Source of the DNA: Nannochloropsis salina CCMP1776
Taxonomy: Eukaryota > Sar > Eustigmatophyceae > Eustigmatales > Monodopsidaceae
Assembly: GCA_004565275.1 (NCBI GenBank)
Contig: SDOX01000008.1
Span: forward strand, 748,597-812,596
Direction: 5' to 3'
DNA: 64,000 nucleotides
In this document: one piece after another, positions 1 through 64,000 of the stretch
How positions within the stretch are numbered: position 1 is the stretch's first letter
Layout of the letters: each line of letters starts with the position of its first letter
The notes under the pieces: generated by a model
What the model was told of the DNA's origin: nothing
What the model saw: only the letters and a program-made list of their open reading frames with translations
The model's database searches: none
Position numbers and translations under genes: made by a program

Positions 1-303
1 AAATAGATGTCCATTTAGCTGACGTGAAGAAGTATTATGGTGTATTCTCATGTCTTTGATACCCAAAAACAAGTAAATAGACAAAAAGAGCAGCATTTTA
101 TGCAATACCCTCTACCGGCCATTACCACCGACTCGTGCGGTTATCCTTTACTGATGAAGCCTTGACACCCACAAATGTCATTTCTCGGTGTTCCAAAGTG
201 CACACCCATGAAAAACCATTACGCACAGCTGTTGATTCTTTCTAACCCTTTTTTGTTTTTTAAACCGCATACATACCCATAGCGTGGGTAGGAATTGCAG
301 CTA
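1..303. other. Intergenic, upstream of the methyltransferase gene
   Basis: This stretch is A/T-rich with no convincing reading frame. It presumably holds the 5' leader and promoter of the gene that starts at 304. No definite TATA box or other motif could be assigned. Confidence 0.5.
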
Positions 304-1266
304 ATGGGCAGAGGTGAACCTCCCCCCTCCTTCAGCCTCCACCTAGCGCTTGTTGCCGTCGCATTTTTGCAGACCTTTTCGCCAATCAACGCCTTTTGCC
401 AAACATTAGCGCATCAAAAATATGTTCTACATCGTGCTGTTTTAATGCACGCAAGCGTTGTCGAGTGTGTAGAGGACGCCGAAGCCTATATGGCCGCGTA
501 CTTGTATCCTGACAGGGATGCAGAGGCTCGCAAATCACTGGCATTTCAGGCTCAGGACACATTCCTCCTCGAGCATGAAAAACATGGTGCTAAAGACTTG
601 GCTCTGACCAAAAAATATACTACCTACGGCGAATTCCCTTTGGCCAGTCTGCATGCCATTTTACAAACCCTAGATTTGGGCCCAAAAGATGTCTTTTTGG
701 ACCTCGGGTCAGGCTCCGGGCGTTTGGTTTTGGGCACTGCGCTACTCTTTCCTTACATTAAAGCAAGTGTAGGGATAGAGGTGGTACCAGAGTTGCATAC
801 CATGGCAACTGAAGCCGCTCGCAGGGCTGTCGGGATCCGGGATCTACCCAAAATGAGCCCGTGCCATTTTGTGCAGGGCAATGTAGAAATAGGTGAGTAC
901 GACACAGAGGAGCAGGTGGATGACGGAGAAGAGATGAGAAAGGATGAAGAGAGTGCTTACAAAATGCATCCCCTGCGAGAAGCCACCGTCATCTTCATGT
1001 ATTGCACCACCTGGCGGTCCCAGGACGGTCTGTACCTCGCCCAACCGTTACAAACGTCCCTTCTTAAGAACGTGCGTAGCGACGTGACCATCATCACAAC
1101 TGATAAATGCTTCGCGGATGGCTGGGAGGGAGTTGACAAGGGAGGGGAGGAGAGTGAGAAGGAGGGGAGGCGGGGCTTCAGGGTTGTGAGGCGGATGGCG
1201 GTTCCGAACCCAGAGGTTTGGGAGTCAATAGCCCATATTCATGAAGTAATAGACTCGAAGGACTGA
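304..1266 (+). CDS. SAM-dependent methyltransferase, DOT1-like fold, with N-terminal leader
   Basis: Single-exon protein of 320 residues. The reading frame opens at 295 on a TTG, but the first ATG is at 304 and is taken as the start. A hydrophobic leader (about residues 10-30) ends at Asn-Ala before Phe-Cys, which suits a signal peptide and possibly a red-lineage plastid presequence. The class I methyltransferase motif I is clear near residue 131 (LDLGSGSGRLVLG), followed by a second strand ending in an acidic residue (GIEVV). This fold binds S-adenosylmethionine, and the spacing recalls DOT1-like enzymes. An acidic insert near residues 195-220 is probably a loop. The tail is Gly/Glu/Arg-rich. 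The substrate cannot be told. The family call is strong; plastid targeting is inference. Confidence 0.8.
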   Translation: MGRGEPPPSFSLHLALVAVAFLQTFSPINAFCQTLAHQKYVLHRAVLMHASVVECVEDAEAYMAAYLYPDRDAEARKSLAFQAQDTFLLEHEKHGAKDLALTKKYTTYGEFPLASLHAILQTLDLGPKDVFLDLGSGSGRLVLGTALLFPYIKASVGIEVVPELHTMATEAARRAVGIRDLPKMSPCHFVQGNVEIGEYDTEEQVDDGEEMRKDEESAYKMHPLREATVIFMYCTTWRSQDGLYLAQPLQTSLLKNVRSDVTIITTDKCFADGWEGVDKGGEESEKEGRRGFRVVRRMAVPNPEVWESIAHIHEVIDSKD

Positions 1267-1619
1267 AAGCAATAAAAGATAGTGTGTGCATATTTCACAA
1301 ACCAACGCAACGTTCTAGAAGACCCGGGGATCGAAGCACGCCCGCGTCGTGGCCTTCTGTACAAAGCTTCCTTTCCGCTACGCACTAATGTTACAATTCG
1401 AGTGCTCATCCATCCTCGCACCCCTTCCTTCTTTTCTCATCGCCGCCGACCGACCCAGCTCCCGCCGGCGCGACTCCAGACACTTTCTACCGATACCCGC
1501 ACAATGGACCGAAGCCCCCCCTTCGGCCCGGCCCCACCCTGTCCCCACCACGACCACCACCTCCCGCTCCCTGCCCGGATTCCTCCGTACCCGTGCACTC
1601 GCATCCCGTCCGCCCCCCT

Positions 1620-2950
1620 CTAGACTCTCGGCCCGCCCGGTGACCCCGTTATGCCTCCCAGGTCGCTGTCCTGACTCTCAAACAAGAGTTCACCAACGCC
1701 CCTCTCTTCCTCTTCCGGTAGCATTGCCCCCCGTCCTCCTCCATCTCCCCCCTCCCGAGGTCCCAGCAAAGGCCTTGCCGCATGCGGTCGGGCTTTTCCG
1801 CCGATTACCCCTGGCTTGTCCCCTCCTTTCCCATCACCTCTTCCCCCCCCCGGTGACAGGGACAGGCTCCGTCGCGCCTCCCCGCCGAACGAGGGATCGA
1901 GCTCCCGTAATGGAAAAGCCCATAGGATCAACAGGGTCAAAAAAGGAGACTCCGAGGCGAGAAGTGCATTCGGGACCAGGACAGCCAAGCTCTCCTTCCC
2001 TCCCTCCCTCCCTTCCTCCCTGTCATCCATCAGCTCCGCAAAGAGGTATTCTTGCACGATCCCCACGATGATGAGAAGCTTGATGGAGAGAAATTTGAGC
2101 GTGATCTGATGATGGCGCGAGAGGTCGTCGTGGGAGGCTTTGTAAAGAATAAAGAGGCCCCAGAGGGCGAGGAGGGAGGAAAGGAGGAGGAGGAGGCGGA
2201 GGACATGCCACAGCAAGGGCGGCGGCGTTGTGGGGACCCGCGTGAAGGAAAGGAGAATATTGAGGAGAGAAAGGAGAGGGGCGGCGTAGATGAACTGCCG
2301 GGTAAGAGTTAAAACCAAGCGTAAGGTGTGTTCGGTGAAAGATGTGGACGGTAGGAAGTAGCACCAGCAGCAGAGAGGAGGAGCACGCAGCCATTGCTGG
2401 CGGCCTCTGGCTTGAAGTTTGGCCAGGGCAGAGGTCTTACCGCCCAAGCGTTCGACGATGAGCTGGGAGGACGAAGGGGAAGGCGAGGTTCGAGACGAAA
2501 GCTAAGCATTTAGCTACCCAACCTCCCCACCATTGCAATGGCACTTGTGCTCACCTGGTTCAGACTGTGCAAGGCCCAAGCCTCTGTCAGATGCTGAAGG
2601 AGACCCCAGTACTCATTCGTCCATGGAGCCAAGCACGTGATCGACGCCGACACGGCAAAGACGACGGGGAGGAGAGAGGCCGCAAAGTAGAACTTTCTTA
2701 TCTTCGAGGGGGGTCGGACCCGAAGCCAGGCCACATGGGGCAATGCAAGCAGCAACGTGAGACAGAGCCCTGCAAGGGCAAGACCTAACAAAACATTATA
2801 CCGCTTCGTGTCGTGGGTACTGCTCCAGGAGCTGCTGATTTGACTGCTGCTGAAGGTCATGTTTTTCTCCGCCCGACCCCGTGGGGACATGCTGAGAGGG
2901 CGAATCGTTCCATTACATCCCGTTCTCAGCCATTGTGTTGTCCATTCCAT
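1620..2950 (-). CDS. TMEM184 / organic solute transporter subunit alpha family membrane protein
   Basis: Two exons on the minus strand, 2950-2555 and 2462-1620, joined in phase 0 by a GTGAGC donor and a CCCAG acceptor. The product has 412 residues, the usual length for TMEM184 proteins. The reading frame extends to a GTG at 2962, but the first ATG is at 2950. Several hydrophobic helices are visible. Family landmarks are EYWGLLQHLTEAWALHSLNQ across the splice and, after the middle helices, DDLSRHHQITLKFLSIK, which matches the conserved segment before the penultimate helices. The family contains multi-helix membrane proteins implicated in solute or bile-acid export and vesicle traffic. The final 90 residues are Gly/Glu-rich and probably cytosolic. 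It is divergent from the transcription factor at 3545. Confidence 0.8.
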
Positions 2951-3544
2951 CCCCACGTCCACGTCCTACGCGGTCCAAAGTGCGCGAATGTTGTCAGGAA
3001 CTGGTTGAAACCAATTTGGCGGGCATCTTCGCTGTTATTTGGTGACTTGAGCGAGGCGCGGGTCGCTGCCTGTCAAAGTATTAATCGGATGGGTGTCTGG
3101 GGTCTCCCCGGTGGTTTTGGGCGCGGGGGGAGGCTATCACCCGGCATATCACCGCAGTCACCGCAGTCTTGTGCGACCCCGCGGTGTGAAGAGCGTGATC
3201 GCTTGTCGTGAACGTCAATGTGGCAGGGAGTATGGAGCATGGGATCCATAAAGCGGAGGGCCATGTGGGTATGCGGTTCCGGGGGCGTGACCTTGACGTG
3301 ACTCTCGAGGCAGATGTAGGGACAGGGTAAAGTCAGGGGACGCAGGCCGGTCATGACGCTCATGCAATCTTAAGCGTTCGGGCGCACACTCACTCAGTCC
3401 CTTCACTAATTAATTCTCAAGGGCGGCAACCAGCCGCGCTTAATTGGCGTCTGAGGTAGGGCTTCGGAGAAATTATCCTGCAAACGTAGTAGAGAGCAGT
3501 GGGGTCGGCTTACACCCCGGCGCTCTTTTGAAGTACCTTCAGCC
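2951..3544. promoter_or_regulatory. Shared divergent promoter region between TMEM184-like and Zn2Cys6 genes
   Basis: About 590 bases separate two divergent start codons, so both promoters must lie here or overlap. No coding exon is supported. A nine-base direct repeat, ACCGCAGTC twice, lies near 3151-3168, and a CCGG...CACCG pair sits just before it. Zinc-cluster factors usually bind CGG triplets, so these could be sites for the neighbouring regulator, but that is only a guess. Confidence 0.4.
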
Positions 3545-5614
3545 ATGCTTCCGTCCGTGCACCCCGGGGCCGAATTTCGCCGGACATGCACTGCCTGTAG
3601 GAGTGCGAAGGTATGTCAATGATGGCTTGCAAGGGCTGGTGGAATTGGTGTGAAGTAGCACGATGAATCATGCGGAGCGAGTGCAGGCGGTGCCGCACTG
3701 AGTGTCTGGGCGGACACCGGGAACCATGTTGCATCACGTGATGACGACGAGGAAAGACGGAAAGCCAACACGCGCCTGCCGGGCGGTCGTTGCTCGCGGA
3801 GTCCTGACACGTTTCATGCATTCCTTCTCTCTCCCACTCTGGATTATAGGTAAAATGCGACCGGCAGGCCCCAATATGTGGCAGGTAATCAAGCAACGGT
3901 TGCACTCTCCGTCGTTGCCTTCCCTGTCTTCTCCTCCTCTTGTTCTCTCCTTCCCTCCCTCTTCCTCTCCTCCCCCTGCGTATCCCTCCTCTACCCTCCC
4001 CCTTCAGGACATCGCCTCCTCCTCCCATTGCTCCCCCATGACCCTGCCCGAAGGCCCCCCTCTTCGCTCATGCTGACCTCCCACCCTCCCACGTCCCATA
4101 GATGCCGTCGCCTTCAACTTCCCTGCGTGGAGCAAGTACGGAAACAGGGCCGACCCGCCCTGTTAAACTACCCGGAGGCGCCTGCGGGCGGTGGCGGCGT
4201 CCGACGTGGAGAAGGGAGCACTTTGAGCATGGGCTCAGACGGATCTAGTTCCTCGTCGGGAATGTCTGCGCCGCGGGAAGCGGGGGATGGGATGAACCGG
4301 GAGGCCACGGGGGCCACGGGGCAGGAAGGGGCTCCTGACGAGAGGCGGAGTATTCGGTCCAGAAGTCGGGGCCTGGAGAGGGAGGGCGGGGGCGGGGGAG
4401 GGAGACTGCCCGAGGCCAAGATGGTCCTTGACGGATTTCTGGTCGACCCGGGAGCCGTGGGCCCTCAAACGATGACGGACTTTATTTTGGCGTCTTTTGA
4501 AAAAGTCCGCGAACAAGGCGGCTTGGACCTGGGGAAGACATTGAGTGCCCTCCGGACTTTGTCGCTGCAGGCGGAGTGTTTCAATTTGGAGCTCGCGCGC
4601 ACGCTCGTCAACCCCTTGACCACCCAGCTGGGCGTTCCCCCGGCCGAGTGGGAGGAGGTGATGAGGAGGGAAGGGGCCGTGGAGGTGCCGGAGACCTTGG
4701 AGGACCTGGGGGTGAAGCTGGAGGGGGGCGTGGCGTTCGGGAGGATCCCTCGACGGCTGTCGGCGTTGGACGATCGAGTCTCGGCGGTGGCGTGCACCGT
4801 GTCGCTCGTTGGAGGGGCCTGCCGAGTCCTGGTGAACGACCGATTCAAGGACACCTTTTGGAGCGCCTCGGAGATCCTTTCGCGCCTGTCGAAGGAAGTC
4901 GCGGGGCCCCCCTTCCTCTTTGCGGCCTTAGTGGCGGTGGAGGATCGTTTGGACTTCTTGGAGGCGATGACGGCCTACGTCTTTGGACCCCCCACCCAGG
5001 TGGAGCTCTCCCAGATAGTCAAGGTCCGGGACGCGGGGGAGCAAACCTTCCTGGCCATGATCCGCCTCCGCACCGCCACCTTGGCGGGGGGGACGTATTT
5101 GGCGACCATGCTTTCTATTTCCCCCGCGCCGTCTTCCAAATACATCCGGGGGGGAAACAAGGAAGGTGTAGGGGAGGAAGGACTCACGTGGTTGGGATTG
5201 AATCAGATGGAGGCCAAAGCCCGCGTGCGCCCGCCCTCGGCCGTTTTGGCGCCAGGACAGGGTCTTGGGAATGAGTACGAGGCCTGCAATATCCAAACGG
5301 TCCGAGTGCAGGAATTCCTCCGGGGGGAGGGCGGGAAAGGGGGGTGGAGGGGAGGGAGAGGAGGGGAGGGAGGATGGGGGGGCGCGGCCGCAGTGCCGTC
5401 TATGCCATCCTTTCATCACCAACAACCACAACAACAGCAACATGAAGAGCAACCACCCTTGGAGGGAGAAGAGCAAGAGCAGATGCATTACTCACTCTCC
5501 GGCGCGGGCGTGGCACCTGCAGAGAGGTCAACGCGCGAAAGCCGAGGTGGCGGGGGGGCCGTGGGGCAGTATGGCAGCAAAGTGTATCATGGAGAGAGGG
5601 GAGTATCGGGATGA
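3545..5614 (+). CDS. Zn(II)2Cys6 (fungal-type zinc cluster) transcription factor with PAS-like region
   Basis: Three exons: 3545-3610, 3850-3884 and 4102-5614, giving 537 residues. The zinc cluster appears only after splicing. Exon 1 ends in CTACRSAK, the 35-base exon 2 encodes VKCDRQAPICG, and exon 3 opens with CRRLQLPC. The resulting cysteines are C15-x2-C18-x6-C25-x6-C32-x2-C35-x6-C42, the exact Zn2Cys6 pattern, with the usual basic residues between. Donors are GTATGT and GTAATC; acceptors are TATAG and CATAG. Around residues 267-375 there is a PAS-like segment (VLVNDRFKDTFWSASEIL), as seen in fungal regulators such as the ERT1/AcuK group. The tail has Gly-rich and Gln-rich runs. The protein is expected to bind DNA in the nucleus. 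A zinc-cluster regulator of lipid accumulation is known in Nannochloropsis gaditana; whether this is the same gene cannot be decided here. Confidence 0.87.
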
Positions 5615-6721
5615 TACTGGGACAATCTTATGGTTTGTTCTATGCACCAATGCCGGTGCCCGGGGGCGATGGGTTGATAACGCCAACATATCAACTCATC
5701 AGGCTCAGGCCTTCTTGATCAGCATGTGTGTGCTGCGACGAATTTGGATGGCATACTTGGTTGCGATTCTGAGATTGATTACACGGGTATGGGTTTAGGG
5801 ACGTGAGGAGGGATGGAAGTACATACTACCAGAGTGACATTACAGCTGGAAGGCTCGGGGCATGCAACTAGGTTGCCTGTACCCGAGATGTGCACGATTA
5901 AATAGCATGAAAAGTTGACCCAAATGCTTTGAAAACTATAAAATAGGCGTTTTGAGGTTAATGCAAGAAAAGGCACCGCAGAAAAAATGTGATAAATGTA
6001 CGCGAATTGTTGCTGTGAGGCATGCACGTCTCCGCCGAAGGACTAACAAAACGATTTCTTTCCTAGGGAAAAGAAGAACATCAGATGGTATGTTGCGCAC
6101 TTCCGTCTGTCGATACTCTCATCACCTACAGCAGCAAAGTCAACTGTATTGGGTGTCGGGCAGAAAAAGTAAATCATACGTCAAAAGCGTGGCACTCTGC
6201 TCCGGCCCCACCCTCGCCGTCTGCGACAAGAACGTAACGACAAGATCTGTCCCAGCACTCATTGCGTCAAAGCCCACGTTTTTGTCATGGAGACCGCGTA
6301 CGGGGCGTGCACACGTGGTGCGTGCCTTGTCTCGGAGGAGATTCGGAGGATTTGGTGTCTTCAAGCATTATACTTTGGTGGTAATGGCTGGGACCGCGAG
6401 GACCGTGCAGGCAGACGCCTCGGTTGGTTGAAGCCAGTAACGGGAGCCATCAATAGACCTGTCATGCCGGCGCACCTGGGAAAGAATGTAGAGGCCCTGC
6501 GCTCGTCGGTTGTGGATGTCGAACTGAACAAAGCGGTATCAGGATGGGCGTTGCCATGCGGACAAGTATTTTTTCAGTTTTCTTTCCACGTACACACAAA
6601 ACAGGTAGCAGTAACAGCCTAGCCCCATACCGAGCTTGTATAGAAGTGTCCTCGCCTAGAAAGTCTTCAAGCACGTCAAGTAACCGACAATATACGACAT
6701 AGACGAGTCATAAGAAGCACG
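5615..6721. other. Intergenic, no supported gene
   Basis: About 1.1 kb between the zinc-cluster gene and the SET-MYND gene. Several short open frames exist on both strands (the longest about 160 codons near 5952-6431), but they lack family similarity, splice context or a credible start. It probably holds the 3' end of the upstream gene and the promoter of the downstream one. Confidence 0.5.
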
Positions 6722-8830
6722 ATGACCTCTACAACAACTGAGCTGGCGCAGCCAGCGCCTGCCCACCCCCGTGCCCAACGGCTTACAAAGCTCATCGCAT
6801 GGTGCAAGAAAACCTCGCCCAATTTCATGATTAGGGAACAATTCGTGGGTTTTAAAACCAGTACCGATGGGAACGTGACGGCAGTTGCCCTCAAGGACAT
6901 TCCCGCTGACATGCACCTGATTCGTGTCACACCGGAGCTCATGTTCTCGGCCCGCGATCTGAAGCGGAAGTGGCGCGCGGTTTACAACGAGATTGAGAGC
7001 AAAATTCGACGCTATACGGACACATGCATGGCTGGCTTTCTCCCCGGCACCGAGTAAGTTCTCAGGGGAGCCATGTGGGGATTTGGCCCGAGTTTCCCCC
7101 TTTAAAGCCCCTTTTGAATCCCCTTTGTTCTCTTGCAACCCCTCACTCGCCTTCTGTAGAGCTGAGGAGCCTGCTACGACGATGGCCCTCTCTTTCGCCT
7201 TGCTTTTGGAGATGGGCGATCCTGAGTCTAAGTGGAAGCCCTATTGGGAAAGTTTCCCGGAACATTTGCCCAACATCTTCGATTTTGACGGCGATTACTC
7301 CCACTTGGAAGGCTCTCCCTGGAGGGAGCAGCTGGAAAAGAAGCAAGAAGCGATGCAACACATCTTGAAAGAGATCATTCCCCCCATTTTGGCAAAAATC
7401 AAGGGGAAACTTGGTGTAGACGATGTCGGTAAGTTAAATGGGGTCAGATATGAAAAGAGGAGGTTTGTTCTCTGCGTTCTATTTCCTGCCTAGCTGGAAA
7501 AAAATACGCCCGATGGGTGGCAATACCCTGCTTACCCTGGAAACAAGAAATTGAGGATCAGCCCCTTCTTCGTGATGCAACCGCAACAACACAGAGGGGA
7601 CGTTGAAACGCGCCTACGGGCTCTGGCAATCGCGGCAATTGAAGGACGACGTCCACAACAAGCGGGCGCAGTACCTGGTGCCGGTCCTGGATTTGATCGA
7701 CGGGTACGCTGGCAAAAAGAAGCGGGTGGGAATGTCGGCATTTTTATCTTTTTCTCTGTCCCCATGTGGTACCTGGAGAGAGGGCGGGCGCATTGGCACG
7801 CATGGTTGTCGGACCTGACCACTCAACATTCCCTTCCTCCCCCCTTCCTCCCTCCTTTCCTCGTCCCCCCCACACCATACTGGCCAGGGAAAGCGACAAA
7901 CTGAGCAATGTGATCGTGGACGATGGGCCCGGGTCCACAGCTATGCACGTGGAGCTCGTGTTGAAGAGCAGTCGGAAGATCGAAGCCGGCGAAGAGCTGA
8001 GCCAGATGTATGATAGCTGCAGTAATGCCTCTTACTTGCACTGGTACGGCTACATCACGGACAGCATGGTGTTTGGAAATCTCTCCCACAAGACCTTCGT
8101 GACCACCGCGCAACTGACCGCGACGGCGTTGGAGGCCGTGGAGGAGGAGGCGGCCCGGGAGGGGAAGGAAGGGACGGAGGAGAGGAAGAAGGAGGTGGAG
8201 GCCATGGCGGCGCTGAAAAAAGATCTCTTGTCTCGGATTGCTGGGAAGGAAAGGGTGGCCGTGCGTCGATCGCTGGAACTCACGCACCGTTCGGAGGTCT
8301 TTGAGGAAGCGGCCTTTGTCCTGACCGCCATCGCCAAGATCGCCCTCTGTCCCTCCCTGGACCCCCTGGAGAAAGTCCGACGGTCTTTATCTTCCAACGA
8401 CATCAAGGACATCCTGAAAAACGCGGACGAGATGTTGACGGGCATGGATGGAGAGACCTTGGCCCCGGTGGCGGTGGGGGCGGTGGAACGGATCCTGTGT
8501 CAGCTCCGGCACGGTGACTCTTACCTGCGGGATATGGTCGCCTTGGACAAGTCGGGGGAGAAAGAGGCGAACCGACTCCTGATCAAAGTGCGCATGAGCG
8601 AGAAATTCCTCCTGTTGCGGGCCCGGGCGGAGGTGTGCAAGAAATTAGGCCTCACGGACCGGCATGAACGCCCCCGGGTATGTGATAACTGTGCCACTTT
8701 CACCCATTTGCGTGCCTGTGGGCATTGTGGCACCACTGCCTACTGCTCCCGGCGTTGCCAAGTCATGAAATGGCGCGAGCACAAGAAAGCGGTCATCCCG
8801 ACGGCCACGACGTCTTCGGTCGCGGCGTGA
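6722..8830 (+). CDS. SET-domain protein (LSMT/SETD6-like) with C-terminal MYND zinc finger
   Basis: Four exons: 6722-7053, 7160-7428, 7595-7703 and 7888-8830, giving 550 residues. Every junction is GT-AG and keeps frame. The N-terminal half reads like the SET fold of Rubisco-LSMT/SETD6-type lysine methyltransferases: IREQFVGFKT, then ALKDIPADMHLIRV, then LVPVLDLIDG, then KIEAGEELSQMYDSCSNASYL. The usual Asn-His pair after the LVP-D motif is replaced by Asp-Gly, while the later tyrosine is kept, so activity may be altered. A helical middle follows, and a MYND finger closes the protein (CDNCATFTHLRACGHC, then YCSRRCQ...H). In SMYD enzymes MYND interrupts SET; here it follows it. The expected role is protein lysine methylation or a partner-binding role. 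The substrate is unknown. Confidence 0.85.
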
Positions 8831-10380
8831 TGGGGAGGGAAGAAATTGGGTGGGACGAAGGGGGCCGGGCCACAGTGGAGGAGGAGGGGGAAGGGCGCAA
8901 AGACGTTGAGGCAAGATGCCATGGAGGGTGATCGCGAGGAGAGGGAAAGCCACTGGGATGAGTAGGGGTGGAGGAGGTTCCTTCAAGTGGGGACAGGAGG
9001 CAGGGAAGCTGATACAGCAAGTGAGTCCACTGTGGAGAGAGCTGTAGAGGGATCTAGACAGGGCAAGTGCATGCAGTAACGTACTGTGAGTGGGTTGTCC
9101 GTGCCGAGGAAAGAGGAAAAAGAAAAACTTGATCAGGCACCAGTAAATTAAATGAACACCGCGGAGGCTCATTGCCCTTTTCTAATCTGGTTGTTCTGCT
9201 GGACTGCAACGCTAAACATGCATCTCGCGTTCAATCCAAGTTAAGGTTAGGGTTACACGTCATTCGGGGTATGAGAGAGGAAAAGGTGATTGAGTCATCA
9301 CCAAAATGTAGATTTTGATGCCGTACCCACCATTAGGGATCATGCAGGACCCTGAGGAGAAGGGAGAAAGAAATCTAAAAAATGTAGGCGTCATAGAAAA
9401 CTACGGTTGCCTGAAGCAACGCTGTGAAAGAATCATCACCACACTGGGTGCAAAAAGGGCAATTTGGACGTTGCATATGAGAATCGACAAAACTCCATCT
9501 ATATCGTCCCATCAGGGGAGTGCAATAACGCAGGTGACGATTTCTGCAATAGTGTTACGTGCGCGCGGCTCGACTATGGAAGGTGTGCTGGTTAGGAAGG
9601 AGACCGTGATCGAAAAGGAAGCAAGGAAAGATAAGAAGTATAACATTCACATATTATTAATGTGTAATTATCGAAGCAATATCGCAGCCACGGTCAATGC
9701 GATCTCATGCACGCATTATATATGATAAAATGGCAACAAGTGCCGTAAAGAGAGCTTTGAAGGACGCAGCCCCAATAAACATATTTTTACAAATGTCGGC
9801 GCGGAAAACATTAACCTTGGAGAATTCCTGTGCAGGATTCGTTCCTTGTAGGGCCCAAGAATGTCAAAGCACACGAGGGCGGCGATGTCACACTTGAAGA
9901 GAATCAGGGAAGGTCCCTGTTGATATTATGTATATTTTTTTTTTCCTGTTTGAAGCTTGTCTATGCATAAATCATTTATATATAGTTTCAGGTCCTTTAC
10001 TTCGTAGAACTGTATAAAATATCAAGGCAGCATTAGCTTCACTTACCAAGGAGTTGGAAATGGGCCGCTCTTCTCTGATTCATCTCTGGCACATGCTCTA
10101 GAAATCATAAGTTTTCCCACACGATAGCCAGGAACCTTTGCTGTTCACAGTAAAAAAACAATTGTACTTTCTATCTGTTAGGGTTAGAGGTGGCACTATT
10201 TCTAGGTTGGAAAAACACAAAAGAGACCATGGTGCCACGATAATCCCTTGTCCAAACCCGCTGACGACGGCGATCGTCTCCCGACTAGAAGCTGCTCTGT
10301 TCAAGCACCACCTCACTTCGACTTTTCGACTCACGCGTACTTTTCTGTCTCACGCAATTTATAGGAGCGGAAGGGCAGTC
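8831..10380. other. Intergenic, no supported gene
   Basis: About 1.5 kb with only weak open frames, for example 9315-9725. It becomes A/T-rich towards 9900-10100, with T-runs and TATA-like words such as TATATA near 9976. It presumably holds the 3' end of the SET-MYND gene and the promoter and leader of the HCF173-like gene. An in-frame extension upstream of 10381 has no ATG and is treated as untranslated. Confidence 0.5.
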
Positions 10381-12916
10381 ATGCTCTCATCCTTAAGCGG
10401 CGTACGCTGTGTCTTTCTGGTCCTCCTCTTCATTTGCCTGTCAGGAGGCGTTGTTGCCTTCCTTCCTGCGTCTGTATTGCCCACTCGGGAAAGTTCCTTT
10501 CCGTCTCGCTTGCATGCTGAAAACAAGCATAACGGGGACAATAAACCAGGATCGAACGGGTTGAACAGTCTTTTTTCTCCGCCGTCCATGACCAATCCAT
10601 TCGAAGCCTTGGGAAAGCAATTGACATCTTTCTTTGAAAAATTGACCGGGGGAACCGATACTAATTCCGCGATGGCTTCTCGGGCCCTTCCGCCCCCACC
10701 TCCCACGGTTCGTCGCACCGGTGGACCAGTCTCCGTTGTTTTTGGCGCCACTGGTCGAGCAGGGCGTGAAATTGTGCAAGCGTTGTTACGGGAGGGACAT
10801 GATGTGGTGGCCGCGGTGAGAAACGAATCGAAACTGAACGAAGTGTTTGGGGCGTCTGCGTTGAGTGGAGCAACGCCTGCCAGCCTAGGACATGGATTGT
10901 TGGACTATATCAGTGGGATTGACGTCACCAATGCAGCCACTCTAAGCAGTGGAAATGTGCCTGCAGTGTTGAAGGAGGCATCCCATGTGGTCGTAGCCCT
11001 CGGTCCTGTTGGAGGGGTGCAGCCGGGGGGCGGTTTTGGGTTCTTTCCTGGCTTGACGAGCGAAGACGTCGACTTCAAGGGTGTTACGAAGGTCATCGAC
11101 GCGGTGGTGGACGCAAAGGGGGTGGTGAAGGAAGGGGCAGGGGAAGGTGGAAAGAAACAAGCCGCGGGTGAAGTGGAGGAGAGGAAGAGAACGCTTTTCC
11201 GGTTCGAGACGCCAGAGGACGTGGCCAAATGGCAGCGGCTGGACGACGTGATCATGGGGTAAGTGGAGGATACATTAGGCATGGGGACAGAGGGATGGGT
11301 GAGACAAAGGATGGGTCGCGTGCGTGGTCGTCTCCCCCAGAGTGTCTCAAGCTCTCTCGGTTTCTTCCAGGGGGCAATCTTCCTCCTCTTTGGAGCTGGA
11401 CAGAGAGAAGGGCTACGCGACGTACACAGGGAGCCTGGTGGTGGAAGGTGGCGGCTTTTGTGGGACTCGAGCCTCCGGGGGCGACGCACCGGTGGATTTG
11501 TCGGGCTTTGATGGCGTGACCCTGCGGGTCCGGGGGGACGGGCACCGTTACAAATTGAATTTAAAGACGACCGAAACCCTCGCGTCGGAAAACGTCTACC
11601 AGGCGGCTTTCGACACGCTTCCACTCCAGGACGCGGGAGAGGGAGCGGGGGGATGGCAAACCATCACCATCCCTTTCCATCGATTCTATCCGGTGGTTCG
11701 AAACCGGGTCGACTACAAAGCAGCCCCCCTGCAACCGTCCTCCCAGGCAGCGGTGAGTCTCGGCTTGGTCTACTCCCGTTTTGAGTTCAACCGACAAGCG
11801 AATCCATACTACGATCCGGGTGCTTTTTCTCTATCGTTGGAGGAAATTGCCCTCTATCGCTCCCGCCGTCCCTCCCTCGTCCTGGTCTCCTCGGCTGGCG
11901 CAGAGCGAAACGCGAAGGTCGAGACGGAAGAGGATCGCAAGACGGTGAGAAAGTCGGAACTCAGGCACGAGATGGGATTTGCTCGGCCGTTCTTTCCCCT
12001 CCTCGTTTTTGCCGCTACCGTTTTATGCGGGTCTTGTGTCTAATGGGGCGCCCGCGCCAGGGTGTGGGTGTGTGTATTTGTGTAAAGACACCTTGTGCGG
12101 GACAACGTGCCGCCCTGCTGAGCTTACCTCCCTTGTATTCTTATCCTTTCTTTGGATGACCCCCAGGAAATCCCCATTGTGATGCTCAATCCGGGAGGGA
12201 TTCTAAATTGGAAGTACCGGTCAGTACAGCGAGATAGAGAGAGGAAGAGGGAGGACGGACGGCCAGATGTTGTATGTGCTGTGGAGTCCCCTGCTTGTGC
12301 TTTTGCCTCGGTCTTTTTCAACACTCCCCTCCTTTTCTCCTCATTTCCCAGCGCTGAGACCTACCTTCGGGCCTCCCCCCTGCCATACATCATCCTCCGA
12401 CCCTGTGGCCTGGTCCCGGAGAAAGCCTTCGGCGACGAGCCCTCCACTGGAAAACTTCAAGCAGGGCAAGGCGATACTATCACGGGTAGGTTGACCCGAC
12501 AAGACTTAGGGCTGGCCGTGGCTGCGGCTTTGGCCTCCCCGTACAGCGCGGGTAAAACGATGGAAATTCGCAGGGACGAAGCAGCAGATGCCAATGCCAT
12601 GACGGGGGTGGGGCGACGACCGAGGACCACGGCCGTAACGGCCCTGGAACTCTTTCAAACGTTGGTGGCTGATAAAGACCGAGCAGTGTCGGGCACGTCG
12701 GGACTCTTTCCGTTCCCTGAGGCAGTCGATCCTCCCCAGGAGGTTTCACCGGAACGAGCCAAGGAGATTTTGAACGACCCGCGGGTGAAAGCGCAGCAAG
12801 AGAGGGATCGGGCCCTGGTGGAGTCAGGCGCATTGCAGAAAGGGCAAGGAGGGGGAGGAAGGATAGAGGAGGAGCCTGCGGCCGCGGTGTCGATGACGGC
12901 GAGCCAGGGCAAGTGA
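10381..12916 (+). CDS. HCF173: HCF173-like atypical SDR with inserted CIA30 domain, plastid-targeted
   Basis: Four exons: 10381-11258, 11371-11944, 12167-12219 and 12352-12916, 689 residues, all GT-AG and in phase. The N-terminus is a hydrophobic leader ending VVAFLP, an Ala/Phe junction typical of red-lineage plastid precursors. A Rossmann NAD(P)-binding motif (VVFGATGRAGREIV) sits near residue 122. The SDR fold is then interrupted by a CIA30 domain: FETPEDVAKWQRLDDVIMG, then across the splice GQSSSSLEL, and later GWQTITIPF. The SDR resumes with LPYIILRPCGLVPE. This layout is that of plant and algal HCF173, which with HCF244 promotes psbA mRNA translation for photosystem II repair in the plastid. 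The catalytic YxxxK of classical SDRs is not evident, as expected for this atypical group. The family call is strong; function is taken from plant homologues. Confidence 0.87.
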
Positions 12917-13266
12917 AAGGAGAGGGAGGGGGGGCGGTGAAAGGGTGGGGCAGAGGATTCATGCTTAGTATGTAGGTGTGTGTGCTGTGCGTATTTGTAG
13001 AAGGTCGGTGCCTGATGGCGCCTCCGCGCAGGCGCATGTCCAGAACAGTGTAATTTATTCGAATTGTGCTTTGTCATTCAACGAACCAAAAACCAAGTCT
13101 TTGCCAGATATCCCCCTTTCTTTCGGAAGAAAGAATGTCATGCCGTGCAAATGTAGTCTCTGTCCTTTTCAGTGCGCTAGGACTTCCTCAACCTCTATTA
13201 TCTAAAAAAATGACAAGCTGGCATTCCGGGGATCAGGGAGAACACTCAGGAACGGCCCACAAGCGC
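12917..13266. other. Convergent intergenic spacer
   Basis: About 350 bases between the stop codons of two convergent genes. It should contain both 3' untranslated ends. No feature stands out. Confidence 0.5.
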
Positions 13267-15588
13267 TCATGCGGGCATGTCACGTATATCCCGAAATGCC
13301 CCTGCGTCCAGAGATTTCAAGGCCCTGACTGCCTCCAGAGTGAGTGGGTGATCACTGCCGTGAACTATTCTGAACAAATCCAAAGACTTTTCCCCCTCCC
13401 TCGTTGCCGCATTTCTCATGGCCAGTCTCCATACCTTGGTCCTACTTACCGCTTCTCTTCCCCTCTCCAGGCGCTGCACCAGCCTCCACATTGCCTTGAC
13501 CTTCAAGATGGACAACGTTGCTCCGTGCGGCTGTCTTTCAAGCCCATGGGCTGCCATATACATGTTCAATACCCCCGCCCCGACGGCTAGGGCCACATCC
13601 TCCTCCACCGTCGTCCCAGGCCGGGGCTGCCCTTCCGTAGTAGCCGTCGATTTATTTTCTTCGGTTCTCCCGCCCGTCTGCGCCATTCGCACCAAGAGCA
13701 TGGCCGCCATGTGACGTTGAGGATGCGTGTCGTTCCAAAAACGTGCGCTTCCTTCCACTTCCTCCATTTTCCCTTCCTTGCATCCAACGGTCTTCCCTGA
13801 TCCCGCCAACCACCTGACCAATGCCCGCATTGCTTTTTGTTGGTCATCCTTCCCTGTCCCTACCCTCATATTGCCTTCCTGAGCGGAAAATGGGCGGGAA
13901 AGGGAAGAGGACAAAGAGATGGTGGTGGCGCGAATGCCCCTGTCAAGAAGCTTTGCACCCTGTCCCTCAACCCTCAGGTAGAGCGACTCCGGCGTCCGCG
14001 TGGGGCAGGCACGCGGTTGGTTCCGGCATTGTATCCAATCATTTTCCTCCACGCGGGCCACCTCCCCGCACCTCTGCTTACCCCCTCCCTGCCCTCTCGT
14101 TCTCTGGCGTCCCTTATCCTCCCGGATCGCTTCCACCCGTCCTCCGCACGTGAGGCACGCCCATCCCGGCGTCCCTCCCTCGCTCCCACCCTCCTTCCCA
14201 CCCTCCTCTTCGCAGCGTGGACACTGACAGTGGAATCGAAAGGCTTGCCACAAAAAGTCCTGCCGTTCTTTCCTACTGAAATGCAAGTGTTCCAAATAGG
14301 AATACGTAACTTCCTCCCCCCCCGTCATGGCCCGAACGGCCCGCAATTCGGCCATCACGTCCTGATACCACCATCGCTGCCCACTTTCCCCCTGACTTTC
14401 TCTTGACTCGGCAGGCTGTGGACGAATCAAGGCGTTGAATGACGCGGCCGGCCGGCAAGAATGGTTCACAGTGCTGGCCAGGCTGAGGAAAAGACCTAAG
14501 GCAGGGGTCCCCCCTGGCTCGTGGTGCCGATCGTCGGAACCCTGCTGTTTGGAATTTCGGGCCTTGTAAGCCCGGAAAGGGTGACAATTGACCCTCAGAC
14601 GCACCAGCAGACCCGCGAAAAACTCGACATTGCCCTCGAAATAATTCTCTCCGCGTCTCCCCACGCCCCCACATGCCTCCCGCTCTGCTTCGGTCATGGG
14701 CGCCCCCAGTCCACGCGCCAACTCCAAAGCTTCCTTCCAGATTGCACCATACTCCGCATCCTCCTGGACGGTTAAATCCATGATCTTGGACATTGGCTCC
14801 ATAAGCTCTCGGCTGTGGTCGGGGGGGCTGGAGCTGGAAGTGTGCTTGCGGCTGCGGAGGAAATGATAGCTGTGGTCCAAGCTGCCAATCACTTGGACGG
14901 CCAAGCGGAGAGTGTCTGTGTCAAAAAAGGAAAATGGTGGACTACTCTGCTGTGGCTGTGGGCTCGTTTCTGGCTGTTTTGGTAGGCGCTGGTTTGCTGC
15001 TAGTCGGCGGGCGTGTGCACGAACGCGACCGAGGAAGAGGCAGATCAGGTCATGCAAGGAGCCGTCTCGGTCCAAGCAAGCCTCGGAGCAATAGTAGGCC
15101 ATGTTGCAACTCTTACACCCAAGCCTGTGTGCTTTGGCGGGAAGCCTTCGGAGACAGAGCGTGCACCATTTATCAAGGACTTTTCTGGCAATGACGGCCG
15201 CAAAGCACGGTGACGATAGTATCTTTGTCCCTTCAAGAACGCTGGCACCGGGAGCTATGACCGTGTACCGCCCTTTACCTTTCAAGTCTGTTTTCGTGAG
15301 TAGACCGGGTGGTGATGCGGAAAAGGGGGCCCTGGCCGAAGAGATTGATGATGAGGGGGGCTTGGAGGGCAGCAGGACGGAGGGCGGAACCCAGGCTTGA
15401 CTAGAGCCACCATCAGGATGGTGCCGCCGCAGCAAAAGAGGTCCGTCCAAATCTCCAGAGAGATTCACGTGTTCAACGATACTTCTTGCTTTCGAGCCCG
15501 CCGGAGAAGAAGTTTCAGTGCCATGATCAGGAACGGATACTCCCACGAAGGCAGCGAGGAGAAAGGAGGACGGTAAACGGTCAGTCAT
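13267..15588 (-). CDS. SMYD-type SET/MYND lysine methyltransferase
   Basis: Single exon of 773 residues, starting with ATG at 15588. Residues 142-183 form a MYND finger: CTLC, CKSC, YYCSEAC and a final H...C. SET elements flank it. An N-terminal SET half (KGRYTVIAPGASVLEGTKIL) precedes the finger and the rest follows, with NHSC at residues 375-378, then GGEEVTYSYLE and a post-SET CQCPRC. This is the SMYD arrangement, in which MYND interrupts SET. Such enzymes methylate histones or cytosolic proteins on lysine using S-adenosylmethionine. A long disordered N-terminus (about 100 residues) and Gly/Glu-rich inserts are algal additions. All key SET residues appear to be present, in contrast to the SET-MYND protein at 6722-8830. 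It is divergent from the seven-helix gene at 15972. Confidence 0.88.
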   Translation of the reverse strand: MTDRLPSSFLLAAFVGVSVPDHGTETSSPAGSKARSIVEHVNLSGDLDGPLLLRRHHPDGGSSQAWVPPSVLLPSKPPSSSISSARAPFSASPPGLLTKTDLKGKGRYTVIAPGASVLEGTKILSSPCFAAVIARKVLDKWCTLCLRRLPAKAHRLGCKSCNMAYYCSEACLDRDGSLHDLICLFLGRVRAHARRLAANQRLPKQPETSPQPQQSSPPFSFFDTDTLRLAVQVIGSLDHSYHFLRSRKHTSSSSPPDHSRELMEPMSKIMDLTVQEDAEYGAIWKEALELARGLGAPMTEAEREACGGVGRRGENYFEGNVEFFAGLLVRLRVNCHPFRAYKARNSKQQGSDDRHHEPGGTPALGLFLSLASTVNHSCRPAASFNALIRPQPAESRESQGESGQRWWYQDVMAELRAVRAMTGGEEVTYSYLEHLHFSRKERQDFLWQAFRFHCQCPRCEEEGGKEGGSEGGTPGWACLTCGGRVEAIREDKGRQRTRGQGGGKQRCGEVARVEENDWIQCRNQPRACPTRTPESLYLRVEGQGAKLLDRGIRATTISLSSSLSRPFSAQEGNMRVGTGKDDQQKAMRALVRWLAGSGKTVGCKEGKMEEVEGSARFWNDTHPQRHMAAMLLVRMAQTGGRTEENKSTATTEGQPRPGTTVEEDVALAVGAGVLNMYMAAHGLERQPHGATLSILKVKAMWRLVQRLERGREAVSRTKVWRLAMRNAATREGEKSLDLFRIVHGSDHPLTLEAVRALKSLDAGAFRDIRDMPA

Positions 15589-15971
15589 GCCGAAAGCAGC
15601 CGCGAGAGCATTTGGAAGAAGTCTGTCGAAGGAATAAAACCACTAGATGCCAGAAAAGGTTGGGACGAAGTGCAGAAAAGTCAAAAGCAGCAGGGGAAGA
15701 TGGGAGGGTAAAGTTTATGCGCCGACGGGAGGGCGAGAAGCTGATTCTAACGAGGCTTGCCAAACGAGACCCGTCTTTCATTTTTTTCACTTTCACGTTC
15801 TAATTCCGCCGACTCCTCACGCTCACGTGTGGCCCACCATCGTATTACAGACGTGCCCCGCTTGGTAGATAGCTGCGGGCGCGTGGAAAGTGTTGCGGTC
15901 ACTGTTTTCCGGCATCGCTGAAGTCTCACTTTGCGTCACGTCGAGGACGGACTCGCTTCTACTTAGCAACC
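15589..15971. promoter_or_regulatory. Divergent promoter region
   Basis: Only 383 bases separate the ATG of the SMYD-type gene (minus) from that of the seven-helix gene (plus), so it must serve both. CACGTG-like and CGTCACG-like words occur, for example CTCACGTGTGG near 15822, but no site is proven. Confidence 0.4.
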
Positions 15972-18083
15972 ATGCCGCTACAACACGGCTGCATCCAGGC
16001 TTATTCGCCGTGGTGCCGATTCATCTCTTCTTTCCTTCTCCTTGGGGTCCTTGCAAGAGTCGCCGATGGTATGGTTCAAAATTTCCATTACGAGGACGAG
16101 ACAAGCCCCATGTTCCAGCTCGAGACTTTTGGGTTTCGACCAGGGGGAGGTGAGTTATCGATGGAGGTTGTCGCCGATCACAACGTGTAGTGACTTTGTA
16201 TGATGTAGCTTTGGGTATGGCGATTCGTGGACGTGTGGTGTGATGCGTACGGCGTGTGTGCATAGGAGGACTTGGAGGAGGCTGAGATGGGGAGGGGGAA
16301 GTGGGAATCCCTCGGACAAGCGAGGGGTCCCTTAATATGTCTGCGCACCCAACTTGTCCAAAATTTTGATTTTGTGTCGAGATGTACACGTCGAGTGTTT
16401 TGCTTCGTGCGTATGCGTGACCGCTGTAAAGTTCAACTCAGTCTCGCCCTCCTCACATGGCCATCCCCGCCGGGGCACCCTCTAGTGATGGAACTGAATT
16501 TTAACCACTTCGTCGTCAAAGTCCCCGAGAAAACAAAGGATGCGACCGTTCGTGCCGGCTTTTTGATGCATTTGACCGAAAGCGAGACGACTGCCCGGCA
16601 GGACTTGGAAGAGGCGCTCGAACGTCTGGCGGCGGACCAGGAGGACTGTTGGCTGGATCACCGGGGGCCGAACGACGAGGTCATCGACCTCTCCGACCCC
16701 GAAAGCTGGGCGGAAAAGAAGGTGCAGCACACCGTGGCGCCCGGGGAGGAAGGGCTCTACTCTTTGATTTTCGTTCGCTGCCAGCCCGCTGCCTCGGCCG
16801 TATCCTTCAAAATCCACGCCAAATTCTACAACCCCGGCCCGAATTACCTGTCTGCGGGGGAGGCCCCCTTGCCGACTCTGTACTTCGTCTTTTTCCTCTG
16901 CTACCTGGTGGCGATGGCGGCCTGGGTGGCGATCTTTCGGCGCCGGAAGGAGCACGTCCACCGCATCCACAACATGATGCTGGCTCTGCTCGTGTTCAAA
17001 ACCCTCTCCCTTCTCTTCGAGGCGGTGCGTTTCCAAGCCTACCAGAAACACGGGCTCACGGGCCATGCGGACGGGTGGGCGGTCGTGTACTACGTCTTCG
17101 CCTTTGTGAAGGGGATCATGCGCTTCGTTGTCATCCTCCTGATCGGGACCGGGTGGAGCCTGCTCAAGCCCTATCTGTCCGACCGGGAGAAGAAGGTGGT
17201 GCTCGTGGTCCTGGCCTTGCAGGTGATCGATAACACGGCCATGGTTGTGCTGGATGAGCTGTCGCAGACATCGCCCGGATCGGCGTCGTGGCTGGTAAGT
17301 CGGAAAGGAGGAAGGAAGGGAAAGTCCAGCGAGAAAAGCAGACCCAGCAAGGCGCTCGGGGAGGATAGGGTAGTGGTTGGTTACGATGGTGTTTTTGTAA
17401 TTGTCCATGTCTCTGTCCCTCAGGGCGCCATCTGATGCGTCAGGGCTCGGGGGTCTAGGTAGCACTTCATCCCAGCCTCACCGTTCCCCTTGCATCCTGC
17501 TTCCTCCATCCCTCCCTCCCTTTCCTCCTTCCCGTCTCTTTTCGCACGCCAGACGTGGAGGGATATCTTCCATTTGATCGACATTGTATGCTGCTGCGCC
17601 ATTCTCTTCCCCATCGTCTGGTCCATCCGCCACCTCCGACAAGCGGCGGCTGCGGACGGCAAGATGGAGCATATCCTGCGGAAGCTGACCTTGTTCCGGC
17701 AATTCTACCTGATGGTTGTCGCCTACATCTATTTCACCCGCATCGTGGTGTTCCTGGTCAAAGCCACGCTTCCCTACGATCTCCTCTGGCTCCAAGCGTT
17801 CTTCGATGAGGGGGCCACATTTTTGTTCTACACAGTGACCGGATGGAAATTTTGCCCCGCCGACGCAAACCCATATTTGGCGGTCGACACGGACGAACGG
17901 GACGCGGCAGAATTGGAAGAGTTTGGGCTGGACGATTATGAGGACGATTTGGGCGAGGAGGATGAGGACATGAGGGAGGAAGGGAGGGATGTGGGCGGGA
18001 TTGAGATGAGGGAAGGTCCGGGGCACGGGAGGCATCGTGGTCAAGCCAAGCCAGGGGGGTGGAATTCTATCGTGAGCGTATAG
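15972..18083 (+). CDS. GPR107/GPR108 (LUSTR) family seven-transmembrane protein
   Basis: Three exons: 15972-16149, 16486-17294 and 17553-18083, 505 residues. A signal peptide (FISSFLLLGVLARVADG) precedes a luminal domain. The first junction (GTGAGT to CTCTAG) rebuilds FGFRPGGVMELNFNHFVV, matching the FGF..GG.....N segment of this family. The luminal region is followed by seven hydrophobic segments starting near LPTLYFVFFLCYLVAMAAW and ending near DEGATFLFYTVTGWKF. Helix 1 is followed by the characteristic basic loop RRRKEHVHRIHNMM. The C-terminal tail is acidic. Relatives are Golgi/endosomal proteins (GPR107, GPR108, plant CAND proteins) with roles in membrane trafficking. Classical G-protein coupling is disputed. 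The family assignment is strong. Confidence 0.9.
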
Positions 18084-18357
18084 AAGAGAGTTAATGGAAA
18101 GAGCAAAAAAAGGAGGACAAGAAAGTCAAGCACAGTACTGTATGTAAGATATAGCATGTCCTGCCACAAAACGGAGGAAATGGAGGAAGACAGACGCAAG
18201 AAACTGTAATTGAATAAAGGCAAGAAACTAAATGGTACGGCGGATGACGAGCAGGAAATCAATAGCCTTTTGTTTTGTCTCACCTTCTTTCAGTGTGTCA
18301 TTTGAAAGGCCTCGGCCCTGAACCGGGTAGTTCTTGCGTCGTTCGTCTTCTTCTCCT

Positions 18358-19068
18358 CTATGCCTCGCTCCTTTCGCCTCCTGTTGTGTTGTACCACCTA
18401 TCCCCGAAATCTCCCAACCCCGGTATGATGTACTTGTTTTCATTGAGTCCCGTATCTATAGCGCCTGTCACGATTTTCACTTCTGGATGCCGCGTGTGAA
18501 CTGCCCGGATGCCTTCGGGAGCGGCGACTACGCATACGAAGATAATTTTGTCGGGTGGAACCTGCCCTTCCTGGATTAATATGCTCAATGCACATAACGC
18601 ACTCCCTCCCGTCGCGAGCATTGGATCACAGAGTATACAAAAGCGAGAATTCACATCGGAAGGGATTTTGGAATAGAAGAGCTTGGGTAATTTTTCTTCG
18701 GAGCTTTCATCCCTTTGAATCAAAATTTTAGCTACGGCTGCTTGAGGCACGACACTGCGAACCGCCTCCATGAGAGCGTCTCCCGCACGGAGAATAGAAA
18801 CAACGCATAATGAGTTTTCATCGTCCAGAGCGCGCATGCCCGCGTACGTAGTATTTGTGGGTGTTTGAATGGAGCATGGAAATGACGGAACCATCCCGAC
18901 GGCTTCTTCCGCGAGGATTCTGAGGATGCGGGACGCATATAACGCAAAATCTTTGTTTGAAGTTTTGCAGTCTCGTATTTTGGTGTAAAGATACGGAAAG
19001 GAGTGACAGTGCGGCACGATAACGTTGTCGTCGGGATTTCGGGAAGTTGGTTTGAGCATTGTCTCCAT
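18358..19068 (-). CDS. UPRT: Uracil phosphoribosyltransferase
   Basis: Minus-strand exon with ATG at 19068, giving 236 residues. It catalyses uracil + PRPP to UMP in pyrimidine salvage. Landmarks are VIVPHCHSFPYLYTKIRD near the start, YAGMRALDD, SILRAGDAL, the PRPP loop CDPMLATGGSA, and the C-terminal uracil-binding signature YIIPGLGDFGDRW, all in the family order. The reading frame continues upstream of the ATG to a GTG at 19194, and that stretch (GTDKIISYQSG...) looks coding. A CACACAG acceptor-like site lies just before it, so an additional 5' exon may exist; I could not find its start. The family's usual length is 205-240, so the given model is already complete for the domain. Confidence 0.9.
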   Translation of the reverse strand: METMLKPTSRNPDDNVIVPHCHSFPYLYTKIRDCKTSNKDFALYASRILRILAEEAVGMVPSFPCSIQTPTNTTYAGMRALDDENSLCVVSILRAGDALMEAVRSVVPQAAVAKILIQRDESSEEKLPKLFYSKIPSDVNSRFCILCDPMLATGGSALCALSILIQEGQVPPDKIIFVCVVAAPEGIRAVHTRHPEVKIVTGAIDTGLNENKYIIPGLGDFGDRWYNTTGGERSEA

Positions 19069-19660
19069 CGGAACAGGCCTTACCGGCAACTTCGGGAAGG
19101 CGATACCAGATTGATAGGAAATGATCTTATCCGTACCCTGTGTGAGCAGGAGTAGGATTGACGTGAGATCCGGCACTCGAACGGACGCTCTCACGCTGAC
19201 TTTGCGACTGCCTCGAAAGCTTCAACTGGATCTTTCGGCGATTGTGATGGAATATGCCCTTTCGATTTTACACTTTCTGGGGCGGTAAATGCTCGTCTCT
19301 AGCGCGTGCCTTTTGGGAAACTTTGTCTTGTAGGGATCATATGCGTCATAAATAATGGAAGGAAGACAAAATAGGGTGCGCTTTGCCTGAATTAAAGCGT
19401 ACACGACCTGTTGCTTGTTGAGTTACCCTGTTCGTCATCCTATTGAAGGTATTTACTTTGGGAAAAACGATGGAGCGTGATACCCGCGACATTTTTTTGA
19501 CGAATTGGTTTCTATGATAGCTTTTTTTGAGCTATCGGGCGTAGCAAGACTGAATGAATTCGGCAAATGTCGCGAACTGAAAACTAATGGAAAAATCGTG
19601 TAGAGCTTCAACCCTGATCCTGTAATTTCGATTTTCTTCCTCATCTTTGACTTGTCACGC
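19069..19660. promoter_or_regulatory. Divergent promoter region
   Basis: About 590 bases between the UPRT and BAHD genes. The part next to UPRT may include an upstream UPRT exon, as noted there. The rest is A/T-rich and shows no convincing gene. Confidence 0.35.
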
Positions 19661-21583
19661 ATGGTGTCAAATTTCAGGCTCATCCTTTCTTTGGCTTTCA
19701 ACATTCACAAGGAGTCAAGCATGTCTCCCCGCGCGGAAGGCAAGGCAGAATTTCTTCTTATCCGGAAGACCCTCATCCCCCCAGCCACTCCTGCCCCCCC
19801 TGGACCTGCCCCACGCGTCCCGCTGGCGGGTTGCGATGCGATCTACGACCATTTTCAAGTCAAGGCGGCCTTCTTTTTCAATGAGCCTTTGAACCCCACA
19901 TTGTTGAAAGTCAGCTTGGCCAAGGCATTGGATGCCTACCCCCTTCTCGCGGGCCGTGCCCGCCAGGGGAGCAACAGGGACGCGTGGATCGATTGTTGCG
20001 GCTCAGGAGTGCAAGTCATAGAGCAAATTGCGCGGGTGACAGGCAGGGGAGGGTTGCACCATGGAGACACCCTAGCATTCATGCCCCGGCTTGCGCGGGG
20101 AGGGTTCAAGACCGCTGTGAACAATGCCGCCTCTCCCATCCTCACCGTCACTCTAACCGAGGTCACGTACGGAGAATCTTTCTCGTGCGGTCCACGACTC
20201 TTGTCGGCATGCTCGTGTCGATGCAATGGGGAGGACGAATGGGAGCAGGAAGCGGCGGGAACGGAGGGGGCCGGGGGTGGGGACGTGGAACGCCCTCCAC
20301 CATCCCCCTCGGGAACCCCAGGCGGGGCCGACGGTGAGAACTCACTCCACCCCACCTCCCACGGCTCCAGCACTACACCTGTCCCCGCGTCGACCCCTGC
20401 GGCTCCCAACCCCGGGCCCGTCATCCAGTACGCTTTGGGCTTGTCCTGCTCCCACTCGGTCGGGGACGGGAGCACCATCGCCCATTTCCTCAGTACCTGG
20501 TCGCGAGCCAGTACCCATCTCCCCATCCAGCCCGCGTTGAATGCCCGGGACCTTCTCTTAAATTCCGGCCCCTGGGGGGAAGCACGTCTGCCGCCGCCCG
20601 CGAAATTCCGCGAAGTCTCGACATGGACCAAAGCCCGTATCTTGTGGCGTTTTGCCTGGCAGCAGGGCGGGTGCGAGACGGTCATCCTGCGATTCGACAA
20701 GTCGGAGGTAGAGGAAATCAAGAGGCAGGCGATGAAACGCTTGCATGGGACGGAGCAATGGGTGTCTACCTCGAACGCGTTGGCGGCACATCTGTGGCCC
20801 ATCGTCTCGGCGCTCTGGTCGCGGCAGGGGGAAAGCGAGGGAGGGCGGGAGCCGGGTGGGCTGGTCCCGATGAGCATCGTGGTGAATTCCCGGAAGCACC
20901 TAAAGGTACCCGGACATTATTGTGGAAACGTGGTGTCAATCCAGGACGTGCCTCCCTGCGAGGCCACCGAGGACTTGACCTCCCGGTCGTTGAAGATCCG
21001 TTACGCCTCGGCGTGCTCGGAAGAAGAAGCATGGCAAGACCACCACTACATGCAATGGATGCACAGCCGGGGTCGGGCAGGGAAAATCCTGTACACGCGG
21101 ATGAAAGACATGATCGAGGGGAAGCCGGGTATCCTTTGGGACGACATTTCTTCTTTTCAATCGGGTGCCATGGCCCACTTGAAGTTTGGCAAGGCGGTGC
21201 CTATGGGCGCGGATTTGCTGGTTCTTCCCATTCCAGGAACCATGTTTGTGGTCGCCCCCCCCGCCGGGAGGGGACAAGGGGAAGGTGGAAAGGAAGTGCG
21301 CGTGGCGTTAACAGCCAAAATGGCGCGAAAATTGAGAAGCAGCGAGTGGCAAGGGAAGGTGCATCGGTATCGACCATGGCCGATGGCACATGCGTCGTCG
21401 GCAATGGAAGCCAAAGGGGGAGGCGGGGAGGGGGAAGAGGCACAATTGGAACTGGAAGGAGGAGGGGAGGAGACAAAATTTGAGGAGAAGGGGGAGGTAC
21501 TGGACGGGGAGAAGAAAGAAGAGGAAGGGAGGGAAGGGGATACGGCAGGTCAGGAAGAGAGGGTAGCCAACGAGGTGTCTTAA
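19661..21583 (+). CDS. BAHD-type (transferase family) acyltransferase
   Basis: Single exon. The first ATG is at 19661 (640 residues); a second at 19721 (MSPRAEGK) better fits the family's start, because the first conserved strand follows at once (EFLLIRKTLIPPATPAP). Family features in order are LAGCDAIYDHFQVKAAFFF, then LLKVSLAKALDAYPLLAGR, then the catalytic HxxxD as SHSVGDGSTIAHF. A segment NVVSIQD and a region SGAMAHLKFGKAVPMG stand where plant enzymes have DFGWGKP. BAHD enzymes move an acyl group from acyl-CoA to an alcohol or amine in specialised metabolism or lipid modification. The HxxxD is intact, but the structural DFGWG is not recognisable. There is a large Gly/Pro insert between residues 190 and 260 and a Glu-rich tail. 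The acceptor substrate is unknown. Confidence 0.83.
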   Translation: MVSNFRLILSLAFNIHKESSMSPRAEGKAEFLLIRKTLIPPATPAPPGPAPRVPLAGCDAIYDHFQVKAAFFFNEPLNPTLLKVSLAKALDAYPLLAGRARQGSNRDAWIDCCGSGVQVIEQIARVTGRGGLHHGDTLAFMPRLARGGFKTAVNNAASPILTVTLTEVTYGESFSCGPRLLSACSCRCNGEDEWEQEAAGTEGAGGGDVERPPPSPSGTPGGADGENSLHPTSHGSSTTPVPASTPAAPNPGPVIQYALGLSCSHSVGDGSTIAHFLSTWSRASTHLPIQPALNARDLLLNSGPWGEARLPPPAKFREVSTWTKARILWRFAWQQGGCETVILRFDKSEVEEIKRQAMKRLHGTEQWVSTSNALAAHLWPIVSALWSRQGESEGGREPGGLVPMSIVVNSRKHLKVPGHYCGNVVSIQDVPPCEATEDLTSRSLKIRYASACSEEEAWQDHHYMQWMHSRGRAGKILYTRMKDMIEGKPGILWDDISSFQSGAMAHLKFGKAVPMGADLLVLPIPGTMFVVAPPAGRGQGEGGKEVRVALTAKMARKLRSSEWQGKVHRYRPWPMAHASSAMEAKGGGGEGEEAQLELEGGGEETKFEEKGEVLDGEKKEEEGREGDTAGQEERVANEVS

Positions 21584-21947
21584 CGGGGACGAACCGAAGT
21601 GCTTTCAAAATGAGAGGACTCATGCTCAACAAAAAGAGTACATGTGCGCCGCGATGTGGTCTGGTTTTGTTCGATTTTCTATCATTTGCAAAAGTCCGCC
21701 ACTCGCCGGCGGCTTCATCCCGTTCGATTACAGGGTCATATTCAGCTTTGTCGCCCGCTCCCAGTTCGTGGTATGCAGAGTGTGAGCGATCTGTACAAGG
21801 TATCAAGCCGCCTTCACTGACGGTTTTCCCGCGCACCCTCGCCTATCTTTTAATCAAACAATTCCCGATCATCCCCAGACTTGTCTAGGAACCATATCTC
21901 TCTCCTAAGCCTTCACTACTAATCCCCATCCCTCCTCTGCGCAGGTC
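21584..21947. other. Convergent intergenic spacer
   Basis: About 360 bases between two convergent stop codons, A/T-mixed, no gene seen. It should contain both 3' untranslated ends. Confidence 0.45.
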
Positions 21948-24900
21948 TCATGCCTCGCACTGCTCCTCTACCTCCTCCACTTCCTCCTCCTCCTCCTCTT
22001 CCTCCTCCCCTTCCTCCTCCTCCTCCTCCTCTTCTTCCCCTCGTTCCCCCATCCTGTCGAATGCCTCGGGTCCTCTCAGTCTCTCCGTCCTACCCGTCAT
22101 CTCCGCTATCATTCTCCCAAACTTGCTCGAAGCTTTGTTCCACATCTCTCCTTTCCAATAGATTTTCTCACACTCCTCGTTCACGCAGGTCCAGAAGGTG
22201 TCCACATTCCTCTTCACCCGCTCGGGGATGTCCTGCCGCGCCTCAATTTCCTCCTTGCTCAATGCCACGTACCCCTTCGCATTGCACCCCGAGCACCGGC
22301 TCATCAGCTCCTCCACGTCCAACTGAATTTCAAAACTTTCAACCACCTGCTCCAACTGCTGCCGGGTATCGTTTCCCTGCACCAGATAGGTGTACACACC
22401 TAGCAAGGCATTGTGTCGGCTTTCGACCAAGCGCCGATCCCTCGTCAGGACCACGCGCTTGGACTGATGTGCCCTCAACAGGATTGGGGGGGGTGTACCG
22501 GGAGGGGCGGGACGAATGCTGGTGCTCGTGTGGGTAGCAGCCTTGTGAGACAGAATGGAGGGGAGGTGAAAATCGTGAAATTCCACGTCCACACCAAGCA
22601 CCCGCAGCCATTTTGACAGGCGGCCCAACATGGAGTCGACAAGGAAAGTGAGCGCCTCCCTTGTCTCCTTGTCCCCTGGTGCGAGGCGTGGGCCTTTCTC
22701 TTTCCCTTCTGTCGATCCGGTCAAGGCACCGCAGACGGCCGACGGGAGGCCGGACAAGGGGTTTAAAGGGGCGAAGGGGGAGGAAGCACTGCCAGTGGAG
22801 GAGGATGAACATACCGGCGCGACCACTGCATTTGCCCCCCCCAGGCCAAGCAATTCCTCTGGCCGGCAAATAAATACCTTGTTGGGAGCCCCCGCCCCAC
22901 AGAGAAGACGGGGCATGGCGTGAGGTGACGCCGGTGACAGGGTGTCAACAGGGGCAAGGGTAAAAGAGGGAGGAGGGTGCGGACACAGGCTCTGATCCAG
23001 CACCAGGCGGGCGGGCGTCCGGTGCCCAACGGGGGGAATAGAGCCGGGAGGGAAAGCGAGTACAGAGAGGCATTCGTCGGCCGTGGCCAGGCGTAAGGCC
23101 GCCCGGGGCAAGCCCAACCATGCCGCCAAACGGGAGAAGTTGACTTTGGCGGTGGCGGGTGCGACCACAAGGAGGGGGGTGGACGTAACCTCTTGGGGCC
23201 GCTGTCCGCCCGTGGCTCCATCTCCCCTCTCCCCCCCCACCACTCCATCCTCCTCCATTTCTTTTGCAGGGTCCGTCCGGCGTGAGGCTTTAGTCTGAGA
23301 TGTAGACACTGAAAGGTTGCCGGTCACCATCAAGGCGACGCTTTTCGTCCTCAAGGCTTGCGGAAAGTCAGCCGGCAGGATACCCGGATCGGAGGTGTCC
23401 TCGTCGAAGAAAGCGATGGGAGGGAAGGTGGGGGTGGAGGCCATGTGTGGCACATGGCCGCTGCTGTAAGCCTCCAACACGTAGGTTTCTATCGGACTGT
23501 CGCTGCCATGACTAGTTCGATGGCTTGAGTCACCATGCCCTCCGTCCATACCATCCTCAGCAGCCCCCCCGCCACTTACGGGACCCCCCACAGCCTTCAC
23601 TACACAAGTTCCTGCGCCTTGTCCCTCCCCTTCGCTTTCCCTCTCCCCCTCCTTTTCCTCCCGCATCCACCTTTTCTTCCTGCCGTGGAAAGTGCGTCTG
23701 CGCCCTACCCACTCCCTTCGCGCCTGCTCGGAACCCCGGCGACAAAACTCATCGAAAATTGCTGTCAACACCCACGCGTCCATCGCCGCATACTTCACTT
23801 GCGACGCACTCAGCGGCCGTGCATCCCAATCGGAGACTTGCTCCGCCTTGTTCAAATCTTTCCCCAGCCATTGCCTACACACCGCCGAGAGCCCTTTGGC
23901 TTGACCCTCCCCAACGCCACGACCCCCTGCCCTTGACCCTGGCCGAGTAGAAACGACGCCGGCGCTCCCCGTTCGCAAATCGCCCACATCCAAGGCACCC
24001 ACCAGGGTCTGGAACGCCTTGACCTGGGGCCAGGAACGACGCAAAACGTCCAAGTCCCCGCCTAGGCCGAAGCCCAGCTTCAGGACACACGCATTTTCAA
24101 ACAGAGGTCCCAGGCAGGCATCCAGTCCCGCCCTTAGCGTCGATCCTCCCCTGGACCCATCCGCGTGGGACTCGGCGGGCGCCCGTGGGCTTCTTCCCGC
24201 CAGGCTCCACAGGTCGAAAATGAAGGCCTGATCGCGGGTGGCCAACTGCAAGATACTCGCTCGCTCGTCCTGCTTCTCCGAACGCTTCGACCGGCCCATA
24301 CCAAGGCCCCGGCTTCCTCCAAGGACAAAGTCCACGTCACGGCTGGCTACCCCCGGCGTGGTTGTGGACGTCCTTGCCTGCCTTTCCTCCGTTTGTGCCG
24401 CCACCGCAGCTCCCACCCTTTCTCCTGCGTCGACTGCCCCTCCCTCCTGTTCCTCCACCCCCTCCCCCTCCCCCTCACTGCCATGGTGCGGCCTTTCCTC
24501 GCTTCTATCCGCCTCCGCCTCCTCCTGTCTTGGCGCTTCCTCCCTCTCATCTCCATACCGCCCGTAGAGTGCCGGACGCCACTCTACATCCATCCCTACT
24601 ACTTCCGGGTACCCTTCTCGCCAGGCAGCTTCCGCCCCCATACGCACGCCGGACAGGGTCGAGGTCGCGAACTGCAAGCTCTCTAGGTCGTGGACCACAT
24701 AGATCCTGTCCACGTTCATTTGTGCCCTCTCCGACCGCGCCTCCCGACCAGTCTCCCACCTTTTTCCATCCGCTCCCTTTTCGTCTTTCCTCCTTCCCGC
24801 GGGCATCCCTGCCTCCCTCCGGCCCTGGACCGCCCCAGGGAAATTTAAGTACCTCTCCTGCTCCACCGCCGCTTCCTCCGCCAAGGCAGAGGGCGACGGC

Positions 24901-26921
24901 GCTGGGATCTCCCCCTCGAGGTCGTACAACTGTCGGAGCCTGGCCGCATGGGCCAGGTGCCCGGGTTGCAGCAGCAAAGCCTTGACCAGGGTCGCGCCCA
25001 ACCGACGTACCAGCGGATCGGCTTCCGCCTCCCCTGCCCCCTCCTCCCCATTTGTTCCCTCCCTTCGATCGACCCCGGCTGAGTCCTTACTCCTTTCCAG
25101 CACCGCTTCTCTACAGGATCCATCTCCGCCTTCTCCATCCCTCCTTTCCGTCTTCGTTCTCATTTTAACTCCGCTGGTACCCCTCCTCTGCTCCCTCCCT
25201 CCACACCTTTGTCCCTCCCTCCATTTCCTTGCCGTCCGCTGCCGGAGTTGATCCAGCATCAAGACAGCAAATTGCCATTTCCCCCGCGTGACCAATTGCT
25301 TGATCCTCTCCTCTCTGTACACTCGTTCGATCACGGGATAGGTATCCAACACATTCATGTCCAGGGCGGCCAGATAGGCAAAGCGATAGAGGCCTCTGGC
25401 CATGACTACTTGCAGCAACGCCTCTGTCATACCCATGGATTGCAAGGCTACCGCTCCATGTTGCGCTTGGTAGCGTTTCAAAATGTCCAACGCCACGTCC
25501 GGCGGAGTCGACAAGAGCACCAGGCGGAAGAAGTGTGCGTGGAGAGATAGCGGGCCCCGCAGGTAGGCACCCAGGGCCCCGCCTGCCTTGGCTTCGGCCA
25601 CCCCCCCGAGCCCATTCAAGAGGCGTTGCACGTATAACTGGCTGACCGGGTCGCGGAGGATGGGCAAAAAGGGTAAGGCAGGACTGAGGACGTCCAGAAA
25701 AGTGACGATGCACTTGGCTTTGACCGCACGCGTGTGGCCTCGGAAAATGTCCGACAAGGATCGGTTCAAGCATGCGGCAATGACCTGGCAGTCCTCGTGG
25801 CCTGGCAGCGGCGTGATCTCCTGAGGGTTAGAGTCGGGCAGTTCAGAGGCAGCAAACAGCGCGTTTAGGCAGCCGGAGGCCCTCACAGCATTGAGCCAGA
25901 GGGAGAGGAACATCGGTGTCAGGCCCCTCTCCACCAGGCAGATCAACCCCAGCACACTCACGCGACTCGCCAACGCGGCGTCCAGATCCTGCGCGAGGGT
26001 ATGGGCCAAGACGTGGGTGAGTGCCGAAACCATTGTGGCGTCACTCCCGCTCTGTCGGGAAGCAGTCAGCTTTTTGTCTTTCTTCTTGTTCTTGGACTTC
26101 TTTTTCTTCTTCTCCTCCTCGTGCGCTTTCGGCGGCTGCTGCTTGTCCGTCGCGATGGTACCAAGCGCGTCCCAAATGGCACGGTCGACACTCTCTTTCA
26201 GCAGCCAGCCCGCCTCTTCATTCCTGTGGCTGCGCGTCCGTCTACACTGGCTCGCTTTTACCCCGTAGGTGAACAATCGCTCGAGACGAAAAGTCAGGTC
26301 CCACTTTTCCCCTTGAGTGACGCTTTGTGATCCTAAGACCCGCGCCTTTGGCACCAGGGCATTTAGTATCAGATGTTTGCATTTTTCCAGCTGAAGTTCG
26401 GGCGTACTAGCCAAGAACGCTGAAGATTGCAGAATTCTTGCCTCGGAAGGCTCTGAGGCACCAGTTATTTGGGTGGACGGATGAATGGCAGGAAGCTGAT
26501 CGTCGTCAATACAATCGCCCTCGCCACTGCCATCTCTCAAGACTTCCACGGCGTTGTCACGAGGGATCCAGGGGTGCGTGGCATGCACCTGGTTGTCTGC
26601 TTTGTCGCAATCCGCCTCCTTCCATCCAGTTGCGCCTTTCACACAACTGTGCTCGAAATCATAAGTCTCTGCCGCCGACAACGCTGGAGTTGCATGTGAG
26701 CCTGCGGCCTTATCCTCTCTTTCATCTCCTGTGGTTTTAGGTTCTTCCTTTTTATATATCCTGCGCCGTCTTCTACGTGTGCGCAACCCCTCACTGTTAT
26801 CACTTTGCTCCGATACCGCCAAATGAAAGCACTGGTCTTTGTCTGTGGTGTATACTCCAACCTTGTCAACATCTACTCCAGCGCCTTGATGGTCATGCCA
26901 GACAACTTCCTCTGCTGCCAT
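21948..26921 (-). CDS. Mut7/EXD3-type 3'-5' exonuclease with YbaK-like and Mut7-C domains
   Basis: One uninterrupted frame; the ATG at 26921 gives 1657 residues. The N-terminal half is helical, with a Lys-rich patch near residue 290. A DEDDy 3'-5' exonuclease follows: Exo I is GMDVEW near residue 775, Exo II is FGLGGDLDVL near 955, and Exo III is YAAMDAWVL near 1047, all catalytic acids present. Residues of about 1254-1357 resemble the YbaK/EbsC aminoacyl-tRNA-deacylase fold (VNFSRLAAWLG, ATADE, GSIPPVGHRTPARLVLD). Mut7-C follows (about 1427-1607), with FLVDSMLGRLSKWLRVLG, VVLTRDRRL, and a zinc ribbon CSGC...CVNEEC. The end is a poly-Glu tail. EXD3/Mut7 proteins trim small RNAs or other RNA 3' ends. 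A 5' untranslated exon upstream is possible (acceptor-like TTTTAG near 26940). Confidence 0.85.
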   Translation of the reverse strand: MAAEEVVWHDHQGAGVDVDKVGVYTTDKDQCFHLAVSEQSDNSEGLRTRRRRRRIYKKEEPKTTGDEREDKAAGSHATPALSAAETYDFEHSCVKGATGWKEADCDKADNQVHATHPWIPRDNAVEVLRDGSGEGDCIDDDQLPAIHPSTQITGASEPSEARILQSSAFLASTPELQLEKCKHLILNALVPKARVLGSQSVTQGEKWDLTFRLERLFTYGVKASQCRRTRSHRNEEAGWLLKESVDRAIWDALGTIATDKQQPPKAHEEEKKKKKSKNKKKDKKLTASRQSGSDATMVSALTHVLAHTLAQDLDAALASRVSVLGLICLVERGLTPMFLSLWLNAVRASGCLNALFAASELPDSNPQEITPLPGHEDCQVIAACLNRSLSDIFRGHTRAVKAKCIVTFLDVLSPALPFLPILRDPVSQLYVQRLLNGLGGVAEAKAGGALGAYLRGPLSLHAHFFRLVLLSTPPDVALDILKRYQAQHGAVALQSMGMTEALLQVVMARGLYRFAYLAALDMNVLDTYPVIERVYREERIKQLVTRGKWQFAVLMLDQLRQRTARKWREGQRCGGREQRRGTSGVKMRTKTERRDGEGGDGSCREAVLERSKDSAGVDRREGTNGEEGAGEAEADPLVRRLGATLVKALLLQPGHLAHAARLRQLYDLEGEIPAPSPSALAEEAAVEQERYLNFPGAVQGRREAGMPAGRRKDEKGADGKRWETGREARSERAQMNVDRIYVVHDLESLQFATSTLSGVRMGAEAAWREGYPEVVGMDVEWRPALYGRYGDEREEAPRQEEAEADRSEERPHHGSEGEGEGVEEQEGGAVDAGERVGAAVAAQTEERQARTSTTTPGVASRDVDFVLGGSRGLGMGRSKRSEKQDERASILQLATRDQAFIFDLWSLAGRSPRAPAESHADGSRGGSTLRAGLDACLGPLFENACVLKLGFGLGGDLDVLRRSWPQVKAFQTLVGALDVGDLRTGSAGVVSTRPGSRAGGRGVGEGQAKGLSAVCRQWLGKDLNKAEQVSDWDARPLSASQVKYAAMDAWVLTAIFDEFCRRGSEQARREWVGRRRTFHGRKKRWMREEKEGERESEGEGQGAGTCVVKAVGGPVSGGGAAEDGMDGGHGDSSHRTSHGSDSPIETYVLEAYSSGHVPHMASTPTFPPIAFFDEDTSDPGILPADFPQALRTKSVALMVTGNLSVSTSQTKASRRTDPAKEMEEDGVVGGERGDGATGGQRPQEVTSTPLLVVAPATAKVNFSRLAAWLGLPRAALRLATADECLSVLAFPPGSIPPVGHRTPARLVLDQSLCPHPPPSFTLAPVDTLSPASPHAMPRLLCGAGAPNKVFICRPEELLGLGGANAVVAPVCSSSSTGSASSPFAPLNPLSGLPSAVCGALTGSTEGKEKGPRLAPGDKETREALTFLVDSMLGRLSKWLRVLGVDVEFHDFHLPSILSHKAATHTSTSIRPAPPGTPPPILLRAHQSKRVVLTRDRRLVESRHNALLGVYTYLVQGNDTRQQLEQVVESFEIQLDVEELMSRCSGCNAKGYVALSKEEIEARQDIPERVKRNVDTFWTCVNEECEKIYWKGEMWNKASSKFGRMIAEMTGRTERLRGPEAFDRMGERGEEEEEEEEEGEEEEEEEEEVEEVEEQCEA

Positions 26922-28079
26922 GTCGAATGACTGCTGCTCTAAAAGTGAAAAACAAATGGAAGTTGTTGGACAGGCATACAAGTCAAAACGTGCTGACTTG
27001 AAGTTGGATAAACATCATTCAGCGCCTAAGAACAACGTCTACCTGTTCTTAGATGCCTGCTTCTATTTTTTTGTGATTGCAACTTAAAAACACATCGTTC
27101 ATGATGTCAAGACCTGTATTTCTTGCGGGTTTCACTCGTTTCGTGGTATGAACCATCAGGTTAATATATTCTGAACCATCCCCATCAGCCGGCGAAGGGG
27201 GTACGTGGCGTTTGCAGTGTGCAACACGGTGACTAGTCATGTGTTGATTGTATTTAGTTCATGATGTCATCATAAAGCTTGTATATGTTTTTTAATATGA
27301 TGCTTTAATACCTGGAAACGATGAGATTTGAATCGTGGCAATTGGAGCTGTTCTCGCACTATGCAATTTGTCCGCTGTGACGCAAGTATGGCAATTTGCG
27401 GGCTCGAAGGACAGACACGTACAGAATCATGCAGCAAAATTTTGAATAAGTCGACAAGCGGTATGAGTCTGTTTTAAGGCTCATTGGTCGAGGACCTCGC
27501 TGTCTTGAACGGGAGTACCTGATGCATAAATGTCAGCCAAATGAATGCGGTATAACCTTTTTTTTAAGGCTTCTCTAAATGCAATTTTCTTCCTTAAAAC
27601 TTTACTTCTTTTAAATTAGGCTCCACGGAGTGGTATGCGATATAAAGAAGCTTTCAGATGTAGATGGACAGGTACGCCGATCGTCACACCATCACAGACA
27701 TGGTACGTGACTCGAACAGCTCCAGAGGAAATCGTCGGAAGAATTCCCCACATACGAGGTACACTGACAACAAGACACGGCGATATAAGCCTATAATATC
27801 ACTAAATTTTCACATACACATGACATGATCTGGACAGATCAAGGGACAAGGGGAACGCGACCAAAAGGTCTCCCCCCTTCTCCAAGCAGGTACGCTTTTA
27901 TTCGTACACAATGACCTTATTCGGCATTGACCACGGCATAAACACAGAACATAATTGGGACAAATCATGGACTTATCCTACGGTGCATAATTATTAGCTG
28001 ACAATTAAGCTTCCCCCTAAGAGAATAAGGGGATACACACGTGTAGGCATATTGGCGCTACGAAGGCCCTGCCTTGAGG
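26922..28079. other. Intergenic, A/T-rich, no supported gene
   Basis: More than 1 kb between two minus-strand genes. It is A/T-rich with T-runs. A short minus-strand frame at 27049-27240 could be part of a 5' untranslated exon of the exonuclease gene, since an ACAG/GTAGAC donor lies at its end, but it has no recognisable product. Confidence 0.45.
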
Positions 28080-28967
28080 CTACTGCCGAGACACAATCGA
28101 CTGTCGCACACAAGTGGCTTTGCGGGCATCGATCACGTACTCTGTGAAGTCCGACACGGGGACGGGGTTGATGCCCACGCGCGTGCACGACAGACCAGCC
28201 GTTTCGAGGGACGTGACGGCGATGGAAAGGATCTTGCTGCCGGTATTGGCTGGAAACCTCTGACCAGGGAGGAGGGTATACTCGACCCGACCCACAAGGG
28301 AGATGGTGATATTGCGGACTTTTCCTTTCTTGTCCGTGATGGGATAGAATTGCGTGGACTGGTAAATAGCTGAGGCTGTGCCGGGCACCCCGCTACCAAC
28401 AACCTCATCGAAGATCTCGACATTGTACCTGTTTTTCCACACAAAATTGTTATTGCACGTATGCAGAATATGGTGATACGCAACATTCATCCGAAAGACT
28501 TCGTTTCTTATCTAGTCAATGAAAGAAAGTTAACTTACAGTGCTCTTCCAATAGGCAAACTGTTATCGTCAGGGCTGGAATACATGGGTTTATTGAACAA
28601 GAACGTAGTGAAGTCCGTTCCGTTGTATGTAAACTCACGAGGGCCATCCAATACCTTGTAATGGACGAAGGCACTGAATGCCATACCCTTAAGCGGGTTA
28701 CCGAGGGTGGGAGGTCGGATCTGTTTGAGTGTTGCTGTAGCCAGTGTTCCGATTAATGAGAGATTTATATGGAAATGAGAAGAAACATTTGTGCATTTGA
28801 AGGCCTCTATCTCCATCCGTAAGGAGATACAGTCAGTCAGAAGATAATTATTCTGAATAGTTCTACTCACCTTTCGAAACGCTTCGAGCTGTACCCTGGC
28901 CTGTTACCAGAGATGTTGCGAGCAACGTCGCAATAGCAAGCATACTTGCAGCCTTGTTAATAAACAT
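28080..28967 (-). CDS. Small secreted protein, possibly dirigent/allene-oxide-cyclase-like barrel
   Basis: Three exons on the minus strand: 28967-28871, 28734-28539 and 28428-28080, 213 residues. Donors are GTGAGT and GTAAGT; acceptors are CTACAG and AAACAG; phases match. The first 23 residues are a signal peptide (LAIATLLATSLVTG). The mature part alternates short beta strands. FNKPMYSSPDDNSLPIGRAL, then GTASAIYQSTQFYPI, then GRVEYTL weakly recalls the barrel of dirigent and allene oxide cyclase proteins. That resemblance is by eye only and no catalytic site was confirmed. An alternative acceptor (GATAG) would lengthen exon 2. If correct, the protein enters the secretory route. I do not recognise a definite family. 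Confidence 0.6.
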
Positions 28968-29705
28968 TGCTAGATATGGGCGTTGATAGCGAGAATTAAG
29001 CCTGTAAAGAAACGTACAGAACAATAAAATTAGGTCAGAAAAACAGTTTAACTCTTGTCATGTCGGAAAAAATTTTGCACATAGACAGAAGTGTACCAAA
29101 TTAGGCTCTATATCAACCCTTTTGAGGTCAATAAGGAGGATTTTATAAGAATGTAACGACGCTTAATGGTAAATGAAGCGATCAGTGCGCAATGGTCAGT
29201 CGTAAATCCTTCATCGTTGCGCCAAGTGTCACGATAGACACTTATAAGGCTGGAAGCTTGAAATATCAAGCGAAGCAAGCTTCATATGCAAAATAGATTG
29301 GGAAGATTTGATTCGGTTCACCTCATCTGCAATATGATATGGTATAAACATTCGACATTCAAAACTGTGTACGTTTTTCACAACGGCTATGTAAACCGAG
29401 CCGTTGAACCGACGCCTCAACTTCCCGAGAAATCAAACACAAAAATCCCGACCAGGCGGAAACCCCTCTATTGATATTTTGCTGCTTTCCTTCTTCTTTT
29501 AGTCCTTGTAATGTGCTTCTATTTTCTCTTTGTGCTTTGTACTGCCTTACTCGGCTTCATTTCCTCTCGACATTGTGCCTTTCTCATTTCTCTATCGATA
29601 TTGCAGCCGCCAGCCTGTTATTTTCACAAGCTATTCTGCCATTCTTTTACCTCATTTCAACACCGTCTCTGGCTACGGATGCCATTTTCTTGATTCTCAG
29701 TCTAT
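28968..29705. other. Intergenic with small hairpins
   Basis: About 740 bases, no gene supported. Two short inverted repeats lie close together: GTGTC/GACAC at 29227-29242, and GAAGCTTG/CAAGCTTC at 29253-29283 with a nested CTTG/CAAG. They could fold in RNA, but their role is unknown. Confidence 0.4.
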
Positions 29706-31800
29706 TTAATCCATACACTTCTTCTGCATGGGTGAGGAGGCGGGGAGCAGCGGAGCCGAAGGGAGTGAGGGCGGAGGAAAGGAGGGTACAGAAGAGTGAT
29801 ACGGTTCCCATTCATCGCTCTCCCCTCCACTGCTCTCGTCTTCCTTCTCGAACTCTGTTTCCCATTCATCCTCCTCTTCTCTATCATTATCCGACCCCCC
29901 ATCGCTCCCGGCGCTTCTTCCCCCCTCCTCGTCCTCTTCTTCTTGTTCCCCCTCCGGCGCCAGCAAGGAACCCGGCACGACACCGAGGGGAGCACCGGTT
30001 CGCCCCTGTTTCGCAAGGAGTACTTGCACGTGGTCGAGCTTCATTTTCATCCCTTCTTCGGTACCTGCGTAGGCCATCAGGGTGCCAGTTTCCTGGTACA
30101 TTCTCCACTGCTCGAGGTTGTAAATGCCGTGGCGCACCAAAGCCAGGTCATGAGGGGGCATATTCGTCAAGTTGCTTTGCCTACCTTGATGAATGAGATA
30201 CTTGCCGGCATTTGATCCTCCAAAAGGAAACAGGAAAAAACGGCCGTCGATGGTGAAATTGCACGTTGCTTTGTCGCCGTAAACGCAACGGTTGTACCCA
30301 TCGATGCTCATAGCGGCCTCCTGCAAACGATCACTCCGGTAGCAAAAGACACTCTTACGATAAGATTCAGAGTGAGCCCGCCAAGCTCCTTTATTCCATG
30401 ACACACCGATCATGTCTGATAACCCTACTTGCTCATCCGTGCCTTCTATGGTCGCCACCACCACTTTTTGTGTCGCCCGTGCGCCGAGCGTCGTCTCCTG
30501 CACCCCATTCCTCCCCTTTTCTCCCCTTTTGTCCGCTTCTGCGCCTGTCTGCTTCTTCCTGTGGAAGAGACGCCCCGGAATCCTTGACTTCTCCGACAGG
30601 GAACGGGAAGCTAAGCTTGAGGAGGCCTGCGGATGGCACACCTCCCCCTTCCTCCCATGACCTTCCCCTTCTATCGGCACTGCACCTCCTGCATGCATAG
30701 AGTCTGACAAAGTTGCCTTCTCGCTAGCCCCCTCACTACCTTGTTCATTCTCACTAACGCTGTCGCTCTCGCTGTCTTCCTCTCCTTCCCCTTCCCCCTG
30801 CACTGATTCTTTCACCCCTTCTTCTCCCTTCTTCTTGGGGTCCTCGTTTTCCTTTCTCCTTTCTACATTCTCGGCGTGCTCCACAACAAACCGTCCAGCA
30901 ACTCTTCCTCGCTGTTTGTTTCTTGTCTGCTCGATGAGGTGAGCCTTTATCAAGGGAGCCGCGAAATTCTCCTCCCTGAAGCCGAAAGGAAGGCAAGTAG
31001 AAAGGAAATAAAGAAGACGCTTCAGACTGATCATCGGTAGCTTTCAAGCACAAACACAGCCGTATCACCGCACTTGTATTGCATTCTTCATTTGAAAAAA
31101 TTGAAAATCCTAAAGAAGTAAATATAGCGTGAGAACGTACCATACTCCATCGTAAAGCATCTGGACGTTCTCTCCCACTGCCCTCTTGATCTCCGCCTCC
31201 GTCCACCTTCGTTGTCGCCCAGCTTCCACAATTCCGTAGATGAACCAGACCCCGAACAAGTACATCTGCCATTCGTGAAAGGCCGCTATGGCCCATTGAG
31301 GTCTCCCCACCTCCCTCGCAATGGCCTCGAAGTCCTCGCCATGCATTTCGGCAGCCAGGGTTACACGGCGGTGGTCCGCAGCCGTGAAGATTTGGTCATC
31401 ACGTGTGATACCAGAGTGACGTGGATATCCTAGTGTACCAGGAATTCAAGTGAAGAGTTTACATAATAAAAATATCAGCAAGTAAAGGGTACGAAGGTTT
31501 CTTCTATACTTTCTGATTTCTATATCCCCATTATCATTCTTGCCGCAAATTTGATATCTAATTCGATCCTAGACTTTCACCTTGATCTGGGAACCACACG
31601 AGATTAAGGAGAGTCACTTCAGGGAAGGCGGCCGACCGGGGCATAGGAAAGCAGTGCGCGTGCACATCCACTTCGGCCGGCAAGGTAGCGTTGATGGGAA
31701 AAGCCTCCAGAAGAGGTACTTCATATTCTTCCTCGAGAATTTCCAAGTTTTCCTGCTTCTTCGATCGACGGATGATCTTTTTATGGTAACGGCGAGGCAT
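29706..31800 (-). CDS. Nuclear-type protein with AP2-like domain
   Basis: Three exons on the minus strand: 31800-31581, 31429-31141 and 30975-29706, 592 residues, phases matching with GT-AG ends. The N-terminus is basic (MPRRYHKKIIRRSKKQ). A conserved-looking globular part crosses the first junction (WFPDQ/GYPRHSGITRDDQIFTAADH). Residues of about 355-420 contain IGVSWNKGAWRAH, then QEAAMSIDGYN, then GDKATCNF. This follows the pattern of an AP2/ERF domain (GVxWxxxxWxA, EAAxxxD, xAxxNF), with the usual Gly-Arg positions changed. Between the parts and at the tail are long acidic, low-complexity runs. AP2 domains bind DNA; divergent single AP2-like proteins occur in stramenopiles. Transcription-factor function is inference. 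Confidence 0.62.
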
Positions 31801-32761
31801 CGGGTTGCGATGAACGAAAGGGTGCGATTCTGTGCAAATGCTGCGCGGGAGTGTAGATCATATAGTCATTGTGACGAGGAAGTCTGTGAAAACGACGGAT
31901 GCTTTGAATAATATCGCGTGGCTTGGCATGTGTTGTATGCTTGACACAAACGTACAAATTGCTTGATAAAGAAGATGTATGGTGCACATTATAGCTTGTT
32001 TGCCTTATTTGATGGGTCGTCACACGAATTATGTCTGGCCCATTGTAAAGATTAATGAGCTTTCTTATTTTGAAAAGGGCTCATCATACAAATACATATA
32101 TATTTATACATCACAAACCAAGAATGATTGTAAAAATAGGGTGTCACCCGAATCAGGGATGAAATTGGAAGGCCGGGGGGAGAAGGTTCGGACTACTTCC
32201 CATAGCACTCACGTCGTTTATCCGTTCCCGAATTTTCCTCCTTTAAAAATACAAATGGCCGGACAACATTCATTGCTCTCTCACATATTCATGTGGTTAT
32301 GGGCTGTGGGTCTCTCCAAAGCGCCGCATACACCTAGTCGGGCCATCCCTCCGTCCAAATGCAGGTTGTACAGCCGGCAGGAGAGGAGGTTCCGGGTTGT
32401 GGAGATTTGCCTCCCCGCGAGAAGATCGGAACGGACTGCCGGGTTGGCCCTGCCACCAGCGCCCGTGCACAAGCATGGCATGCGTGCGCCGTCGATGGTG
32501 CAGAAGCGCTCGGGTGTTTTGGTGCGTCGGCATTGTGTACGTTGTATGTAGCATGGTCTGTGTCTACCTTTCGTTCTCAGGCGACGGGTGTCTTGCCTCA
32601 GCTGGGAAAAGACGTGCTAGGAGGGAATGCGGCGCATCGCCCAAGACTTCTCCTTGCTTCCGTGTCAGTCATCCCATCCCACGCTACTACACTTGCATGT
32701 TTCATGAAAATCGTCACATCTCCACCCACAGCATCGATAAACGCAAGGCGAAGATTAGCAC
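31801..32761. promoter_or_regulatory. Divergent intergenic region
   Basis: About 960 bases between the AP2-like gene (minus) and RPT3 (plus). It includes an A/T stretch near 32085-32115 (ATACATATATATTTATACA). Three overlapping frames are open around 32250-32600, one beginning with ATG at 32254 and about 100 codons long, but none has family similarity. Both promoters should lie here. Confidence 0.4.
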
Positions 32762-35705
<2,944 letters not shown>

Positions 35706-36256
35706 AGAGGAGGGAAAAGGGATGGGTGGGACATAGGGAGGAGCGGCGAGGGAGGGGTTTAAGTTTCACATCAAAAGAAGAAAGATGATCAAGCGGCTTT
35801 TGAAAAGCAATGTTTGTTCAAAAAACTGCGGTCAGACTTCCAGCAGCGAGGCGGTGATATGTGGGTCCGTGCACGGTCATTGCTTTTCTCTTTTCAACCT
35901 TTCGTTGGGGCACGTTGTTCAAGATATTCATCCCCGCCACGCGTCCGCGCTACGAATGGTGTGCTTCCTGAGAGTACGCTCACTTTGAAATGACAAGGAT
36001 GCCCCGCGGCGCTGTTCTTTGAGCAAGCCCCGCTTCAAACTCTGGGGGAGTGTTTCACAAGGACCATAACATGTCAAACTGTGAGGGAATCTATTCCCTT
36101 TCGATAATTGGCGCCCTTGAGTTTTTCCTTCCTGTACCATCACACTTTTTTTTTCCTCAGGCAAACGCCAGCTCCATCCATGGAATGGCACTTTTATTAT
36201 GCCTCTAGATGCCTTTTCCGTCCTCCTTCCCTCCTTTCTTCCCTCTAACATGCTAT
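35706..36256. other. Convergent intergenic spacer
   Basis: About 550 bases between RPT3 and the AGC kinase, both ending here. No exon is supported. A short minus frame (35928-36410) continues out of the kinase end but shows no domain. Confidence 0.45.
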
Positions 36257-39118
36257 TTATGCCGCACTGGCACCTAGATTTTTCCTGCTTCCCCCGTCCA
36301 GTGTCAGACCCGACAAGGCCGCCCTCCTTTCCTCCTCCCTCCTCATCTCTTGGTGGGCACAATCGTCCCTTTCCTCGATCTGTTTTTTCCTCTCCTTCGG
36401 CCGCAGGCATCGAATGGTGGGTTCGGTGCTAAAATTGACAAAAATCGCATTGGAATGTGGAGACAGGGGCTCCAAGACCTCAAAGGCACTGGCGACGTCC
36501 AACCCCGTGAATTCTTTTTCAAAATTTTCCGTGCCAATGAATTCATGCGGGCACGCCGCCGCTGCCTTTCCGGTCGCGCTCGTGCGCCCTGCGCCTGTCG
36601 CGCTTGCGTTAAGAGATGACGACAGGAAGGACACGCGACGGGGGGATGTCGGGTCCAAATGCCGACTCCCTTCGAGCTTGCACACTGGCGATTGGCACGC
36701 CACCATCCTTCCCTCCCCTCTCTGCCCGAAATTCCCGCTGCTTTCGCTCCCACGGCTGTCTTGCGTGCTCCACCTCCCTCCCGCCCTCCGTCCTTCCTCA
36801 CAGGGCCGGATAGGCGGGATGACTTTCTTGTTCAAGACAGCTTCCCAGGAGATGTGCTGGAAAAACGCATGCCGCTTCACCTCCCCCGTGCCTCCTTTTC
36901 CGCCCAATCTTCTTAAAGGATGGCGAATTAAGAGCGCCTCCACGAAAGTGGCAAGCGAGGGGGAGAAGGAGGGTGGGATCATCAGAGGAGCAAATTTGAC
37001 GCGGCGGACGAGCTTTTTTCGGTCCCGTGTGTACCTGTGTCGGGAGACAGAGGCGTCGGGGAGGACAAAGGGGGAAAGAGAGATGGTAGAAATCTCGTGA
37101 GTGGATACGTCCGCAGATAAGGAGGATAATGAAATATGGGGAGCCAGTCACCGGGGGGTCGGCGGGTGAAGACCGAAGCAATCCTTTTCCTCCTACCCCT
37201 CTCGACGCACCATGGTGGGTAGCCCGTCATCATTTCATACGTGAGCATCCCCAAAGACCACCAATCGACCGAACGGCCGTAGGCTTGCTGGGTCAACACC
37301 TCTGGCGCCATGTACTCGGGCGTGCCACACATGGACAAGGCGCCCCGATCCGGCTCCCGGACGCCGCACTTCGCCAGCCCAAAGTCCCCCAGCCGCACGT
37401 GGCCGTGGGCATCCAGGAGAATGTTCTCGGGTTTTAAATCCCGAAAGACGATGTCGTGCCGGTGCAAATACTCCAGGGCCAAGACCAATTCGGCGGCGTA
37501 AAAGCGCGCGGCTGCCTCGCAGAAACGCCGACGCCGGGCCAAATGGAAGAGGAGTTCTCCCCCTCGACAGTACTCCAGCATCATGAAGAGGAAATTCTCC
37601 GACTGGAAAGCACTGTACATGTGCATGATGAAGGGATGAGAGACCCGATCCATGATTTCTTTCTCCACGCGCGTCCGGTCTATTTGATGTTTGGCTACCA
37701 GGTGGGATTTCCGCAGCACTTTCATCGCGTATAGGGGCGCGTCTTCATGATCGAGGGTGCTGCTGCCAAGCCCTGCCAAACGAGGGGGGGAGGAAGGGAA
37801 GGAGGGCGAGGACGAGGAGGAAATTGACAGAGGACGGCGACAGAGCACAACGGTCCCAAACGATCCTTTTCCGAGGACGCTCAAGAAACTCAGCTCCTCA
37901 ATCGCCAGCGGTTCCACCGCGTAAATATCTGAGGCTGTCTTTGAAAAGCCGCAGGACCGGCGTTGGCAACGGTCGCACCCGGGATGGGCAGCGTCGACTT
38001 GCTCGTCTTCCTCCGGCACCACCCAGTTGCCCTTCCCGGGGGGGGGGCCGTAGCTGTAGCCGTCCACCGAACCGCCGCGCATGGAGTATGTGGAGCTGGA
38101 AAGACTGCCCCCGCGGCTGCTGCTGCGGCTGTGGTCATCGCAGGGGTCGGTGGTGCTGCCGGAGGTCGTGTACTCGCCAGTCCACAGGTAGGTGAGCGCG
38201 TTGAGGATGAAACCCATAGAGGCGATTTGGGTGCAGATACTGGTTGTAGACAAGGGGGAGTTTGCTGGGTCGGGAAGCGAAGATGCGTGGGACGGAAGAC
38301 TGGAGCGAGCTACGGGGCTATTGTTTCGATCTTCCCTCTTCTTGAGAGACCCTTGCGACTGCGATGGCGGCTGACGCGGCGGCTGCTCCTGTTGATCCCG
38401 GGTGTCCGTGGTTGGAATACAGGGGGGCGTTCTCGGCGGATCGTGTTGTTGCTGCCAGGTGAAGATATCTTTTCGGGGTAAGAGCTGAGCACAGTCGTCC
38501 TCCCCAAGGTCTTCACAGTCTTGCGCCCCGTCTTTCGCGTCTGGCCCAGTCGCTTCTGTTTCCAAATTTGGCTTGTCCTCCTTCAGTAGCCGTCGTGATG
38601 GAGGCGGATATTGACGACGATGCTGGCCCTCGGCCTCGCTGCGTGCCCCTCGCTTCACACAAGACAAGAGCCCTTTCCGATGGGACAGGCACGAACACAA
38701 ATCCTTGGACGGTGCCTTTCAAAAAAGTATGGAAGTAGAAAAATTACCAGACAAAGCTTAGTGGTACTGATGCATAGAAATGTATACGTAGGGCTGTACC
38801 GACTGCACAAAGGTTTGGACTCTCCCAAAACACGGAGATATATGACACATTGGCCCTTATTACGGCGCCCCCTTCCTAGCTAGCTACCTCGTCAATCGAA
38901 GTATGGCTGGAGGAAGGGGAAGTGATCGAAGCGTCACACGAAGAGGAACAATCACGATAATCAGTGTGTCGCACGGTTTTGTTTGCGACAGATCCGTTAT
39001 TGACCGTCAATGTCTTGTTTCCAGGCGAGTCGGGTGCTTCAGATGGTCGTCGTGTGGCTTGTTCGTCGCAAAGTATTAGAACGGACGTCTCAGTGCACTG
39101 CGTCCGAGAGTTTGCCAT
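36257..39118 (-). CDS. AGC-family serine/threonine protein kinase
   Basis: Four exons on the minus strand: 39118-38888, 38715-37211, 37034-36802 and 36594-36257, 768 residues. The kinase junctions are firm: TGYPPW is rebuilt across GTGCGT/ACACAG and continues YTRDRKKLVRRVKF. The first exon and the exact start of the last exon are less sure (two in-phase acceptors, GACAG or CGCAG). Kinase motifs are GKGSFGTV, AMK, RDLKPEN, DFGLAK and GTPEYMAPE. The activation loop carries Ser (ALSMCGTPEY) where PDK1 targets usually have Thr. The C-terminal tail has a Ser-Pro turn motif (LEPLSPHSN) and a hydrophobic motif FVNFST, so it is an AGC kinase of the S6K/PKB/PKC kind. A 300-residue disordered region rich in Ser and Gln precedes the catalytic domain. 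The substrate is unknown. Confidence 0.85.
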
Positions 39119-39862
39119 CAAGCGTGCACCACAACAAGGGCACAAAGGGGGATTCCTGGGATAAATCTCAGTGCCCCCCAGTTGCTTGATGAATGAAGAA
39201 AACAGCAAAGAAGAGGAATGCCAGGCGAAGGGTGCAATCAGTTTAGCACGGGACGACACGAGAGTACGTCTGACAGCGATTGTTATTTAGGTACGTACCT
39301 GTGGCGTAGGGAGTGCAACTTCGACGGCGAGTCGTGTACCTAGATCGATCGTAGGCCCAGAGGATACTTCTCTGATTTTATTGCGCACGAAGCTCCGGCC
39401 ACAAGGTGGCTAAAGGGAGCTGTTTTTGAATGGACCAGTTGAAATATACATAATCTGTGATCAACACTGTGCAGGTACTCAAATTTCTACACGAAACAAC
39501 ATTATCCTGCGTTCCAAAGGCAGGTATAGCATCGAAGCGGTTCAATTTAACGGAATTCCCGATCCGTTAAAAGAAGATCGCCGAATTTGAATTTTGGAGT
39601 CATCCGTGCAGTCCGCGGAGACCTCGATAGGCGAATGCAAAAGTTTATGGGACGATGGTGAGGGAGCTTGATGAAAAATGATGGGGATGTGGAGAAGGTG
39701 AAAAATATGAACCCACTGATCTACTATCTCGACAGTTCTTGGCTGATTGCCTGGTCTGTCATGCCTTTCCATGCGGTCCTTCTTTCATCTGCCTCAGGTA
39801 GCGACTCGATGCAAAGCTCAGGCGAATGATACATGTCATCTATCTCGCCTTAAACAGGTACC
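39119..39862. promoter_or_regulatory. Divergent promoter region
   Basis: About 740 bases between the kinase (minus) and PITH gene (plus). The minus frame remains open upstream of 39118 to about 39259 and encodes a CPCC-containing peptide, so the kinase could start further upstream through another intron. No other feature was identified. Confidence 0.4.
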
Positions 39863-41066
39863 ATGTCAAGTGAAGGTCCTCCAGCTCCACCTCCGCCTCC
39901 ATCGAATGAGATTGTAGATATTACAGATAAAATTGCCAAGCCTGAGTGCTTCGTGCTGAATGCGGTACGTCGTCATGGATGAGGGGAAAAACTGCTACGA
40001 CAAGTTAAAAGGGGAGAGGTATGATGTTCGACGAAAAAGACGTTCTCAAAATTCATTCCTTGATTCATGACGCACCGTCTTTTGATGCGAACGATGCCGG
40101 TATTGTTCTGAGGATTCCTGCACGGACCACACTCGACGTGCAGTCCCCAACACGGCTTGTCTGTCTCTCACCTCAACCACCACAACATTACAGGACCCTA
40201 AGTACCCATGGGAAAATTTATTCATGGGCGATGACCGCCTCCAGCTTCGATCGGACACAGATGAACAGTTAATTTTGCACCTTGTATTTTCCGAGGCCGT
40301 TAAAGTCCACAGCCTCAATCTGGTCGCTCCGGAGATGGGTGAGTACGTGGATGGAATGCCGCATCTACGGAAAGTAAAACTACTCACATGCATGCAGTCA
40401 AATAATTATGGAAAGACCAGGATTGCATGGTACACAGGATTGTAGGGATGCATAGTTGTGTGTGCGCCTGTGACCTCGCCCATCTAGGAGGAGTCGGTGT
40501 GATTTTGCGATTCCTCTCGTCTCTTGAAGGACTATATATCCATCTTCTCACTGCTACCTCTTCGTGTCTCGATCCAGAGGCCGCGCCTGCCACTGTAAAG
40601 CTGTACCTGAATAAGACTTCTTTCTCATTCGACGACGCTGAAAACATTGAGCCCACGCAAGTGCTAGAATTGACGGAAGAGGACTATAAGGCAGAAAAGG
40701 TGATGAGAAAGGAAGGAGAGGGAAGAGAACGTGAAATGGGCAGGGGAGGGCAGGGGCGAGAAGCAAAGAAATGGAGGAAAATATCGTAAGGAGGGGAGGA
40801 AGGGAGGCAGAGAGGCGAGGGAGAAGGGGGTATGGAAGCCGGCTGCGTGGAAGGGAACGAAAATTTGAAAAATTGCATCGTCGTGCTCACCTTCTATTGT
40901 CGTTCAGGTCACTCTATTAAAGTTCGTCAAGTTCCAACGGGTCTCTTCCTTGACCATTTTCGTGGAGAACAACAACGGCGCGGACTACACGGCCCTCTCC
41001 ATGCTGCGTCTCTTCGGCACCCCGTTGCAGGGCACCGATGTATCCAAGATCCAGAAACAACCGTAA
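39863..41066 (+). CDS. PITH-domain protein (TXNL1-type proteasome-interacting domain)
   Basis: Four exons: 39863-39964, 40194-40338, 40578-40699 and 40908-41066, 175 residues, all GT-AG and in phase. The start follows TACC before ATG. Almost the whole product is a PITH domain: CFVLNADPKYPWENLF across the first junction, then RSDTDEQLILHLVFSEAVKVHSLNL, then KLYLNKTSFSFDDAE...PTQVLELTEED, then VTLLKFVKFQRVSSLTIFVENN. PITH is the C-terminal domain of thioredoxin-like TXNL1, which docks on the 26S proteasome. Here it stands alone without a thioredoxin domain, as in other short PITHD1-like proteins. A Pro-rich N-terminus precedes it. Its proximity to RPT3 is probably chance. Confidence 0.9.
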
Positions 41067-41877
41067 GTGAACGAGGGAGGGAGCGAGGGGGAGGAAGGGG
41101 AGAAAGGAGGGAGAGGAGCCCCGGGAGGTGTTGGAAATAACGGTCTCGACCTAAATGCAACAGGGCCCAAGGGTAGTGGATTCTCGCCATATGCCTCTTT
41201 CTCGCGATGCACGGAGGAGGAGAATCATGTGGGAAGAGGTCTGGGGACGTAGGGAGGGAGCCGATGGGATGGGAAAGGGAGGAATGGATCACGCACCCCC
41301 ATGGTCTTCCTGGCGTCGCCGAGAAGGAAGTTCGATAGGAGGCGACGAGGGAGAAATCCGGGTACTTCTACTTTGAAAAAAGAAAAAAAGACAAAGACGT
41401 TCGGCAAGCAGAAGGAGGCTTAAGAGCTTCTTGTGTCGGGTTCCGGGTCACTCTCCGATTTGGAGAACTTAGGTATCGTTCTGTTGTTTCAATGGCTTTT
41501 CGTTGCAAAGCCTTGGTGGTATTTTCATCTCAATCGTTCACATTTATTCCATCTCCGTCCTCCGTCCTTCTGGACGCTCCGCTCTCCCTCTACCTCCCGC
41601 CACCCGGCCATCCCCCTTCTCCGCTGTCTCTCCTGCCTGGTACAAGCCCCCCAAAGCCTCCTCAGCCCTTGATATATCGTACATCCACCCTTCAACATTG
41701 CATCCACTCCCTTCCAAACGCAGGCCCCCAAGGTCACGAATGGCCGCCCCATCCCTGGCGCCCCCGGGCCCTAGCACCTAAAACGAGGATATCGCCTCCT
41801 CCCTCCTTCCCCGCCTCCTTTTTTTTTCTTTCCCTTCTGCCGCTCCAGGCTCTGTTTCACTCATCCTTTGACGTGCT
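41067..41877. other. Convergent intergenic spacer
   Basis: About 810 bases between the PITH gene and the DUF1997 gene. C/T-rich stretches near 41560-41850 look like intron or untranslated sequence. Open frames on both strands are low-complexity and not supported. Confidence 0.45.
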
Positions 41878-44100
41878 TTACAGTTTCGGCGTCGTCAGCT
41901 TCTCCTCCAAGTCCTGTGGCGGTCATATAGATGTGCGCGGGCTCGTCATACCTTCCTTACCCTCACTGCTTTGCCCTTCCCCATCCGATCCATATTCCAC
42001 GCGAGCTTAGCTTTCTTGTCCGGGTACATCCCCGTCCGTCCCCTCCCTCCCTCCCTCCCTCCCTCCCTCCCTCCCTCCCTCCTTCCCTCCCCACCTACCT
42101 GCGCAACAGCAGCCCTCGAGTCGTCGCCGGAACTCCACACTTCATAATCCTTCGCCAGAATCTGAATGAAGAAGGAGCCGGGAATTCAAAATCCAAAAAT
42201 TGTGTGGAGAGCGACATGCCGATCGTTGGTAAAATGGTACACCATGACTCAGAGTGGGTCTCTGCCCCTGACCTCCCGACACGCACTCGCTCCCTCTCTC
42301 CCTTTCTTCCCCCTCTTCCTCCTCCTCCCCATCTCCCTCACCTTGACAAACCGAGGCACCATGACTTTGAGGATGCCCTGGATGACCAGCGAGCCTCCCG
42401 ACTCGAGCACGTGGTGCGGAATCACGTTCCCCCGGGGGACCTGGGGAGGGAGACAAGGCCCATGCACATGGAAGGGAGGGAGGGAGGGAGGGAGGGAGGA
42501 CCCACCTGTGCTTGGACCTGGACGGAGACGGTGGACATCAGTGCCTTGGTCCGCGGCATGTCCGTGTTTCGAAAGCTTACGACATTTCGGGCCTTCACTA
42601 AAAGATGGGGAGGGTGAGAAGAGGAGAGGGGAGGAGGAAGGAGGAGGAAAAGATTGGAGGGTAAGAACGCTGGGACATGAACGGAGGAGTGAAGGTGGAG
42701 GAAGGGAAGGAAGAAGGAAGAGCGAGGAGGAGGAGGTGAGGGAGGGAGGGGAAAAGAGGTACCTTTGAAAGTCCCGTTGGCAATGTCGGCGATGCGAGAG
42801 CCCGTCAGATCCAGCCTGTAAATGTTCAATGTGCTCTTCCCAGGACTGGATCCACCTGCACTTTCACGTACAGGATGGGCCTCATCTGGTGTCCCAAAAG
42901 AAAAAGAAGAGCGATCCTGCGAGGGAGGAGGAAGGAGGAGAGGAGGAGGGAGGAGGCAAAGGATGGATCAAGGGAGTAGGGGAGAGCCGGTACCTCGCAG
43001 CACTTCGCGCATCTCCTTCCCTCCTTCCTCCGCCCCCCCCCCCCCTCCTTCCCCCCTTCCTTCCTTCCTTTCCCCCCCCTCCTCTTCCTCACCGAAAGGA
43101 GTCTTCGATGGCGGACGGATGGGTCGGCGTCGAGCAGGGGAGTCGTCGCGGGAGTGTGCGGGGAGGCCATGTATTACTTTGAGGGCACTCTCCTTCCCCC
43201 GCCCCTCCCTCCCTCCCTCCCTCCCTCCCTCCCTCCCTTCCTTCCTTTCCCTTCCTTCCTCTTCTCTCCTCACCGAAAGGAGTCTTCGCTCAAGCGGACG
43301 ATGGCGTCGGCGTCGAGCACAGAGTACTGGGAGGGCGGGAGGGCCATGTAGTCTTTGAGGGCACGCATGCCTTCCTCCTGAATGTCAATGTCAATGCAAG
43401 GAAGAGGCAAGGATGGAAAACTAAGGTTAAATCAAGGGGAGGGTCGGGACAAGAGTCACGGGCGCCCACACGCATAAAGCATCGTGACCGACCGCCCTTC
43501 CCCCCAACCCGTCGGTGGCTTGTGCCGTCCATGCGTACCACTTCGCACTCCGCGCTCTTGGACGCCTTGAACATGACTTCTTTTCCAACAAGCTTACGGT
43601 CGTAGGTCAAGTTGGTGGCGTCTGCTGAGGGCAGGTTCACCGCGGAAGGGGAAGACGGAGAGGAGGGAGGCGGGGAAGTGGTCGGAGAGGCGGTGGGCGT
43701 GGCAGTCTCCGATGTCCTTGAGGGGTTTATCCAATGACGGAGAAGCAGGGAGGAGGCCTGGACAGTGAGAGGAAAGGGGTACCGTATGAGTGAAGAAGCT
43801 CGAAGTGGGAGCGTCTCAAGCACCCGAAGGTTAGTAGCCTGCCCTGACGCGTACCATTCTTCTGCTCAACGAATGCTCTGGAACTGTGCGATGGGACGTT
43901 TGCAGCTGCGTCGGTGCAGTGTAAGGGATGCATGGGAATATTTGGAAGGCCTCGGAGGGCGCAGGGGCGCAAAATGCGACGAAGACGAGCAGAGAGCAGC
44001 AGGAACGATCTAACCGAGCCGTCTGGCGGCCTCGGCGTTGGGAGGAATATTTTTGTGTCGCATGTGCCGTGCAAGCGTTCCAGGTGGTGCTGTGCTGCAT
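41878..44100 (-). CDS. DUF1997 family plastid protein (one-base frameshift in exon 4)
   Basis: Eight exons on the minus strand: 44100-43855, 43757-43539, 43377-43274, 42916-42763, 42597-42506, 42440-42342, 42161-42099 and 41913-41878. The leader (CCSLLVFVAFCAPAPSEAFQ) ends Ala/Phe, so a plastid route is likely. The body follows the DUF1997 pattern of cyanobacteria and plants: KALKDYM-like start (MRALKDYMALPPSQYSVLDA), DSFRIALLF...RPILYVKVQVDP, LNIYRLDLTGS, then ALMSTVSVQVQAQ, VIPHHVLESGGSLVIQGIL and LAKDYEVW. All splice phases fit, except that exon 4 is one base short: the frame of YVKVQVDP reaches TGA, while LNIYRLDL lies in another frame, with the break near 42846-42850. It is either an assembly error or a real lesion. 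The function of DUF1997 is not established; plant members are plastidial. Confidence 0.78.
42039..42090. repeat. CCCT tetranucleotide microsatellite
   Basis: More than ten near-perfect CCCT units lie in the last intron of the DUF1997 gene, which reads GGGA on the coding strand. A run like this is prone to slippage and may vary between strains. Confidence 0.85.
43090..43190 (-). pseudogene. Decayed duplicate of DUF1997 exon 3
   Basis: This intronic segment resembles exon 3 at 43274-43377. A 21-base block spanning the exon end and its GTGAGG donor is identical, and further blocks (GTCGGCGTCGAGCA, GGCCATGTA, CTTTGAGGGCAC on the plus strand) are shared in the same order. In between there are substitutions and indels that break the frame (ALKVIHGLPAH instead of ALKDYMALPPS). 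It looks like a tandem exon copy that has lost coding capacity. Its donor is intact. Confidence 0.65.
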
Positions 44101-45232
44101 CTTTAATATTGTGTGTCCTGAATGGTACTCAAGGGGGAGCGAGTGGGACCCAAAATTCACTCAAGCGGGTCAAAAAGCCGACTTGCAGGTACGAGTCCTG
44201 TGGAAAGAACAGTCTCCGTGACCAAGCCCGATCAAGCCCTGCTGTACGATCGTCGAGTCAAAATATGAATGAGCAAGCCTGGCATGAAAGGCAACTTCGA
44301 CAGGTGGCATCCGTGACCAGAAAGACAAAATTGCAGCCCTTGAGCCGGTTTCTTTAGGCTCTGGACCAGAAAGCATTCGGGTTCAAGCATCAGCGGGAGT
44401 CGCTGCCGGGTATCTTTTCAGGCAAACCGACGCTTGCTCAGGCTACATACCCTAGTTATTGATGCCTTGACCTTCCAAGCCAACGGCCTTTCGCTTTCAT
44501 TTTCAAATGAAACTTGTGCTTCGGTGTCCTTTGATGGGCTCAAATCGTCCTATTCAACAGAGGACACCAGTACGTGGTGTTCGCTATCTACATCTACACG
44601 TGTACGGAACAGCGTGCCCCCGATCATTCCATCCAACCCTCCGAGGCCATCATTTCTTGAATCTTTCTGTCTAGCTTAGCAAAAACAAGTATAAAGAAAT
44701 CTGCATCTGTCTGCGATCAAAGTTTGTTCGGTATGTCTTTTGTCAAAAGTTTCACCTACCCACGTGTCTTTCCTGTCCCCCGTACGGACCGCCCGCTTCT
44801 ATCCATAACAGCATCCCTCGCGCATTACTTTTCAGACCGTTTTTAATATTAAATTTATACCACAGATTTCATCACGCGCGTGCCGCCGTAGCACCGTCCC
44901 TCCTCAAGGAGTTGTCTCCCAGGCGCTGCGAGGGGCGGGGACCTTGTCTCCATCCCGCACATCGTGTGCGCCTCCCCGATCTCAACTGGGCATTTGCGCG
45001 TCAGTATTCAAGTTAACAAAGAGAAATATAAGCTCTTTCATGAAGCAGACTCCAACAACTCTAGTCGCCACGTCATACGAGGGATAGTCTGCTTGCCCCT
45101 CCGTGTTCATGGTGTTTTCTCCCTCGACGACAAGCAACACTCTTTTGAGGTGCCTTTTCTATTAGTTCGACCGGCACATCCTTATATCAACAGGATAAAC
45201 AAATTTTTAAAGTTGCCAACAGAGCACACACT
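44101..45232. other. Intergenic, no supported gene
   Basis: About 1.1 kb between two minus-strand genes, holding the DUF1997 promoter. Open frames at 43914-44357, 44434-44679 and 44964-45236 on the plus strand show no domain, and the first lies over DUF1997 exon 1. Confidence 0.45.
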
Positions 45233-45694
45233 CTAGAAGAAATACTGGTCGAGTAAGGGCGCCACACCGACAACGAGGACCACCAACATCACGAGTTGCT
45301 GCACAGCCTCGACCGCGGCATCCATTCCTTTGTCCACAAAGCCGTTCCATCCTCGAATTAATGTATAGATGGTGAAAACGATTATTAAAGCTTTGAGACT
45401 GGCAGATGTCTGCGACAAAGTCTCCTCCTCGTCACCGTCAACCGCGTTTACACCTCTGGGCGCCAATCGCAAAGGGTGGCTGTTCCGACGCTTTAGCTCC
45501 GCGCGCAGTGGCATCGGCGTTGCTGTCAAGGTGATCTGAGGGGCCTTCGCAGAAGATGTGGACAGGGCGGAGGAGGAGACCTTGGAAATGGAAGTAGCAA
45601 CGAGGCCGATGGGAAATTTAGTCAACACCAGACCCCCCATCCCATGGCCCGAGGATGACGAAATCAGGTTAGCCGCCGCGAAAGTCTGAGACAT
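45233..45694 (-). CDS. Small hypothetical membrane protein
   Basis: Single exon of 153 residues with ATG at 45694. The N-terminal half is Ser/Ala-rich with few acidic residues (FAAANLISSSSGHGMGG, then SKVSSSALSTSSAKAP), which could be an organelle presequence. Two hydrophobic segments close the protein (LKALIIVFTIYTLIRGW and LVMLVVLVVGVAPLLDQYF). No family was recognised. Coding is supported by a clean start, the hydrophobic pattern and normal codon appearance. The location is probably a membrane of the plastid or mitochondrion (inference). Confidence 0.6.
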   Translation of the reverse strand: MSQTFAAANLISSSSGHGMGGLVLTKFPIGLVATSISKVSSSALSTSSAKAPQITLTATPMPLRAELKRRNSHPLRLAPRGVNAVDGDEEETLSQTSASLKALIIVFTIYTLIRGWNGFVDKGMDAAVEAVQQLVMLVVLVVGVAPLLDQYFF

Positions 45695-46340
45695 GATTGC
45701 TTGCCTTGTCTAGATTGGTGTTCTTGTTTTATGAAGTGTGTTGTAAAGGAGCGAGCGTGAGTGTTGGTTTCCATGCTACTTCAATATCGGTCAGAACAGG
45801 GCTGAAGGCGCCGAGGGTCAGGCACCTGAAAGATATGGCTGCTAGCTTGAATAGAAACGAAACGTTTCAACCCCCCGGGAAAGCTTCCGCCCCGGCACAT
45901 TTATCCGTGCACAAGAAATGAACAGTTACGAAAAGAACGACGAATGTCAATTTTGGGAACAGCCGCTTGTCGGTGTAAAAGGAAGTCGACACGGGAAATG
46001 CCTAATTGCCTCCCCACTCGGAAACGGAAATTCAAAAATGTCGAAGAGCTGCGGCTGAAGCTGCCATGAACTGTGGCGACAAGATTACCATTGCCCACTT
46101 CTTTCCAACGCAATACACCGCGAGTGTGATGTTACTCGCGAAGTATGCGTGGAGTGTTTTGCGGTTTATAACTTAACTCTCTTTTTGAGAGTGCAGCTCT
46201 GGGAAAGTATGTGTGCTGTTCCTCAGTCGCCGTTCTGGTATGTCTTTCTTCGCCTATGGTTTACGTCAAAGCTCGTCACTTTTTCCCGCCTTAATTGCGT
46301 TATACATGTCATATCCTCAAAGGGCATTTATGTTTAAGAA
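45695..46340. promoter_or_regulatory. Divergent promoter region
   Basis: About 650 bases between the small membrane protein gene (minus) and the SR/Tudor gene (plus). No exon is supported. Sequence immediately before 46341 contains an A/T-rich leader. Confidence 0.4.
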
Positions 46341-48932
46341 ATGACCAGCTTGCAGGGGTTTACGGAAGACGACCAGGCGCGCCTTTTCAATGAGACGGTG
46401 TCTCATGCTGTGGCCAAAGGGACAAAACGAGGATTAGGCTTCTCCTCTTCATCATCTCCACCGCCGTTATCATCATCATCACAACCACAAAGGTCGACAA
46501 CACACGACAGAACAAGAGAAGGATTTGGCACAACAGGGGAAGTAGAGTCAGCGACTGAAAAGGACAAAACTGAAGGGGGGAAAGGAAAGAGGAGGAAAAG
46601 TCGTGTAGAGCGTCCCTCTCTTTCTCGGTCGCCTCTCCGGCGCCACCGCCGGGACAGCAGCGAAAGCTCCCGGTCTTCCAACCGTAGTAGGAGACACAGC
46701 AAAAGTCGCAGCGCGGGAAGAAGGGGAAAGGATTATGAACGTAGCGAGAGCCGTGAAAGAAGTAGGAACAGAAGCGTAGGACGGGGCAGCCGCGGTCGCA
46801 GGGATGAATCGAGAGGGGAAAGCAAACACTCACGCAAGCGTGGGAGAAGAGAAAGCAGTGAGAGAAGGAGTGAGGGTCATGAAAGAAATAGGTACAGAAC
46901 GCGGAGCCGCAGCCGGAGGACGAGCAGGGAGAGGGAGCGGGGGCAAGACGAAGACGTGGGGAGGGAGAGGAGAGACAGAGGGAGCAGTAGGGAGAGTCAT
47001 CACCGGACGTCAAGCCCGAGCAGGAGCCGAAGCCAGGACAGGACACGGAGCAGAGACTCAAGGAGGATGCGAAGCACGTTGGAGGACTCGACGAGCAGCC
47101 AGGGAGGAGGGACAGATGGGCCTACTCTGCCTGCTGCCCGCGCTGTCTTCCTCTCTGTAGCCGAGCGGATTCAAAGACGTTTGGCCACAGCCACTGCGGC
47201 AGCTGCGTCTCCTCTTTCCTGTCCTCCAACCGCCACCGTGACCTCCGCCTCTTCTAAGCCACCCCCTGCATCCTCCTGTTCCTCGTTGCAGCAGAAGCTG
47301 CAAGCCAGGGTACGAGAAACACTGGAGGACACGAGTCGGCGAGACGCGGCGTCTCGGCCCTCGGTGGCACAGGGGCAGGCCTGGGAAGGGAGGGACATGA
47401 GGCGGACGGCTGCCTTCCTTTTGGCGGAGGACAGGCTTTTGAGTAATGAGGAGAAAGGCTTGGTCGAAGAGGAAGGGCGGCGGAAGATGATCGCAGCCAT
47501 CGAGGACGAGGCTGTGGAGAGCCTGATAGCAGAGACGCAGGTAGGGGGGAGGGAGAAAAGGGAGGGGAGGGAGAAAGGTATGAATCCTGTCGCGTGTTAT
47601 TGCCTCAGGACGGTGGCTTTGTGAGCGCAGAGGCTGGAGGGAAGGGCAGGGAGGGATTGATTTGGGGAGGGAGGGGGGGTCGCTGAGGCGAACAGGCGGG
47701 GGAAAGACTTATTTAAGGAGCCATTCAAGGAGCCAGTGAAACGAATACACCCTTTCTCCCCGTCTTCTCTCTCCTTCCCTCCCTCCCTCCTTCCCTCCCT
47801 CCCGCCCTCCAGGTGGGACAAGAATTCCAGGAACGCGAAGCTCTCGCCCAGGCCCGAGCCGCCAAAAAGGCGCGAAACGAAGCCCGTCGAAGCCGGCGGG
47901 CCCAGCGGGAAGAAACTGCCCGGCTGCCCCTGTTTAAAAATTTGAAAAAAGGCGATAAGGTGGAAGCCAAGTGGTCGCAGGACCAGCTGTACTATCCAGG
48001 AGTCGTCAAGGTTCGTTGGCATGCGCATGCGTCCTCCCTTCCTTCCTCCTGTAATTCCACGCCATCCCCCTTTGACCCGCCACCTAGGTTCACCGCCTGC
48101 CTCCCTCTGTCTCGTCTCCCGTTTTTCTGTGTCGCCTTCCCCCTCCCTCTTCGTCTCCCCCACATCCCGCCTTCCCCTCCTTCATCAGGCTTGCATGCAC
48201 TCCGGGTATCCTAATATGAAGGCGGAGGTGATCTTTGACGGGTGGGGAAACCAAGAAGAAATTCCGTGGAAAGATATTCGCCTTCTGGAGGCAGGTACCG
48301 AGGATGAGGAGAGTGAGGAAGAGAGCGAGGGGGAGGAAGATGGAGGGAGGGAAGGAAGGAAGGATGGAGGGAGGAGGGAGGCAGGATCGGCGGAGTCAGC
48401 ACGCCCACTAGCGGTGTGGGATATGCCAAGAGGACTGGAATCAAAGCGGAATGAGGAACAGCGTAGACAGGGAGGAGAGGAGGCAGCAGGAGAGGGAGGA
48501 GGAGACAAGAAGGAAGGGGAGGAAGAGGAGGAGGAGGGTCTTCTACATCCCGCCCTGGTGAAGGGCACGGGAAGAATAGGAGCAGAGGGGAAGGGGGGCG
48601 GAGGCTGGAAGGCTCGTGCGGCGGCAGCAAAGGAAGCCTTACGACAAAAGCAACGGCTTCAAGAAACGGTGGGGGCCGCTAGTGGGCGGGAAGGACCGGG
48701 AGGGAGGGAGGGAGGGAAGGGGGGAGAAACCATCGCCGCGATAGCGTCGAAATTGGCGGACGAGGTGGAGAAGGATAAGGTGACCACATTTTTGCAAAAT
48801 ACCGAGAGACCGAAGCTTTCCATGTCCTTTGGCCGGCGGGGAGGGATGGGAGGGCGAGGGGGAGGACGCGGAGGAGGAAAAGGAGAAAGGCGTGAGGGAG
48901 GTGGAGGATTTGGAAATGCGGGGAATGTATGA
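46341..48932 (+). CDS. SR-rich protein with Tudor domain (splicing-factor-like)
   Basis: Three exons: 46341-47540, 47813-48010 and 48189-48932, 713 residues. Donors are GTAGGG and GTTCGT; acceptors are CTCCAG and CATCAG. The N-terminal 260 residues contain a dense Arg/Ser region (RSRRHSKSRSAGRR, RTRSRSRRTSRERERG), typical of nuclear splicing proteins. A coiled-coil-like Arg/Glu stretch precedes a Tudor domain at about residues 441-490: LKKGDKVEAKWSQDQLYYPGVVK joined across the second intron to VIFDGWGNQEEIPWKDIRLL. This resembles SMN/SPF30-type Tudor domains, which bind dimethyl-arginine of Sm proteins. The C-terminus is acidic, then Gly/Arg-rich (GGRGGGRGGG), resembling an RGG box. The exact orthologue is not clear. 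Confidence 0.82.
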
Positions 48933-49239
48933 ATGGGAAACGAAAACTGTGGAAGTGGGGGTAAAAATGCTTCTGTAGTTCAAATCGAGAAAATAAAGGC
49001 AGGGCTCGAGCTGTACACTATATGAGGGAAAATCCCCACAGAGTATCAGGAGATGGACCGATCCATGGCGACACGAGAAAAGATTAGAACAAAGAGGCCT
49101 GGATTTGCATGGTGGGTCCCTTTTTTCACCAAGTTTATATATATTCTTTACTCTGGGCCTCCCCATGGAACATTAACGGCTACGTTTCATACTGCACCCT
49201 CCAGTGTTCCCCTTTTCCCCCGACCTCCATTCTTTCTCC

Positions 49240-50060
49240 TCAAACGATATTTACGAGAAAATCCAATATGTCGGCGTTGGCAATGGCCGCCTGGATGTCT
49301 TCCCGTTGCAGCTGCGGAGCGAAGGGAAAAGCGAGTGCGTGCCCGAGGGGAGGCATCGGGAGAGAGGAAAAGGGGGACCCGAAGGACATTTTTGATTGGC
49401 GTCGATCACAAGGCTTCGGCGAAGACAATGAGAACGAGACTCCTTCTTCCCAAACCGTGAGATATCGATACACTGGACATGGTGTCGCGGTCAACGCGCG
49501 ACCGGGAATAGGAAAAAAGAGCGGGGATAAGCGAAGGAAAAAGAATAACCTACCGTACGACGCTTGCTCCGTTCACTGTAGCACCAGGAGCGAATCGTCA
49601 GCTCAAGGATAAACATTTCACACGCCTTTGCAAAGAGCACCAGCACCTCCGCACTGATCATGTGCACGTCTTCGTCGCTTTTCATGATGCGTTTGATCCG
49701 CGCCAAGGGCAGATCAATGTAATTTTTGAAGTCCTATCATGGAAGTGCAGGAGTGTCAGACAAAATCATACGCTCGACGCACATGAGTGCCTGACTAGAA
49801 GCATTTTTTGTGCTAGAATGTTCGTAATCCAGCACCAACAGTGATGAGACCTGTCGAATTCATCTCCTGCACTCGAAGCCCCTGAAAGGACCTACCTGTT
49901 CAGATGCGAGACTCAACGTCTCCATTTCTGCCAATTGCTCAACCCAAAAATCTTTCAATTTTCTAATCAAGTTTTGTAAGTGCTCCGCTTGCTCAGCATC
50001 GGTGGGGATGTAAGGTTGCTGTACCGCAGGGTTTGCCCCATTCCCCGATGCTCCACTCAT
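49240..50060 (-). CDS. NFYC: NF-YC / HAP5 subunit of CCAAT-binding factor
   Basis: Three exons on the minus strand: 50060-49896, 49733-49554 and 49311-49240, 138 residues. Phases are 0 throughout, and donors GTAGGT and GTAGGT pair with acceptors GATAG and CGCAG. The histone-fold core is [35 protein letters not shown]...KRRT followed by [19 protein letters not shown], closely matching NF-YC. The N-terminus has [16 protein letters not shown]-type helix sequence ([12 protein letters not shown]), also conserved. NF-YC pairs with NF-YB through the histone fold and recruits NF-YA to bind CCAAT boxes. The frame stops immediately after FLVNIV, where relatives continue for a few residues; an alternative donor (GTTTGAG) could add another exon. 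No glutamine-rich activation tail is present. Confidence 0.93.
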
Positions 50061-50508
50061 AGCGACCTGAACACAAGACCAAGGCTTCCACTTAAGGGGG
50101 CAAAGTTATCAAGGACTTCGCACGGGACTCAAAGCGCACCAAATGAAGCCTATATCGGTGTTGTAAGAGCGTGTAAGGGAGTTATAGCAGAGATAAGACG
50201 ACGAGAACATCTTTTCCAACATTCACCAAGCACCACCCTGCATACTCTGATTGCGCTTCGACCCGTACATTCTTGAAAAAGCTACATTTTCTATTGACTC
50301 CTTAGCCAAGGCATCCACCAAGCTGCATCCAATCTACGTCCCCTCACATGTTCAACGAAAGCATCGTGGCCAGCAGTCGGGCAACGAGAAATCAGGCTGC
50401 AGAATTTCAGGCGTACGTGACAGATATGATACCCCAGTCGCTGCCCTACCATGAGGCTGGGGCAACGCGTTGTTCCTGTTCCAAGCCGCTTTTCGGTCCA
50501 TCTTGGGG

Positions 50509-52314
50509 ATGTTTTGTCGTGCGCAGACTGCCTTGAGGATCATGCACCGGGTGTACGCCTCCATAGTATCTAGGCAAACAAGTTTCACTCATTGTCTTCG
50601 GTCCACCGTGAACGCAGGCATAATGGGTAACATTTTTCCAACTACGGCAAGTAACGGTTACATTGCACCTGGCCACACAGAGACAAGTATGCCTAATGCC
50701 GTGAGATGGCGGCCGCATCACTTCGATAGCCGATGTGAGAAACTTTTTTGTGACGGTTTCTGCCATGAGAACAAACAGTTTTACACTGGTAGCTCTGCTC
50801 ATCCAAACCATACATCGGAACGGGTTTGGTCAAGGGGGGAGGTCAGTACCGACTCACCGAGACGCCGGAAACGAGACGTTTGGCAAGGAAATGCGAACGA
50901 TGATGGGTTTCTCGGCAATAAAAGAGTTCGGATCGCAACGTACCGGCATGATTACGAAAGGCGTGAGGAAATAGACATCGCAATGGAGGGCACGGAGTGG
51001 AAGCGTGAAACAAAAAAATCTCATCAAAAAGACAAATTTCAGGACTCTGCAGTTGGGTGCAACTATCAACAAACGGCCGGATTACGTCGAAGCGGAGAAG
51101 AACATGAAACATACGTTGGACGCGAGCTCATAAAAAGTAGTGGAGTCCAAGAGAATGTGCGGCGTTTCGGACGCCTGGAGAAAGCGTGTCGCGCCACCCT
51201 CACCAAAGACGGGAGAGGCTCGATCGACGCGGAGGAAGCTTTTTCAAAGGCGCTTATAGCATCTGAACGAGAATCCGAGGGCGTTCGACGGAGACATGGC
51301 ATGGTAGTCGTGATGGAACGGGAGGCCGAGGAAGAAGACGAAGAGGAAGCGGACGAGAGAGAAGAAGGGGACGACAAAGGCGCTACAGAAAAGGAAGTAG
51401 GCCATCAAGAAAACAGAAGCGAGGAGGGGCGGCAGAAAACAATGAAGGAAGAGGGTGTAGAGGATGGGCCTGGTGGTGATAGCGATGAGGATCGCACCGA
51501 GCAGCATATACAAGAAATTGTCGCATCGGACGAGGGAGGGCTCTCGGACCGTCACGGGGAAGACGAGAGGGGAGGAGGAGAAAGAAAGAGGAATGAGGAG
51601 GAAGAACCAAAGATGGGAAAAATAGACCAGGGAAAAAGTGACGTAGGAAATGATAGAGGAAGGGGGGAAAAGGGGTCAATGTGGGAGGGCAGTAAAGGAG
51701 AAGAAGGCGCTGAGACGTCCTTAAAGAGGGAGGAGGAGGAAAAAGGCGGGTACGAGGACGAGGATTTGGAAGATGAGATAGTGGAGGATGAGGAGGAGGG
51801 ATTGAAAGTGAACATCGAGCAAGAGGGGCGTCGGCTGTGGAACGAGTCTCAGGGGAAGCCAGCGAAGTCAGCAGAGCGGGGATGGCTGTCGGAAGCGATG
51901 GAGGGTGAAGGCAATCCATTTGAACAGAGGCGTCCAGATACGAAAAGGCCTGCACCGGTTTCTCTTTCTCCCTCTCAATCGTCGCTTTATGATGCCCGCA
52001 CGGCATCAATCCAAGCCAGTAAAGACCAGAGCACCGAAAATAGCAGGCGTGTCGTACGGCCTGAGGGCATTGGAGACGCCGAAGCCGGTTGTTGTGGGCA
52101 ACGGTTTGAGAAGGGAGGAGAGGTAGGGAGGGAGGAGGATGGGCTGGATGCGGGCGAAGCAGAGGAGGAGGAGGAGGATAAGGAGGATGAGGAGGAGGAG
52201 GGAGGGGGGGAGGGGAGGAGGAGGAAGAGGAATGGGAGGAGGACGAGGAAGAGGAGGGGGAGGAGGGGGAGGAGGAGGAGGAGGAGGAGGGCAACGAGGA
52301 AAGGGGGTGGTTGA
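50509..52314 (+). CDS. Hypothetical highly charged protein
   Basis: Open frame of 601 residues from ATG at 50509; the frame opens earlier on a TTG at 50470, and a 5' exon is possible. No domain was recognised. From about residue 230 it is strongly acidic with Glu/Asp/Gly/Arg (EDEEEADEREEG, EDEDLEDEIVEDEEEG), then ends in an Arg-rich run (RRRKRNGRRTRKRRGRRG). The E-run turns into an R-run because the GGA repeat changes register, so the C-terminus could be artefactual. It probably is disordered and nuclear if expressed. The opposite strand is also open (51383-52384) but is Pro/Ser low-complexity. Confidence 0.45.
   Translation: MFCRAQTALRIMHRVYASIVSRQTSFTHCLRSTVNAGIMGNIFPTTASNGYIAPGHTETSMPNAVRWRPHHFDSRCEKLFCDGFCHENKQFYTGSSAHPNHTSERVWSRGEVSTDSPRRRKRDVWQGNANDDGFLGNKRVRIATYRHDYERREEIDIAMEGTEWKRETKKSHQKDKFQDSAVGCNYQQTAGLRRSGEEHETYVGRELIKSSGVQENVRRFGRLEKACRATLTKDGRGSIDAEEAFSKALIASERESEGVRRRHGMVVVMEREAEEEDEEEADEREEGDDKGATEKEVGHQENRSEEGRQKTMKEEGVEDGPGGDSDEDRTEQHIQEIVASDEGGLSDRHGEDERGGGERKRNEEEEPKMGKIDQGKSDVGNDRGRGEKGSMWEGSKGEEGAETSLKREEEEKGGYEDEDLEDEIVEDEEEGLKVNIEQEGRRLWNESQGKPAKSAERGWLSEAMEGEGNPFEQRRPDTKRPAPVSLSPSQSSLYDARTASIQASKDQSTENSRRVVRPEGIGDAEAGCCGQRFEKGGEVGREEDGLDAGEAEEEEEDKEDEEEEGGGEGRRRKRNGRRTRKRRGRRGRRRRRRRATRKGGG
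52160..52310. repeat. GGA/GAG purine-rich trinucleotide tract
   Basis: A run of GAG, GGA and AGG repeats on the plus strand near the end of the charged-protein frame. Register changes within the tract alter the encoded run from Glu to Arg/Gly. Slippage is likely. Confidence 0.8.
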
Positions 52315-52620
52315 AAGGAGGGCGGAGATAGAGGGAAAAGAATGAAAGAAATAGAGGTGAAGTCTGGGCAGCGCGGTCATCCAATTGATGAAGAGAGGCA
52401 ACGGGTATCTCGCGTCAGGAAAAAAAGACATCGAGCAGAGGATGACGAAATGTGCCATTTGCACAGCGACGCATAAAGAGAGCTCGAGGTCAAATGAAAT
52501 CGAGCACATTTTGAATAAAATCGAAAAGTAATCTTTCCCACATCGTCTTCAGGGGAGCGATGGTAGCGATGGCAAAGTTTTCGCGCCATGCACAAGACCC
52601 ATGGCCCTCCTGCACCTCTG

Positions 52621-54951
52621 TTACTTTTGTGTGCCTGTCGCTGTCATTTCCATCTCGCACTGCATCGCCCCGTCCTCCACTTGTCGCGCGGTCCGCTGCA
52701 GCCATTCCAAGGCATGTTGGTGGTCGTTGGTCAACCGCAAGAAAATTCCCACGGCGTTCTCGGCGTCCGGCGGGGAAATGTGCCTCTCATAAATCCCTCC
52801 CACCCGCCCCGCCTCCCGAGTGATACGTCGCAGCAACATGTTGAGCTCCGCGTCCATCCCTTGCAGCAAATCATACAAATCCATCCGCTCTAGGTCCGAA
52901 CCGTCCAAACCCACGTCTCCTTCCAGAAGGACCGCCAGGGACTTCTCCAATCCCGCCATGTCCGTCTCCAACGCCGCCTGTTTTCCTTCCACATAGCTGA
53001 GGCCGGCGTCCAACTCCCCCCAGGCAGCGCTCAAATCTGCCACCGCCGCGTTCAGGACCCGCGTCACCTCTTGGGCGGTCGCAATCCCTTCGTCCCCCTC
53101 CCGTACCGCTTCGTTTTGCACCTCGCACACCTCCAAATCATCCTCCACCCCACCTTGGAAGAGCTTGATCAGCTCACTCAATTTATACGCCCCAAACTCA
53201 CGTTCAAAAACGACCGGGTCCGTCGCCACGCTTTTTCCCAAGCCCCACACCTCCGTTTTGTCCCCCGGGAGGGCGGGCGGCTTTGTCGAGGCGGCAGTGG
53301 TGGTAGCAAGGGAAGTGGGAGGAAGCGTGGGAGCCGCAAGGCGGGTGGTGGCGCTGGGGTCGGACGCCGTCTCGGAGGGAGGGGCGAGGCTGTAGGGGGC
53401 GGCCGGGGCGGGCACGGCAGGCGCGGAGGCGGGAGGACCAGGAGCAGGGGCCGAAGCAGGAGAAAAGATGGTGCTCCCAGAGGCGAAGGAAAAGGGTTTG
53501 GAGGCACTGGGTACGGTAGAGGAAGGAGGGGCGTCTGTGGCGGCGACATCCGAAGAGGCGGGGGCGGGGGCGGGGGCGGTGGAGGAGGGAGCGGCGGATG
53601 ACAAGGTATAGGGGGCAGGGGCGGGGGCAGACTTTGGAGGGGCGGGCACGGTCGAGGCGAAGGAAAAAGTAGGTTTGGGGGTAGCGGGTACAGTCGCTGG
53701 GGAGGGGGCGGAGGGTGTGGGAACGGACGATGGAAAGGTGGTCGAGGCCTGCGTGGAAGGAGTCGGGGCAGTTTCCTTGGCAGGCCCTGCGGCTTGGTCT
53801 CCGGCGGGCCTCGGTTGGGATGGGGGGTTTCCGAAACTGAAGGTGGTGGAGGCAAAGGTGGGAGGGGCCGCGGCGGAACTAGAAGGGACTGGCGGGGTAA
53901 GCGCTTGGGAGGAAGTCAAAGTGGCTGAGGGCGCAGGGGCGTTCGAGTCAGTGTTCAAAGTGGGCTGGGAGGGAGTCTGCTGGGCAGGTGGTTTGGTTCC
54001 CGAGGCCCCTCCCCCGCCGAATGAAAAGGAGCTCGTGGGAAGGGAAGGGGCTGGCGTAGTACCTGTGCTGCCGAAGAGCGAGGCGCTGCCGGGTAGGGAG
54101 GTCGTTGCAGAGGGAGCGCTTCCAAAGAGGGAAGAGCTTGCAGAGGGAGGGGCGGGAGTTGATGCTCGCGGTGCTGCAGCAGACGGCGGGGCTTGGTCGG
54201 ACGCCTGGGTCGTGCCAGTGGATGCACCGAAAGCGGGTAGGGCGCCTGTTGCATGGGGAGTCCCAAACATGGAGCCTGAGCCGAATCCAGACGTGCTTGA
54301 CGCAGGGTTTGAGAAGGTGGTGCTCGGGGCCGGTGCCGGTGCAGCTTGGTTTCCAAATTGAAACCCTCCACCTGTGGACGCCGAGGAGGTCGAGGCACCC
54401 ACGCCGAAGATGTTGGCATTCGAGGCCGGTGTGCCCGTGGCATGCGTGGAGCCCCCGAATGCAGCGTTGCTGGTGGGGGCAGGTGCAGGGGTCGAGGTGG
54501 TGGCGAAGGGACTTGGGGTTGTAAGGGCGCCGAATCCGCTTGACGGTGTGGGTGCAGGAGCCATAGAGAAAGGGTTTGCGACAATCCCGCCAACCGGGGC
54601 CGCAGCAGACGCAACGGCACCGGAGATGGAAGGGGTGGGAGAGCTGAAAGTCGTGCTACCTCCTCCAAAGAGGCCGGCGGATGCTGGTTTGCTGGGGATG
54701 TTAGCATCGCCCGTGGAGGTCGAACCGAACGTGGTAGACGTACGACTGCTTGTATCCGGGGTCTTTACCGTGCTGCCAAACCCTCCAAATCCAGGCGTTG
54801 CGGGCGCTGTCCCTGCATTGGGCACATTAAATCCAGAGGCAGGGTTCGAAACGCCGGGTTGGGAGAAACTAAATGCACCTGGTTTAGGTGCCCCAGCATT
54901 TGGGTCGTTGGTCCCTGTCCCCGAGCCGCTTCCACCAAATGAAAAAGACAT
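52621..54951 (-). CDS. NSP1: FG nucleoporin NSP1/NUP62
   Basis: Single exon; ATG at 54951 gives 776 residues (the longer frame up to 55200 lacks a credible start). The N-terminal 600 residues are Ser/Ala/Pro/Thr-rich, with FG, FGS and GFG repeats (FSFGGSGSG, GFGGFGST, FSFGNPPSQ). The C-terminal 190 residues are a coiled coil of the Nsp1-C type: WGLGKSV, LIKLFQGGVEDDLEVCEVQNEAV, then ELDAGLSYVEGKQAALETDM, then DLYDLLQGMDAELNMLLRRI. NSP1/NUP62 sits in the central channel of the nuclear pore, where FG repeats form the permeability barrier and the coiled coil binds NUP54 and NUP58. It is divergent from the gene at 55360. Confidence 0.93.
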   Translation of the reverse strand: MSFSFGGSGSGTGTNDPNAGAPKPGAFSFSQPGVSNPASGFNVPNAGTAPATPGFGGFGSTVKTPDTSSRTSTTFGSTSTGDANIPSKPASAGLFGGGSTTFSSPTPSISGAVASAAAPVGGIVANPFSMAPAPTPSSGFGALTTPSPFATTSTPAPAPTSNAAFGGSTHATGTPASNANIFGVGASTSSASTGGGFQFGNQAAPAPAPSTTFSNPASSTSGFGSGSMFGTPHATGALPAFGASTGTTQASDQAPPSAAAPRASTPAPPSASSSLFGSAPSATTSLPGSASLFGSTGTTPAPSLPTSSFSFGGGGASGTKPPAQQTPSQPTLNTDSNAPAPSATLTSSQALTPPVPSSSAAAPPTFASTTFSFGNPPSQPRPAGDQAAGPAKETAPTPSTQASTTFPSSVPTPSAPSPATVPATPKPTFSFASTVPAPPKSAPAPAPYTLSSAAPSSTAPAPAPASSDVAATDAPPSSTVPSASKPFSFASGSTIFSPASAPAPGPPASAPAVPAPAAPYSLAPPSETASDPSATTRLAAPTLPPTSLATTTAASTKPPALPGDKTEVWGLGKSVATDPVVFEREFGAYKLSELIKLFQGGVEDDLEVCEVQNEAVREGDEGIATAQEVTRVLNAAVADLSAAWGELDAGLSYVEGKQAALETDMAGLEKSLAVLLEGDVGLDGSDLERMDLYDLLQGMDAELNMLLRRITREAGRVGGIYERHISPPDAENAVGIFLRLTNDHQHALEWLQRTARQVEDGAMQCEMEMTATGTQK

Positions 54952-55359
54952 GGATGCACGATACGAGGTTACAAGCAGCCCTATTATGATGTGCAGCTGA
55001 TGGTATGAAAATGAATACATTATAAACGAGAAAAACATCATGTGTTCTCTTTTTTTTCGCTTCGTTTGTTTTGGAGCGGCTATCGCTGCTCTGGTGCGTG
55101 TCTGGCGGCGGCGACGCGTACATACGCAGCGGGAGGCTAAAATACTACGTTGAACACTTTTGCAATGTTGACCTGGTGTGCACAACATTTTGGCCGGCAC
55201 AATTCAAAGAACTGCATACTTAAGCCAGATTCCACCGCGGTTTTGTGAACAGAAATCGAACGCAGGGGCTCCATCTCCTCCCATCTCACGGCCAACGGTC
55301 AACCCCCCCTACACCGTGTGTCGAGAGTCGACACCTTTGCGCCCTCACGAGAATTTCAA
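54952..55359. promoter_or_regulatory. Divergent promoter region
   Basis: About 410 bases between the nucleoporin gene and the four-helix membrane protein gene. No coding sequence is supported, though a minus frame continues from the nucleoporin without an ATG. Confidence 0.4.
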
Positions 55360-56067
55360 ATGGTGGGTTTGACGAAGCGGAAGGTGCAACTGGGTCGCCG
55401 AGATTTTGAAGGGGGTGGGGGGACGGAGCGGAGCCTTGGGCAGAATACAGAAACCTTGCAGAAGCAGCTCTATAGACACTACAACGAGACAAGCCACCTG
55501 AACGTGCAATGGCGTGTAAGTGACCCCAAACCATCCTCGTCGCTGCAACTGAGAGATTGATGTAAGATTCTTATTTTCCCGTTCCCTTTTTTTCGGCAGC
55601 ACTCCCTCACGCGCATCTCCCTGGGCCTGTCCGCAATCTTGACATATCGGATGTACCGTCAATTGGGAGATACATCGACGAGAAATGCAAACGCGTCGTC
55701 TTCCTGGCCTAGTTTCCTACAGATGCATGGCGTTGAGTTTTTAGGCGTCATATCCGGGCTGGCCATAGCCCATTACATCCATTCGCCCCTCCCACTGACA
55801 GGAGGGTCCTATTTCCTTCCCTGGTCGTTTTATGCGGCTTTCCTCTGCGCGTGTTTAGAAATCTTTGCTTTCTACCGGCACGTAGTCTCCAACCCAGAGT
55901 ACACTTTACACATAGATGCCACCTTGCCGGTGGGTGCTTTGTTTTTCCTCTTTGTCTGGGGTGCTGACCTGATGATGGGCCGCAGTCAACGGGAAGCGAG
56001 GCTGGGCTTGGAGGCTAGCCAGCGCCTGGGCGAGACCGTCGCTCCTCATCGAATGAAAAGGGAATAA
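55360..56067 (+). CDS. Hypothetical four-helix membrane protein
   Basis: Two exons: 55360-55515 and 55600-56067, joined by GTAAGT and CGGCAG in phase 0, 207 residues. The soluble N-terminal part (about 50 residues) is charged. Four hydrophobic segments follow: near RISLGLSAILTYRMY, GVEFLGVISGLAIAHYI, WSFYAAFLCACLEIFAFY and VGALFFLFVWGADLMMG. The C-terminus is basic. No family is recognised. The gene is supported by a clean start, correct splice signals and consistent hydrophobicity. Confidence 0.72.
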
Positions 56068-56792
56068 GTGTTATGGACGTGGTGAAATGTGTGGGGTAAC
56101 AGATCGGCAAAGAAGAACAGGCAGATTAAGTGATGCGCACAGCGATGTTCAAGGCAGATTAAGTAATGCGCACAGCGATGTTCTTCCTTTGAGAAATGCA
56201 CTTTTGTCTATGTCAGCCTCTCTCGCTCCCAACCCCCTTAGTTTTCTCAGACGACCATGCCCTTTCCATCTTTTCCTCAATATTGAAAGAGCAAAGTACG
56301 TACTCTAGATTTCTGCTCAAGTTTTGGGAAGTATGAGGTGCAGCGACTTTATTGGTGCTGAAGGGTCTCTTCGCTGCTGCTTCTCAATGCGTTTTGCACG
56401 TCTCACCCCTCTCGATTAAAAGCATGGTATGTAAGCACCTATTCCACGAGGAGCTTCAACCATTGAAGTATAGAATCTCAGAATGCGTCGATTGTCGGGC
56501 GAAAAGCGTGGGAGTGAGGACAAGATGGGTAGTACAATCGGAACGTATTTCTGTCGCAGAATCACTGTGACAAGTCTCCGCTCCCAAAAACAAGAAGACA
56601 CATCTTACGCCCAACAAACCGATGGTAAACAGCCAACCAACCATTTGTTACTGAGTGAGGGCAGCTTGAGGAAGTGGACTGCGTGGTGGTGCTGTTTTGT
56701 GTGTGATTTTTAGGGGTGTGGCTGTTGCGCCCATTTGCAGGGAGACGACCTCGGCAGCAGCCTCCTCTCCCACGACCGCTATTTGGTTTGCG
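56068..56792. other. Intergenic region before the metal ATPase
   Basis: About 720 bases. Besides the 31-base direct repeat there is no supported gene. The ATPase frame stays open upstream of 56793 but has no ATG; an acceptor-like TTTTTAG lies near 56713, so an upstream exon cannot be excluded. Confidence 0.4.
56120..56183. repeat. Direct repeat of 31 bases
   Basis: Two copies starting GGCAGATTAAG and ending GCGATGTTC lie at 56120-56150 and 56153-56183, with one difference (TGATG versus TAATG) and two bases between. It is in the 3' region of the four-helix gene. No function is apparent. Confidence 0.9.
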
Positions 56793-59648
56793 ATGAATCT
56801 CACAACATTTTCCTTCCCGGTCGCGTTCTCCATAAAGACCCGCGCCATCCGACAGCCCATGTCGTCACAGGAGAAGAAGGAGACGGCAAAGTTGCTGTCG
56901 TTGTCGCCCAAAAAAATGTCCGGCTATGGCAGTACCCCTGTGGCATCTCCACGCTCGCTCACTCCTACGCCTCGCTCCAGAGAGGAAGGCGAGTTTTTCA
57001 TGGCATTGACCAAGACCACCACCACCAGTCGCATCCGTATTGCGAACCTGTGCTGTAGTATGGAAACAAAGCTGGTGAAGGAGCTGCTGAAGCCGCTGAA
57101 AGGGGTGCTGGACGTGAAGGTGTCAGAAGTCGGCCGCATTGCGATCGTCCGTCATACCGAGGCCGTCTCAGCCACGCTTCTTCTCGCAACCCTGAACGCA
57201 GCGCATTTAGGTGCCTCCCTCCAAGACGTCCACTTCAATCACCACGATGAGGATGCGGACGGCGACGAAGGTAACGACAGGGGCGGGAGAAGCCAGCGAC
57301 GCTTACGGTCTTGCGGTGACATGGTCCACCGTGACGCGGGCCCATGGACTGCCCTCCTCGTGGCCGCGGCGGGTTGGACGATCGCCATGCTCAGCTCCCA
57401 CCTTCATTGGCGACCCCTCGTGCAATACATCCTGGTTATTCCTTGTGTGCTGGTGGCTTTCTCGCCCTTGGCCTTACCCCTATTGCGGGCGGCGCAGCAT
57501 TTCCGGGTGGACGTGAACGTCTTGATGAGCTCCGCCGTTGTCGGCGCCCTGTGCCTAGGAGACCTGGCCGAGGCCCTGGGAGTGCTGTTGCTGGTGCTGA
57601 TGGCGGACAGGGTCAGGTGCGCTGCCCTCGATTATGTGGCAGCGCTCTTGGATTCAACCAGCGGACGCCTGATGCACGCGCAAGTCGCCCATGTCCTGTC
57701 GTTCGCCGCCGAAAAAGAAGGCGGGGAGCCCGGGAAGAAAGGGAAAGATCACGGCCAGGATATGGGAGGGAAAAAGCGCCGCGGGGCCGAAGGTGGCTTG
57801 CCGACGACGGACGTGCCGGTGATGGAGGTCCGGGTTGGGGACCTCGTCTTGGTACGGGCGGGGGAGCAAGCGCCCGTGGACGGCGTGGTGGTGCATGGGG
57901 AGGCGGCCATGGACGAATCGGCGTTGACGGGGGAGTGCATGCCCGTTGAGAAGAAGGCAGGGGCCCGGGTCGCGGGAGGAAGTATTTGCCAGGCTGGGGC
58001 TCTGGAAATTTCCTGCACGGCCCCCGCCTCCCATTCCAGCCTCCGGGTCATCCAGGACATGGTTCACGACATTGCCACCAGCCAAGCTCCTTCCCAAGAA
58101 ATGCTGGACCGATTTGCGGCCGTCTACACCCCCTTGGTCCTCTTCCTTTCCTTCGGCTTGGCCCTGGCACCGGAGGTCTGGGCTGTCCTACGGGGCAAGC
58201 CTGTGGCGGAAGTCGGGTGGCAGCAAGGTCTTTACCGTGGCTTGGAGCTCTTGGTCCTTGCCTGTCCATGTGCCTTGGCCATGGCCACGCCCCTCCCTTT
58301 CCTGACTACCCTGGCGGCCTCCGCGGCGCGCGCAGGGGTCTTGTTCAAAAGCGCCACCGCCTTGGAAACCTTGAGTACGGTCCAAGTCCTGGCGTGCGAC
58401 AAAACCGGTACCTTGACCGAAGGACGGTTCATGGTGAGCGGGCGTTTGACCCTGCACCGAACCGCAAAACACGACCCGGATGTAGTCCGCCTGTTGGCGG
58501 CCAGCGTGGAGAGCAACGTGGCCCATCGCTTGTCGGCGGCGGTCGTTTTGGATGCCCTGGGGTGTGTCACGGAAGCCTTTTATTCGAACAAAGAGGACGG
58601 GCCAAAGTCGGAGGGGAACCCGATGCCCAAAAAAAAACTGGCCAAAGTCTCCAAACTCCGCCACATGGAGGGGGTGGGCGTGGAGGGCGAATGCGTCCTG
58701 GAGGACTACGAGGAAAGCTTCTTGGTCACGGTCGGAAACCGGGCATTGTTGGACGATACGGATTTAGACGACCCAGAGGTACAAGCCTTCCTAGAGCGCT
58801 ACCAGGGCGAAGCCCACTTGTTCGTTTTGGTGGACGGCGTGCCCGAAATGGCCCTGAGTTTGACGGATCGAGTCCGGGCGGAGGCGCCCGCCATGCTTCG
58901 GGCCTTGGCAGACGAGTTGCAGGTGGAAACCACCCTCTTGACCGGTGACTCGGAGGGGGTAGCCAAGGTGTTGCAAGCCAAGGTGGGCCCTGACCTTCTC
59001 CCGACGGTGCTGGCGCGCCTGAAACCGAGGGACAAACTGCACTGGATTGAGGAGCGGCAACGCCAGCCCCCGCCAGTGAAGGCAGCCTTCTCGTCGTTGC
59101 GCCGTACCTCTGTCTCCAGCTACGTGACCGTATCGGCCTCGGCCACCACGGCGCCTTACCAGCGGATAGACGATGTCAACACCTTGGATGAATTGGAGGC
59201 GGCAGCACGAGCGGATAAGTCGGACAAGCGGGATCACTCGGGCACACGGGGGAAAGATGGGAAGCAGTGCATCGTGGCCATGCTGGGAGACGGTGTGAAC
59301 GACGCACCCTCCCTCCGCGCGGCCGACGTCGGACTGGCCATGGGAGAGCATGGCATGGCTCTGGCTGTCCAAGCCGCCGATGTGGTGCTGTTGTCAGACG
59401 ACTTGTCGCGGGTTCCGCAGGCCATTCGTATGTCGCATTTTGTGCGGTGGATTGTTGTGCAGAATCTGTTCCTAGCGCTTGGTTTGAAAATCTTTTTGAT
59501 GCTTGTGATATTTTCCGGGGAAGGGCGGTTGTGGGAAGCAGTTGCAAGCGACGGGTTGAGTTTAATGGCGGTGATTCTTAATGGCCTGCGGCCGTTGTAT
59601 GTAGCAGGGAAGTTTTTTGAGGACAAAGAAGAAGAAGTTGTCGTGTAA
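56793..59648 (+). CDS. P1B-type heavy-metal ATPase, Zn2+/Cd2+ class
   Basis: Single exon; ATG at 56793 gives 951 residues (alternatives 56859 and 56916). An N-terminal metal-binding HMA domain has the CCSxE motif near residue 85 (LCCSME), as in plant zinc pumps. Eight membrane segments are expected. The actuator loop has TGEC where TGES is usual. The ion site is ACPCALAMATP near 489, and the phosphorylated aspartate is in DKTGT near 535. The ATP-domain hinge is GDGVNDAPSLRAADVGLAMG near 832. The last helix has ASDGLSLMAVILNGLR, matching the Asp-Gly of Zn/Cd pumps (P1B-2). It would export zinc or cadmium across the plasma or an organelle membrane. Between the actuator and phosphorylation domains a Gly/Lys insert is present. 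Class assignment is by motif. Confidence 0.92.
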   Translation: MNLTTFSFPVAFSIKTRAIRQPMSSQEKKETAKLLSLSPKKMSGYGSTPVASPRSLTPTPRSREEGEFFMALTKTTTTSRIRIANLCCSMETKLVKELLKPLKGVLDVKVSEVGRIAIVRHTEAVSATLLLATLNAAHLGASLQDVHFNHHDEDADGDEGNDRGGRSQRRLRSCGDMVHRDAGPWTALLVAAAGWTIAMLSSHLHWRPLVQYILVIPCVLVAFSPLALPLLRAAQHFRVDVNVLMSSAVVGALCLGDLAEALGVLLLVLMADRVRCAALDYVAALLDSTSGRLMHAQVAHVLSFAAEKEGGEPGKKGKDHGQDMGGKKRRGAEGGLPTTDVPVMEVRVGDLVLVRAGEQAPVDGVVVHGEAAMDESALTGECMPVEKKAGARVAGGSICQAGALEISCTAPASHSSLRVIQDMVHDIATSQAPSQEMLDRFAAVYTPLVLFLSFGLALAPEVWAVLRGKPVAEVGWQQGLYRGLELLVLACPCALAMATPLPFLTTLAASAARAGVLFKSATALETLSTVQVLACDKTGTLTEGRFMVSGRLTLHRTAKHDPDVVRLLAASVESNVAHRLSAAVVLDALGCVTEAFYSNKEDGPKSEGNPMPKKKLAKVSKLRHMEGVGVEGECVLEDYEESFLVTVGNRALLDDTDLDDPEVQAFLERYQGEAHLFVLVDGVPEMALSLTDRVRAEAPAMLRALADELQVETTLLTGDSEGVAKVLQAKVGPDLLPTVLARLKPRDKLHWIEERQRQPPPVKAAFSSLRRTSVSSYVTVSASATTAPYQRIDDVNTLDELEAAARADKSDKRDHSGTRGKDGKQCIVAMLGDGVNDAPSLRAADVGLAMGEHGMALAVQAADVVLLSDDLSRVPQAIRMSHFVRWIVVQNLFLALGLKIFLMLVIFSGEGRLWEAVASDGLSLMAVILNGLRPLYVAGKFFEDKEEEVVV

Positions 59649-60235
59649 ATTCAGACAATTTGGAGTATGTCGCGTAGGTTCATGCCAGATTGCGGGAAAG
59701 GAAGAAAGTCACCTTTGTATGTAGGTATTTTCGTTTTAGTTCGACTCTCGTGAGTGGGATAAAGACATGGCATGCGTTCGCCTCATGTGAAACGTAAAAG
59801 ATATATTTTTTTTCAAGATGAAAAAGACACGTCTTTGTGATCAATGGCACAGCAATATGTTTTCAAAGCTCTGTACTCCTGCCTGTCGCGGACTGTAGTA
59901 CGTCACGCGTAACGGCGTACGTGCCCGTTGAACCTCCCCACTGGATTTTTCCCCGCTCCTTTTATTTCCCACGGGCTTTATTACACGATTGTATATGTTT
60001 CCTGCCATTTTTCTGATTCACACTGGGTATCATATCTGAATCCTAGGATAAATACGTTTCCCAAATTGAATCACTAGATATTACCCGCTCCTTCTTAAAT
60101 TTCCCACGTGCTTTATTACACGATTGTTTATGTTTCCTGCCACTTATCTGATTCACACTGGGGATCACATTAAAAATTTTTGATAAACACATCTCCTAAA
60201 CTAGATCACAGACAACAAGAATTGACTTGGTAACC
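59649..60235. promoter_or_regulatory. Promoter region of the SDR gene, A/T-rich
   Basis: About 590 bases between the ATPase and SDR genes. It contains a long imperfect tandem duplication (59953-60212), described separately, and ends 24 bases before the SDR start. Confidence 0.5.
59953..60212. repeat. Tandem duplication of about 130 bases upstream of SDR
   Basis: Two copies in direct orientation start CCGCTCCTT at 59953 and CCGCTCCTTCT near 60085. Each contains TTTCCCACG, GCTTTATTACACGATTGT, ATGTTTCCTGCCA, TCTGATTCACACTGGG and a final AATC/GATCA block. The second copy has several small differences and an A-rich insertion. The repeat sits in the promoter and may double regulatory sites. Confidence 0.9.
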
Positions 60236-61120
60236 ATGGCCACATTTGCCTCGACGCCGGTCACCACTGGAAAGCAAAGCAAGGCCGGTGGTGAGCGTCA
60301 ACCTGGTTTGCAGCACGAAATGGACCCTAAACCGGAAGTGATTCGCTCAAATTATGAAGGCGCTAACAAATTGGCGGGTACGGTAGCGATTATCACAGGC
60401 GCAGATAGTGGGATCGGTCGAGCTGTCGCAGTTCATTTTGCGCGCGAGGGGGCCAAAGGCATAACTATTGCCTATTTGGACGAGCACAAAGATGCCCAAG
60501 AAACAAAACGCATGGTAGAGGAAGAAGGTAGTCAAGCCATTCTTATTGCAGGAGATGTGGGGGATAATGAACACTGCAAAAGTATTGTCGAGCTGACTTT
60601 GAAAACGTTTGGCGAGCTAAGCTGCTTGGTTAACAATGCGGCAGAGCAACACATCTGCAACGACTTCTTGGATATTACGAGAAAGCAGCTCGAGTGTACA
60701 TTCCGCACAAATGTTCTGTCCTATTTCTTCATGGCCCAAGCTGCGCTGCCGCATTTAGAGGCTGGTAGCTCCATCATCAACACAACTAGCGTGACAGCTT
60801 ACAAAGGTATGCCACAGTTGATCGACTACAGCAGCACCAAGGGTGCAATCGTCTCGTTCACTCGTTCCCTTGCCATCAGTCTCGCCAATAAGGACATCAG
60901 GGTGAACGGGGTGGCGCCTGGACCGATTTGGACGCCTCTTATCCCTGCGACGTTCCCTGAGGAGGCAAAAGTGGAAAAATTCGGCAAGGAGGTGCCCATG
61001 GAACGCAGTGCTCAGCCCAGCGAGGTGGCCCCCTCTTATGTCTTCCTGGCGAGCCCTGATGGATCGTTTTTCAACGGGCAGGTCTTGCATCCCAATGGAG
61101 GGACGGTGATTAATGGCTAA
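60236..61120 (+). CDS. Short-chain dehydrogenase/reductase of the YhdF/GspB-like (glucose/ribitol dehydrogenase) group
   Basis: Single exon, ATG at 60236, 294 residues. Motifs in order are the NAD(P) loop TGADSGIGR, the strand-2 acid (YLDE), NNAAEQ, Ser before SVTAYKG, and the catalytic YSSTK near residue 198. The N-terminal extension (HEMDPKPEVI) resembles bacterial general-stress SDRs of the YhdF/GspB type. Those oxidise or reduce sugars or polyols, but the substrate here is unknown. The absence of introns and the bacterial-like length suggest transfer from bacteria; that is only a hint because other genes here are also intronless. The TTG opening at 60227 is not used. Confidence 0.9.
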   Translation: MATFASTPVTTGKQSKAGGERQPGLQHEMDPKPEVIRSNYEGANKLAGTVAIITGADSGIGRAVAVHFAREGAKGITIAYLDEHKDAQETKRMVEEEGSQAILIAGDVGDNEHCKSIVELTLKTFGELSCLVNNAAEQHICNDFLDITRKQLECTFRTNVLSYFFMAQAALPHLEAGSSIINTTSVTAYKGMPQLIDYSSTKGAIVSFTRSLAISLANKDIRVNGVAPGPIWTPLIPATFPEEAKVEKFGKEVPMERSAQPSEVAPSYVFLASPDGSFFNGQVLHPNGGTVING

Positions 61121-61827
61121 GGGGTGGCTGGGTCTAGCGAGGCTCCGATGAATTATGGAGGAGGCTATATATCTACGCTAATACGAATCATAGACAGAGA
61201 ATTTGCATTCGAAAATGGAATGAGGATGTTTATTGGGATGGGCGGACAATGACTTCACACTTAAGACGACTTAAAGACATGAAGACGTGGCATTCGAAAA
61301 TTAGAAGAGGCAATTTGTAGCGACCAACCTCACACCCAGGAAGTAACTCATGCACAAAAAACAATTTTGGCATGGCTAGGACTTCTTTCTTTGCTTGTCT
61401 GTCAACATTGATGAGAAGGGTGGCCACGGTGCATCTGAGGGTCGCGCCGGAGTGCGTCCTTGCAGTGCAAGCGTCGTCCGTATGGTTTCACCATCCCTTC
61501 TGCCACTTTATAACGGGCACAACAGCTTGAGTTCGTAATTTATTAAAATCGTAAGGAAGCGTGCGTGCCGATACAGCACCAAACGCACCGATTTTACACC
61601 ATGCACGTCCACGCAGATGCATTCTGTCCAAGTCTTCGGTCCAAGCCGTAGGCAACCGTGAAATTCGTGATTGGAAGCCGGGGTCTCTTTGCCAGCGATT
61701 CGGAAGACCGTGCGATCCACCCACTGACATGCCTGCGCGCCAAGGCATTCGCGTCAGGCACTCCAAGCCATCCCTGGGCGGCTCTCTACGGGCCCCGTCA
61801 TCGGTCTTTCTGTACAGCGCCTGTCTC
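61121..61827. other. Convergent intergenic spacer
   Basis: About 700 bases between two convergent genes. Open frames at 61230-61427 and 61488-61847 show no domains. No other feature was identified. Confidence 0.45.
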
Positions 61828-62541
61828 TTAGGCGATAAAGCGGTCATCCCCTGGATCCGGCAGCCGACATTCCTCCCGCTTTCCCAATATGCTGTACCGG
61901 TTCTCAGCTACTGTGTCGTACGCCCCGTCTCGCATCTCCTGTGGTAGAAGCAAGCGCGCAGCTCTTTCCAGCGCCCCACCCAGCAAGGGATGGGGCGCCG
62001 CCACTTCGGCAATCCGAATCGCCGCATCCGATTTAGAGAACAGGCTTTTATCAGCTTCCACCACCAGCATGGATGAAAGGTCATCCGGATCACGGCCGCA
62101 CACCTTCATGAGCGCACGGCCAAATTCGCTTTGTAGGGGAGCCACGCGGATTTTCCTGTTCACATCCAGGGCCAGTAGAGTGTCAATGCCACGGTTGCAA
62201 AACATGCAAACACCGTCAAAGAGCACGACAGGGCGCAAATCGGCTCCTGCAGTATTCACGGGGAACACCTTGTTGAACGTCTTCTGCGCCTCGTCCATGC
62301 TGGGTCTGGGGGACTCGGGCTCACTCTTTGCGCCCGTGGAGCCCGAGCCTGACGACGAGGAAGGGGCGGAAGCAGTGCTAAATCGCGCAGTGCTCCCCTG
62401 TGGTATCCACATGTGACGTGTACATCTTGAAACCAATTTGGTGCTTACTTGGGATCGAAAGACAAATGCACGCATCCCGAGTAGCTGGAACGCGGCCAAA
62501 AGGGTAAAAAAGCCACGCTTGCGAGAGGAGACCGCGGGCAT
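61828..62541 (-). CDS. DCC family (DUF393) thiol-disulfide oxidoreductase-like protein, plastid-targeted
   Basis: Single exon, ATG at 62541, 237 residues. The N-terminus is a hydrophobic leader (GFFTLLAAFQLLGMRAFVF) with an Ala/Phe junction, followed by a Ser-rich transit-like stretch (STASAPSSSSGSGSTG); both suit a red-lineage plastid precursor. The mature part is a DCC domain: VVLFDGVCMFCNRGID holds the DxxCxxC motif near residue 110, then VAPLQSEFGRAL, SDAAIRIAE, and the C-terminal ECRLPDPGD of the family. DCC proteins have a thioredoxin-like fold, but their reaction is poorly known. The initial TTG at 62556 is ignored. Confidence 0.88.
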   Translation of the reverse strand: MPAVSSRKRGFFTLLAAFQLLGMRAFVFRSQVSTKLVSRCTRHMWIPQGSTARFSTASAPSSSSGSGSTGAKSEPESPRPSMDEAQKTFNKVFPVNTAGADLRPVVLFDGVCMFCNRGIDTLLALDVNRKIRVAPLQSEFGRALMKVCGRDPDDLSSMLVVEADKSLFSKSDAAIRIAEVAAPHPLLGGALERAARLLLPQEMRDGAYDTVAENRYSILGKREECRLPDPGDDRFIA

Positions 62542-62961
62542 GAAAAAAATGAACAATTTGCCGCCGCAGGTCCTTGTAGCAGCACTTTACCACCTCGTGC
62601 TGGTCCCTTCAGCCTTCTACCTGGGCATGAGAAGTCAGTGTGAGGGCTGAGTCATAGTTTGGAGCAGCGCCGGACATGCCTACCTCTTCTCGCCAAGACC
62701 GGTCTCCCAGCGACATCACTTGCACTCCGTTTCAATACCGCACCATTCATGACACGCGCAGGCTGGGAATAGTTGACAACCGGCACAGAGTGACGCATTG
62801 AAATATGTTCCGGCATGCAACATTGGGATGCACGTACTGATTTCAGGGGATTTGTGACGATCGCTCAGAAGCTATTGCATCGCTTTGCAAACTCCTGTAA
62901 CCTGGTAGTAGATGCCAGCAGCAAAATTCATTTTTCCCCTTTTGCACCTCAGGCGAGGACG
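62542..62961. promoter_or_regulatory. Divergent promoter region
   Basis: About 420 bases between the DCC gene (minus) and the TFIP11-like gene (plus). No exon is supported. The site of transcription start cannot be defined. Confidence 0.4.
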
Positions 62962-64000
62962 ATGTCTTCTTCCGAAGACGACGATGAGGGTGGACGCATC
63001 CGTTTTACCACAGAAGGAGACTATGAGGACGGGCAGTGGATGGATGACGGAGAGTTTTATGCGCGGGGGGAGGTGAGTGTCGGTGTATCAAGGGCAGTTG
63101 GCAGACACCGGGAGGCAATCCGACAGTGAAGTTGATGGAGGAAAAAGAAAAATGGACAGGAAAGAGAGCAGAAGGCTGCCAACTCCTACGGCAAAGAGGG
63201 GTACAGGGTCGTCAGCTTTCATCGTCGGAGTTGTTGGGCTTGATATGTCCTGTGAACTCACCCTTCAATCTGTTCAGGCCCGGCGAGGAAAGCGCATGAC
63301 CAAAGAGGAAGCCATATATGGGTACGAAGACAGCGACATAGAAGACGAGGGTAGGGGGCGACGGGGGAAAAAGGTGCGTTGAAAGGAGCAAGAGGGAGGG
63401 AGGGAAGGAGGGAGGGAGGGAGGGCCCCTGTGCGCTCCCTATAACTCCGTACCCCGACGGAGTGACTCCCATGGACCAGTTTCTGACCGTTTCTACATGT
63501 CCACGTGTCTGCCCGCTCATTTTTCAGCGGAACCGGCGGGAGAGGGAGCAAGACGCCCCCCTGCGTCCCGTGTCTTTTGTGGCGAGGCGACGGCCAGAGG
63601 AGGAGGGGAAGGAGGGCGGGAAGGAGGGCGGGAAGGAGGGCGGGAGGGAGGGATGGGGACAGGGGGGGCACCGCGTGGGGGCCTGGGCTTCGTAGGGAAG
63701 AGAGAGGACGAGGAAAAGGATGATGGATATGGAGGGCGGGCCGGGTTGGGGTCCGGAGGGCGGGGGGGAGGGAAGGAGGAAGGAGGGGAAGGTACGGGGG
63801 ACGTGAAGGGGAAATTCCAGGGCTTGCTCCAAGCAGGAGGCGTGCGGGTAGGAGGAGGAGGAGGAGGAGAAGGAAGGGGGGCGAGGAGGAGGGGGGGGGA
63901 GGAGGGGGGGGGAGGAGGAGGGAAGGGGGGGGGCGGGTCAGGACGTTTTCCGCGGTATGTTGGAAGCGGCGGAGAAACAGGTCAGGCAGGCGGAGGGACC
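62962..64000 (+). CDS. TFIP11: TFIP11/NTR1-like spliceosome disassembly factor (5' part, continues past window)
   Basis: Partial gene. Exons are 62962-63072, 63278-63373 and 63529 onward, joined by GTGAGT/TTCAG and GTGCGT/TTCAG. The first exon is acidic (SSSEDDDEGGRIRF...). The second contains KRMTKEEAIYGYEDSD, matching the KEEAIYG motif of the TFIP11 N-terminal region, and the third APLRPVSFV. TFIP11 (yeast Ntr1) releases the intron lariat spliceosome with Prp43. After 63600 there are three tandem GGGCGGGAAGGA-like repeats. The frame past them (GLGFVGKREDEEKDDGYGG) differs from the frame entering, so either an indel or an error lies in the repeats. A G-patch is not reached before the window ends. 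Confidence 0.68.
63600..63655. repeat. GGAGGGCGGGAA minisatellite
   Basis: Three direct copies of about twelve bases inside the third exon of the TFIP11-like gene, where the reading frame appears to change. The repeat is prone to copy-number errors. Confidence 0.8.
63840..63945. repeat. G/A-rich low-complexity tract
   Basis: Runs of GGAGGA and G-tracts of up to about nine bases at the window end. Coding status is unclear; it may be a disordered Gly/Arg/Glu segment of the TFIP11-like protein. Confidence 0.7.

Follow-up and report, generated by a model that had tools for sequence, protein, structure and literature searches.

From the perspective of its gene content, the window (the whole 64-kb stretch of DNA that was analysed) harbours a three-exon gene on the + strand, with further predicted genes on either side. 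The features that the text refers to are the following, with positions counted along the window:

292-1266, + strand: neighbouring gene, DOT1-like methyltransferase (E 6.9e-11)
1620-2501, - strand: neighbouring gene, organic solute transporter Ostalpha-like protein (E 1.9e-19)
3545-3610, + strand: exon 1 (66 nt), from the start codon to K22, with C15 and C18; an upstream in-frame stop lies at 3452
3611-3849, + strand: intron 1 (239 nt, GTATGT..TTATAG), phase 0, between K22 and V23
3850-3884, + strand: exon 2 (35 nt), encoding VKCDRQAPICG plus two bases of R34, with C25 and C32
3885-4101, + strand: intron 2 (217 nt, GTAATC..CCATAG), phase 2, within codon 34
4102-5614, + strand: exon 3 (1513 nt), with C35, C42, a linker, the conserved domain, a low-complexity tail and the stop codon
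4124-4156, + strand: GRP element, C42-x4-R-x2-G-R-P, at a fixed distance past the last cysteine
4463-4585, + strand: probably helical segment, residues 155-195, partly conserved in relatives
4745-5131, + strand: conserved domain, probably PAS-like, residues 249-377, recognised through paralogues, leave-one-out hidden Markov models (HMMs) and profile-profile comparison to PAS
7697-8830, + strand: neighbouring gene, MYND-finger protein (E 1.5e-6)

Joining 3545-3610, 3850-3884 and 4102-5614 yields 1614 nt that are read as a single open frame, which comprises 537 codons and closes with a stop codon at 5612-5614; the open frame of exon 3, taken by itself, extends from 3854 to 5614. The joined protein contains six cysteines (C15, C18, C25, C32, C35 and C42) that follow exactly the C-x2-C-x6-C-x6-C-x2-C-x6-C spacing of the Zn(II)2Cys6 class, and the basic face of the cluster reads CTACRSAKVKC. 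The exon coordinates, the junctions, the 35-nt exon, the 537-residue product and the cysteine spacing had been put forward in an earlier note made from the sequence, and all of them were reproduced by joining. The same note had named a profile match of the spliced product as a check, and Pfam Zn_clus (PF00172) does recognise residues 14-48 (E 7.2e-8, 32.9 bits against a cut-off of 21), while no further Pfam domain appears in the window protein at E<=10. Among proteins of solved structure, PPR1 (1pyi) is the best relative (E 1.9e-5). The R-x2-GRP element, which is here taken to be AT-hook-like, forms part of a C-x4-R-x2-G-R-P sequence that directly follows the last cysteine, with the same spacing, in 9 of the 20 zinc clusters of this genome.

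The possibility that such a motif arises by chance when exons are freely joined was addressed with a free-splice control that accepts any GT donor, any [CT]AG acceptor and zero to two introns of 40-400 nt. Under these rules, the exact motif occurs once on the + strand of the 64-kb window, precisely at 3610/3850 and 3884/4102, and not at all on its - strand. Dinucleotide-preserving shuffles, read on one strand each, produced the exact motif in 1 of 200 cases, and in none of the 200 was it accompanied by the basic half CxxCxxx[KR]x[KR]C. These figures come from the any-GT version of the control, as a stricter donor pattern misses the real site.

Zinc-cluster factors are generally thought of as typical of fungi. 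Across the genome examined (26.5 Mb in 103 contigs), an exon-level Zn_clus scan at E<=1e-3 returned 10 places, seven with a whole cluster and three with a half cluster (in an array on contig C86), and the window gene was absent from that scan. Free-splice searches near relatives of the conserved domain and near the C86 matches brought the clusters read to at least 20, so the statement of the earlier note that stramenopile members are few does not hold for this genome. Thirteen clusters are split by introns (window, C15, C70a, C55, four in C86, C6, C42, C2, C70c and C70b) and seven lack an intron (C1, C72, C99, two on C33, C29 and C30). For the split clusters other than that of the window gene, free splicing offered up to 40 solutions, of which the simplest one whose first half is basic was adopted, with two junctions fitting equally well in C2; once joined, all 12 score above the Zn_clus cut-off. 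Two lone C4-C6-like matches on C40 (L048 and L032), with no other half nearby, were dismissed as clusters.

Several of these clusters present distinctive features of their own. The array on C86, which is the window's own contig, comprises four zinc-cluster genes at its far end (L044-L046, about 12-33 kb), all of them cut at the same intron site between K and V, and the stretch with the first array gene also carries fragments of the PAS-like domain (E 3e-5 and 0.015). The unsplit zinc-cluster proteins of C29 and C30 (L041:1215-4880 on the + strand, and an open reading frame of L042 on the - strand) have an N-terminal receiver-like (REC) region, in which the phospho-acceptor Asp, judged by eye, is seemingly replaced by Glu in both. 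Profile-profile comparison of this region with five E. coli receivers gives a probability of 93, P 2.4e-7 and a score of 47.5 over 69 columns, compared with at most 17.4 for 100 shuffles; Pfam recognises no REC in the two proteins, Zn_clus being the only family found. Finally, adjacent zinc-cluster genes on contig C33 (L040, 2662-4701 and 6760-8949) have in common a repeat, TEASLPLRDGTS..PRSDVIRTW..SGKAAIHPSP, which is present in three copies in one gene and two in the other.

The paralogues also bear on the junctions of the window gene. The closest of them, on contig C15, reads RRTCTACKASKVKCDRQAPVCGR unbroken where the window gene carries intron 1, whereas its counterpart of intron 2 is present at the matching site and in the matching phase, with GRCARLRLTCVQQPRAQGRP after it. 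In C70a (L047), both introns lie at the window's sites and enclose a 35-nt middle exon (L047:2082-2116), so that the joined cluster, with slashes at the junctions, reads CTACRSAK/IRCSRGEPSCE/RCTKLGIACIEQVRTQGRPRK. The intron-1 site is common to 8 of the 13 split clusters (window, C70a, the four C86-array genes, C6 and C42). Between the window and C15, 14 of 33 cluster codons are identical, 10 differ synonymously and 9 non-synonymously, with 7, 6 and 17 differences at codon positions 1, 2 and 3, respectively. The earlier proposal of a cluster split over three exons is thereby confirmed at its junctions by C15 and C70a and, because intron sites are common to paralogues, the three-exon structure is very probably right and appears to have been inherited within a gene family.

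Beyond the cluster, the protein has a conserved C-terminal domain that recurs at other loci of this genome. Searches by tblastn with the window protein detect paralogous regions at C15 (E 7.6e-26), C40, C1, C72, C55, C57 (three places), C37 and others. In a set of 3741 open stretches drawn from the retrieved loci, leave-one-out HMMs refound all 16 domain loci at a full-sequence E<=8.5e-5, the window gene being recovered at E 2.6e-26; in six members that were rechecked, the matched stretch was the domain, and the best other stretch scored E 0.0049 to 0.075. The probably helical segment before the domain (residues 155-195) is less widely kept, with a leave-one-out E of 0.002 for the window gene, values below 0.01 in four of the nine members tested, and weaker matches or none in five.

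The domain lies beside a zinc cluster at 11 of the 16 loci. In seven of them (window, C1, C72, C55, C42, C70b and C70c) the open frame of the domain also includes the cluster, wholly or in part, and in C15, C70a, C6 and C2, which have no complete gene model, the cluster is found on the domain's strand, no more than about 1.2 kb upstream. By pattern, no zinc cluster was seen in the stretches read around C40, C57a, C57b, C37a and C37b. Further copies of the domain comprise a second C57 copy, one on C67 split over two frames, and the fragments in the first C86-array gene. On contig C57, two loci about 5 kb apart (L037 and L038, at about 1.264 and 1.270 Mb) encode domains that are 100% identical over 134 aa, within open frames of 761 and 388 codons, respectively, in which no zinc cluster was seen. 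A domain tree places C15 and C40 nearest the window gene and has one starred branch; 11 of its 13 inner branches are open, and no claim is therefore made as to how clusters were gained or lost.

As for the nature of the domain, the earlier note had described a PAS-like region at residues 267-375. This part of the proposal stands insofar as the region falls inside the conserved domain 249-377 and profile-profile comparison prefers PAS, and it lacks a Pfam PAS match. Judged by eye, the family pattern is PAS-like, with a G-turn, N-x-x-F, a P-E-D-R-x-x-F helix, K-x-x-D-x-x-G and two further strands. The chief rival explanation agrees that the gene encodes a zinc-cluster factor with a conserved C-terminal domain and holds that this domain is not PAS, being instead some other alpha/beta regulatory or dimerisation domain peculiar to the lineage. 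Such an alternative is considered possible, if rather unlikely. It draws on the domain libraries, since none of the 16 members has a Pfam PAS match above the cut-off and the four members scanned against NCBIfam have no match there. At E<=10, Pfam PAS families are missing from the window protein and from all nine members labelled A1; among the remaining seven, one (C70a) shows a weak PAS_9 match (E 0.24, 12.1 bits against a cut-off of 27), which speaks for PAS.

The profile-profile comparisons point in the latter direction as well. Against an alignment of 13 PAS sequences, 11 from E. coli K-12 and two LOV sequences of this genome, the family scores 23.1 (P 0.0018, probability 14.8) with 106 collinear columns. 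This is above five other domain alignments, which score at most 14.2 and are shallower (2-5 sequences) than the PAS set, and above 100 column-shuffled (at most 13.0) and reversed (at most 8.1) controls; such a collinear match argues against the non-PAS reading. An 8-sequence PAS subset scores higher than the 13-sequence set (28.7, P 2.2e-4). EvgS, in which Pfam finds no PAS, was dropped from the PAS set as a yardstick and kept for the kinase and receiver sets. When eight PAS sequences were placed singly among 60 decoys, they ranked 1, 2, 17, 19, 20, 28, 37 and 60 of 68; DgcE PAS1 came first (P 1.8e-4) and was the sole one well clear of the decoys, with DosP PAS2 second. Structural resources lend more to the rival, as the family profile finds calmodulin first in the PDB (E 0.05) and hERG PAS at E 0.68-0.96, and AlphaFold models built without an alignment have a mean pLDDT of 33.7 and 38.4, too low to show a fold. 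The calmodulin match covers 53 of the 131 profile positions and was taken as a local D-x-D-G resemblance. On these sequence comparisons, the domain appears reasonably likely to be PAS, and its PAS-like nature is regarded as supported, not proven; because no Pfam or NCBIfam PAS match exceeds its cut-off, the claim is limited to the term 'PAS-like'.

A second rival identifies the window gene with a known regulator. In the available parts of the literature, ZnCys (Naga_100104g18) is described as a factor of N. gaditana that regulates lipid negatively (PMC11122798; PMC8399792), whose lowering nearly doubled lipid output (PMC11122798), which bears out the earlier remark that a Zn(II)2Cys6 factor controls lipid in that species. 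That the window gene is this lipid regulator or its direct orthologue is very improbable. The identification draws on ZnCys being, in the available text, a homologue of the Zn(II)2Cys6 class in N. gaditana (PMC11122798), and the two are likened by that class; against it, 20 or more zinc clusters are present in this genome, which sets a low prior for any one gene being ZnCys. The least probable reading of all, for which hardly any room is left, is a decaying or non-expressed copy with unspliced introns and a joined motif that is a relic, as the long low-complexity linkers might suggest, and it is countered by the intact 1.6-kb frame, the mostly third-position differences from the C15 cluster, the paralogues with the same intron sites and the conserved domain.

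The reading preferred here, held with good though incomplete confidence, is that the product of the locus is a transcription factor of the Zn(II)2Cys6 class whose PAS-like domain serves in dimerisation or sensing. Gal4-type factors bind CGG-type sites as a monomer or a dimer. By analogy, the six cysteines of the window protein would coordinate two zinc ions, and its basic face, CTACRSAKVKC, would read a CGG-type half-site, to which the R-x2-GRP element may add further DNA contacts. The PAS-like domain, in which no ligand-binding residues were identified, would mediate pairing, either between copies of the factor or with its relatives, and may make DNA binding responsive to a metabolite or partner. 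Retention of intron 1 would add V-C-Q and a stop after K22 (GTA TGT CAA TGA at 3611), and retention of intron 2 would place R and a stop after G33 (GGC AGG TAA at 3880), as read from the sequence. Since either retained intron ends the frame inside the cluster, DNA binding depends on the splicing of both. A broader and clearly speculative extension, considered unlikely as a whole, would see in the family a lineage-specific network in which members with a cluster bind DNA, those without one act as partners or inhibitors, and intron retention provides a second switch.

That network is modelled on the fungal AcuK/AcuM or the animal bHLH-PAS systems. AcuK/AcuM (Ert1/Rds2) are described, in the available part of the source, as combining a zinc cluster with a PAS domain in which mutations impair function (PMC12719309). 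The likeness to the window protein, drawn from that partial description, lies in a single protein carrying both a zinc cluster and a domain of PAS or PAS-like type. The PAS motif given there for AcuK/AcuM, G-X1-I-X3-N-X7-G (PMC12719309), is absent from all 16 domain members, including the window protein, which is therefore compared with AcuK/AcuM and not filed among them. Among microalgae, the accessible text of a survey lists 10 'Fungal TRF' genes in N. gaditana and one in P. tricornutum, and reports PAS in combination with bHLH, HSF and homeobox domains rather than with zinc clusters (PMC4827209). That survey and the present analysis are alike in finding zinc-cluster factors in stramenopiles, with at least 20 clusters read here. 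One locus of this genome (L062, contig C47) has a stretch that looks like bHLH by eye, followed by a single PAS_3 match that falls slightly short of the cut-off (E 8.4e-4; 24.2 bits, where 25.6 are required), and resembles the stramenopile bHLH-PAS combination in the accessible survey text (PMC4827209). The literature searched, mostly open-access and available in part, held no report of a zinc cluster combined with PAS in Nannochloropsis or stramenopiles.

In this genome, a C-terminal domain that Pfam does not recognise, and that is probably PAS-like, ties together 11 of the 20 zinc clusters and represents a handle for testing state sensing or partner choice of such factors outside fungi. With the Gal4/PPR1-type factors (PF00172) the window protein has in common the cysteine spacing, the basic face and a Pfam score over the cut-off, whereas it differs from them in a cluster distributed over three exons, in the GRP element placed at a fixed distance after the sixth cysteine and in this C-terminal domain.
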